37,345 nucleotides of DNA, from the NCBI GenBank assembly GCA_017624895.1, contig JAGAMB010000056.1:1-37345 (forward strand). The letters run 5' to 3'. The DNA comes from Ruminococcus sp. (lineage in GTDB: Bacteria > Bacillota > Clostridia > Oscillospirales > Ruminococcaceae). The notes beneath the pieces were generated by a model, which had not been told where the DNA came from, searched no databases, and saw only the letters and a program-made list of their open reading frames with translations. Positions within the stretch are counted from its first letter, which is position 1. Every line of letters begins with the position of its first letter. Both the position numbers and the translations under genes were made by a program. This document shows positions 1-37,345 of this stretch, in pieces.

Positions 1-76
1 GTAATTTCAATTGATATGTGTTATAATATTCTTGTGGTACTTTTTTCATTGTAATTTAATAATACCACAAAAAATT

Positions 77-108
77 ACTGCTGTCACGCATTTTTTCGTG
101 ACAGCAGT
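77..108. terminator. Bidirectional intrinsic terminator
   Basis: A 12-bp perfect stem (ACTGCTGTCACG at 77-88, its complement at 97-108) with an 8-nt loop. A T-run follows on the plus strand (109-115), and an A-run at 69-74 gives a T-run on the minus strand. It can end the minus-strand TPR gene (stop at 179) and any plus-strand transcript entering from the left edge. Bases 1-76 hold no gene that I can recognise. Confidence 0.85.
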
Positions 109-178
109 TTTTTTCTTTTTTACTCTTTTTTTACAGCGCCTCGTTTAATGTATTAATATAATATTTTATGAATTGGTA

Positions 179-1246
179 TTACTGTGGAGATGCAGCCTTA
201 TTTTCTCCATCTGCTGCCTGTGCAGGACGAAGTCTGGCAGCATTTGGATCAATTTTCAGTATAAGCTCCTTGATATTATCATCAAGAGTGAGATTATATG
301 TCAGTTTAAGGGCCTGAAGTGCATTAGGCATATCCTTCTGAGCAAGATAGTATGAAGAAAGCTGAGCTGCAACCTCGATAACCTTCTTATCGGGACCATA
401 TTCGATATCGTATTTCTTCATAGTGTTTATCATCTGCTGCTGAGTAGGTCTGATAATAGGAGAGCCTTTAAGGTCGGAAAGGTGTTTCATTTCCAGCGGA
501 ATAGCAGGATTTGGAGCAAACATAACGCTTGCGGTATAGAACACACCTGCATCCTCATACTCACCGAAATCCATAAGAGTATAGCCTATATTTGCATAAC
601 ATCTTGCAATAGAAACAGGTGATGAAGCGATTTTTAATGTATCTCTTGAAACCTCAATAACCATTCTCTTATTGCGAATAAGCTTATAAACCTCGCAAAG
701 CTCAAATCTTGGAGCAACATCTACAGGATTGTACTCGATAGCTGTTTCAAGGATCGGGATAGCGTCAATATTTGCTCCTGTTTCAACAAGGAGATAAGCA
801 TAGGTAGTTATAAATGACGAGAAGTCAAAGGGAGTACGATTAAGCACCTTATCGTCCTTGAAAAGAACCTGACAGAGATTATCCTCAAAGGGATTGCGGA
901 GTGAAACAAACTTTGCAGTTTCTGTGGGAGCGTAGTCGAGGGTAATTTTCTTATAGAGCTTTTCAGCAAGGGGAATAGCCTTGACGATTTTCTTTTCCTC
1001 AATAAGGTCAACGATTTTCTGGTGGTATAAATCAAGTCTTGTTCCGTCAAGATGAGTAAGACGGTCAATTTCCTTTTTTCTTTCCTCCGGCATATTTTCA
1101 AGGATAAGCTCGCCAACAGCATTAACTCCTTCAGCATTGCCCTCCTTGGCAAATTTTTCAGCCTCTGCCTTCAGAATTTTTTCATTTTCTTCCGGAGAAT
1201 TTCCGAGCTTTGCACGGAGTTCTTTAATAATATCATTTTTTTCCAT
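179..1246 (-). CDS. TPR-repeat cytoplasmic protein
   Basis: A 355-residue soluble protein with no signal peptide or membrane segment. The N-terminal 60 residues are charged and helical. The middle and C-terminal parts show helical-hairpin spacing typical of tetratricopeptide repeats, for example around residues 150-185 (AIPILETAIEYNP), 210-245 (ARCYANIGYTLMDFGEYEDA) and 300-330 (LSSYYLAQKDMPNALQALKL). TPR proteins usually scaffold protein-protein contacts; no enzymatic motif is visible. A GAGGT ribosome site precedes the ATG. It lies 55 nt downstream of the proline-rich gene on the same strand, with no terminator between, so the two are probably co-transcribed and may interact. The specific function is unknown. 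Confidence 0.7.
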   Translation of the reverse strand: MEKNDIIKELRAKLGNSPEENEKILKAEAEKFAKEGNAEGVNAVGELILENMPEERKKEIDRLTHLDGTRLDLYHQKIVDLIEEKKIVKAIPLAEKLYKKITLDYAPTETAKFVSLRNPFEDNLCQVLFKDDKVLNRTPFDFSSFITTYAYLLVETGANIDAIPILETAIEYNPVDVAPRFELCEVYKLIRNKRMVIEVSRDTLKIASSPVSIARCYANIGYTLMDFGEYEDAGVFYTASVMFAPNPAIPLEMKHLSDLKGSPIIRPTQQQMINTMKKYDIEYGPDKKVIEVAAQLSSYYLAQKDMPNALQALKLTYNLTLDDNIKELILKIDPNAARLRPAQAADGENKAASPQ

Positions 1247-1267
1247 ATTTTCAACCTCATTTTAATG

Positions 1268-1294
1268 TTATCCCACCCATACGGGCAGGATAAC
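1268..1294 (-). promoter_or_regulatory. Intercistronic hairpin
   Basis: GTTATCC and GGATAAC arms enclose a further CCC/GGG pairing. There is no T-run on the minus strand after the stem, so it is not a convincing terminator. An mRNA processing or stability element between the proline-rich and TPR genes is more likely. Confidence 0.4.
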
Positions 1295-1301
1295 ATAAGT
1301 A

Positions 1302-3752
1302 TTATTTTCTCTTTGCCATTTCCTTCTGGAATTTAGCGTCAATTTTATCCTGCTTTTTCTTTGCTTTAAGCTCTGACTTTGAAAGAAGTCTGTCGTTGTT
1401 TGCAGCGGGTGCGGCAGCAGGAGCCGCAGGTCTTGATGCAGGGGAAGCGGAAGGTCTGGGTGAAGAATATGTATTTCTCACAGGTGTCTTGTATTCCTGA
1501 TATGCAGGAACGTTTGTCTGAGCTTTTGCTTCTGCAAGCTTCTTTTCTTTAAGTGAGTTATCGCCCAGCTGCGAGAGAACGTCCTCAATGGAATTGAGAA
1601 CAGAGGTTCTCTGCTGTAAGCCCTGAGTTTCTGTAAGGCTCTGATTAGCATATTCCTTTGACTCTGAAATAGCTGAGATAAATGCCTGAGAAGTTGCTTT
1701 TGTGTGAGGATTTGTAGCAATTTTTGATACGTTTGCTGATACAGGAGTACCCTTTGCGGCATCTGCGGCAGCAATTCTCTGACCGGGAGTCATATCCTTT
1801 GTTGATGTGGGAATTTCCTGTGCAGCAGCAACAGCGTCACGAAGTCTTGTGTTCTGGTTAAATCTCTGGTTAAATGTTGCAGATGGCGGAACAGGGATAT
1901 TCTGTCCGGGCAGGGGAGCGAGAACAGGCTGACCGTTCTGGTCGTAGCCCTGAATTTGCATCTGAACATATGAATATATCGGCTGATTGAGGCTGTCGTA
2001 GCCTGTGATCTGCGGAACTGAGAGGATCTGACCGACAGCACTTGCAGGAGCCGCAGGATTTGGAACAGGTGCAGGAGCAGGCTGAACAGGAACAGGCTGT
2101 ACAGGAACAGGTGCAGGAGCAGGCTGAACAGGAACAGGCTGTACAGGAACAGGTGCAGGAGCAGGCTGAACGTGAACAGGCTGTACGGGAACAGGTGCAG
2201 GAGCAGGCTGAACAGGAACAGGCTGTACGGGAACAGGTGCAGGTGCAGACTGACTTGGAACAGCGCCAATTGGGGTGGGATTTGTATTGAGTGCTGACAG
2301 AGCAGATGAAATATCGTCGATAACAGGAGCTTTCTGAGCAGGAGCTGGCTGAACAGGAGCAGGAGCAGGTGCAGGAGCTGCCGCAGGGATATTCATTGCT
2401 GAAATAGCGTCTGAAATATCATCAAGAACAGGAAGAACAGGAGCCTTCGGTTCAAGATCAGGTGCGATCAGTTCGAAAGCGTCATCGTCGTCGTCATCTG
2501 ATATATCTTCAAGAATAAGATCGTCATTTATAGGAGCCTTCTGAACAGGAGCTGCCGCAGGAATATTCATTGCTGTGATAGCTTCTGAAATATCATCTAT
2601 AACAGGCATCGGCTCAGGAGCAGCAGGCTTTACCTCCTCAACAGGAGCAGTCTGAACAGGAGCAGCAGGCTCAGGGAAGATTTCGCCGCCGATATCATCA
2701 AGAACAGGAGCCTTTACGTCCTCAAGAACAGGAGCTGACGGATGGGCTGCCTCAGGGATATCATCTCCGATATCGTCAAGAACGGGAGCTTTTACCTCCT
2801 CAGCAACAGGAGCCTTTATTTCCTCAGCAGCGGGAGCAGCAGGCTGAACAGCGTCAGATAAGTCTGAGAAAAGCTGATTAGCAAGAGTATCCCAATCGTT
2901 TTCATAATTGTGTGCCTTGTTTTCTTCCTGAACAGGTGCAGGCTGAACTGTTTCGGCAATGGGCGCAGTTCCCTCTGAATTTGCAGGGGATATATGCGGA
3001 TTATGCTCCATAGCTTCAAGAGCAGCAGAAATATCATCAATAACAGGAGGAGCAGCAGGTGCTGTGGGAGCAGCCGGCTTTGCTTCTTCGGTAGCTGTGC
3101 CTGATACAGCAAACTGAGCGAGGAAATCAGCCTCATCGGGTTTTGTTTCTTCCTGCTGAGGCTCATCGGGCTTCTGTATAGCGAACTGAGCGAGGAAATC
3201 GTCAACAGGCGGAGCGTCTGTCTGAGGAGCAGGCTCCGGCTCAGGCTGGCTTTCGAAAAGGCTGGGACGTTCTGCTTCAAAGTAATTCTTCTTTACTTCT
3301 TCCTCCTCATCGGGCTTCTTTATAGCGAACTGTGCAAGGTCGTTATCGAGAGCAGGAGCGCCGTTGGGCTGATATGCAGGCTTTGGCGGCTCTGGAGCAG
3401 GAGCAGGCTCCGGTTCAGGCTGCGGAGGGGGAACATTCTGAGCTGAGGTGATTTTTGCTGTTGTATTGCCGAGAGGAACGATACCCTCATCATCAAGACC
3501 TTTCTTTGCTCTTAACTTTTCTTCTTTGAGAATAGCCTTCATTTCCTTCTGATCCGATCTGATCATTTCCTTAGCTATTCTTGTTTTACATCTTTCACAG
3601 GTAATTTCGCCTAAATCTGTCATTTTTCCGCCGCGGCGGTAGCGTATTGCATTTTCAGGTCTGAGCATATTGATGCCGCAGCCTGTTCTTTTGTCGTTAA
3701 AGGTTCCATGAACCTCATCGTTAAATGAAGTTGTTACAAGGGTAATATTCAT
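1302..3752 (-). CDS. Proline/alanine-rich repeat scaffold-like protein
   Basis: About 816 residues from the ATG at 3752, chosen over an upstream in-frame ATG at 3782 because GGAGAAGG lies just before it. The N-terminal ~75 residues form a compact domain with cysteines (TGCG near 24-26 and a CERC pair near 50) that could bind metal. The rest is low-complexity Pro/Ala/Glu sequence carrying short recurring motifs: three copies of LAQFA(I/V), about six copies of P-V-(I/L)-DDI-(S/G) often followed by an amphipathic helix (AL/AI..AMN), an acidic run (DDDDDD), and four tandem 14-residue units (PAPAPVPVQPVPVQ). The C-terminus (~100 residues) is basic and Lys-rich. The design suggests a disordered scaffold that displays short binding motifs. 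There is no signal peptide. The partner may be the downstream TPR protein. I do not recognise the family. Confidence 0.7.
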   Translation of the reverse strand: MNITLVTTSFNDEVHGTFNDKRTGCGINMLRPENAIRYRRGGKMTDLGEITCERCKTRIAKEMIRSDQKEMKAILKEEKLRAKKGLDDEGIVPLGNTTAKITSAQNVPPPQPEPEPAPAPEPPKPAYQPNGAPALDNDLAQFAIKKPDEEEEVKKNYFEAERPSLFESQPEPEPAPQTDAPPVDDFLAQFAIQKPDEPQQEETKPDEADFLAQFAVSGTATEEAKPAAPTAPAAPPVIDDISAALEAMEHNPHISPANSEGTAPIAETVQPAPVQEENKAHNYENDWDTLANQLFSDLSDAVQPAAPAAEEIKAPVAEEVKAPVLDDIGDDIPEAAHPSAPVLEDVKAPVLDDIGGEIFPEPAAPVQTAPVEEVKPAAPEPMPVIDDISEAITAMNIPAAAPVQKAPINDDLILEDISDDDDDDAFELIAPDLEPKAPVLPVLDDISDAISAMNIPAAAPAPAPAPVQPAPAQKAPVIDDISSALSALNTNPTPIGAVPSQSAPAPVPVQPVPVQPAPAPVPVQPVHVQPAPAPVPVQPVPVQPAPAPVPVQPVPVQPAPAPVPNPAAPASAVGQILSVPQITGYDSLNQPIYSYVQMQIQGYDQNGQPVLAPLPGQNIPVPPSATFNQRFNQNTRLRDAVAAAQEIPTSTKDMTPGQRIAAADAAKGTPVSANVSKIATNPHTKATSQAFISAISESKEYANQSLTETQGLQQRTSVLNSIEDVLSQLGDNSLKEKKLAEAKAQTNVPAYQEYKTPVRNTYSSPRPSASPASRPAAPAAAPAANNDRLLSKSELKAKKKQDKIDAKFQKEMAKRK
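2062..2248. repeat. 42-bp in-frame tandem repeat, four copies plus a partial
   Basis: Units start at 2062, 2104, 2146 and 2188, followed by a partial unit from 2230. Each encodes 14 residues of a Pro/Ala/Val/Gln pattern on the minus strand. Copies differ at few positions, including one that gives His in place of Pro, so recent expansion is likely and length variation between strains is expected. Confidence 0.9.
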
Positions 3753-3872
3753 AACCTTCTCCAATCCTGCACTATTCTTCATAGGGTGCAGTAAACCTCG
3801 CTTTACGGCAGCGGGAAGCCGATTTTTCTGCGATTCTGAGCAGCATCTGACAGAACGTTATAAGAGGGTTGA

Positions 3873-4024
3873 ATTGTTCCCCAACTGAATCCTGACATCA
3901 AATAACAGACACAAAAGAAAAAATGCGTCAGAAAAACTGAAATGGGATTATTCCCGAATTTTTCTTTCTTGATGAATTTCCTTTATGCCTTCGTCATTTC
4001 TGCAAGGTATAACCGGTGGAGTGT
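3873..4024. repeat. Dispersed MITE-like repeat, copy A
   Basis: The left end reads ATTGTTCCCCAACTGAATCC. The right end read on the complement (ACACTCCACC..TTATACCTTGC) resembles the left ends of the other copies, so terminal inverted repeats are present though degraded. The core has TGCGTCAGAAAAACT, a short stem GGGA/TCCC, TTTTTCTTTCTTGAT and CTTCGTC, shared with the copies at 12360, 20678 and 37206. It sits inside the 5' leader of the proline-rich gene. Confidence 0.75.
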
Positions 4025-4075
4025 TACGGGATCTGCCGGTGCTGTCTGTGCATACTTTTCATACTGTTATGTTAT

Positions 4076-4104
4076 ATTATACCTCATTTCACAAAAAAAA
4101 TCAA
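4076..4104 (-). promoter_or_regulatory. Sigma-A-type promoter for the proline-rich/TPR genes
   Basis: On the minus strand TTGATT (4104-4099) and TATAAT (4081-4076) are separated by 17 nt. This predicts a leader of about 320 nt before the ATG at 3752, containing repeat copy A. Confidence 0.65.
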
Positions 4105-4307
4105 CAGTTTTTTTATAATTAAGTAGTAAAAATATACTAAAAATTAAATTTTCAGCGGAAATAACAAATTGTTATTGATTTTTTTGTCCAAAATATCACT
4201 CATTGTTACAAAGAAGTGAGAGATTTTAACAATGATAAGCTGATAATCGTCTGAATGGGCAGAAACGTCGTTTCCGCAAAATATGTGTGAAAATTTTCGC
4301 AAAGCTA

Positions 4308-4336
4308 TTGCAATTCTCTTTATAATGTAGTATAAT
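4308..4336 (+). promoter_or_regulatory. Sigma-A-type promoter for the glycosyltransferase and possibly the purine operon
   Basis: TTGCAA (4308-4313), a 17-nt spacer and TATAAT (4331-4336) lie about 50 nt upstream of the ATG at 4384. A second TATAAT at 4321 has no good -35 partner. The rest of 4105-4307 is AT-rich with no recognisable gene. Confidence 0.7.
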
Positions 4337-4383
4337 TAATAGTGTATTTATTTTTTTGATAAGCAGTTGAACGGAGGATTGTT

Positions 4384-5367
4384 ATGAAACTCATTTCTGT
4401 GGTTGTACCCTGCTATAATGAGCAGGAAGTGCTTCCAATGTTTTACGATGAAATTATCAAGGTCAGCGACGCTATGAAAAAAGAGCATAATGACATTGAA
4501 TTTGAATTTCTCTTTATAAATGACGGCTCAAAGGACAGAACCCTTGAAATTTTCAGGGAGCTTGCCGATAAGGACAAGCGTGTGAGATATATCTCTTTTT
4601 CACGTAATTTCGGCAAAGAATCGGGTATGTATGCAGGACTTAAAAACTGTAAGGGCGACTATGTTGTTGTTATGGACGCCGATTTGCAGCATCCCCCTGC
4701 TTTTCTGCCTCAGATGTATAACTATGTCAAGGACGGTGAATTTGACTGTGCTACAACACGCAGAGTAAGCCGTACAGGAGAGTCGCCTGTTAGATCATGG
4801 TTTGCAATGAAATTCTACAAAATCATGAACAAGATATCAGATACTGAAATTGTTGACGGCGCGCAGGATTTCCGCTTTATGACAAGACAGATGGTTGACG
4901 CTATTCTTGATATGTCGGAATACAACCGTTTTTCAAAGGGGATTTTCAGCTGGGTAGGCTTCAGAACAAAGTATATGCCCTATGAAAATGTTGAGCGTCC
5001 GGCAGGTACTTCCTCATGGTCTTTCTGGGGATTGTTCAGATACTCCCTTGAGGGAATTATGGCATTTTCCACATTCCCCCTTGCTTTGTCGATTTTCTGC
5101 GGTATTATCAGCCTTATAATCGGCTTTATCCTTTTGGTTGTCGGTCTGATAATTACTATTGCTACATATTATTCAGGTTCAACCTTTTATATTATGTCTG
5201 CAATTTTCGGCATCGGCGGAGTTCAGCTGGGCTGCATCGGAATTATGGGACAATACCTTGCAAAAACTTACCTTGAAGTTAAAAAGCGTCCTATATACAT
5301 AACAGGTGAAACTGACGAAGATTATCGCAGCAGAAAGAAAGCTGAAAAAGTAAACAGAGATGAATAA
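4384..5367 (+). CDS. GT2 polyprenyl-phosphate glycosyltransferase (GtrB/DPM1-like)
   Basis: A 327-residue protein. The N-terminal GT-A domain has VVPCYNEQEVLP at the start, INDGSKDRT near 55, a D-x-D-type motif in VVMDADLQHPP near 99 and the QDFR motif near 161. Two hydrophobic helices at about 230-255 and 265-290 anchor it in the membrane, as in GtrB-type enzymes that move a sugar from a nucleotide donor to undecaprenyl phosphate at the inner face. GGAGG-like sequence precedes the ATG. Its stop overlaps the next start by 8 nt, implying translational coupling with the WG-repeat-like protein. The sugar cannot be told from sequence. Confidence 0.85.
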   Translation: MKLISVVVPCYNEQEVLPMFYDEIIKVSDAMKKEHNDIEFEFLFINDGSKDRTLEIFRELADKDKRVRYISFSRNFGKESGMYAGLKNCKGDYVVVMDADLQHPPAFLPQMYNYVKDGEFDCATTRRVSRTGESPVRSWFAMKFYKIMNKISDTEIVDGAQDFRFMTRQMVDAILDMSEYNRFSKGIFSWVGFRTKYMPYENVERPAGTSSWSFWGLFRYSLEGIMAFSTFPLALSIFCGIISLIIGFILLVVGLIITIATYYSGSTFYIMSAIFGIGGVQLGCIGIMGQYLAKTYLEVKKRPIYITGETDEDYRSRKKAEKVNRDE

Positions 5368-6418
5368 ACGGACAAGGCTTATTGTTTCGCTGCTGTTTGT
5401 TGTGCTTATAATTCTTGCAGTTGCTATTACAAGATTTTATGTCAATGCAGGAAACGATCCTGCTGTAAATGGCGGTAACGAGAGCATTGAGAAAATCCTT
5501 GACACCAATGAGGGCGGATATTCCATTTTTTCCGACAGCAGCGGCAGCTGCGGCATTTCTGAATCGGGACGTATTCTTGCAGCTCCCGAATGGGAAAGCA
5601 TTGAGTTTGCAGGTGACAGTATTTGTATTGCCTCTAAAAAAACAGGCGGTACAGTAAGATATGGCTGCATCGACTTTGACGGAAATGTTACCGTACCTCT
5701 CATATACAGCGGAATTGAAAAACAGCTTGCAGGCGGACAGGTCTTTTATTGCGCCGCATCTATCGAGGACGACAGTATTGTCGTCTATGACAGCAGCTTT
5801 GTTCCGTGTTTCGGGAAGTCGTGGAAAAGCTGCCATTTCAGCGAAGATGAGCTTCTGCTCAGCGATGAACGGGGCAGGTTTACTTATAATATAAGCGAAA
5901 ACGGGCTGCTTTTCAGAAGCGCCAATCTCACGGGAGAGATCAAGGAGCGACCATATGAGCTTAACATATACAGCCGTGTGCTTCTTTCGAAGCTGACTCC
6001 GGGTATGATAGAGAAAATGGCGGAGTTTACGGAAAGCTATATGGCATACGCTTTTGATGGCGATGAAGCTCCGTTTAAAGAAGCGGGTGTGGATCTGCGG
6101 CAGTTCAAGAAGGTTTTCCCGAATTCGGAGGAGATCATTCAGAAGCGGCTTAAAGCCATTCCGGAAATACATATTTACAATGTCGGTTCGGAGGACGGAA
6201 CTTCTGCTTTTGACGTTTTCGTTTCAGCCGACGCCGAAATATTATACACCGCGGAAAACGGAAAAAAAGAAAGTCTTACCACTTGTGTAAAGGCATATGT
6301 CCGCTTCCGTGGAAATTATGAAACAGGTCTGGAGGCTGTTTCAGGCTCAATTGAGCCGCAGGCTCCCGAATATCCGCAGGAGGAAACAACTTCTGAGGAT
6401 ACTACGCAAGTAAATTAA
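5360..6418 (+). CDS. Membrane-anchored WG-repeat-like extracytoplasmic protein
   Basis: A 352-residue protein with an N-terminal membrane helix (residues 7-27, LIVSLLFVVLIILAVAITRF) and the remainder probably outside. Residues ~55-140 contain units such as YGCIDFDGNVTVPLIYSGIE that fit the WG beta-repeat pattern (Tyr-Gly-hydrophobic-Asp-x-Asp-Gly...). The C-terminal half (~190-330) is a mixed alpha/beta region of no family I recognise, ending in an acidic Thr/Glu tail. The start overlaps the glycosyltransferase gene by 8 nt; purE follows 18 nt after the stop. A role at the cell surface next to the glycosyltransferase is plausible, but no function is assigned. Confidence 0.65.
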   Translation: MNKRTRLIVSLLFVVLIILAVAITRFYVNAGNDPAVNGGNESIEKILDTNEGGYSIFSDSSGSCGISESGRILAAPEWESIEFAGDSICIASKKTGGTVRYGCIDFDGNVTVPLIYSGIEKQLAGGQVFYCAASIEDDSIVVYDSSFVPCFGKSWKSCHFSEDELLLSDERGRFTYNISENGLLFRSANLTGEIKERPYELNIYSRVLLSKLTPGMIEKMAEFTESYMAYAFDGDEAPFKEAGVDLRQFKKVFPNSEEIIQKRLKAIPEIHIYNVGSEDGTSAFDVFVSADAEILYTAENGKKESLTTCVKAYVRFRGNYETGLEAVSGSIEPQAPEYPQEETTSEDTTQVN

Positions 6419-6436
6419 GAATGGAGAATAGAAATT

Positions 6437-6937
6437 ATGTCAAAAAAAGTTGCAGTTATTATGGGAAGCGACAGCGATTTCCCTGTTGTAAAATCTGCTC
6501 TTACAGAGCTTAAAAAGTACGGCGTTGAGTTTGAGTGCCGCGTTATGAGCGCACACCGCACTCCTGCCGAGGCTTGCGAATTTGCTTCAAACGCAAAGGC
6601 TAACGGCTTCGGAGCTATTATCTGCGCTGCCGGTATGGCTGCTCACCTTGCAGGTGTTGTTGCAGGTCATACAACACTTCCCGTAATCGGGATTCCTATG
6701 AAATCCGCAGCTCTTGAGGGTATGGACGCACTTCTTGCAACTGTTATGATGCCCCCCGGAGTACCTGTTGCAACTGTTGGTATCAACTGCGCTAAGAATG
6801 CGGCAGTTCTTGCCGTTCAGATGCTTGCAGTTTCAGACGAGGCTCTTGCAGAAAAGCTTGCAGCTGAGAAAAAGGCTATGGCTGAGGGCGTTATCGCTAA
6901 GGATAAGGCTTTACAGGACGAAATTGCCAATATATAA
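6437..6937 (+). CDS. purE: N5-carboxyaminoimidazole ribonucleotide mutase
   Basis: A 166-residue protein of normal PurE length. MGSDSDFPVV (9-18) and the MSAHRTP loop (39-45) are the signature nucleotide-binding and catalytic motifs of class I PurE, which converts N5-CAIR to CAIR in de novo purine synthesis. GHTTLPVIGIPM and the PPGVPVATVGI region (near 112) are also conserved. A class I enzyme needs PurK, which is not in this window. The stop shares bases with the next start (TAATG), so the HAD gene is translationally coupled. Confidence 0.95.
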   Translation: MSKKVAVIMGSDSDFPVVKSALTELKKYGVEFECRVMSAHRTPAEACEFASNAKANGFGAIICAAGMAAHLAGVVAGHTTLPVIGIPMKSAALEGMDALLATVMMPPGVPVATVGINCAKNAAVLAVQMLAVSDEALAEKLAAEKKAMAEGVIAKDKALQDEIANI

Positions 6938-7587
6938 TGAACGATTTCAATACAGTTCTTTTTGATTTGGATGGTACGCTTACCGATTCTGCGCCGGGGA
7001 TAATCAACTGCTACCGACACGCTTTAAATGCTATGGGATTTGAAGAACCCGAAGATATTATGCGTGTTGTTGGGCCTCCGCTTTATGATTCCTTTGCGGA
7101 GTTATGCGGAATGAACAGTGAGCAGGTACAGGAGGCGGTGCGTATCTACCGTCAGCGTTACGCTGATACAGGGCTTTTCGAGAATAAGGTTTATGACGGT
7201 ATTCCCGAAATGCTGAAAAGGCTGAAAGACAGCGGAAAGCGTCTTATGGTTGCCACAAGCAAGCCTGAGGTATTTGCCGTAAGGATACTGGAAAAATTTC
7301 AGCTTGCGGAATATTTTGAAGTCATAGGCGGTGCTGATATAAACGGCTCACGGAACGAAAAATCAGAGGTGATCGAGTATGTTCTCAGCCGCGCAGGTAT
7401 TACCGACCGCAATGAGGTGCTTATGGTTGGCGACAGAAGCCACGATATAATCGGTGCAAAAAAATGCGGTATCCCGTGTATGGCGGTTCTCTGGGGCTAT
7501 GGCAGCCGTGAGGAATTTATACAGCATGGTGCGGATTTTATAACTGAAACTCCGCAGGCACTTACAGATGGGCTGATTTATCAGTAG
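6937..7587 (+). CDS. HAD-superfamily phosphatase (Gph/PpaX-like)
   Basis: A 216-residue protein with all four HAD motifs: FDLDGTLTDSA at 8-18 (nucleophile Asp and acid/base Asp), a helical cap at about 20-85, VATSKPEVF near 104 (motif II Ser), a Lys in the SR..KSEVIEY region (motif III), and MVGDRSHDIIGAK near 163 (motif IV). The family dephosphorylates small substrates such as phosphoglycolate, pyrophosphate or nucleotides. The TAATG overlap with purE and the position before purC suggest a purine-linked or housekeeping substrate, but the substrate is not deducible. Confidence 0.88.
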   Translation: MNDFNTVLFDLDGTLTDSAPGIINCYRHALNAMGFEEPEDIMRVVGPPLYDSFAELCGMNSEQVQEAVRIYRQRYADTGLFENKVYDGIPEMLKRLKDSGKRLMVATSKPEVFAVRILEKFQLAEYFEVIGGADINGSRNEKSEVIEYVLSRAGITDRNEVLMVGDRSHDIIGAKKCGIPCMAVLWGYGSREEFIQHGADFITETPQALTDGLIYQ

Positions 7588-7710
7588 GGGCTGCATTTGG
7601 CAGTCCGCCGACGGATAATATCAGCCGCAGCACATATAAAAAAGCTTACAATTTCCGCAAAAAGCGGGATTGCATACACATTTAAACAATTCTCAAGGAG
7701 GAATTTCAAA

Positions 7711-8430
7711 ATGGAAAACATTATAAAAATGGAACAGCTCTACGAGGGCAAGGCTAAGAAGGTTTACGCTACAAACGATCCCGACTGCGTTATCGTTGAC
7801 TACAAGGACGACGCTACCGCATTCAACGGCGAAAAGAAGGGTACTATCTCAGGCAAAGGCGTTATCAACAACAGAATGACAAACTATATGTTCAGTATGC
7901 TTGAAAAAGAGGGTGTTCCTACTCATCTTGTAAAGGAGATAAGCGACCGCGAAACTATTGTTAAAAAGGTTTCTATCGTTCCCCTTGAGGTTATTATCAG
8001 AAACGTTGCAGCAGGCAGCTTCTCCAAGAGAATGGGCGTTGAGGAGGGTACAAAGCTCCTTTGTCCTATCCTTGAATTCAGCTATAAGAACGATGATCTG
8101 GGCGATCCCTTTATCAATGATTACTATGCACTCGCTCTCGGTCTTGCTACAAAGGAAGAAATCGACACAATTGCTAAGTATGCTTTCAAGGTAAATGAGT
8201 TTATGGTTGATTTCTTCAAGAAGCTCAACATTGACCTCATCGACTTCAAGATCGAGTTCGGTAAGACTTCCGACGGCACAATTATCCTTGCTGACGAGAT
8301 TTCTCCCGATACCTGCCGTTTCTGGGACAGCACAACACACGAAAAGCTTGATAAGGACCGTTTCCGCAGAGATATGGGCGGCGTAGAGGACGCTTATCAG
8401 GAAATTATGAAAAGACTTATGGGTGAATAA
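7711..8430 (+). CDS. purC: SAICAR synthetase
   Basis: A 239-residue protein from the ATG at 7711, preceded by AAGGAGG at good spacing; an upstream in-frame extension lacks a ribosome site and family similarity. [11 protein letters not shown] (8-18) is the ATP-binding start of Pur[13 protein letters not shown] (near 94-105) and the [12 protein letters not shown] motif (near 192-203) are signature sequences. It joins CAIR and aspartate with ATP to make SAICAR. A 123-nt gap separates it from the HAD gene; a riboswitch was looked for there and not found. The purF-like gene follows after 2 nt. Confidence 0.96.
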
Positions 8431-8432
8431 CA

Positions 8433-9857
8433 ATGGGCGGTTTTTTTGGCGCAGCCACTAAAAACGATTGTATTACCGATGTTTTCTTCGGTACTGATTA
8501 CCATTCACACCTCGGTACACGCAGAGGCGGTATGACTGCCTACTCCGAGGATAACGGTTTTCAGCGTTCAATTCATAGTATTGAAAATTCGCCCTTCCGT
8601 ACAAAGTTCGAGGACGATGTTGTAAATATGAGAGGAAAGCTCTGTATCGGCTGTATCAGCGATACAGATCCTCAGCCAATTATGGTTCGCTCAAAGCTGG
8701 GGCTTTACGCTATCTGTTCAATCGGTATCATCAGAAATGCCGAGGAGCTTACAGAGGAGCTTTTACAGAACGGCTGTGCGAACTTCGAAACTATGAGCAG
8801 CGGAAATATCAACTCAGGCGATCTTATCGGTGCGCTTATTGCACAGAAGGATAATTTTGTTGAGGGAATCCGCTATGCACAGGAAAAAATAGAGGGAACA
8901 ATGTCCCTTATCATACTCACAAAGGACGGTATAATTGCTGCCCGTGACAGATACGGCAGACTTCCCGTTGTTATCGGAAAAAGATGGGACGGCTTCTGTC
9001 TGTCTACTGAGTCATTCGCTTTCCAGAAGTTAGGCTACGAAACCTACAAGGAGCTTGCAGCAGGGGAAATTGTTAAAATGACCTCAGACGGCATAGAAAC
9101 TCTTTCAGAGGGCGATCCCTCACAGATGAAGATGTGTACATTCCTGTGGACATACTACGGCTATCCAACAGCCTGCTATGAGGGTGTAAACGTTGAGGTT
9201 ATGCGTACCCGAAACGGTGAAATTATGGCGGAGAATGATATAGCTGCCGGCAGACTCCCGGACGTTGACTATGTATGCGGAGTTCCCGATTCCGGTACTC
9301 CTCATGCTATCGGATATGCCAACAGAAGCGGCATACCCTTTGCCCGTCCATTTATAAAGTATACTCCTACATGGCCAAGAAGCTTTATGCCTGCCAATCA
9401 GAGTATGAGAAATGTTGTTGCGAAAATGAAGCTTATCCCCGTTCATGAGCTTATTGACGGCAAGAAGCTCCTTTTCGTTGATGACAGTATCGTCCGCGGT
9501 ACACAGATGCGTGAAACGGTTGAATTTCTCTATGCCAACGGCGCTAAAGAGGTTCATATGCGTTCAGCCTGCCCGCCGATCATGTACAGCTGCAAATATC
9601 TTAACTTCTCAAGAAGCCATTCAGAGCTTGAGCTTATTGCCCGTCAGATAATTCACGAATATGAGGGCGAGGAGGGTGTTAAGTATCTTGCTGAATACAG
9701 CGATTCAAGCACAGAACGCGGCAGAAAGCTCCGTGACGAGATATGCCGCAGATTAAAGCTTACTTCCCTTGAATTCCAGACGCTCCCCGGCAAGGTAAAG
9801 GCTGTGGGACTTCCCGAATGTAATCTCTGCACTTACTGCTGGAGTGGTAAGGAATAA
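8433..9857 (+). CDS. purF: PurF-like amidophosphoribosyltransferase lacking the glutaminase cysteine
   Basis: A 474-residue protein. The C-terminal phosphoribosyltransferase half is intact: [20 protein letters not shown] near 289-308 and the PRPP loop VDDSIVRGT at about 349-357. Cysteines at 235 (MCTFLW), 387 (YSCKY), and 463/466/469 (ECNLCTYC) sit where Bacillus-type PurF binds its [4Fe-4S] cluster. The N-terminal half has the class II amidotransferase length, but it starts M-G-G-F-F-G where active enzymes start M-C-G-(I/V)-F-G, so the Cys nucleophile is Gly. The usual QHRGQ and NG glutamine-site motifs are also altered ([17 protein letters not shown]). It may use ammonia or a partner glutaminase, or it may be regulatory. 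It sits 2 nt after purC and 32 nt before purM. From memory, similar MGGFFG-type proteins occur in other Clostridia. Confidence 0.85.
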
Positions 9858-9889
9858 GAGAACCCCATAAATTTAACTGGAGGATTATT

Positions 9890-10927
9890 ATGAATAACAG
9901 TTTTTCCGAAAGCTACAAAAAGGCAGGCGTTGACGTTACTGCCGGTTATAAGGCTGTTGAGCTTATGAAACAGCACATTGCAAGAACTACTCTCCCCGGC
10001 TGCATTTCAGGCATTGGCGGCTTCGGCGGTCTTTTCGAACTTGATATGACAGGTATTTCCAAGCCTGTACTTGTTTCAGGTACTGACGGTGTTGGTACAA
10101 AGATCAAGATTGCATTTGTTATGGACAAGCATGATACAGTTGGTATCGACTGCGTTGCTATGTGCGTAAACGATATCATCTGCTGCGGTGCAAAGCCACA
10201 GTTCTTCCTTGATTATATTGCCTGCGGAAAGAATATTCCCGAAAAGATTGCTGAGATTGTTTCAGGTGTTGCAGAGGGCTGTGTTCAGGCAGGCTGTGCG
10301 CTTATCGGCGGCGAAACTGCGGAGCATCCCGGACTTATGCCTGAGGATGAATACGACCTTGCAGGCTTCTCTGTAGGTGTTGTTGATAAGGATAAGATTC
10401 TAAAGCCTGATACACAGAAGGCAGGAGATGTTCTCATTGCTATCAAGTCCAGCGGTGTACACTCCAACGGTTTCTCTCTTGTAAGACGCGTATTTGACGT
10501 AAACGAGCAGAACCTCGCTATGCACTTTGACGATTTAGGTACAACTCTCGGTGAAACTCTCCTTACTCCCACACGTATTTACGTTAAGGCTATTATGAAC
10601 CTTATTGATACAGTAAATGTAAAGTCTGTTTCCCATATCACAGGCGGCGGATTTTATGAGAATATTCCACGTTCACTTCCAAAAAATCTTGCAGCTAAGA
10701 TCGAGCGCAACGCTGTACAGGTTCTTCCTATTTTCGACCTTATTGCAAGAAGCGGAAATATCCCTGAGCGTGATATGTTCAACACATTCAATATGGGTGT
10801 TGGTATGATTGCCTGCGTTGACAAGAATGACGCTGACAAGGCAATTGCAGCTCTCAAGGCAGCAGGTGAGGACGCATACGTTCTTGGCGAACTTGTTGAG
10901 TCAACAGAGGGTGTTATCATCTGCTAA
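9890..10927 (+). CDS. purM: AIR synthetase (phosphoribosylformylglycinamidine cyclo-ligase)
   Basis: A 345-residue protein of normal PurM length, with GGAGG before the [15 protein letters not shown] (near 64-75) is the signature ATP-site loop, and [11 protein letters not shown] (near 140-150) and [14 protein letters not shown] (near 184-197) are conserved PurM motifs. It closes FGAM to AIR using ATP. Its substrate supply needs FGAM synthase (purL/Q/S), which is not encoded in this window. The next gene starts 2 nt after the stop. Confidence 0.96.
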
Positions 10928-10928
10928 G

Positions 10929-11396
10929 ATGTATATTATTCTGATATCAGGTATCGTTTCTGCCCTGATCGGAGTTATCCTGATTATTATCGGGATAAAG
11001 CAGGGCAGCAAGCGTATATCATATGAGGATGGCTACATATCCGCAGACGCAGAGGTCGTACAGTTTGATAGCCGCAGATCGGTGCTGCTTATTGACTGGA
11101 TTCCCATAACAGCAAAGGAATACTCTCCTGTTATACGCTATCTGACAGACGGCGGAGTGTGGATAATGTCCCGGCTGCCGTATACTATGAAGATATCCTC
11201 AGAATATAAGGATTATAAACGCTGCCTTGACAACGGCTTGCCGCTGACGGTGCGATATAATCCCGATGATCCGAGAATATGTTATTACGGTTCAAAAAAA
11301 GGCTTCCGTATACGTGAAGCGATTTACAAATTTCTTGTGGGTGCATTGCTGATATTCATTGGCATAATGCTTATCCGCGGACACTTTTTAATATAG
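10929..11396 (+). CDS. Small two-helix membrane protein (DUF3592-like)
   Basis: A 155-residue protein starting one base after the purM stop. An N-terminal membrane helix (2-23, IILISGIVSALIGVILIIIG) and a C-terminal one (~134-151, FLVGALLIFIGIMLIRG) flank a ~100-residue beta-rich loop with SPVIRYLTDGG and GLPLTVRYNPDDPRICYYG. The V-x-Y-(N/D)-P-x-(D/N)-P pattern is the hallmark of the DUF3592 type. Function is unknown. Related topologies recur at 12523 and 14888. Confidence 0.65.
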   Translation: MYIILISGIVSALIGVILIIIGIKQGSKRISYEDGYISADAEVVQFDSRRSVLLIDWIPITAKEYSPVIRYLTDGGVWIMSRLPYTMKISSEYKDYKRCLDNGLPLTVRYNPDDPRICYYGSKKGFRIREAIYKFLVGALLIFIGIMLIRGHFLI

Positions 11397-11440
11397 GCAT
11401 CACCGCACAAGCCTGCCTGATGGCTTTGTACGGTATTGCC
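11396..11440. repeat. Imperfect inverted repeat abutting a stop codon
   Basis: GGCATCACCGCACAAGCC pairs with GGCTTTGTACGGTATTGCC across a short loop, forming a long imperfect hairpin that starts in the stop codon of the preceding gene. No T-run follows, so it is not an evident terminator; a small dispersed palindromic element is likely. Confidence 0.5.
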
Positions 11441-11468
11441 AATAATATCCTAAGAGGAGTGCAGGTAT

Positions 11469-12353
11469 ATGAAAAAAATTCTTACGGCAGCAGCAGCAGC
11501 GATTGTGACGGCTATAAGCGTTTCTTCTGTGCCTGCATTTTCAGCAGGTACGGCAATGGATTTCACAGGCGATGACCGTGTTGATGTCTTTGATCTTATA
11601 CGTGCGAGAGAAAACGGTCTTGAAGCTGAAAAGCTGGGACTTATGGCGGATTTTCTTCTCGGTGCGGGTGACGGCTTCAAGGATGAAGCAGGGGAGGATA
11701 TTCCCAACGATTTTACCATTGACGAAAGCTGTATCCTTGAACCGAAAGGCACGATACATACAGGCGATGGTACATATTACGGCGGCGGCTATGTAGGCGG
11801 CTGTGCAATGCTTGATCCCGTTTCAACAGATTACTGGATAGTGGCTATGAATCTTGCTGACTACAATGACGCCCAGCTTGCAGGCGCTTACCTTGAAGTT
11901 ACAGGAGAGCTTGGAACAATAAATATGCTTGTGACGGATCTGCTCCCTGAGGGTAAAAAAGGCGACCTTGACCTTTATGTAGACGCGTTCCCTCTTATTG
12001 CTCCTAAGGAAAAGGGCAGAGTTCCCGTGTCGTGGAAGATAGTTCCCCTTGATACGGCAGAAAATGCCCCTGTGTGCTATAAATGGAAAGAGGGTACAAC
12101 GGAATTCTGGTGCGGAGTACAGGTAAGAAATCACCGTTATCCCATAACAAAGCTTGAATATCTCAATGAAAACGGCGAATTTGTGGAAATAAAGCGCCGT
12201 CCCTACAATTATTTTGAGTCAATGGAAATGGGAAAAGGCCCCTTTACATTCAGAATTACTGACATTTACGGACAGGTGATAGTAGACGAAAACATTCCGC
12301 TGTCTACCGATGATACGGAAATAATACAGGGACACGTTCAGTTTCCAAAGTAA
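11469..12353 (+). CDS. Secreted bacterial expansin with an N-terminal dockerin-like segment
   Basis: A 294-residue protein. Signal peptide at 1-~27. Residues 31-~70 carry one dockerin-type calcium loop (DFTGDDRVDVFDLIRAREN) and a second helix (LGLMADFLLG) with no second calcium loop. Residues ~95-195 match the expansin D1 double-psi barrel: GDGTYYGGG, GGCAMLDP, a Leu-Ala-Gly-x-Tyr-Leu-Glu-Val run, and VTDLLPEG with the essential Asp (D157). Residues ~200-294 match D2 (CBM63): WCGVQVRNHRYPI, Y246, and the GHVQFP ending. The pattern closely follows Bacillus EXLX1 as I remember it; of the three aromatic binding residues W214 and Y246 are kept and one Trp is Phe (F213). Expansins loosen cellulose-containing walls without hydrolysis. 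Its place within purine genes is unexpected. AGAGGAG lies before the ATG. Confidence 0.9.
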   Translation: MKKILTAAAAAIVTAISVSSVPAFSAGTAMDFTGDDRVDVFDLIRARENGLEAEKLGLMADFLLGAGDGFKDEAGEDIPNDFTIDESCILEPKGTIHTGDGTYYGGGYVGGCAMLDPVSTDYWIVAMNLADYNDAQLAGAYLEVTGELGTINMLVTDLLPEGKKGDLDLYVDAFPLIAPKEKGRVPVSWKIVPLDTAENAPVCYKWKEGTTEFWCGVQVRNHRYPITKLEYLNENGEFVEIKRRPYNYFESMEMGKGPFTFRITDIYGQVIVDENIPLSTDDTEIIQGHVQFPK

Positions 12354-12359
12354 TGACAA

Positions 12360-12520
12360 ATTGCTCCATCAACTAATTCTTGAAGAATTATATGAAGCTT
12401 GGGGAGCAAAAGTCAAGGAAGAAAGCCGCAGTAATACTTGATGTATTGCAAGGTTTTCTGACGCAGAATTTTGCTTTTCAAGCAAAATAGAAAATTCAAG
12501 AATTGGTTGGTGGAGCAATC
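12360..12520. repeat. Dispersed MITE-like repeat, copy D (complete, inverted)
   Basis: 161 bp bounded by ATTGCTCC and GGAGCAAT. The terminal inverted repeats extend about 25 bp with two mismatches (ATTGCTCCATCAACTAATTC against ATTGCTCCACCAACCAATTC). Inside, AATAC/GTATT (12433-12447) forms the family hairpin and CTGACGCAG is the reverse of the family core CTGCGTCAG. A second hairpin, ATTTTGCTT/AAGCAAAAT, lies at 12469-12489. It ends 2 nt before the next gene's ATG. Confidence 0.85.
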
Positions 12521-12522
12521 AT

Positions 12523-12996
12523 ATGAAGGTTGAAAAGGCTGATTATATATGGGCGGTATTGTCGTTCATAGCGGTGGGAGTTACATTTCACTTCGGGTAT
12601 CTCCTTTACGGCTTGCTGGGAATATATGCCGCAATGGTTCTGCTTTTCGTTTATCACATCTATAGGATAAAAAAGCGCATTGCCAATACAGAAGCGGCAT
12701 ACGGAAAAATTACAGGCTACCGCACAGAAAAGACTTCCCGTGAATATTATTACCCTATAGTGGAGTATGAAACGGCTGAAGATGAGCTTATAAGCGCCGT
12801 ATACACATATCCCGACAAGAAAAAAAGGTATGAGATCGGAGATGAGGAGCTTATACGCTATGATACTAACGATAGTCTTTTCTTTTATTTTGCAAATCGT
12901 GAAAGAGAGCTTACGGAAATTTACTACAGAAGTATATTTTTTGGCGGAATAGCGGCGGCAGTTCTTGTTGTGATCATTATTGCCCTGAGTATATAA
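12523..12996 (+). CDS. Small membrane protein (DUF3592-like topology)
   Basis: A 157-residue protein with two N-terminal helices (~8-25 and 29-48), a soluble middle (~50-130; TEAAYGKITGYRTEKTSREY, YYPIVEYETAEDELIS, and a YEIGDEELIRYDTND stretch where DUF3592 proteins have their conserved Pro/Asp loop), and a C-terminal helix (~138-156). Family assignment is tentative. The ATG begins 2 nt after repeat copy D, so the GGTGGAG just upstream that can serve as ribosome site belongs to the repeat. purN follows 47 nt later. Confidence 0.6.
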   Translation: MKVEKADYIWAVLSFIAVGVTFHFGYLLYGLLGIYAAMVLLFVYHIYRIKKRIANTEAAYGKITGYRTEKTSREYYYPIVEYETAEDELISAVYTYPDKKKRYEIGDEELIRYDTNDSLFFYFANRERELTEIYYRSIFFGGIAAAVLVVIIIALSI

Positions 12997-13043
12997 GGGA
13001 GGGACTTCTGAGACTTCCCATAATAGTAGAAGGAGAGATACCA

Positions 13044-13670
13044 ATGAAAAATATAGTTGTTCTCGTTTCGGGCGGCGGTACTAATTTACAGGCTCTTATT
13101 GATGCTGAAAAGGCAGGGGATATTCTGGGCGGAAAAATCACCTGCGTTATATCATCAAATTCCTCAGCATATGCTCTTGAAAGAGCGAAAAACAACGGTA
13201 TATCCACAAGAGTGATCCCAAGACGGGATTATTCCGACTCAAAAGCCTACAGTATTGCTGTCCTTAATGCCCTTGATGAGGAGCAGGCGGATCTTGTTGT
13301 GCTGGCAGGCTTTATGACTATTCTTGACGAGTGCGTCACAAGCAGATACGCTTACAAGATAATCAACGTTCACCCAGCACTTATCCCATCATTCTGCGGA
13401 GAGGGCTATTACGGACTTAAAGTTCACGAAGCGGCTCTCGGTTACGGAGTAAAGGTAAGCGGCGCAACAATTCATTTTGTAAATGAGGAAGCCGACGCAG
13501 GAGCAATTATCCTGCAAGGTGTAGTGAATGTTGAAAAGGACGATACACCCGAAATTCTCCAGAAGCGTATTATGGAGAATGTGGAGTGGAAGCTTCTCCC
13601 TAAGGCAGTTTCACTTTTCTGTCAGGATAAAATTGAAATTGTTGACGGCAGAGCTTACGTCAAGGAGTAA
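13044..13670 (+). CDS. purN: Phosphoribosylglycinamide formyltransferase
   Basis: A 208-residue protein preceded by AAGGAGAG. VLVSGGGTNLQALIDA (5-20) binds GAR phosphate. INVHPALIPSF (near 106-116) holds the catalytic Asn-x-His, and VSGATIHFVNEEADAG (near 136-151) holds the catalytic Asp. It uses 10-formyl-THF to make FGAR. The last ~33 codons are duplicated at 14797-14895. The final codons contain AAGGAG, the ribosome site for the GTG-start gene that follows. Confidence 0.95.
   Translation: MKNIVVLVSGGGTNLQALIDAEKAGDILGGKITCVISSNSSAYALERAKNNGISTRVIPRRDYSDSKAYSIAVLNALDEEQADLVVLAGFMTILDECVTSRYAYKIINVHPALIPSFCGEGYYGLKVHEAALGYGVKVSGATIHFVNEEADAGAIILQGVVNVEKDDTPEILQKRIMENVEWKLLPKAVSLFCQDKIEIVDGRAYVKE
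13572..13670 (+). repeat. 99-bp direct repeat, copy 1 (3' end of purN)
   Basis: This matches 14797-14895 with about 13 mismatches in 99 positions by eye, mostly at third codon positions. The two copies flank two genes unrelated to purine synthesis. Confidence 0.9.
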
Positions 13671-13673
13671 GCC

Positions 13674-14237
13674 GTGAAGCTATCGGCTATTACGGAGAAT
13701 CAGCGTATACAAAAGCTTTTTTTAAGCTTTATGATGTATGCTTTTCTCGGTTGGTTTTATGAAGTTTTTCTTGAAGTCGTAGTCTATCGCTGGGGATATT
13801 CCGACAGGGGAGTTCTTTTCGGACCATATTGTCCTGTATACGGAGTAGGAGCAATTCTTTTCCTCGGTGCATTTCGACCGCTTATGAAGAAAAAAGAGCC
13901 TGACTGGTTCAGATTTTATGTGAAGCCGATTATCATATTTCTCGGCTGTATGGCAATTGCTACCACGGTGGAACTTCTTGCAAGCTATATGCTGGAATAT
14001 TTCACGGGAGCATGGCCGTGGCAGACATATGCGGATTATGAAATAAACTTTCAGGCGAGAATTGCACTCAGCCCGTCAGTGCGTTTCGGACTGGGCGGAT
14101 TACTTTTCCTCTATATAGTTCAGCCGTTTTATGATTGGCTGTTTTCAAAGGCAAAGGAAAAAACGCTGAATATAATTACAGCGTGTGTTGCATTAATAGT
14201 CTTATGTGACTGTATATACACATTTATTATCAAGTAA
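13674..14237 (+). CDS. Putative ABC-transporter permease-like membrane protein (CmpB/type IV family)
   Basis: A 187-residue polytopic protein. The GTG start at 13674 is supported by AAGGAG overlapping the purN stop. Four to five hydrophobic segments lie at about 15-35, 55-68, 82-105, 137-155 and 164-182. SFMMYAFLGWFYEV at the start, RGVLFGPYCPVYGVGA (~45-60) and the WPWQTYADYEINFQARIALS loop are typical of proteins annotated as putative ABC-transporter type IV (PF06541-like). No ATPase partner is adjacent and the substrate is unknown. It lies between the two purN 3'-end copies, so it may have arrived with that insertion. Confidence 0.7.
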   Translation: MKLSAITENQRIQKLFLSFMMYAFLGWFYEVFLEVVVYRWGYSDRGVLFGPYCPVYGVGAILFLGAFRPLMKKKEPDWFRFYVKPIIIFLGCMAIATTVELLASYMLEYFTGAWPWQTYADYEINFQARIALSPSVRFGLGGLLFLYIVQPFYDWLFSKAKEKTLNIITACVALIVLCDCIYTFIIK

Positions 14238-14266
14238 GGAGCAGTTAAACAGGCTTATATAAAGTA

Positions 14267-14761
14267 ATGATTACAGATATTTTTGATAATTCATACGGTT
14301 TTGAGGGGAAGATTTATTCTGAGATTTTCAAAACCGATATGGCGGTAATGATAGACCGCAAAATATGTCTTGATTATGTTATGCAGTGCGTGGACGAATT
14401 TAACTCCCTTGACAGCGAGGTTGTTGGAACTATTTGCAGTGCTGCTAAGGCTTATTGTCTGGAATTTTTGGAGGAAACAGGCGGAGATTTTTACGGTAAA
14501 ATGAAAATTTCTGTTACTCCCGAAACTGCCCCCCTTGAAATGCTGAAATGCTTTAAGCCGACTGTACTTATAGTAAAAAAGCCTGAAGATGAAGAAAGTA
14601 TCTGCTATCAGCTTGAATGTCGGACTGACTGGGAAATAGAACACAGTATGGAAATTGTCATATTCAATGGCAATGCCGTGTATCTTGGTGTGTTCGGAGG
14701 TCATTCACCATGGCGTGAATTCAATCCTGATGACAAATTTAATTATATAAATAAAGTATGA
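14267..14761 (+). CDS. Hypothetical soluble protein
   Basis: A 164-residue acidic protein with no signal peptide or membrane segment. The C-terminal pattern CRTDWEIEHSMEIVIFNG followed by YLGVFGG resembles the ending of several uncharacterised families (DUF6985-like is a guess) that pair with polymorphic-toxin immunity or stress genes. AAGGAG lies about 30 nt upstream of the ATG, further than usual, so translation may be weak. It is inside the segment flanked by the purN duplicates. Confidence 0.5.
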   Translation: MITDIFDNSYGFEGKIYSEIFKTDMAVMIDRKICLDYVMQCVDEFNSLDSEVVGTICSAAKAYCLEFLEETGGDFYGKMKISVTPETAPLEMLKCFKPTVLIVKKPEDEESICYQLECRTDWEIEHSMEIVIFNGNAVYLGVFGGHSPWREFNPDDKFNYINKV

Positions 14762-14775
14762 CGGAGTAAATTATC

Positions 14776-14895
14776 ATGGTTAAACTTGATTTAGCAATGG
14801 AAAATGTGGAATGGAAGCTTCTCCCTAAGGCTGTATCACTTTTCTGTCAGGATAAAATTGAAATTATTGACGGTAAGGCTTATGTAAATGAATGA
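14776..14895 (+). pseudogene. Truncated duplicate of the purN 3' end
   Basis: A 39-codon reading frame. Its first 7 codons are unrelated; the next 32 match the purN C-terminus (MENVEWKLLPKAVSLFCQDK onward) with only Val to Ile, Arg to Lys and Lys to Asn changes, other differences being synonymous. It lacks the catalytic Asn, His and Asp, so it cannot be an active transformylase. ACGGAG precedes its ATG and its stop overlaps the start at 14888 (ATGAATGA), so it may still be translated as a leader for the next gene. Confidence 0.85.
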
Positions 14896-15268
14896 CGAAA
14901 AGAAAAAGAATAGAGTATTTAAGGCGGTTGGAGTATTTTTTGCTCTTGTTGGAATAATTTTTATAATATTAAGTATTTTTTATGTTGCCGCATATGACAG
15001 GGTTGAGGGCGAGATTAATGTTACTAAAAGAAATGGCGGAAAAAGAGCCAGCATCACATATGAATATGACGGCATAACTTATGAGGATAAGGTATTGTCA
15101 AGCTACAATGCCTTTACAATGAAAACAGGGAAAATGTGTACTGTTTATGTCAGCCCGGATAAGCCCGATAAGCCTAAGGCGACAAATTTCGGAATAGGCA
15201 TAATTACAGCATTGCTCGGAATTACTGCTTTCAGGGCAGCTGATTCGAAATCTGAAAAAGATTTATAA
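14888..15268 (+). CDS. Small membrane protein (DUF3592 family)
   Basis: A 126-residue protein with an N-terminal helix (~12-34, AVGVFFALVGIIFIILSIFY), a beta-rich loop with ITYEYDGITYEDKV and CTVYVSPDKPDKPKA (the conserved Pro/Asp motif of DUF3592 proteins), and a C-terminal helix (~102-117). Function is unknown. The start overlaps the stop of the purN remnant by 8 nt, suggesting that in an ancestral arrangement this gene directly followed purN. Confidence 0.7.
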   Translation: MNDEKKKNRVFKAVGVFFALVGIIFIILSIFYVAAYDRVEGEINVTKRNGGKRASITYEYDGITYEDKVLSSYNAFTMKTGKMCTVYVSPDKPDKPKATNFGIGIITALLGITAFRAADSKSEKDL

Positions 15269-15312
15269 AGGAAACTCTTAAAAATTTTAATTTCGGAAAG
15301 GATGTTATTACT

Positions 15313-16035
15313 ATGAATACAATCGCATTTGAAAAGGAACTTACAACGCTTCCTTACCACGGCAGAGGAATTATGCTTGGTAAGTCTGCTGACGGAAAGA
15401 AAGCAGTTATCGCTTATTTCATTATGGGCAGAAGCGAAAACAGCCGCAACCGTGTATTTGTTGAGGAGGGCAAGGGTATCAGAACTCAGGCTTTTGATCC
15501 TTCAAAAATGACTGATCCCCACCTTATCATTTACGCTCCTGTTCGTGTTCTCGGCAACAAGACTATTGTTACAAACGGCGACCAGACAGATACAATATAT
15601 GATCTTATGGACAAACAGATGACTTTTGAGCAGGCTCTCCGCACACGCGAATTTGAGGACGACGCTCCCAACTACACACCTCGTATTTCAGGCATTATCC
15701 GTTTTGAGGAAGGCGGTTTCAACTATGCTATGTCTATTCTCAAAAGCGACAACGGCAATGCTGACTGCTGTATCAGAAATACTTACGCTTACAGCAATCC
15801 CGAAAACGGCGTAGGCAGATTTATTCACACATATGCGCGTGACGAGGAAAACGGCAGACTCCCAAGCTTTGAGGGCGAGCCTAAGAAGGTTGCACTCCCT
15901 GACCTTGATATTGACGCATTTACAAATCTTGTATGGGAAAATCTCAATGAGGATAACAAGGTTTCTCTCTTTGTACGCTATATAAATCTTGAGGATGATT
16001 CTGTTGAAACAAGAATAATCAATAAGAATAAGTAA
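15313..16035 (+). CDS. purO: IMP cyclohydrolase, PurO type
   Basis: A 240-residue protein resembling the archaeal PurO family (PF07826) rather than the MGS-like cyclohydrolase domain of PurH: IAYFIMGRSENSRNRVF (~34-50) corresponds to the Y-x-x-x-x-R-S..NR stretch of PurO, and APVRVLGNKTIVTNGDQTD (~78-96) to its IVR..VSNG..TD stretch. It closes FAICAR to IMP, the last de novo step. GGAAAGG precedes the ATG. It is next to the stand-alone AICAR transformylase, which lacks a cyclohydrolase domain, so the pair replaces bifunctional PurH. Confidence 0.85.
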   Translation: MNTIAFEKELTTLPYHGRGIMLGKSADGKKAVIAYFIMGRSENSRNRVFVEEGKGIRTQAFDPSKMTDPHLIIYAPVRVLGNKTIVTNGDQTDTIYDLMDKQMTFEQALRTREFEDDAPNYTPRISGIIRFEEGGFNYAMSILKSDNGNADCCIRNTYAYSNPENGVGRFIHTYARDEENGRLPSFEGEPKKVALPDLDIDAFTNLVWENLNEDNKVSLFVRYINLEDDSVETRIINKNK

Positions 16036-16155
16036 AGATAAATCAGGGCGTTATGACGTCAAGAAAACCAACAACAAATTGCCCCTACAAAATAAAATCC
16101 CAGATGTGTAATTACGCATTAAGAATTATGAATTATAAATAAGGAGGACATTATT

Positions 16156-17337
16156 ATGTCAAATGAAATGCAGTTAAAGTATGGTTGTAACCCAAATCAG
16201 AAGCCTTCAAGAGTATATATGGCTGACGGCAGCGAGCTTCCTATCGAGGTTCTTTGCGGCAAGCCCGGTTATATCAATCTTCTTGACGCACTCAACGGCT
16301 GGCAGCTTGTTAAGGAGCTTAAAGCAGCTACAGGTGTATGTGCAGCTACATCTTTCAAGCACGTTTCACCAGCAGGTGCAGCTATCGGCAGACCTCTTTC
16401 CGACGATTTAAAGAAGATTTACTGGGTAGACGATTTAGGCGAGCTTACACCCCTTGCATCAGCATATGCAAGAGCAAGAGGTGCTGACAGAATGTCCTCT
16501 TACGGCGATTTCATTGCACTTTCCGACAAGGTTGACGTATGCACAGCTAAAATGATTCAGCGTGAAGTTTCCGACGGTGTAATCGCTCCCGATTATGATC
16601 CTGAGGCTCTTGAAATTCTCAAATCCAAGAGAAAAGGCACTTACTGCGTACTTAAAATTGACGAGAGCTACAAGCCTGCACCAATCGAGACAAAACAGGT
16701 TTACGGCGTATCTTTCGAGCAGGGACGTAACGAGCTTGACATCAACCGTGACCTCCTTGCAAATATCGTAACAGATAACAAGGAAATTCCTGAGGATAAG
16801 AAAGATGACCTCCTTATCTCTCTTATCACACTTAAATATACACAGTCCAACTCTGTTTGCTACGTTAAGGACGGACAGGCAATCGGTATCGGTGCAGGTC
16901 AGCAGTCAAGAATCCACTGCACACGCCTTGCAGGACAGAAGGCTGATAACTGGTGGCTCAGACAGTCACCACAGGTTATGGGGCTCCAGTTTGTTGACGA
17001 TATCCGCCGTGCAGACCGTGACAATGCAATTGATGTATACATGGGCGACGAGTACGAGGACGTTCTCCGTGAGGGCGAGTGGCAGAGAATTTTCAAGGTA
17101 AAGCCTGCTGTATTCACAGCTGAGGAGAAAAAGGCATGGCTTGCTAAGAATACAGGTGTATGCCTTGGTTCTGACGCATTCTTCCCATTCGGTGACAATA
17201 TCGAGCGCGCTAAGAAGTCAGGCGTTGAGTATATCGCAGAACCCGGCGGTTCTATCCGTGACGATAATGTTATCGAAACCTGCAACAAGTACAATATTGC
17301 AATGGCATTCACAGGAATCAGACTTTTCCACCACTAA
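16156..17337 (+). CDS. purH: AICAR formyltransferase, stand-alone (PurH C-terminal domain only)
   Basis: A 393-residue protein that begins at the transformylase domain (YGCNPNQKPSRVY); the ~200-residue cyclohydrolase domain of PurH is absent. SFKHVSPAGAAIG (66-78) contains the catalytic Lys-His pair (K68, H69). YARARGADRMSSYGDFIALS, SNSVCYVKDGQAIGIGAGQQ and SRIHCTRLAG are strongly conserved, and the protein ends in IRLFHH like eukaryotic ATIC. It transfers formyl from 10-formyl-THF to AICAR. The name purV has been used for this single-domain form. AAGGAGG precedes the ATG; the 120 nt upstream contain no gene. Confidence 0.93.
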   Translation: MSNEMQLKYGCNPNQKPSRVYMADGSELPIEVLCGKPGYINLLDALNGWQLVKELKAATGVCAATSFKHVSPAGAAIGRPLSDDLKKIYWVDDLGELTPLASAYARARGADRMSSYGDFIALSDKVDVCTAKMIQREVSDGVIAPDYDPEALEILKSKRKGTYCVLKIDESYKPAPIETKQVYGVSFEQGRNELDINRDLLANIVTDNKEIPEDKKDDLLISLITLKYTQSNSVCYVKDGQAIGIGAGQQSRIHCTRLAGQKADNWWLRQSPQVMGLQFVDDIRRADRDNAIDVYMGDEYEDVLREGEWQRIFKVKPAVFTAEEKKAWLAKNTGVCLGSDAFFPFGDNIERAKKSGVEYIAEPGGSIRDDNVIETCNKYNIAMAFTGIRLFHH

Positions 17338-17373
17338 TAAATTTTTAGAAATATAGCATCTTTTTTGTGTTCT

Positions 17374-17439
17374 GCGGTGTATTATTTATGCAGGGGCGGA
17401 TATTATCCACCCTGCATAAAAGGGGTGTAAGTACACCGC
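17374..17439. repeat. Nested inverted repeat upstream of a lipoprotein gene
   Basis: GCGGTGTA (17374-17381) pairs with TACACCGC (17432-17439), and ATGCAGGG pairs with CCCTGCAT inside it, forming a long interrupted hairpin 32 nt before the ATG at 17472. It could be a palindromic insertion or a regulatory leader; no T-run follows. Confidence 0.5.
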
Positions 17440-17471
17440 GGACTAATTTTAATGATATAAGGGGAATTATT

Positions 17472-18488
17472 ATGACTAAGAAATTTTTATCCGCAACTAT
17501 GGCTTTATCTATGGCTGTATGCACATTCACAGGCTGTTCAGACAATGACAAGGACGGCAATCTGAAAGAGAATGTAAGCTATGAAACGGTTGAAACAGAT
17601 AACATTAGGTATAAGATCCGAAGTGATTTCAAGGATATATCAGATTATGATGGCGGCTCCGAGGGTATGTATTCATATGAAAATGAGAATGTATTTTTTA
17701 TAAATGCACCTAAATTTTATGATACAGAAAAATGCTCACCCGAAACCTACATTGAATATTTAAATCTGGTGCATTATAATGCAGAAGATGTAACATCTGA
17801 TATAATATACGGCGATGAATATGATATTGTGGAATACAGCACCGGTACTGAAGAAGGCGGCAGGTTCACCACCTACACTATAAACCGTCAGGGACATGAT
17901 CTGAACGGAACTGAGATAATGGTTACATATATTGATCTCAATGACGCGGAACTTATGCGTCAGCTTTCCTTGGAATTGATTGAAAATATGGAATATATCG
18001 GCGAGCCTCGTGAAATAGTAACAAGCTTTGACTGTGATTGTTTTTCTATGGAGCTGTCGGGGGATATGTTTGACTTTACGCCTAATTCTAATCCTGAAAA
18101 AAACAAAGCAGTTGCGAAATATCGGTACTATGATAATTTCTGTAAGAGATTAAGTAAAATTGAAGTAACTGCATTGGCTGATTCCGAATACAGTTCCACG
18201 GAGGAATATCTCCAAAGTCAACTTGATAAAGCTGTTGGCGAAGATTCATCGAAAGAAGAAAGAATAATTGCGGATATAACGGAAGCTGAAATTCTCGGTT
18301 ATGACGGCTATAGCATTGTTTATAGAAAGAATTCTTTAGACGGATTTCCTACAAATACTTTTACGGAGTATGCCTTTGACAAAGACGGCATAATTTACAG
18401 CGTTGAGCTGAAAGTTGCAGATACTGACGGAAACGAACAGGTACAAGCCGACTTTGAAAAGCTTATAGATTGCATAAAAATAAAATAA
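17472..18488 (+). CDS. Putative lipoprotein
   Basis: A 338-residue protein from the ATG at 17472 (AGGGG upstream; the in-frame extension to 17367 has no ribosome site). The signal peptide with lipobox FTGC places the lipidated Cys near residue 21. The mature part has a two-domain look: residues ~40-175 and ~185-335 both show a pattern of a Phe-rich strand, an Asp-rich middle and a terminal amphipathic helix (LSLELIENMEYIG; ADFEKLIDCIKI), reminiscent of PsbP/DUF-type lipoproteins. No catalytic motif is seen. It is 23 nt before purD on the same strand, so it is likely in the same transcript. Confidence 0.7.
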   Translation: MTKKFLSATMALSMAVCTFTGCSDNDKDGNLKENVSYETVETDNIRYKIRSDFKDISDYDGGSEGMYSYENENVFFINAPKFYDTEKCSPETYIEYLNLVHYNAEDVTSDIIYGDEYDIVEYSTGTEEGGRFTTYTINRQGHDLNGTEIMVTYIDLNDAELMRQLSLELIENMEYIGEPREIVTSFDCDCFSMELSGDMFDFTPNSNPEKNKAVAKYRYYDNFCKRLSKIEVTALADSEYSSTEEYLQSQLDKAVGEDSSKEERIIADITEAEILGYDGYSIVYRKNSLDGFPTNTFTEYAFDKDGIIYSVELKVADTDGNEQVQADFEKLIDCIKIK

Positions 18489-18511
18489 CCCCCAAAAAGG
18501 AGGAAAAACCA

Positions 18512-19792
18512 ATGAAGAATGTACTTGTAATTGGCGGCGGCGGCCGTGAACACGCAATTATTATGAAGCTTGCAGAGAGCAAGCAGGTAGACAAGATTTA
18601 CTGTACCCCAGGCAATGGCGGTATATCTAAATATGCGGAGTGCTTCAACGTAGGTGCAACAGATATTGAGGGCGTAGTTGCTCTTGCTAAGGAGCTTAAA
18701 CCCGATATGGTTGTAGTTGCTCCCGATGATCCCCTTGTTCTCGGAATGGTAGACGCATTGCAGGCTGAGGGCTTTATGACATTTGGTCCAAAGGCAAATG
18801 CGGCTATTATCGAGGGTTCAAAGGTATTCTCAAAGGAGCTTATGAAGAAGTACAACATTCCCACAGCTTTCTATGAGGTATTCACAGAGTCCGACAAGGC
18901 TATAGCATATCTCAAAGAGCAGAACAGCTACCCCGCTGTAATCAAGGCTGACGGACTTGCTCTCGGAAAGGGCGTTATTATCGCTCAGAATGAGGAGGAG
19001 GCTGTACAGGCTGTTCACGATATGATTGACGACCTGAAATTCGGCAAAAGCTCCGCAAGAATTGTTATTGAGGAGTATCTCACAGGCCCTGAGGTTTCAG
19101 TTCTCTCATTCACAGACGGCAAGACAATGATTCCTATGATTTCTTCAATGGATCACAAGCGCGCTCTTGACGGCGACAAGGGACTCAATACAGGCGGTAT
19201 GGGTACAATTTCCCCCAATCCCTGCTATACAGAGGAGCTTGCAAAGGAGTGTATGGAGAAGATCTTCATTCCTACAATGAACGCTATGAACTCTGAGGGA
19301 CGCACTTTTGAGGGCTGTCTTTACTTCGGACTTATGATAACACCAAAGGGACCAAAGGTAATCGAGTACAATTGCCGCTTCGGTGATCCCGAAACACAGG
19401 TTGTTCTTCCTATGCTTGACGCTGACCTTTACGAGATTTTCGAGGCTATATACAACCACGAGCTTGACAAGGTTGATGTAAAGTGGCATGAGGGCGCTTG
19501 TGCCTGCGTAGTTATGGCAAGCGGCGGATATCCTGAAAGCTACCCCAAGGGCATCGTAATGAACGGCTTTGATGATATGGGACAGGTTGAAAACTGCTTT
19601 GTATACCACGCAGGAACAAAGCTTTCCGACGGCGGAGAATTTCTCACCAACGGCGGCAGAGTTATCGGCGTAACTGCAAAGGGTGCAGACCTCCGCCAGG
19701 CTCTTGACATCGCATATAAGGGCGTTGAGGGCATCAGCTTCGAGGGTGCTCACTACCGTAAGGATATAGGACAGAAGGCTCTCAACAGCTAA
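18512..19792 (+). CDS. purD: Phosphoribosylamine-glycine ligase
   Basis: A 426-residue protein from the ATG at 18512, preceded by AAAAAGGAGG; the upstream in-frame extension overlaps the lipoprotein gene and is unlikely. VLVIGGGGREHAI (4-16) is the PurD signature. An ATP-grasp core follows, with PAVIKADGLALGKGVI (~145-160), GPEVSVLSFTDG (~190-201) and EYNCRFGDPETQ (~286-297). The C-terminal NGGRVIGVTAKG motif is also present. It makes GAR from phosphoribosylamine, the product expected of the PurF-like enzyme. A membrane-protein gene follows after 10 nt. Confidence 0.96.
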   Translation: MKNVLVIGGGGREHAIIMKLAESKQVDKIYCTPGNGGISKYAECFNVGATDIEGVVALAKELKPDMVVVAPDDPLVLGMVDALQAEGFMTFGPKANAAIIEGSKVFSKELMKKYNIPTAFYEVFTESDKAIAYLKEQNSYPAVIKADGLALGKGVIIAQNEEEAVQAVHDMIDDLKFGKSSARIVIEEYLTGPEVSVLSFTDGKTMIPMISSMDHKRALDGDKGLNTGGMGTISPNPCYTEELAKECMEKIFIPTMNAMNSEGRTFEGCLYFGLMITPKGPKVIEYNCRFGDPETQVVLPMLDADLYEIFEAIYNHELDKVDVKWHEGACACVVMASGGYPESYPKGIVMNGFDDMGQVENCFVYHAGTKLSDGGEFLTNGGRVIGVTAKGADLRQALDIAYKGVEGISFEGAHYRKDIGQKALNS

Positions 19793-19802
19793 AGGAGGGA
19801 AT

Positions 19803-20552
19803 ATGCAGCAGGAAAAGCTGACAAAGGGCATATTATTCGGGCTTATAGGCAATCTGCTTTTTGTTGTTTTTGGTCTTATATGTCTGTTATACTTTTATAC
19901 ATTCAAAAACGGCAGCTTCTATTCAAAAGCGCTGGAGGCTCTTGCGTACAGCGTGGAGCTTTCAGGCTTCGGACTTCTGCTTTATGCGGACTGGCTTCTT
20001 ATAAAAAGTATACGTTTAAGACGTATGCTGAAATTCAGCTTTACTGCTTATATCATACTTGAAGCTGTTATGATGCTGCTGGAGCTTAACTCCTACAGAA
20101 TCGAGGCTTATCAGCCATATTCTCTGCCTCTTGCAATGGTTCACGCGGTTATATCAGGACTTGCGGCATTTGCTTTTTTACAGCTTGATCCCAACAATGT
20201 AAAGTGGGAGATTGCCATAGGTGCCTGCTTTACGCTTATAATGGCAGGTATGCTGGGAAATATTCTCGGTGTGCGTATATATTTCAGTATTATCACAAAT
20301 GCGGTGGGATTTTCTGTGCTTTTCTGGGCGCTGAAGTTTTTCCATGACCGTCAGCAGATAGAAATTGACTGTTATGGTGACAGAGCATCGGAAGCGGTAT
20401 TCAGCGGAAGTACGCTTTTCAGCGATGCAGACGAGGTATTCACTCAGGAAGATATTGAGAGAGTCAGAGCAGAACAAGCCGCAGAAGAAGCAGAAATGCT
20501 TGCGGAGTATGAGAATTTAAAGAAAAAAGGCAAAATCAAGGATACTGAATAA
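19803..20552 (+). CDS. Six-helix membrane protein of unknown function
   Basis: A 249-residue protein with about six hydrophobic helices (residues ~11-33, 45-67, 78-97, 107-126, 133-152, 156-176) and a charged, probably coiled-coil cytoplasmic tail (~205-249, rich in Glu/Ala/Lys). GGAGG lies directly upstream of the ATG. It is the last gene before the terminator at 20558 and is likely the distal gene of the purine transcript. A permease role cannot be inferred from sequence alone. Confidence 0.65.
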   Translation: MQQEKLTKGILFGLIGNLLFVVFGLICLLYFYTFKNGSFYSKALEALAYSVELSGFGLLLYADWLLIKSIRLRRMLKFSFTAYIILEAVMMLLELNSYRIEAYQPYSLPLAMVHAVISGLAAFAFLQLDPNNVKWEIAIGACFTLIMAGMLGNILGVRIYFSIITNAVGFSVLFWALKFFHDRQQIEIDCYGDRASEAVFSGSTLFSDADEVFTQEDIERVRAEQAAEEAEMLAEYENLKKKGKIKDTE

Positions 20553-20557
20553 AAGAC

Positions 20558-20583
20558 TAAAGGACGGGATTTCTCGTCCTTTA
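20558..20583 (+). terminator. Hairpin terminator at the end of the purine cluster
   Basis: TAAAGGACG pairs with CGTCCTTTA around an 8-nt loop, 6 nt after the stop of the membrane-protein gene. The T-run after the stem is short, so efficiency is uncertain. Confidence 0.65.
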
Positions 20584-20588
20584 ATACT

Positions 20589-20666
20589 AATCCCTGAAAT
20601 GTTAGCAGACAAAGATGACATACGGAATTTATGCCATTAGATTTGTCTACTGTTGTTTCAGGGATT
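20589..20666. repeat. Inverted repeat with 25-nt imperfect arms
   Basis: The arm starting AATCCCTGAAA (20589) pairs with the arm ending TTTCAGGGATT (20666); TTAGCAGACAAA and TTTGTCTACTG continue the pairing. It lies in a gene-free 400-bp stretch (20553-20952), directly before dispersed repeat copy B. No coding sequence was recognised in this stretch. Confidence 0.6.
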
Positions 20667-20677
20667 GTTATAATATT

Positions 20678-20832
20678 ATTGCTCCAACAACTAAACCTTG
20701 CTATCAAATACTCGGCATAAAGATAATTTTTCTGCGTCAGAAAAATTTGAAATGCGGAAGCATTCCTGCGTTTTTCTTCCTCGATAAATTTTTATTTTTT
20801 AACTTAAAAAACTTCGTCTTTTTGGGCTTTTA
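20678..20832. repeat. Dispersed MITE-like repeat, copy B
   Basis: It starts ATTGCTCCAACAACTAAACC and shares CTATCAAATACTCGGC, CTGCGTCAGAAAAA, the stem AATGC/GCATT (20751-20764), TGCGTTTTTCTTCC and CTTCGTCTTTTTGG with copy C. The right terminal repeat is not recognisable, so this copy is probably truncated or decayed. Confidence 0.8.
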
Positions 20833-20952
20833 AAATCACTTATATATAGAAGGGTAATTCTGATATCCTTTGATTGAACAATATTCACAAATCCAATGTG
20901 AAATAATTGTGCATATTTTCAAGTGAAAAAAGCCGAATTGGAGGAATGAACT

Positions 20953-22419
20953 ATGAAAAAAATTATTACATTGGCAGCTGCCCTTGCATCACTCTGCTGT
21001 TGTGTGTCCTGCACCGAAAAGCAGGAGGACAGCAAGGGAAATATCACAACAGACAAATCCGCTGTGGAAAACAGCGTAGGTGACAGCTCACCCGAAAAAA
21101 CAGATTTCAGGGAGTACACCGCCGCCGATTTCAAGGATATTACCGTCAAGCTGAATAAACAGCAGACAGCTCCGCCTGTTGAAGTAAAGGAGTATGATTT
21201 ATCGGGAATTGAATATGAGTCGAAAATCTCACCCTGTCAGCTCCCCGAAAACATAAAAATCGAATATATTGACAGTTTTTATGAAGAAAATGCGAAGCTT
21301 CTCGATATGAATGTTGAGGAATACTCAGATATGCTTATAGAGAATTTTTCTTCCATTCTCGATGTTCCCACTAAGCCGCAGGTTACGCTCACCGACTTTG
21401 ACGGAGAATATCTGTATTATATCGCCAATTTTGACGATATCTGCCTTGAGAACAGCCATAATTTTGCGATATACCGATATAATCCCGAAACTAAGGAAAA
21501 CACCTGCATTTTTGAGTATTCCGACAGCTCCGTTTCTATGTATGTCGTTGATATCAAATGCTTCAAGGGGAATGTGTGGATTTTGGAATATTCCGAGGAT
21601 TCTTACAACATCTACCGCATTGATTCAGAAACAGGTGAGCTTGTGGCTGATTCGCCTATGATGGGTAGAGATTTTTACGCCGCAAATTTTTATGACACCG
21701 CCGAAGATGATTTTATTATAATGGCAGTAGGCTCGGAAAAAATATCCGAAAACGAATGGAAGACAAAAGTCCGCTTTTACAAGTATGACGAAAACAGCGG
21801 CGAATGGGAGAAGATGCTGGAGGACGGCATAGAATACGAACAATATGGCACGATTTACAATGGCGGTATTGTTAAGACCTGTGTGGAAAACAGAAGCCTT
21901 ATTGTCGAATGTGACAGCTTACGGCTTGATACGGGACTCCGTTCATCGCAGTTTATAGGTTTAACCGACAGCAGGGCATTTTTCATACTCAGCGATTCTA
22001 TTTCCACTATTGTATATGTGTACGATTTCGAGAAAATGGAGCGATATTCCATTGACCTGACAACCTATGGCAGCAATTTCACAGGATATATTTCAGGGGA
22101 TAATATTATACTTCAGCAGAATATGGGTAAATATTATATGTATCTTATCCCTGAGCTTGGTGCGGCATTTGACTTAACGGATGCTCAATATGAATCTGCA
22201 AAATACTATAATTGGGAAGACTCTGAAAGTCAGGAAAGCGAAAGATTATACACCAAATACAACCAGAATGGCAGAACATCTTCAATAACAGAATTTTTTG
22301 ATATTAATTATGTTAAATGGCTTTCCGACGCCGACATGACCAGCTATATTCCAAAGCCTGAGGAACGTACTGCCGAAAATACAGATCGTCTGAACAGGAT
22401 GATAGTAATAAACGAATAA
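20953..22419 (+). CDS. Large putative lipoprotein, beta-propeller-like
   Basis: A 488-residue protein with GGAGG before the ATG. Signal peptide with lipobox VSC places the lipidated Cys near residue 20, followed by an acidic Ser-rich linker to ~residue 70. Residues ~135-400 contain repeated strand-turn-strand units (LTDFDGEYLYYIANFDD, IKCFKGNVWILEYSEDSYNIYRID, FYDTAEDDFIIMAVG) as in extracellular beta-propeller or DUF5050-like proteins. The last ~90 residues are acidic. A binding role outside the membrane is plausible; no enzyme motif was found. It is monocistronic, ending at a bidirectional terminator 8 nt downstream. Confidence 0.65.
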   Translation: MKKIITLAAALASLCCCVSCTEKQEDSKGNITTDKSAVENSVGDSSPEKTDFREYTAADFKDITVKLNKQQTAPPVEVKEYDLSGIEYESKISPCQLPENIKIEYIDSFYEENAKLLDMNVEEYSDMLIENFSSILDVPTKPQVTLTDFDGEYLYYIANFDDICLENSHNFAIYRYNPETKENTCIFEYSDSSVSMYVVDIKCFKGNVWILEYSEDSYNIYRIDSETGELVADSPMMGRDFYAANFYDTAEDDFIIMAVGSEKISENEWKTKVRFYKYDENSGEWEKMLEDGIEYEQYGTIYNGGIVKTCVENRSLIVECDSLRLDTGLRSSQFIGLTDSRAFFILSDSISTIVYVYDFEKMERYSIDLTTYGSNFTGYISGDNIILQQNMGKYYMYLIPELGAAFDLTDAQYESAKYYNWEDSESQESERLYTKYNQNGRTSSITEFFDINYVKWLSDADMTSYIPKPEERTAENTDRLNRMIVINE

Positions 22420-22426
22420 CAATGAA

Positions 22427-22456
22427 AAAGCCGCTTCTGATTTCAGAGGCGGCTTT
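22427..22456. terminator. Bidirectional terminator between convergent genes
   Basis: AAAGCCGCTTCTGA pairs with TCAGAGGCGGCTTT (one G-T pair) between the convergent lipoprotein (stop 22419) and feoA (stop 22462). A-runs and T-runs flank the stem in both directions. Confidence 0.8.
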
Positions 22457-22461
22457 GATAT

Positions 22462-22695
22462 TTATGAAACAGTTACGCTTACCGCCGCCGCGTCCTCCCT
22501 GCGCAGGGCAATAACTGTTCCCTTTACGCAATAAGCGGCAGGATCTCCTGCAAAGCTTCGGCAGCGGCACATAACCGCTGTACCTGCGGTAAAGCCAAGC
22601 TCCTTTAATCTTTCGGATATCTTTGACGGTTTAACAGCTGTTATGATACAGCGTTCCCCCTCCCTCAAATCACTAAGGCATTTCTCGGACTGCAT
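22462..22695 (-). CDS. feoA: FeoA-domain protein
   Basis: A 77-residue protein from the ATG at 22695, preceded by CGGAGG; a longer in-frame start at 22740 lies inside a terminator hairpin and lacks a ribosome site. The whole protein is one FeoA/SH3-like fold: LREGERCIITAV, the RLKELGFTAGTAVMC segment, GDPAAYCVKG and IALRREDAAAVSV. FeoA proteins are cytoplasmic partners of the FeoB ferrous-iron transporter, which is not nearby; orphan FeoA-domain proteins also occur as regulators' SH3 domains. It has more Cys than usual (C6, C17, C44, C46, C56). It is separated from the phage cassette by a terminator. Confidence 0.85.
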   Translation of the reverse strand: MQSEKCLSDLREGERCIITAVKPSKISERLKELGFTAGTAVMCRCRSFAGDPAAYCVKGTVIALRREDAAAVSVTVS

Positions 22696-22721
22696 ATTAT
22701 CCTCCGTAAATTGTATGAAAA

Positions 22722-22748
22722 ACTGCGGTATGATTTCCATACCGCAGT
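22722..22748 (-). terminator. Rho-independent terminator of the phage cassette
   Basis: On the minus strand ACTGCGGTATG and CATACCGCAGT form an 11-bp perfect stem with a 5-nt loop, followed by TTTTTC. It lies 22 nt after the hub-like gene stop and inside the leader of feoA. Confidence 0.9.
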
Positions 22749-22769
22749 AATATTATATTCCGTTGTATA

Positions 22770-23687
22770 TCAGGTGTGTGCAAGTTCCTCATAAACGCTG
22801 ACTTCTGTAAATATACCATTTTTGCTTCCCGTTACCTTTATTGCATTTATGCGCTTTCTCCCAAGATCGGGCATTACGGCTATATCATTGATATCCTCGC
22901 CGTAATAGTCATTAAAGGTAAAGAAATGGCGCTTATATGCTCTCTCTGCCAGCATAATGCGGTAGTCGCAGGCTTTTTCGGGATCGCTCAGAAATCGCTG
23001 ATCGAGATCGAAATGGCGGTTTCGTATAAGACCTCTTGCAATTGCCTCATCTGATGTGGCGGAAAATGTACCGTAATCTCCGCCCATATCTGCCATATTA
23101 TAGTTGCTGACCATTCGCCGTGTATAAATCTCCGTTCCGTATGAATGGGCGTAAGCTGTATTGCATACGACACTGCGATCACCTTCAGCAACGGTCATCA
23201 TAACGGTGTTGCTGCCCTTAATATAGGGATAAGTCCCTGCAAGCTTATACGCAAGATTTGCCGCCCCGTCCCACATTGACGTACCCTTGTTAACATAGAT
23301 GTAACTGCTCAGGGCATTGCTTTCGTGTTCGATATTCGGCAGAGTGAAATATTCGTCAAAGAGCCTGTCAAAAGTCATATTTGTGTACATACCCGGCGGC
23401 AGCTGATTTTCCGTCAGCAGGGCAGTAAAGCCTCTTGATGAAAGTGTACATTTTTTCACTCCGTTTTTGGTTATGACCTTATAGCTGTCAATAAATCCGT
23501 GATGAACGATATTACCGCCGACTTTAAGTCTTACCTCGATTATATCATCGGGGAGGTTTTCCGCATATATCACAGCGTTGAACATTGTATAAGGTGTATA
23601 TGCCTCTTTTACATAGGTGAAGTAATAACAATTCTGAAAGAGGCTTTCAACTCCGTCACGCGTTTTTAAATAAAGCCAGTAAATCAT
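22770..23687 (-). CDS. Phage tail hub-like protein (gp27 / late-control-D-like)
   Basis: A 305-residue protein. Residues ~30-85 show the pattern of hub proteins: a strand ending EVRLKVGGNIVHHGFIDS followed by KKCTLSSRGFTALLTENQL, similar to the (V/L)-K-x-GG-x-x-x-x-G-x-(V/I)-DS and (L)-S-(S/A)-R-G-(F/K) motifs of gp27/GpD/XkdQ-type proteins. Residues ~100-125 (MTFDRLFDEYF) fit the helix that follows. The C-terminal half continues beta-rich with no peptidoglycan hydrolase domain. The start ATG overlaps the upstream stop by 1 nt (TAATG). It is the last gene of the cassette. Hub identity is inferred from pattern, not proven. Confidence 0.65.
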   Translation of the reverse strand: MIYWLYLKTRDGVESLFQNCYYFTYVKEAYTPYTMFNAVIYAENLPDDIIEVRLKVGGNIVHHGFIDSYKVITKNGVKKCTLSSRGFTALLTENQLPPGMYTNMTFDRLFDEYFTLPNIEHESNALSSYIYVNKGTSMWDGAANLAYKLAGTYPYIKGSNTVMMTVAEGDRSVVCNTAYAHSYGTEIYTRRMVSNYNMADMGGDYGTFSATSDEAIARGLIRNRHFDLDQRFLSDPEKACDYRIMLAERAYKRHFFTFNDYYGEDINDIAVMPDLGRKRINAIKVTGSKNGIFTEVSVYEELAHT

Positions 23688-24073
23688 TATGTCACCTCGT
23701 TGACAAGATATGCAGGAACAGTTGTTGACGCATTGACTGTCAGCTCAATATAATCCTCGCCGCCGTCAACAGCAGTAAATCCCGTTACAATGCAGTCGGT
23801 AAAGCGGAGATTTTTATATATTATTTCCAGATCCTCACATCCGTTAAGATTACTGGCAACACCTGCATAAAACATGGAATTTTCTTTCATATATACCCTG
23901 CCGGTAAAAGAAAGCTTTGTCATTTTGCGGCATTTGTTTGTTACAATAGGAGTACCATTAATTGTAGGATTAAGGCTGACAGCAGTTTCCGATGTCATAG
24001 TCATTTTCTCGCAGTAAAGCGAAACGGCTCCTATTGTTACGAGGAACGATTTTTTTTCGCTGATTTCTGTCAT
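23687..24073 (-). CDS. Small phage tail protein (tube- or baseplate-like)
   Basis: A 128-residue protein, beta-rich, with GGGAGG before the ATG. TKLSFTGRVYMKE (~52-64), LEIIYKNLRFTDCIVTGFTA and the EDYIELTVNAS segment suggest a tube-like or baseplate-wedge beta fold, and a tail role fits its position just before the hub-like gene. I cannot choose between tail tube and adaptor from sequence. It is translationally coupled to the hub gene. Confidence 0.5.
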   Translation of the reverse strand: MTEISEKKSFLVTIGAVSLYCEKMTMTSETAVSLNPTINGTPIVTNKCRKMTKLSFTGRVYMKENSMFYAGVASNLNGCEDLEIIYKNLRFTDCIVTGFTAVDGGEDYIELTVNASTTVPAYLVNEVT

Positions 24074-24085
24074 ATTCCGCCTCCC

Positions 24086-24481
24086 TTACAAAGTGATTGT
24101 TTTCATGCAATTCAGTTTTACTACCGCCTTTAAGGTGAGCTTGTTCAGCTTGCTGTCGGGAGATACATCAAGACTTTTCAGACGGCTGCACAATCCGCAT
24201 ATGCTGTCTATTGTCTTAGCAAAATTATAATGATAGTAGCCGTACAGCTCCTCCTGCGTTGTGTTCATGGGAGCATAAACTGTCAGCGTAAGGTCGCATT
24301 TTACAGGCATATAGATTTTTGTCTTTGTCTGTATGGGATTTTGCGCCTCATATCCTCCGAAACCGAGGACGGCAAAGAATTTCCCCTTATCCTGAACGGG
24401 AACCGCGTCATATGCTGAATACACGTTTTCAACGCCGTTTTCCTCCAGCGTCTGTTTGATTTTCGCAAGTATCTCAACCAT
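24086..24481 (-). CDS. Small phage head-tail completion / tail-terminator-like protein
   Basis: A 131-residue protein with AGGAGT upstream. The N-terminal helix (VEILAKIKQTLEENG) is followed by the strands of a small alpha/beta protein (KFFAVLGFGG, KIYMPVKCDLTLTVYAP) and a long helix (YHYNFAKTIDSICGLCSRLK), which matches the layout of tail-terminator proteins that close the tail tube at the head. Size and position between the connector-like and tail-like genes agree. The family is inferred from layout. Confidence 0.5.
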   Translation of the reverse strand: MVEILAKIKQTLEENGVENVYSAYDAVPVQDKGKFFAVLGFGGYEAQNPIQTKTKIYMPVKCDLTLTVYAPMNTTQEELYGYYHYNFAKTIDSICGLCSRLKSLDVSPDSKLNKLTLKAVVKLNCMKTITL

Positions 24482-24493
24482 AGCCTCACTCCT

Positions 24494-24844
24494 TTAAGCC
24501 GCGCCGATGAAAATAAAGTCCGAGCCTTTTATGAGTTCTTCACAAAGGCGGAAATATCCCTTCAGAAGTCCCTCTGCAAATTTGAGGATTTTCCCGTCGC
24601 TGTCGTTTATGACCTTTCCGCCGTAGGTATATTCAGAGCGATCCTGCGCCGACAATGCCTGATAGTAGCGGAAATTGGCAATAGCAGCGCAGAGAAAATC
24701 AAGTCTTGGATCTTCTCTGTCGGCATTTTCGAGAATCATACCCTCAACCTCCATAACAGCAGCTTCGATCAGAGGCTCATGCTGTTCTGTGCAGGAATTT
24801 CCGGAAAAAAGGGTAAAAAGAGATTTTATCTTAGGCAAATTCAT
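24494..24844 (-). CDS. Phage head-tail connector-like protein
   Basis: A 116-residue, mainly helical protein with AAGGAGG before the ATG. A first helix (IEAAVMEVEGMILE), RLDFLCAAIANFRYYQALS and a C-terminal helix (ILKFAEGLLKGYFRLCEEL) fit the all-helical gp6/gp15-type connectors that sit under the portal. Position after capsid and protease genes agrees. Weak sequence signal; the call relies on size, helicity and order. Confidence 0.5.
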   Translation of the reverse strand: MNLPKIKSLFTLFSGNSCTEQHEPLIEAAVMEVEGMILENADREDPRLDFLCAAIANFRYYQALSAQDRSEYTYGGKVINDSDGKILKFAEGLLKGYFRLCEELIKGSDFIFIGAA

Positions 24845-24856
24845 AATTTTTCCTCC

Positions 24857-25681
24857 TTAAAGCCTGAAACGTGACATATCCTCTCCATTGGATTTTCCTG
24901 AAAGCTGAACTTCTGTTTCCCTGTGTCTTGTAAGCGCCTCATAGCTTTTTTTAAGAGCTTCAAGCTCTGCTATACTTTTACCTTTTATTGCAGCTTCCGC
25001 CTTTTCCGCAGCCTTTACTCCGCCGCTGAAAAAAGCAAGCTGTCGTATTTCGCGGCAAAGCTCCTCTGTATCAGGGAGTTCAGCAGATGACGGCATTTTT
25101 TCATCGGCACATTCGCTGTATTTCTTTGTAACTCCTGCGTTGACCTGCGCAGGAACTGCCACAAAGCTCCATTCATAAGCGTCGGAAATACCGTCAAGGA
25201 TCGTGTGACATATATTTCCGCCATAGCTTTTTCCGCTGATATGACCGCAGCCTCCCTGTGATTTATCTCTGCCGCATACAGAGCAGACTCTCTTTGCAGC
25301 GGAGCAGGAAATGCTGACCTCCTTTTTAATGCCGCCGTCAATCTCAGCTATGAGATTTTTGTTATCCTCAGTACGCACCATATAGGCGGAGGCTTTGAGG
25401 TATTTGTACGGCTCGCCGTTTTTTGTTGTGCGGCTTTCATCAGTTACAAGCTCCGTGTCATATATTCTCGCAGTCTGATTTGATGTGCTGGGCTTGTGGT
25501 CGAAAATACCCGTTTTGCCGATGAACATTGTGCTGAGAGTATCGAGCGCCTTATCGGAAAAGCGTTCACAGTCACGGTCTATTTCGTTGTCGCAGAGTAT
25601 GACGGAAAAGGTGTAGAGTTCATCTTCTGTAAGCTCCCGACGGGTGAATTTGTTGATTTTATCAAGGGTAGTTTTATCCAT
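24857..25681 (-). CDS. HK97-type prohead protease with a zinc-binding insert
   Basis: A 274-residue protein with AAAGGAGG before the ATG. Residues 25-62 (FSVILCDNEIDRDCERF ... GIFDH) match the first strands of the family and include the catalytic His (H62). EVSIS (121-125) includes the catalytic Ser (S123), and YEWSFVAVPAQV (169-180) is the typical closing strand. Between them lies CSVCGRDKSQGGCGH (133-147), a C-x2-C-x8-C-x-H metal-binding pattern seen in some phage proteases. The C-terminal ~80 residues are helical and may act as scaffold. It cleaves capsid subunits during head maturation. It follows rather than precedes the capsid gene, which is unusual. Confidence 0.8.
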   Translation of the reverse strand: MDKTTLDKINKFTRRELTEDELYTFSVILCDNEIDRDCERFSDKALDTLSTMFIGKTGIFDHKPSTSNQTARIYDTELVTDESRTTKNGEPYKYLKASAYMVRTEDNKNLIAEIDGGIKKEVSISCSAAKRVCSVCGRDKSQGGCGHISGKSYGGNICHTILDGISDAYEWSFVAVPAQVNAGVTKKYSECADEKMPSSAELPDTEELCREIRQLAFFSGGVKAAEKAEAAIKGKSIAELEALKKSYEALTRHRETEVQLSGKSNGEDMSRFRL

Positions 25682-25702
25682 TTTTCCTCCTTTTTTTAAA
25701 AG

Positions 25703-25783
25703 AGCCGTTAGCCTAAAACAGAGCTATTAGCCGTTAGCTTTCAGCCTTTAGCTATGGGCTAACGGCTAATGGCTGACGGCTGA
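25703..25783. repeat. Hairpin-forming GCCGTTAGC repeats between capsid and protease genes
   Basis: AGCCGTTAGC occurs at 25703 and 25729, and the 13-base ATTAGCCGTTAGC (25726-25738) pairs perfectly with GCTAACGGCTAAT (25758-25770) over a 19-nt loop. Further GGCTAA/GGCTGA copies extend to the capsid stop. In the transcript this is a strong stem in the 102-nt gap between capsid and protease. Confidence 0.8.
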
Positions 25784-26740
25784 TTATGAAATAACTATTT
25801 TCTTAACTGCGTCAGGCATAATCTTTCTGAAACCGCAGGTAATTGATACTGTGATCTGATCAAGCTGACGGTCGATAAGCTTGTCTGTTTCCATTACAAG
25901 TCCTGAGCTTGTAACAAATTCAAGTGCAAAATTCTTGTCGATACCGAGGATCGTATTCTGTTCAAGAGCCGATGTTTTTACAAGCTCTGAGCCAAAGGGG
26001 AGAATCATTTTACCGTCAGCAGACAGCTTTGAATCGGAAAGCTGTTCCATAGCCGCAATTTTTGAAGCGTCCGAAGGATTTGCAATAACCGTTGTCATAT
26101 CGAAGCAGTCAAAGCTGCCGTAAAGCTCCGCAAGAGAAGCATAGCTAAGGGAGGCTGCATTTACAGCTGCCGCATCCTCTGCAAGAACGGACATAGCCTT
26201 TTTAACAACCGATACTGCAAGCTTTACACCGATACCGCGGAGCATAACGCCGAATACATCAAGGCGCTGCTTTCTTACAGCCTCATAGGAAGCGTTGATA
26301 AGTCTGCCGTATTTTTCAAGCACTACCGCAGTTTCGCCCTCAGTAACAACTGATTCGGGGAGCTGTACTGTCTGCGCTGTTGCTGAATATTCCGCTGTAT
26401 CATCGAGGACGCAGCCGAGATACTGACCGCTTTCGCATACAGTCTTAACTGCCGTCACAGAAGAAAGAACAGTTCCCTCAAAGCCCTTTGCAATGCTTCT
26501 CTTGACGTATTCGGGGAAAAGCACCGCTGTTTCCGCAGATGTGAAGAATTTTTCCACGCAGTCGCAGTCAGCGCCGCTTACCCTGATATTGAAGCGCTTG
26601 AGCTGTCTTTCAAAAGCGTCCAGAGCTTCAAGCTCCGTACCGATATATGCGGCGGAGGGATCAAGCTCCTCTAAAGCTGCCGTGAAGCTTTTTCCGCTGA
26701 GATTGTACATAGCCTTTTCAAGTTTTACATCATTATACAT
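25784..26740 (-). CDS. Phage major capsid protein (HK97 fold)
   Basis: 318 residues from the ATG at 26740; GGAGGAAA lies just upstream of this ATG and inside the longer in-frame form starting at 26755. The N-terminal ~85 residues (helical, KAMYNLSGKSFTAALEELDP) could be the scaffold-like delta segment. SAETAVLFPEYVKRSIAKGF (~102-121) and the E-loop-like stretch that follows are typical of HK97-type capsids. VSVVKKAMSVLAEDAAAV forms the spine-like helix, and the C-terminus (VSITCGFRKIMPDAVKKIVI) closes the P-domain. It follows the portal gene after 20 nt. Confidence 0.7.
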   Translation of the reverse strand: MYNDVKLEKAMYNLSGKSFTAALEELDPSAAYIGTELEALDAFERQLKRFNIRVSGADCDCVEKFFTSAETAVLFPEYVKRSIAKGFEGTVLSSVTAVKTVCESGQYLGCVLDDTAEYSATAQTVQLPESVVTEGETAVVLEKYGRLINASYEAVRKQRLDVFGVMLRGIGVKLAVSVVKKAMSVLAEDAAAVNAASLSYASLAELYGSFDCFDMTTVIANPSDASKIAAMEQLSDSKLSADGKMILPFGSELVKTSALEQNTILGIDKNFALEFVTSSGLVMETDKLIDRQLDQITVSITCGFRKIMPDAVKKIVIS

Positions 26741-26760
26741 ATAAATTTCCTCCATAATAA

Positions 26761-27891
26761 TTATTCGCAGGTTTTTAGCCTTGCCTCAATTTCTGCCGCC
26801 CTTGCGTTGATGAGTCTTGTTTCAGCAAGAACGGATTCGTCCTGTAAATTGATATTGTTCCATTCAACGGAGCATTTTCCGCCGAAGCCCTGTGATTTCA
26901 GAAAAGCGTTGCCGATATCGCACAGAACAGGGGTGATAAGACGGCGGTAGTATTCCAGCTCTGAGGTGAGAATATCCGCCTGCTGTGATGACATACGCTC
27001 TGTTGAGCTCCAGGTAAGTCCCAGAAGAAACGGCGGTATTGCAAGCTTTGCAACTATCTGCTCCAGAAGCTGGCGGACAGGTATTTCCGTATCAATAAGC
27101 TGATTTTCAGCGCCGATAACCTTTATGTCAACGTCGCCTACAGCTATGAAGTCTTTTACCTGACCATATTTCGCAGAATTCATACCGTCCGCCCATTCCC
27201 GCGCGATCTGCATTGCACGTTCCTTTGACTGTATAAACTCCCCTGAACCCTCTGTAGGCTTGTATGTCACCGCATACCGCACATTGCCCACTCGGTCATA
27301 ATTCTGCCCTATACATTGATATATCCGAAGAAGTATGCTGCTTATTGCAGGAAGTCCGCGGAGAAGCGAATTTCCGCCTGTAAGCGCCGCATAGACAATG
27401 CGTTCGGGATGTTTTACAGCTTTGCAGGTATTATCGGCACATCTTACAGCATATCGCCTGTCAAAAGGAGTTGCTCCCTGACTTATGACAATTTTCGTGC
27501 TGTCGCCGTTCCACAAGCCGGCTATTGTCCTTTCGCTGTCGTTGAGGACTATTTCTCCCACCGCACTTCCGTAGGTGAGCAGATTGTCAAGAAAGGTATC
27601 AGCAAAGCAGTTAATTGACTTTCCGTGAAGTCCGACGGGAACAGTTTCACAGAAGCTGTCAAGCTCCCCCTGATATCTTTTTTCAGAGCTGATAAGCCGA
27701 AATCCACCGGTAAGACGGACAATCTTCATTATTGCCGCGTCAATGACGGGGACGGCATATCTCAGCCTGTCGAACAGCTCCTTTTCGAAGGGCGAGGCAT
27801 CATTGGGCAGAGTCAGCATTGAGCTTGTTTCCCTTGCCGCCTGATATAACTCAGGAGCTGCTCTTGGTGTTTTTTTCTTGAATAGTTTCAT
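26761..27891 (-). CDS. Phage portal protein
   Basis: A 376-residue protein, in the usual portal range, with GGAGG 4 nt before the ATG. It starts with a basic segment (KLFKKKTPRAAPELY), then RLRYAVPVIDAAIMKIVRLTG, a helix-strand pattern common to portals. LPAISSILLRIYQC (~184-197) and the later region IPVRQLLEQIVAKLAIPPFLLG (~272-293) with ERMSSQQADILTSELEYYRRLI match the conserved helix, Pro-Pro-x-x-L-G turn and stem of clostridial portals. The dodecameric ring admits DNA from terminase into the head. The gene lies 53 nt after large terminase. Confidence 0.82.
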   Translation of the reverse strand: MKLFKKKTPRAAPELYQAARETSSMLTLPNDASPFEKELFDRLRYAVPVIDAAIMKIVRLTGGFRLISSEKRYQGELDSFCETVPVGLHGKSINCFADTFLDNLLTYGSAVGEIVLNDSERTIAGLWNGDSTKIVISQGATPFDRRYAVRCADNTCKAVKHPERIVYAALTGGNSLLRGLPAISSILLRIYQCIGQNYDRVGNVRYAVTYKPTEGSGEFIQSKERAMQIAREWADGMNSAKYGQVKDFIAVGDVDIKVIGAENQLIDTEIPVRQLLEQIVAKLAIPPFLLGLTWSSTERMSSQQADILTSELEYYRRLITPVLCDIGNAFLKSQGFGGKCSVEWNNINLQDESVLAETRLINARAAEIEARLKTCE

Positions 27892-27944
27892 TTTACCTCC
27901 ATTTGATGATATTGGAAATCAGGCGGATAATTTTTGCTGTTATC

Positions 27945-29189
27945 TCACCGCGTAATTGACATTGCAAAGAAATCATCTGATTTCTCGTTAAGCATAGCCG
28001 TTACAAAATACCGCATATCATCCATTGAGTGGTCGTTTTCCTTAATGGGAGCGTCGGTGCCTGCCTTTGACGACCAGCGGTATAAAGAAAATTCGCGTAT
28101 GATATCCTTGCAGGATTCGTGAAATTTCAGCTTATTCTCTTTCAGAGCCGCCGCCACTCTGCGTATACCTGCAATTACATCGTTATCAGCCTTTACAACG
28201 TGAAATTTTCCGTGCCGCCTGATGCACTCGATAAAGCTTGCCGCAGAGGGATCAATAATGACCTTTTCAATGGCGAAATCTCCTGCAAGCGCTTCAAGAG
28301 CTGCATAATGCTCCTCGTCAGTTCGTGACTGTCCCTCTTTTCGTGAGTCGTAGTAATATTCTCTCAGGCGATACCATACACCGCCGCTATATCCCCATAA
28401 TCCGAATGAGGAGGGATTGACTGTGCCGTAATCGCAGGAAATGACATACCTCTCACATTGAGGACAAGCTGAAAAGATATGCTTTTCAGGGGAGAACATC
28501 GTGTAAACAGTTCCCTCGGAGGCAGTCCATTTCCCCAGAACATAGCGATCATAAAATGCTCCTGAATACAGCCTTTTGTAGCGATTTTTCAGCTCCTCCG
28601 ACAATGACGGGTTATCGTCCATTGTAAAATGGATATACAGCGCTTTTTTGCTGTCCGCCTTTCTGATCCATTCATTGTAGAACCAGTGGGAGGGATTGTC
28701 GGGATTGCAGTTGAACCACATTTTCGAACCGTTTACAGAGCATCGTGCAAGCGCCTGTTCCACAAAGGAACGCGGCATCAGCGCAACCTCGTCAAGGAAT
28801 ACGCCCGAAAGAGTGATACCCTGAATAAGTGCCGCAGAGCTTTCATCGCGTCCGCCGAAGAAATAAAACCGATTTTGTCTGCCGCTGAAGCTGATATCAA
28901 CATAGCTGCGGCTGACCTTTTCCTGACAGACCATACCGATATCACCGAGCATAGGCAATAGTGGAGTTATGACATTTCGCCGCAGGGAGGTCACAGTCTT
29001 ACCGCAAACTGCAAAAGCTCCCCCATTGAAGCTGCTCATAGCCCATATTACGAAACCCAGCGACATTGACATAGTTTTGCCGCTTCTGACAGCGCCGTCG
29101 CAGATGATAGCGTCATACTGCGAATACTTTTTATCAAGCCACCAGTTCATTGTAAGCCGCTGTTTTTTTGAAAGCTCAGTAATTCTCAT
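27945..29189 (-). CDS. Terminase large subunit (PBSX-like)
   Basis: 414 residues from the ATG at 29189; a TTG 36 nt further upstream is possible, and neither start has a strong ribosome site. ATPase motifs: GAVRSGKT (32-39), GVFLDEVALM with Walker B Asp-Glu (D133/E134), and the coupling motif FNCNPDNPSHWFY (159-171). Nuclease acidic residues: D253 (SCDYGTVNPSS), D313 (VIIDPSA) and D390/D391 (DHSMDDMRYF). All catalytic residues are present, so packaging and cutting activity could be retained. It overlaps the small-subunit gene by 14 nt. Confidence 0.93.
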   Translation of the reverse strand: MRITELSKKQRLTMNWWLDKKYSQYDAIICDGAVRSGKTMSMSLGFVIWAMSSFNGGAFAVCGKTVTSLRRNVITPLLPMLGDIGMVCQEKVSRSYVDISFSGRQNRFYFFGGRDESSAALIQGITLSGVFLDEVALMPRSFVEQALARCSVNGSKMWFNCNPDNPSHWFYNEWIRKADSKKALYIHFTMDDNPSLSEELKNRYKRLYSGAFYDRYVLGKWTASEGTVYTMFSPEKHIFSACPQCERYVISCDYGTVNPSSFGLWGYSGGVWYRLREYYYDSRKEGQSRTDEEHYAALEALAGDFAIEKVIIDPSAASFIECIRRHGKFHVVKADNDVIAGIRRVAAALKENKLKFHESCKDIIREFSLYRWSSKAGTDAPIKENDHSMDDMRYFVTAMLNEKSDDFFAMSITR

Positions 29190-29664
29190 AGTCACTATCG
29201 CTGTTGGAAGCGGAAAGTGCCTCAATCAGACCTGCCGCAGTATTTCTGCCGTCCTGTGCCATTTCCAGCTCATACAGCTTTTCAAGAGCTTTCAGGCGGT
29301 CAAAGAGCTTTATCTCCACACCGCCGCCCTTATCTCTCTTGATTTCGGAAACATTGAACAGATCGAGCTTTCCGATAATTTCCGCAGGTGGAAGCTCCTC
29401 CGCAAAGGCAAGCGTTACAGCGTCCCTGCAGCTTCCGAAAGCGAGCCGTTTTAAGCCTGCCCTGACCGTTGAAGCGTCGGAAAAAGCTCTTGTTACAGCA
29501 GCTATCATCTCGCGGCAATCCGTGTCATTAAGACAATCCGCAGCATTTTTCAGAGCCGTACTTTGCGGGTAACCTGCTTTCACAGCGGCTTCTTCAGGAT
29601 TACCCAGCACGACATACTGACAGCAGAAGTTATACCTCCTTTTATCAATATTTTTTTCAGCCAT
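29176..29664 (-). CDS. Terminase small subunit
   Basis: 162 residues from the ATG at 29664 with AGGAGG 9 nt upstream; a GTG at 29685 is less likely. RRYNFCCQYVVLGNPEEAAV followed by KAGYPQSTALKNA (~8-40) is the helix-turn-helix DNA-recognition segment of the family (Phe-Cys..Tyr..G-N..A-A..A-G-Y). The central part is helical, ending LFDRLKALEKLYELE. It selects DNA for packaging. First gene of the cassette; an AT-rich gap of 301 nt separates it from the divergent glycerophosphotransferase gene. Confidence 0.85.
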   Translation of the reverse strand: MAEKNIDKRRYNFCCQYVVLGNPEEAAVKAGYPQSTALKNAADCLNDTDCREMIAAVTRAFSDASTVRAGLKRLAFGSCRDAVTLAFAEELPPAEIIGKLDLFNVSEIKRDKGGGVEIKLFDRLKALEKLYELEMAQDGRNTAAGLIEALSASNSDSDYENY

Positions 29665-29834
29665 TGGCGTTACACCTCCTCTCACTAAAGGGCAGGAACG
29701 GGCATTTTTTCAACGCAAAACAGTTGAATATTGAAAAATAATTTTTATTTTCCACGTTTTAACTGAATTTAAACAGATGAAAATGTTAATAAAGCACAAA
29801 AATATTGATATATTTTTAACGAACTTTGATGCTC

Positions 29835-29863
29835 ATTATAGTGGCAGATATTGATTGAACTAA
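29835..29863 (-). promoter_or_regulatory. Possible promoter of the phage cassette
   Basis: On the minus strand a TATAAT (29840-29835) lies about 170 nt upstream of the small-terminase ATG. The -35 at 17 nt (TTAGTT) is weak, so an activator may be needed or the promoter may be elsewhere in the AT-rich gap. Confidence 0.35.
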
Positions 29864-29883
29864 ATCATAATAATTCCCGAATA

Positions 29884-29913
29884 TTGACATAACCCCCTCA
29901 TATATGCTATAAT
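29884..29913 (+). promoter_or_regulatory. Strong sigma-A promoter of the cell-wall operon
   Basis: Perfect TTGACA (29884-29889), an 18-nt spacer and perfect TATAAT (29908-29913) with an extended -10 TGC, 52 nt before the ATG at 29966. Confidence 0.85.
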
Positions 29914-29965
29914 ATTGAGGATAATAAGGATATCTTATACATCTGTTGAAAGAAAGGAAAAAGAA

Positions 29966-31684
29966 ATGTCAGAAATGATAAATAAGCTGAGAGACAGTTT
30001 TTTCAGACGTTATATTGCCCACGAGTACGCAAAGGCTATGCAGCTTGAAACGGAGAGAAACAAGGTGATCTGCTGCGATTTTATTGTCGAGGCTGATACC
30101 TCTCCACAGGACGAGTTTGAGCTTTTCAAATATCTCTACAAAAACGGAAGGGATAACTTTGAGCCGTACTATATAATAAATGAAAAATGTGCGGCATATG
30201 CTGAAATAAAGGCGGAATACGGCGACAGCATTATTGCCTATTCTCCCGAAAAAATTGAGGAATTTGCCTTTACGCTGAAAGAGCTGTTCAAGACAGTCAA
30301 GTTCATCTGCGGCGGATTTCAGGTGCTTCACTCCCTCCGTCTTGGTATAACCGAAGCTGTAAAGCGCAGTCAATACGTGTATTCAATTTTCACACAGCAC
30401 GGCATAACCTTTTTCAAGGACGATTTCATTTCGCAGGCATCATACAGCTCGTTCCTTTTTGACAAGCTTATGATAAGCAACGACTTTGAAAAGAAAATTT
30501 TTATGGAGCGCGGCTGCTATGCCGAGGAAAATCTCATAAAGAACGGACTTTTCCGCTGGGATTTACTGAGTGCCGATAATGCGGTTTCTGAAAAGTCGAT
30601 ATTCATATATTTCACACACCGCCGATATCTCAAAAATATTGAAGAATCGGAGCTTAAAAACACCGTATATGTTAAAACTATACTGGGACTTCTTGAAAAT
30701 CCCCGATTTAAAAAATTTGTGGAGGACAACGGCTATACTCTGAAAATTGCTCTCCACCACAGCGTATTGCAGGCTTGCGGAAGCGGACTCCTTGAGGGCG
30801 TTCACATTCTGGAGGACGAAGAAATTGCGGACGCTAAAAAGAATGCGTCAATACTCATTACGGATTATTCCTCAATGTGCTTTGAAATGTGGTTCCAGCA
30901 CAAGCCATCGATCTTCCTCAATATTCCTGACGGTGAGGACTGCATAAATTACGGTCACAAAACAGACCTTGCAGATCCATATGGACCTAAGAGGGAGTAT
31001 ATTTTCAACATAGTTGAAACTGTTGACGAGTGTATGGATAAGCTGGAGGACTATCACAGCACAGGCTTTAAACTGAAGCCTGATGAAAAGAAAAAGCGTG
31101 ACGCGTTCTTCTATTACAATGGCGGTTTCTGTCAGCGCTTCTATAAATATCTTCTTGATATGAAAAAGAGTGTGAAAAAGCTTTATCAGATGCCCATAAA
31201 TACCACCGTAAGCTTTGCCAGATATCCGGAAATGGAGATATACAGCGTTGAAATGCCCTCTGAGGCAGGCAGATGGATCGTCCGCAAAAAGGCATTTATC
31301 CGCTTTTTTGTGCCGAAGTGGGACAAAGGACTTGCGGTACAGCTTTATTTTGAGCCATATTTGCTTGATAAGCAGAATAATATCGGCGTGAAGATACTTG
31401 CAAACGGCAGAAAGGTGTACAGCGGCAATGTGACAAAGCGTGAAAACGGACATATTGCCTTTGACATTCCAAGTGAGTACATCGGTTCTGACGGAAGAAT
31501 TGAGATAGGTTTCAGATTTTCCAATGTTTACCCAAGAAACAAGCTGAACAAGTCGGCGGCTAATGATAAACGATATCTTTCCCTGCGGCTTATTGATATG
31601 GACATATACGAAAAATCAGATAAATCGGCAGAAATGCTGAAAAATCTGCGTGTTGACCGTGAATATGAAAATAAGTCGGAATAA
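29966..31684 (+). CDS. CDP-glycerol glycerophosphotransferase-family protein with a C-terminal beta domain
   Basis: 572 residues from the ATG at 29966 (AAAGGAAAA upstream; the longer in-frame form lies on the promoter). The N-terminal ~390 residues match the TagB/TagF family: GTs with FTQHGITFFKDD (~142-153), a middle KIALHHSV (~257-264), and ILITDYSSMCFEMWFQHKPSIF (~293-314), the donor-binding motif. Residues ~420-565 form an added beta-rich domain (RWIVRKKAFIRFFVP; IEIGFRFSNVYPRNKLN) that I cannot name. The enzyme would add poly(glycerol or ribitol-phosphate) or a capsule-like polymer on an undecaprenyl lipid at the membrane's inner face. The adjacent ABC genes would export the product. Confidence 0.8.
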   Translation: MSEMINKLRDSFFRRYIAHEYAKAMQLETERNKVICCDFIVEADTSPQDEFELFKYLYKNGRDNFEPYYIINEKCAAYAEIKAEYGDSIIAYSPEKIEEFAFTLKELFKTVKFICGGFQVLHSLRLGITEAVKRSQYVYSIFTQHGITFFKDDFISQASYSSFLFDKLMISNDFEKKIFMERGCYAEENLIKNGLFRWDLLSADNAVSEKSIFIYFTHRRYLKNIEESELKNTVYVKTILGLLENPRFKKFVEDNGYTLKIALHHSVLQACGSGLLEGVHILEDEEIADAKKNASILITDYSSMCFEMWFQHKPSIFLNIPDGEDCINYGHKTDLADPYGPKREYIFNIVETVDECMDKLEDYHSTGFKLKPDEKKKRDAFFYYNGGFCQRFYKYLLDMKKSVKKLYQMPINTTVSFARYPEMEIYSVEMPSEAGRWIVRKKAFIRFFVPKWDKGLAVQLYFEPYLLDKQNNIGVKILANGRKVYSGNVTKRENGHIAFDIPSEYIGSDGRIEIGFRFSNVYPRNKLNKSAANDKRYLSLRLIDMDIYEKSDKSAEMLKNLRVDREYENKSE

Positions 31685-31695
31685 GGGGTGGACAG

Positions 31696-32484
31696 ATGTT
31701 TGGAAAAATAGCGGCTCAGATACAGCAGTTAAAAAAGTATCAGTTTTTGTTTTCGGAGCTTGTAAAAAGAGATTTCAAGAAAAAGTACAAGCGAACCGTT
31801 CTCGGTATGGTATGGAGCATACTTTCTCCTCTTATGCAGCTTGCGGTAATGGCGGTTGTGTTCACGAAATTTTTCGGACGCAATACAGAGCATTATATAA
31901 TATATCTCTTTTCGGGAAATCTGGTATTTTCCTTTTATAAGGACGCCACAAACGGCGGAATGCACGCTCTTATGCAGAACGCAAATATTATAAAGAAAAT
32001 CAACGTTCCGAAATATCTGTTTATGATTTCGAAGGAGGTTTCCTCCTGCATAAACTTTGGTCTGACGCTGATAATATACTTCCTGTTTGTGGCAATTGAC
32101 GGAATACCCTTTTCATTCAGATTTTTTGCCCTGCTTTATCCCATAGCCTGTCTTGTTATATTCAATATCGGAGTAGGCTTTATATTATCGGCAATGTTTG
32201 TTATATTCAAAGATGTTCAGTATTTATACGATATCTTCACACAGCTTTTGATGTATCTTTCGGCTATATTTTATACCATTGACGCATATTCTGATAAGAT
32301 ACAGATGCTGTTTTATCTCAACCCCGTGTTCACCTATATAGATTATTTCAGAAGCGTAGTAATCAACGGAGCTATACCCGGCGCGGTTCATCATCTGCTT
32401 TGTGCCGGATATGCTTTAGTTGCCCTGTTTGTAGGAATGTTCATCTACAAGAAATACAACTATAAGTTTATGTATTATATCTGA
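31696..32484 (+). CDS. ABC-2 exporter permease for surface polymer (TagG-like)
   Basis: A 262-residue protein with GGTGG before the ATG. It starts with an amphipathic stretch ending LVKRDFKKKYKRTVLGMVWS, the signature entry of TagG/Wzm-type permeases, followed by about six membrane helices (e.g. MQLAVMAVVFTKFFG, FGLTLIIYFLFVAI, VIFNIGVGFILSAMFVIF). NPVFTYIDYFRSVV near 216 is the usual periplasmic loop. It pairs with the ATPase 17 nt downstream to move undecaprenyl-linked teichoic acid or capsule-type polymer across the membrane. Confidence 0.88.
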   Translation: MFGKIAAQIQQLKKYQFLFSELVKRDFKKKYKRTVLGMVWSILSPLMQLAVMAVVFTKFFGRNTEHYIIYLFSGNLVFSFYKDATNGGMHALMQNANIIKKINVPKYLFMISKEVSSCINFGLTLIIYFLFVAIDGIPFSFRFFALLYPIACLVIFNIGVGFILSAMFVIFKDVQYLYDIFTQLLMYLSAIFYTIDAYSDKIQMLFYLNPVFTYIDYFRSVVINGAIPGAVHHLLCAGYALVALFVGMFIYKKYNYKFMYYI

Positions 32485-32501
32485 TACGGAGGCAGAAAAA
32501 A

Positions 32502-33239
32502 ATGAAGAAAATAGAGCTTAATAATATCTCTGTGTCGTATATTGTCGGAGATTTTGCAAATACAGGACTTAAAGATATAATAATTCAGAAGCTGAAAGGA
32601 ACGTATGTTAAAAAGGAGTTTATGGCTCTTAACAATATCACCTTTTCTCTTGATGAAGGGGAGCTTCTTGGCGTTATCGGCACAAACGGAGCAGGAAAAT
32701 CCACGCTGTGCAAGGTGATATCGGGAATTATGCGTCCTACGGAGGGTACAATGACTGTCCGCGGAAATATTGCCTCTCTGCTGGAGCTTGGAACAGGCTT
32801 TGACGGTGATCTTACAGTAAGGGAGAATACTTTTCTCCGCGGTGCAATGCTTGGATACACCCGTGAGTTTATGAACAAGACCTATGACAGCATAATAGAA
32901 TTTGCGGAGCTTAAAGAGTTTGAGGACAGAAAGTTCAGTCATCTTTCGTCGGGTATGAAATCAAGACTTGCTTTTTCCATTGCCTGTCTTGTAAAGCCTG
33001 AAATACTTATACTTGATGAGGTGCTTTCAGTAGGTGACGGAGCATTCCGCAAAAAGAGCGAGAAGAAGATGCTGGAGATAATAGACAGCGGAGCAACAAC
33101 GCTCCTTGTATCACACAGTCTTGCGCAGATAAGAAGAATGGCGACAAAGGTGCTGTGGATTGAAAAGGGAAAACAGATCGACTTTGGTGAAACAAAGGAG
33201 ATTTGTGATAAGTACGAAGAATTTATAAAAAAGAAGTAG
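32502..33239 (+). CDS. ABC exporter ATPase for surface polymer (TagH/Wzt-like)
   Basis: A 245-residue nucleotide-binding domain: Walker A GTNGAGKST (60-68), signature LSSGM (148-152), Walker B LILDE (169-173) and the switch His in LLVSHSL. It starts with the short N-terminal strand and the helix preceding MALNNITF typical of the polymer-export subfamily (KpsT/Wzt/TagH). It has no C-terminal extension, unlike B. subtilis TagH or carbohydrate-binding Wzt, so it is the minimal form. It drives the permease encoded just upstream. Confidence 0.9.
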   Translation: MKKIELNNISVSYIVGDFANTGLKDIIIQKLKGTYVKKEFMALNNITFSLDEGELLGVIGTNGAGKSTLCKVISGIMRPTEGTMTVRGNIASLLELGTGFDGDLTVRENTFLRGAMLGYTREFMNKTYDSIIEFAELKEFEDRKFSHLSSGMKSRLAFSIACLVKPEILILDEVLSVGDGAFRKKSEKKMLEIIDSGATTLLVSHSLAQIRRMATKVLWIEKGKQIDFGETKEICDKYEEFIKKK

Positions 33240-33246
33240 GTGTGAA

Positions 33247-33495
33247 ATGGAGATCAAGGAAAAGTTCATATGTCCCTGCTGCGGATACCGCACACTTGGC
33301 GAGGAGGGCAGCTATGATATCTGCCCTGTGTGCTTCTGGGAGGACGACAAGGCGATGTATCGTGATCCTGATTTAGCAGGCGGAGCAAATAAGGTATCTC
33401 TTAACGAGGCAAGGGCGAATTACAAGGAGTACGGCGCGTGTATGGAGGAATTTATTTCCTTTGTCCGCGAGCCGTTTGAGGACGAAAAGGTATGA
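33247..33495 (+). CDS. CPCC-type cysteine-rich small protein
   Basis: An 82-residue protein starting 7 nt after the ATPase stop, with TAGGTG as a weak ribosome site. ICPCCGYRTLGEEGSYDIC (8-26) plus CPVCFWEDD (26-34) forms a four-cysteine zinc-ribbon-like module characteristic of proteins annotated as 'CPCC family cysteine-rich' (PF14206-like). The C-terminal helix (SLNEARANYKEYGACMEEF) is also typical. Function is not established; these proteins are often found beside toxin-immunity or unrelated genes. It is last in the transcript, 2 nt before the terminator. Confidence 0.8.
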   Translation: MEIKEKFICPCCGYRTLGEEGSYDICPVCFWEDDKAMYRDPDLAGGANKVSLNEARANYKEYGACMEEFISFVREPFEDEKV

Positions 33496-33497
33496 AA

Positions 33498-33519
33498 AAG
33501 GGCGGCAAATGCCGCCCTT
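33498..33519. terminator. Bidirectional terminator
   Basis: AAGGGCGGC pairs with GCCGCCCTT around AAAT, with A/T runs on both sides. It separates the cell-wall operon from the convergent leucine-rich-repeat genes. Confidence 0.85.
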
Positions 33520-33531
33520 AATTAATATCTC

Positions 33532-34875
33532 TTAATCATTATCAATGATTTTTTCGTAGTTTTCCTCTGCTTTTTTTTCCTTTTCAAGCTTTGCAGCCTT
33601 TTTAGAAGAAAGAGGAACGCTCTTGCGGCTTCTTGACATAAGAACAACAGCGAATACAGCAGCAGCGAGAATAAGACCGACTGCGATCACAATAAATGCC
33701 GTTGATTTAAGATTTTTGTCAACATAGGAGTAGTCAACCTTACTGTCTTTTGCATAGTCTGCGCCGGCGGATTTTGAAAATACGCTGAGGCTGAAATCGT
33801 CCATAAGGCTGTAGCTTCCATCTTCGTTGATATTAAAGCCGAAAGCATTAGCTCCTACAGCTGTTATGCTCTGAGGAATGCTTACCTGCATAAGGCTCTG
33901 ACAGTTTACAAATGCACCTTCACCGATCGTCTGTGTTCCCTCAGGGATTACTGCACGGGTAAGAGCAGGGCAGTTGAAAAATGCACCGTCGCCTATTTCC
34001 TTTAATGTTGTGGGGAAATCGAGAGTCTGCAAAGATGTGCAGCTTTTAAAAGCAACAGCGGAAATTGTCTGAAGTCCCTCGGAGAAATCAATACTTTTCA
34101 GTCCTACGCAGTAGCCGAAAGCGTCATCGCCGATATGTGTTACAGATGGCGGAATAAACAGATTTTCAATACCTGCGCATACGGAAAATGCGCCTGCATC
34201 AATAGTTGTTACGCTATCGGGGATATAAACATCGCCTGTAAGCTTTACAGAGGCGCGGGCGATATTTGTTCTGCTGCTGTTGAGGAGCAGACCGTCCTCG
34301 AAAACATAGCTGCTGCACTTGCTTGCGTCAATATTCTCAATAGAGCTGCATTCTGAAAAAGCCATAGGCTCAATTGCTGACAGCTCACCAGGGAGAACAA
34401 CATCTTTAAGAAGTGAACAGTTGTAGAAAGCGTATGATTCTATTTTATTTACTGAGTCGGGAATATCAATTTTTTCAAGATTAGTACAGCCCATAAATAT
34501 ACCGTCTGAGAGAGTTTTTATTTTTTGGGGGAGTTCTACTTCCGTCAGAGATGTGCAGCCTGCAAAAGCGCTGCTGCCAATAGAAGTGACAGTATCGGGA
34601 ATTTTAAGGGTTTTGATGTTTGTGCAGTTTGCAAATGCTTTGTCATCAATTGCAGTAATAGCGTAGCCATTTCTCAGTTCGGGGATTTCCTCAATGATAG
34701 AGTCCATATTACAGCTTATAACTGTGTATGAGCCATCACGAAGCTCATAACCGAAGGTACCGTCTGAAAGAGGCTCGCCGCCCTGATTGCTGTTATAGGC
34801 AGAGCCGGTTAAAGCAGTTATAGAGAAAACTGAAAGAGATGCCAGAGCAAGGGACAGAACTTTACTTATTTTCAT
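33532..34875 (-). CDS. BspA-like leucine-rich-repeat surface protein
   Basis: 447 residues from the ATG at 34875, chosen because AAAGGAGG lies just upstream; an in-frame start at 34905 adds 10 residues before the signal peptide. Signal peptide at 1-~26 (ALASLSVFSITALTGSA). Residues ~55-345 hold about a dozen BspA/LRR_5 units of ~23 residues with the (I/V)-x-x-x-A-F-x-x-C-x-x-L-x-x-(I/V)-x-(I/L)-P pattern. A membrane helix at ~390-412 (AFIVIAVGLILAAAVFAVVL) is followed by a charged cytoplasmic tail, so it is anchored by a helix rather than LPxTG. The start overlaps the upstream gene's end by 14 nt. Confidence 0.85.
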   Translation of the reverse strand: MKISKVLSLALASLSVFSITALTGSAYNSNQGGEPLSDGTFGYELRDGSYTVISCNMDSIIEEIPELRNGYAITAIDDKAFANCTNIKTLKIPDTVTSIGSSAFAGCTSLTEVELPQKIKTLSDGIFMGCTNLEKIDIPDSVNKIESYAFYNCSLLKDVVLPGELSAIEPMAFSECSSIENIDASKCSSYVFEDGLLLNSSRTNIARASVKLTGDVYIPDSVTTIDAGAFSVCAGIENLFIPPSVTHIGDDAFGYCVGLKSIDFSEGLQTISAVAFKSCTSLQTLDFPTTLKEIGDGAFFNCPALTRAVIPEGTQTIGEGAFVNCQSLMQVSIPQSITAVGANAFGFNINEDGSYSLMDDFSLSVFSKSAGADYAKDSKVDYSYVDKNLKSTAFIVIAVGLILAAAVFAVVLMSRSRKSVPLSSKKAAKLEKEKKAEENYEKIIDND

Positions 34876-37054
34876 TGTCAGCGTCCTCCTTTGTCTGAGC
34901 TTCATTATTTGCAGCTGCCTCTTTTTTTGCCTTTATTTTTTCAGCGGCTATAGCCTTACGCTTTTCGGACTCCTTATTCTTTTTTCTTGTGCTGAGTTTT
35001 CTGCCTGTGATGATACCTGCAATAAGGAGTACAATTGCGGCAATTCCGCCTAAAACAGCGTAAACAAAGCCTTTGCTCATATTGTTTCCGCCCACAGAAA
35101 CTGTATCAATAACAGTTTCAATACCGCAGGATTGTGCGTACTGGTAAGCGAGGGAGTCCTCCTCAACATACATTTTGAAGCCGTTTATTACGGAATAAGG
35201 CATAACAGCGCTTTGTCCTGCCTGAGCATACATATCCATATTCTGCTGGATATCAGCAGCAAGCTCGGAATCGTAGTCATAGCCGAAAGCATAGTCGCCG
35301 ATATACTCAACATCAGCAGGAACGCGGACGCTCAGCAGAGCAGGACAGCCGAGAAAAGCGTTTTTCTGGACTGTTTTAAGATTTTTCGGGAGCTTTACCT
35401 CCTCAAGAGCTGTGCAGCCCTCAAAGGCATATTCTCCGATATTTTCAACATCTGAGAGGTCAGCTTTTTTAATATTCTGGTTGTAGCAGAAGCCTGATTT
35501 AGCAATTTCCTTTACAGTTTTTGGCAGCTTGAAATCTTCCTCCGTCTTCTGTGAGGGATATGCGATAAGGACTGTTTTATCCTTGTTGTAGAGAACGCCG
35601 TCCTCAGAGGAATAAGCACCGTCGCCCTCAGTAACAGTAATACTCTGGAGTCGTGAGCATTTGAGGAAAGGCTCCTCACCTGCAATTTCGGTACAGCCGC
35701 CCGGTATGGTGAGGCTAACGAGATATTCGGAGAAAACCGATTCGCCGATTGACTTTATTGTTTCGGGAAGTATGATAGTTGCTGAGTCGCAGTTAAGGAG
35801 AGCTGCGTAATAGATAGAAGTGATTGTAATACCGTCGATCTCCGCCGGAATTTCAACAACGTCACCGACAGTAATGCAGTTTGTGATCATACCCTCGCCG
35901 TTAACAACGGTATACTCAAAATCTCCCGAAAATCTCTTGTCAAGAGCCTCATATTCCTTCTGCTTGTTGTACATTTCGTGGGATATGAATGTGAAATCGT
36001 TATACAGACCATAGTCTTCATCCTTATCCGTTGCGTATACTTCAGCAGCTGAACCCTCAGCACCGACAATAAGAAGCCCGTCCATAATATTTTCGTTTTC
36101 GTCATAGCCGAAAGCGCAGTATCCGATAGTTGTAACAGTTTCCGGAATAACGATTTCCATTATTGAAGTTCCCTGAAACGCGCTTTGTGCGATATATCTC
36201 AGGTTAGAGGGCAGAGTGATCTTTGAAAGCTTTTTACAGCTTATAAATGCCGCAAGGTCGATATATGTGGTACTCTCGGAGAATGTCAGGTCGGTAAGGT
36301 TTGAACAGTTTGCAAAGCTCATTACAGGTATCTGGTCAATGGTGGTATTGTCCATATGAAGCTTTTCAAGCTTTTCGTTGAAGCTGAAGCAATGGCGCTT
36401 TACAGAGCTTACGCTGTCGGGGAGTACAATTTCGGTAAGACCTGTACTTGAAACAGCCGCAATTCCGACAGTTTCAACTCCGTCGGGAATTGTAAAGGCT
36501 GAACCGCTTTTTGAGGCAGGATAGCACAAAATAGTTTTCATATCCTTTGTGTAGAGAACACCGTCAACAGCGGTATAGCTTTCATTTTCCTCGTCAACAA
36601 CGATTTCCTGCAAATGGAGAAGTGAAGCAAATGGATTTTCTTCAGCGATATTGCTGACAGTTGCAGGAATTGTGATTTTATTGATAATTTTTTCGATGAA
36701 AGCCTCTGCTCCGATACCTGTTACAGTAAGGTCGTCAATGGTATCGGGGATAGTGATTTCCTTTTCATCGGAGGAGCAGTCGATAATTGTAGCACTGCCG
36801 TCCTCATTAACGATATAGGTATATTCTCCCGAAACGATTTCAGAAGTTTCCTCGTCCTCATTTTCAATAGTGAGAACAGCAGCTTCATCTTCGTTTTCTG
36901 TTTCGTTGTCGATGGTGAGAACGGCAGCGTCGCCGGCGTCCTCAGAAACAGCTGAGTCCTCATTTTCAGCATAAGCAGTAACAGCAGGGAGTGCCGCAGA
37001 CATTGAAATAAGCAGGCTCATAACAGCCGCGGTTATTTTTTTATAATTCTTCAT
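34862..37054 (-). CDS. Two-module BspA-like leucine-rich-repeat surface protein
   Basis: A 730-residue protein with AGAGGAAA before the ATG. Signal peptide to ~29, then an acidic linker containing a near-duplicate (AAVLTIDNE ... AAVLTIENE). Two similar LRR_5 modules follow, each opening with a Ser-Gly-(E/D)-(Y/F)-x-Y strand: ~75-345 (SGEYTYIVNEDGSATI) and ~370-640 (SGDFEYTVVNGEGMI), suggesting internal duplication. Membrane helix at ~660-682, then a ~45-residue Lys/Glu/Ala-rich cytoplasmic tail, as in the neighbour. Such proteins bind host, microbial or plant surfaces in related species; the ligand is unknown. The overlap with the downstream gene implies co-expression. Confidence 0.85.
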   Translation of the reverse strand: MKNYKKITAAVMSLLISMSAALPAVTAYAENEDSAVSEDAGDAAVLTIDNETENEDEAAVLTIENEDEETSEIVSGEYTYIVNEDGSATIIDCSSDEKEITIPDTIDDLTVTGIGAEAFIEKIINKITIPATVSNIAEENPFASLLHLQEIVVDEENESYTAVDGVLYTKDMKTILCYPASKSGSAFTIPDGVETVGIAAVSSTGLTEIVLPDSVSSVKRHCFSFNEKLEKLHMDNTTIDQIPVMSFANCSNLTDLTFSESTTYIDLAAFISCKKLSKITLPSNLRYIAQSAFQGTSIMEIVIPETVTTIGYCAFGYDENENIMDGLLIVGAEGSAAEVYATDKDEDYGLYNDFTFISHEMYNKQKEYEALDKRFSGDFEYTVVNGEGMITNCITVGDVVEIPAEIDGITITSIYYAALLNCDSATIILPETIKSIGESVFSEYLVSLTIPGGCTEIAGEEPFLKCSRLQSITVTEGDGAYSSEDGVLYNKDKTVLIAYPSQKTEEDFKLPKTVKEIAKSGFCYNQNIKKADLSDVENIGEYAFEGCTALEEVKLPKNLKTVQKNAFLGCPALLSVRVPADVEYIGDYAFGYDYDSELAADIQQNMDMYAQAGQSAVMPYSVINGFKMYVEEDSLAYQYAQSCGIETVIDTVSVGGNNMSKGFVYAVLGGIAAIVLLIAGIITGRKLSTRKKNKESEKRKAIAAEKIKAKKEAAANNEAQTKEDADNENK

Positions 37055-37097
37055 GTTTTTCCTCTTTCAGCGCAGATACGCTATTTTATTCTCTAAC

Positions 37098-37126
37098 ATT
37101 ATACCACATATCCGCAATAATTGCAA
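37098..37126 (-). promoter_or_regulatory. Sigma-A promoter of the leucine-rich-repeat genes
   Basis: On the minus strand TTGCAA (37126-37121), a 17-nt spacer and TATAAT (37103-37098) with a TG-containing extended -10, about 45 nt before the ATG at 37054. Confidence 0.8.
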
Positions 37127-37205
37127 CAAATTTCACTAATTTTTCAATTTGAACGGACAGCAGAAGCGGAGAGCGTATTTATCGGTATACCATAGTTTTT
37201 CAACT

Positions 37206-37345
37206 ATTGCTCCCCCAACTAAACCTTGCCATCAAATACTCGGCACAAAGAAAATTTCTCTGTGTCAGAAAAACTTGAAATACGACAGTATTCCTGTGTT
37301 TTTCTTCCTTGATAAATTTCCTTTCTGCTTTCGTCTTTTTGGCAA
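37206..37345. repeat. Dispersed MITE-like repeat, copy C (runs off the window)
   Basis: It starts ATTGCTCCCCCAACTAAACC and shares TCAAATACTCGGC, TGTGTCAGAAAAAC, the stem AATAC/GTATT (37279-37292), GTTTTTCTTCCTTGAT and TTTCGTCTTTTTGG with the other copies. It ends at the window edge in TTTTTGGCAA, the expected beginning of a right terminal inverted repeat (complement of CTAAACCTTGCC). Confidence 0.85.

Follow-up and report, generated by a model that had tools for sequence, protein, structure and literature searches.

We found that a nine-gene, phage-derived cassette in a Ruminococcus MAG is probably (roughly 75%) an ancient, vertically inherited operon that would form small capsids filled with DNA, each with a hub-type tail of minimal length, and act as a gene transfer agent (GTA)-like element packaging host DNA. 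The window, by which we mean the whole 37,345-nt stretch of contig JAGAMB010000056.1 that was analysed, holds these genes at 22770-29685, as an initial sequence-only reading had claimed; their open reading frames (ORFs) are all open and co-directional on the minus strand. The order is small terminase (TerS), large terminase (TerL), portal, capsid, a protease-like protein, three neck/tail proteins and a hub, and the features are as follows.

29689..29796, minus strand: leader upstream of TerS (model R1, 109 positions), whose window copy scores 88.3 bits (E = 5.7e-18); the 30 rows of the model include the window sequence
29709..29728, minus strand: leader hairpin with a 7-bp helix and a loop of 6, from covariation; one helix position is unpaired in the window copy
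29176..29664, minus strand: TerS, small terminase (Terminase_2; PF03592, E = 1.5e-11); start in the ORF list, GTG 29685
27945..29189, minus strand: TerL, large terminase (PF03237, E = 1.2e-16; PF04466, 1.2e-13; phrog_2, 2.4e-49); start in the ORF list, TTG 29225
26761..27891, minus strand: portal protein (phrog_30703, E = 5.3e-123; PF04860, 3.2e-4, under the PF04860 curated cut-off)
25784..26755, minus strand: major capsid protein (PF25209, E = 3e-10; phrog_3922, 2.4e-62)
24857..25681, minus strand: probable prohead protease (phrog_16951, E = 3e-93, a family without assigned function)
24494..24844, minus strand: g6, 116 aa, probable head-tail adaptor from its position; no PHROG or Pfam match
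24086..24481, minus strand: g7, 131 aa, probable neck or tail-terminator protein from its position; no PHROG or Pfam match
23687..24073, minus strand: g8, 128 aa, possible tail-tube-like protein from weak structure-profile matches
22770..23687, minus strand: g9, 305 aa, baseplate-hub-like from profile-profile comparison
22722..22748, minus strand: intrinsic-terminator-like hairpin after g9, with a 12-pair stem and a T-rich tail
22462..22740, minus strand: feoA, a host-type neighbour directly downstream and outside the element (PF04023, E = 4.3e-15), found in 15 of 20 genus loci

The Pfam and PHROG matches confirm the terminase, portal and capsid names given from sequence. For TerS, the ATG at 29664, which lies behind a ribosome-binding site, is the more likely start than the listed GTG, and for TerL the ATG at 29189 is likewise more likely than the listed TTG; the capsid possibly starts at an inner ATG (26740). 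The proposed protease and three small head/tail proteins are present as genes, and their names stand less firmly. The protease-like gene is presumably a prohead protease, a name that is a motif reading only because phrog_16951 carries no assigned function; g6 and g7 are named from position only. As single sequences, g6 to g9 had no Pfam or PHROG match at E 0.1. Profile comparison gave g8 weak best matches among solved structures, to an XkdM-related protein and a tail-tube protein (E = 0.12-0.14), and gave g9 a 43-kDa tail protein (E = 0.081). Since g9 also aligned with two phrog_177 baseplate-hub proteins from related loci (hhalign probability 94.8% and 97.1%), the earlier label "hub-like" is supported. 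The cassette is bounded as described, by the terminator and by host-type genes, of which feoA lies downstream; terminator-like sites numbered 8 in the region versus 7.0 in shuffles. In the window, ORF reading and the Pfam/PHROG search revealed only the nine cassette genes between host-type genes, none of the nine being an integrase or replication gene. By eye, recombinase-like genes were seen 3-4 kb away in two loci (L058 and L064).

Almost every well-sequenced species of the genus keeps the cassette, as a single copy. Of 125 genus genomes, 116 have the portal, as do 66 of the 68 high-quality ones, and the portal matches listed have no internal stops. Sampled carriers include R. flavefaciens and R. 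albus, which are culturable rumen fibre degraders. In the family, 185 of 396 high-quality genomes and 50 of 95 sampled genera carry it, with one match per genome among those listed; in the order, it reaches 62 of 297 genomes, 36 of 145 genera and five families. A profile search detected all nine genes in 20/20 genus loci, every gene being at least 85% of full length in 16 of them, and the span from TerS to g9 has a median of about 7.0 kb. In the other four, shortening affects the capsid gene of G045, TerS of both G069 and G006, and TerS together with g9 of G109; as these are draft genomes, it may be an artefact. Profiles of g6 matched in 20/20 genus loci and 38/40 other loci, and those of g7 in 20/20 and 16/40. 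The synteny comparison that had been suggested showed that gene order and neighbours are conserved across relatives. The top matches among phage sequences, MT835508 and others, were rejected as the parent phage; MT835508 is a piece of bacterial chromosome, with SecY, RpoA, S3 and RnfC. In country and source it agrees with the particle study PMC8361208, but the available text gave no accession link, and host DNA in the particles of that study could be contamination; we therefore did not count it as packaging evidence.

The median dN/dS across the cassette genes was 0.055-0.19, which indicates purifying selection; these values are rough because synonymous sites are near saturation, and pairs with uncomputable dS were left out (protease 2, g6 1, g7 2, g8 1, g9 2, FeoA 5). 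Distance matrices of the cassette and rpoB were correlated (Spearman 0.67 for 60 genomes, 0.79 within the genus and 0.49 between genera), and none of 999 permutations reached the observed correlation. The two trees had 20 of 57 splits in common versus a mean of 0.17 with permuted labels, and 16 of 43 well-supported cassette splits conflicted with well-supported rpoB splits. The descent of the cassette is thus mostly vertical. As the plainer alternative, the sequence-only reading had named a remnant left by recent deletion from a larger prophage. A cassette missing from close relatives, or dN/dS that is relaxed, would speak for it; the outcome was the opposite on both counts. The missing tape-measure, fibre, integrase and lysis genes would fit such a remnant, and one of the two high-quality genus genomes without a portal (G010) does hold an internally deleted cassette. 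However, most loci have the same nine genes in unchanged order, and these are conserved genus-wide under constraint; therefore, a recent remnant does not explain the cassette, and we regard a remnant origin as extremely improbable. An intact prophage would have integrase, regulation, replication and lysis genes in one island and a patchy occurrence, a pattern that was not found. The cassette instead shows what is expected of a GTA, namely phage-derived structural and packaging genes in the chromosome, without integrase or replication genes, that are inherited vertically under purifying selection, although the trees conflict in part and several genes are shortened. Retention of the portal in 66/68 high-quality genomes, with these dN/dS values and the conserved order and neighbours, supports the earlier proposal of a GTA-like or otherwise domesticated capsid system.

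A capsid domesticated for a non-DNA role, such as a compartment or adhesion, would be consistent with the small tail set, and the DNA content is a prediction from the genes. However, the TerL columns that we take to be Walker A, Walker B and nuclease residues are at least 97% identical over 105 relatives from many genera, which bears out the claim that both ATPase and nuclease residues are kept, and of the 40 loci from other genera 39 retain TerS and TerL. We therefore consider a non-DNA role very improbable. A tailocin would have a complete tail and no terminase, portal or capsid, whereas the cassette has all three.

The statement that lysis genes are missing holds for the cassette; for the system it needs qualifying, since some relatives carry a candidate lysis locus elsewhere, unlinked to the cassette and in several cases behind the same leader. 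The leader hairpin is supported by covariation over 38 loci, with 83.5% of cells paired, against 32.7-41.4% for the slid helix, and with double changes in 53 cells, against 15.3 for shuffled data. For the k-mer count, 12 duplicate named loci were removed beforehand. Rfam gave seven matches to the leader, all below the gathering score and none near it. The lysis locus came to light because the leader model was searched: copies were found de novo before XhlA-like, holin and Peptidase_M15 genes in G046 and G069 (80 bits). We take the order of XhlA-like protein, holin and endolysin to be that of PBSX. Of 46 genomes, 16 have an XhlA-like gene. Among 14 strong XhlA loci, 7 have the leader where it would be expected (leader E at most 0.0019), and two more have a weak match to it. 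In the present MAG, which is 70% complete, the XhlA search did not find the locus. Two other leads to a lysis or tail locus led nowhere: Baseplate_J turned up in just 2 of the 46 genomes of the genus, and a 106-119-aa gene that lies behind g9 in R. albus-type loci was found in 0 of 46 in a search run without a positive control. Together with the wide conservation of the cassette, the candidate lysis genes behind a common leader in some relatives point to a GTA-like system.

PBSX of Bacillus subtilis is a chromosomal, non-propagating element with a terminase, portal and capsid set, and the cassette resembles it, by description, in having such a set and long-form relatives with sheath, hub and wedge genes. 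The Ruminococcus form differs in that sheath and baseplate wedge genes are missing and the loci are split. A PBSX-like defective particle would package host DNA and be retained for killing competitors, not for gene transfer. In its favour, 10 of 40 loci fetched from other genera carry genes for a tail sheath and a baseplate wedge, which contractile phages also have, so contractile-tailed relatives exist. However, the Pfam/PHROG search found neither gene in the Ruminococcus cassette, Baseplate_J is as rare as noted above, and a killing device would not need a conserved terminase or portal; we consider this explanation unlikely. The GTA-like reading also has parallels in RcGTA and CcGTA of the Alphaproteobacteria, which are vertically inherited, lie in several loci and are produced under host control, a control that is proposed in Ruminococcus. 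By description, these belong to other gene families, and RcGTA has a siphovirus-like tail.

The closest published system that we compared is the two-locus FpGTA (I and II) of Faecalibacterium prausnitzii (PMC12946183), which was set beside the cassette by its published description. According to the available text, both are found in Ruminococcaceae, have a small terminase/portal/capsid operon and no replication genes, and are near-ubiquitous in their own genus; both have lysis genes at an unlinked second locus, here as candidates in some relatives. FpGTA particles look tailless and hold host DNA, which resembles what the Ruminococcus cassette is predicted to build. In contrast, FpGTA I has ten ORFs in 10.5 kb and includes a described scaffolding protein, and baseplate and fibre genes are part of locus II as well. 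The same text raises the PBSX-like alternative for FpGTA. It also reports packaging of mostly random host DNA for R. callidus (GTA-like, with 4.6-kb DNA; 2026) and other Ruminococcaceae, and, as far as that text goes, identifies packaging genes only in Faecalibacterium and names none for R. callidus. We infer that the 4.6-kb packaging may be linked to the present cassette type, in which case the capsid would hold less than the roughly 7.0 kb of its own genes, as expected of a GTA. In the open-licence literature on GTAs, viruses, prophages and proteomes of these hosts, as far as it was available, we found no other paper on a Ruminococcus GTA gene cluster.

In the GTA-like model, a host regulator would act via the leader, so that some of the cells express the capsid operon and the lysis locus at the same time. 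In these, the terminase would load chromosomal DNA into capsids, the protease would mature the head, and the adaptor, tube-like and hub proteins would close the portal vertex; holin and endolysin would then lyse the producer cell, and the particles would bring host DNA to relatives. If this is true, the cassette would be the genetic basis of the GTA-like packaging observed with Ruminococcaceae faecal particles, for which the available text of PMC12946183 gives genes only in Faecalibacterium. It would be among few such systems outside the Alphaproteobacteria, present in just over half of the sampled genera of one family and in five families of an order. Forms that range from contractile-tailed to hub-only would reveal to what extent a phage particle can shrink without being lost by its host, and the unlinked lysis locus with its common leader offers a directly testable handle on regulation.

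Within the genus, the leader recurs as a dispersed repeat, and many copies have no co-directional gene after them. It is conceivable, at long odds, that this element of about 150 nt serves both as operon leader and as the site where the terminase initiates packaging, with dispersed copies seeding genome-wide packaging and the host tuning the packaged DNA by the number and place of repeats. The leader is still present in G010, where the cassette is deleted, and in G105, where no TerL was found at E 1e-20.

The nine phage-derived genes of the window form an uninterrupted run from TerS to g9 on the minus strand, in a MAG of 1.6 Mb that is 70% complete. Family searches backed the identities of TerS, TerL, portal and capsid, and the gene that we take to be a protease, from our reading of its motifs, falls in a PHROG family with no assigned function. 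Profile comparison identifies g9 as a predicted hub-like protein, and g8 is only weakly predicted to be tube-like. The cassette is flanked by feoA on one side and by CDP-glycerol glycerophosphotransferase and ABC-transporter genes on the other.

22462-22740, feoA, after g9 and co-directional with it; the same arrangement in 15 of 20 genus loci

In 15 of the 20 genus loci, the fetched stretch included purD or the adjoining p249. Compared to the relative L032, the window carries a local inversion that comprises the cassette, feoA and p488.

Within the genus, the portal gene was found in 116 of 125 genomes and in 66 of the 68 high-quality ones; all listed matches were free of internal stops, and two partial matches lay at contig ends in one genome. 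At the family level it was found in 185 of 396 genomes (50 of 95 genera), and at the order level in 62 of 297 genomes (36 of 145 genera, five families), with a single match per listed genome in both searches and an internal stop in one order-level match. This spread is far removed from a patchy prophage pattern. The named portal relatives were mostly Ruminococcus, with 70-73% identity in R. flavefaciens strains and 54-57% in R. albus strains. Two genomes of genus g49 of about 0.7-0.8 Mb (G172 and G245, rated 97% and 94% complete) still retain the portal gene. The same cassette type also lies beside bacterial genes in three GenBank records titled 'Bacteriophage sp.' (MT835508.1, MT835952.1 and MT835769.1); the first proved to be bacterial chromosome instead (SecY, RpoA, S3, RnfC), and by eye the other two resemble it.

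When the window genes were compared with those of seven close relatives, the median dN/dS was 0.14 for TerS, 0.07 for TerL, 0.06 for portal, 0.07 for capsid, 0.11 for protease, 0.12 for g6, 0.14 for g7, 0.19 for g8 and 0.17 for g9, and ranged from 0.04 (purD) to 0.17 (p488) for neighbouring genes; since dS was near saturation, only the sense of these ratios is safe. Cassette distances were correlated with rpoB distances (rho 0.67 overall, 0.79 inside the genus and 0.49 between genera), and none of 999 permutations gave as high a correlation. The two trees shared 20 of 57 splits, compared to 0.17 by chance, and 16 of 43 well-supported cassette splits conflicted with the rpoB tree, so that either a degree of transfer or an unreliable rpoB tree has to be allowed for.

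All nine genes were detected by profile in each of the 20 genus loci examined, and in 16 of these each gene had at least 85% of the length of its window counterpart. The shortened genes in the others, which may reflect errors because the genomes are drafts, were capsid (G045), TerS (G069 and G006), and TerS with g9 (G109). Four of the nine portal-less genus genomes had a TerL match at E 1e-20. In one of the nine, G010, the middle of the cassette was missing, and what remained was the leader, TerS, half of TerL and an open g9; another, G105, gave no TerL match at that threshold. Loss of the cassette is thus possible but rare in complete genomes.

Outside the genus, 10 of 40 loci had tail-sheath and baseplate-wedge genes in addition to the core, and 30 did not. 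The compact form often ends at g9, with an opposite-strand host gene close by. The Ruminococcus cassette is probably a reduced form. In R. albus-type loci (L058 13628-14860, L057 and L075), a gene of 114-119 aa and a lysozyme gene, assigned by eye to GH25, directly follow g9; thus, lysis genes are cassette-linked there.

The sections of PMC12946183 drawn on here report GTA-like packaging in Ruminococcaceae, with lengths of 8.4-8.9 kb for Faecalibacterium and 4.6 kb for R. callidus; the gene cluster given there is for Faecalibacterium alone. In the part of PMC7762592 that describes a capsid model, dsDNA averaging 3.6 kb corresponds to T about 1.33 and 11.8 kb to T = 3, with wide, overlapping intervals; by these figures a 4.6-kb particle would rank among the smallest tailed-phage-type capsids. 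The cassette of the window may make particles of this 4.6-kb type.

Upstream of TerS lies a conserved region, about 150 nt long, that contains a hairpin. This hairpin shows covariation across 38 loci: 83.5% of cells were paired, compared to 32.7-41.4% for slid versions, and both sides had changed in 53 cells, compared to 15.3 in shuffles; seven rows, all outside the genus and taken from other genera or families, had a stem that was almost wholly different yet complementary. Model R1, which describes this leader, matched all 46 high-quality genus genomes one or more times at E 0.1 (1 to 57 matches each; the best E ranged from 2e-18 to 0.07). Comparing portal and R1 matches placed a same-strand leader some 1.9-2.2 kb before the portal start in at least 30 of 43 portal-bearing genomes, among matches listed to E 1.6e-9, a position that is partly by construction because R1 was built from such loci.

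The leader is also a repeat. G045 had 43 matches, and the copies compared shared a near-identical unit; the sequence is likewise dispersed in G014 and other genus genomes (for example L311, L313, L320, L323, L326 and L329). Many dispersed copies had no co-directional gene behind them, and the leader was retained in genomes that lack an intact cassette. Each of three readings would account for part of this pattern: a regulon with decoys, a co-opted mobile repeat or a terminase recognition site.

Genes behind 20 further leader copies were inspected, and seven copies preceded phage-like genes: an AAA_25 ATPase gene behind three (one in G046, two in G069; family search on one), a set of XhlA-like, holin, fibre-like and endolysin genes behind two (G046 and G069), and a small protein belonging to that set behind two (G007 and G012). 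Another copy preceded a gene that by eye is glycosidase-like, and 12 had no co-directional gene directly behind. The XhlA-like and holin-like names are by resemblance, because their PHROG matches lack assigned function; the G069 endolysin matched Peptidase_M15_3 (1.1e-14) and phrog_894 (3e-27). The ATPases (L290, L292 and L294) have 316-336 aa and resemble phage primase/helicase families.

The XhlA profile matched in 16 of the 46 genomes (E <1e-20 in 14) and gave no match in the window's own 70% complete MAG. At the 14 strong loci, a holin-like gene came next in 12. An endolysin-like gene followed in 11; five of these genes resembled the M15 gene, Pfam placed three as M23, GH25 and CHAP, and three were assigned by eye. 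In seven of the 14, a leader match with E no higher than 0.0019 stood directly upstream of the locus on its coding strand, and two of the seven covered the hairpin part only; two further matches were weak, and two in locus L336 sit elsewhere. The two best leader matches at XhlA loci reached 80 bits, and neither was used in building R1.

The promoter-like half of the leader also matched weakly in front of lipoprotein genes and of an ECF sigma factor gene; these matches are a hint, not proof, of an alternative sigma factor. The window has a weak match to part of the leader.

20877-20934, weak match to the leader's first half (11.8 bits, E 1.7), just before the lipoprotein-like gene p488

In relatives, comparable weak leader matches stood in front of genes resembling p488 and of an ECF sigma gene.
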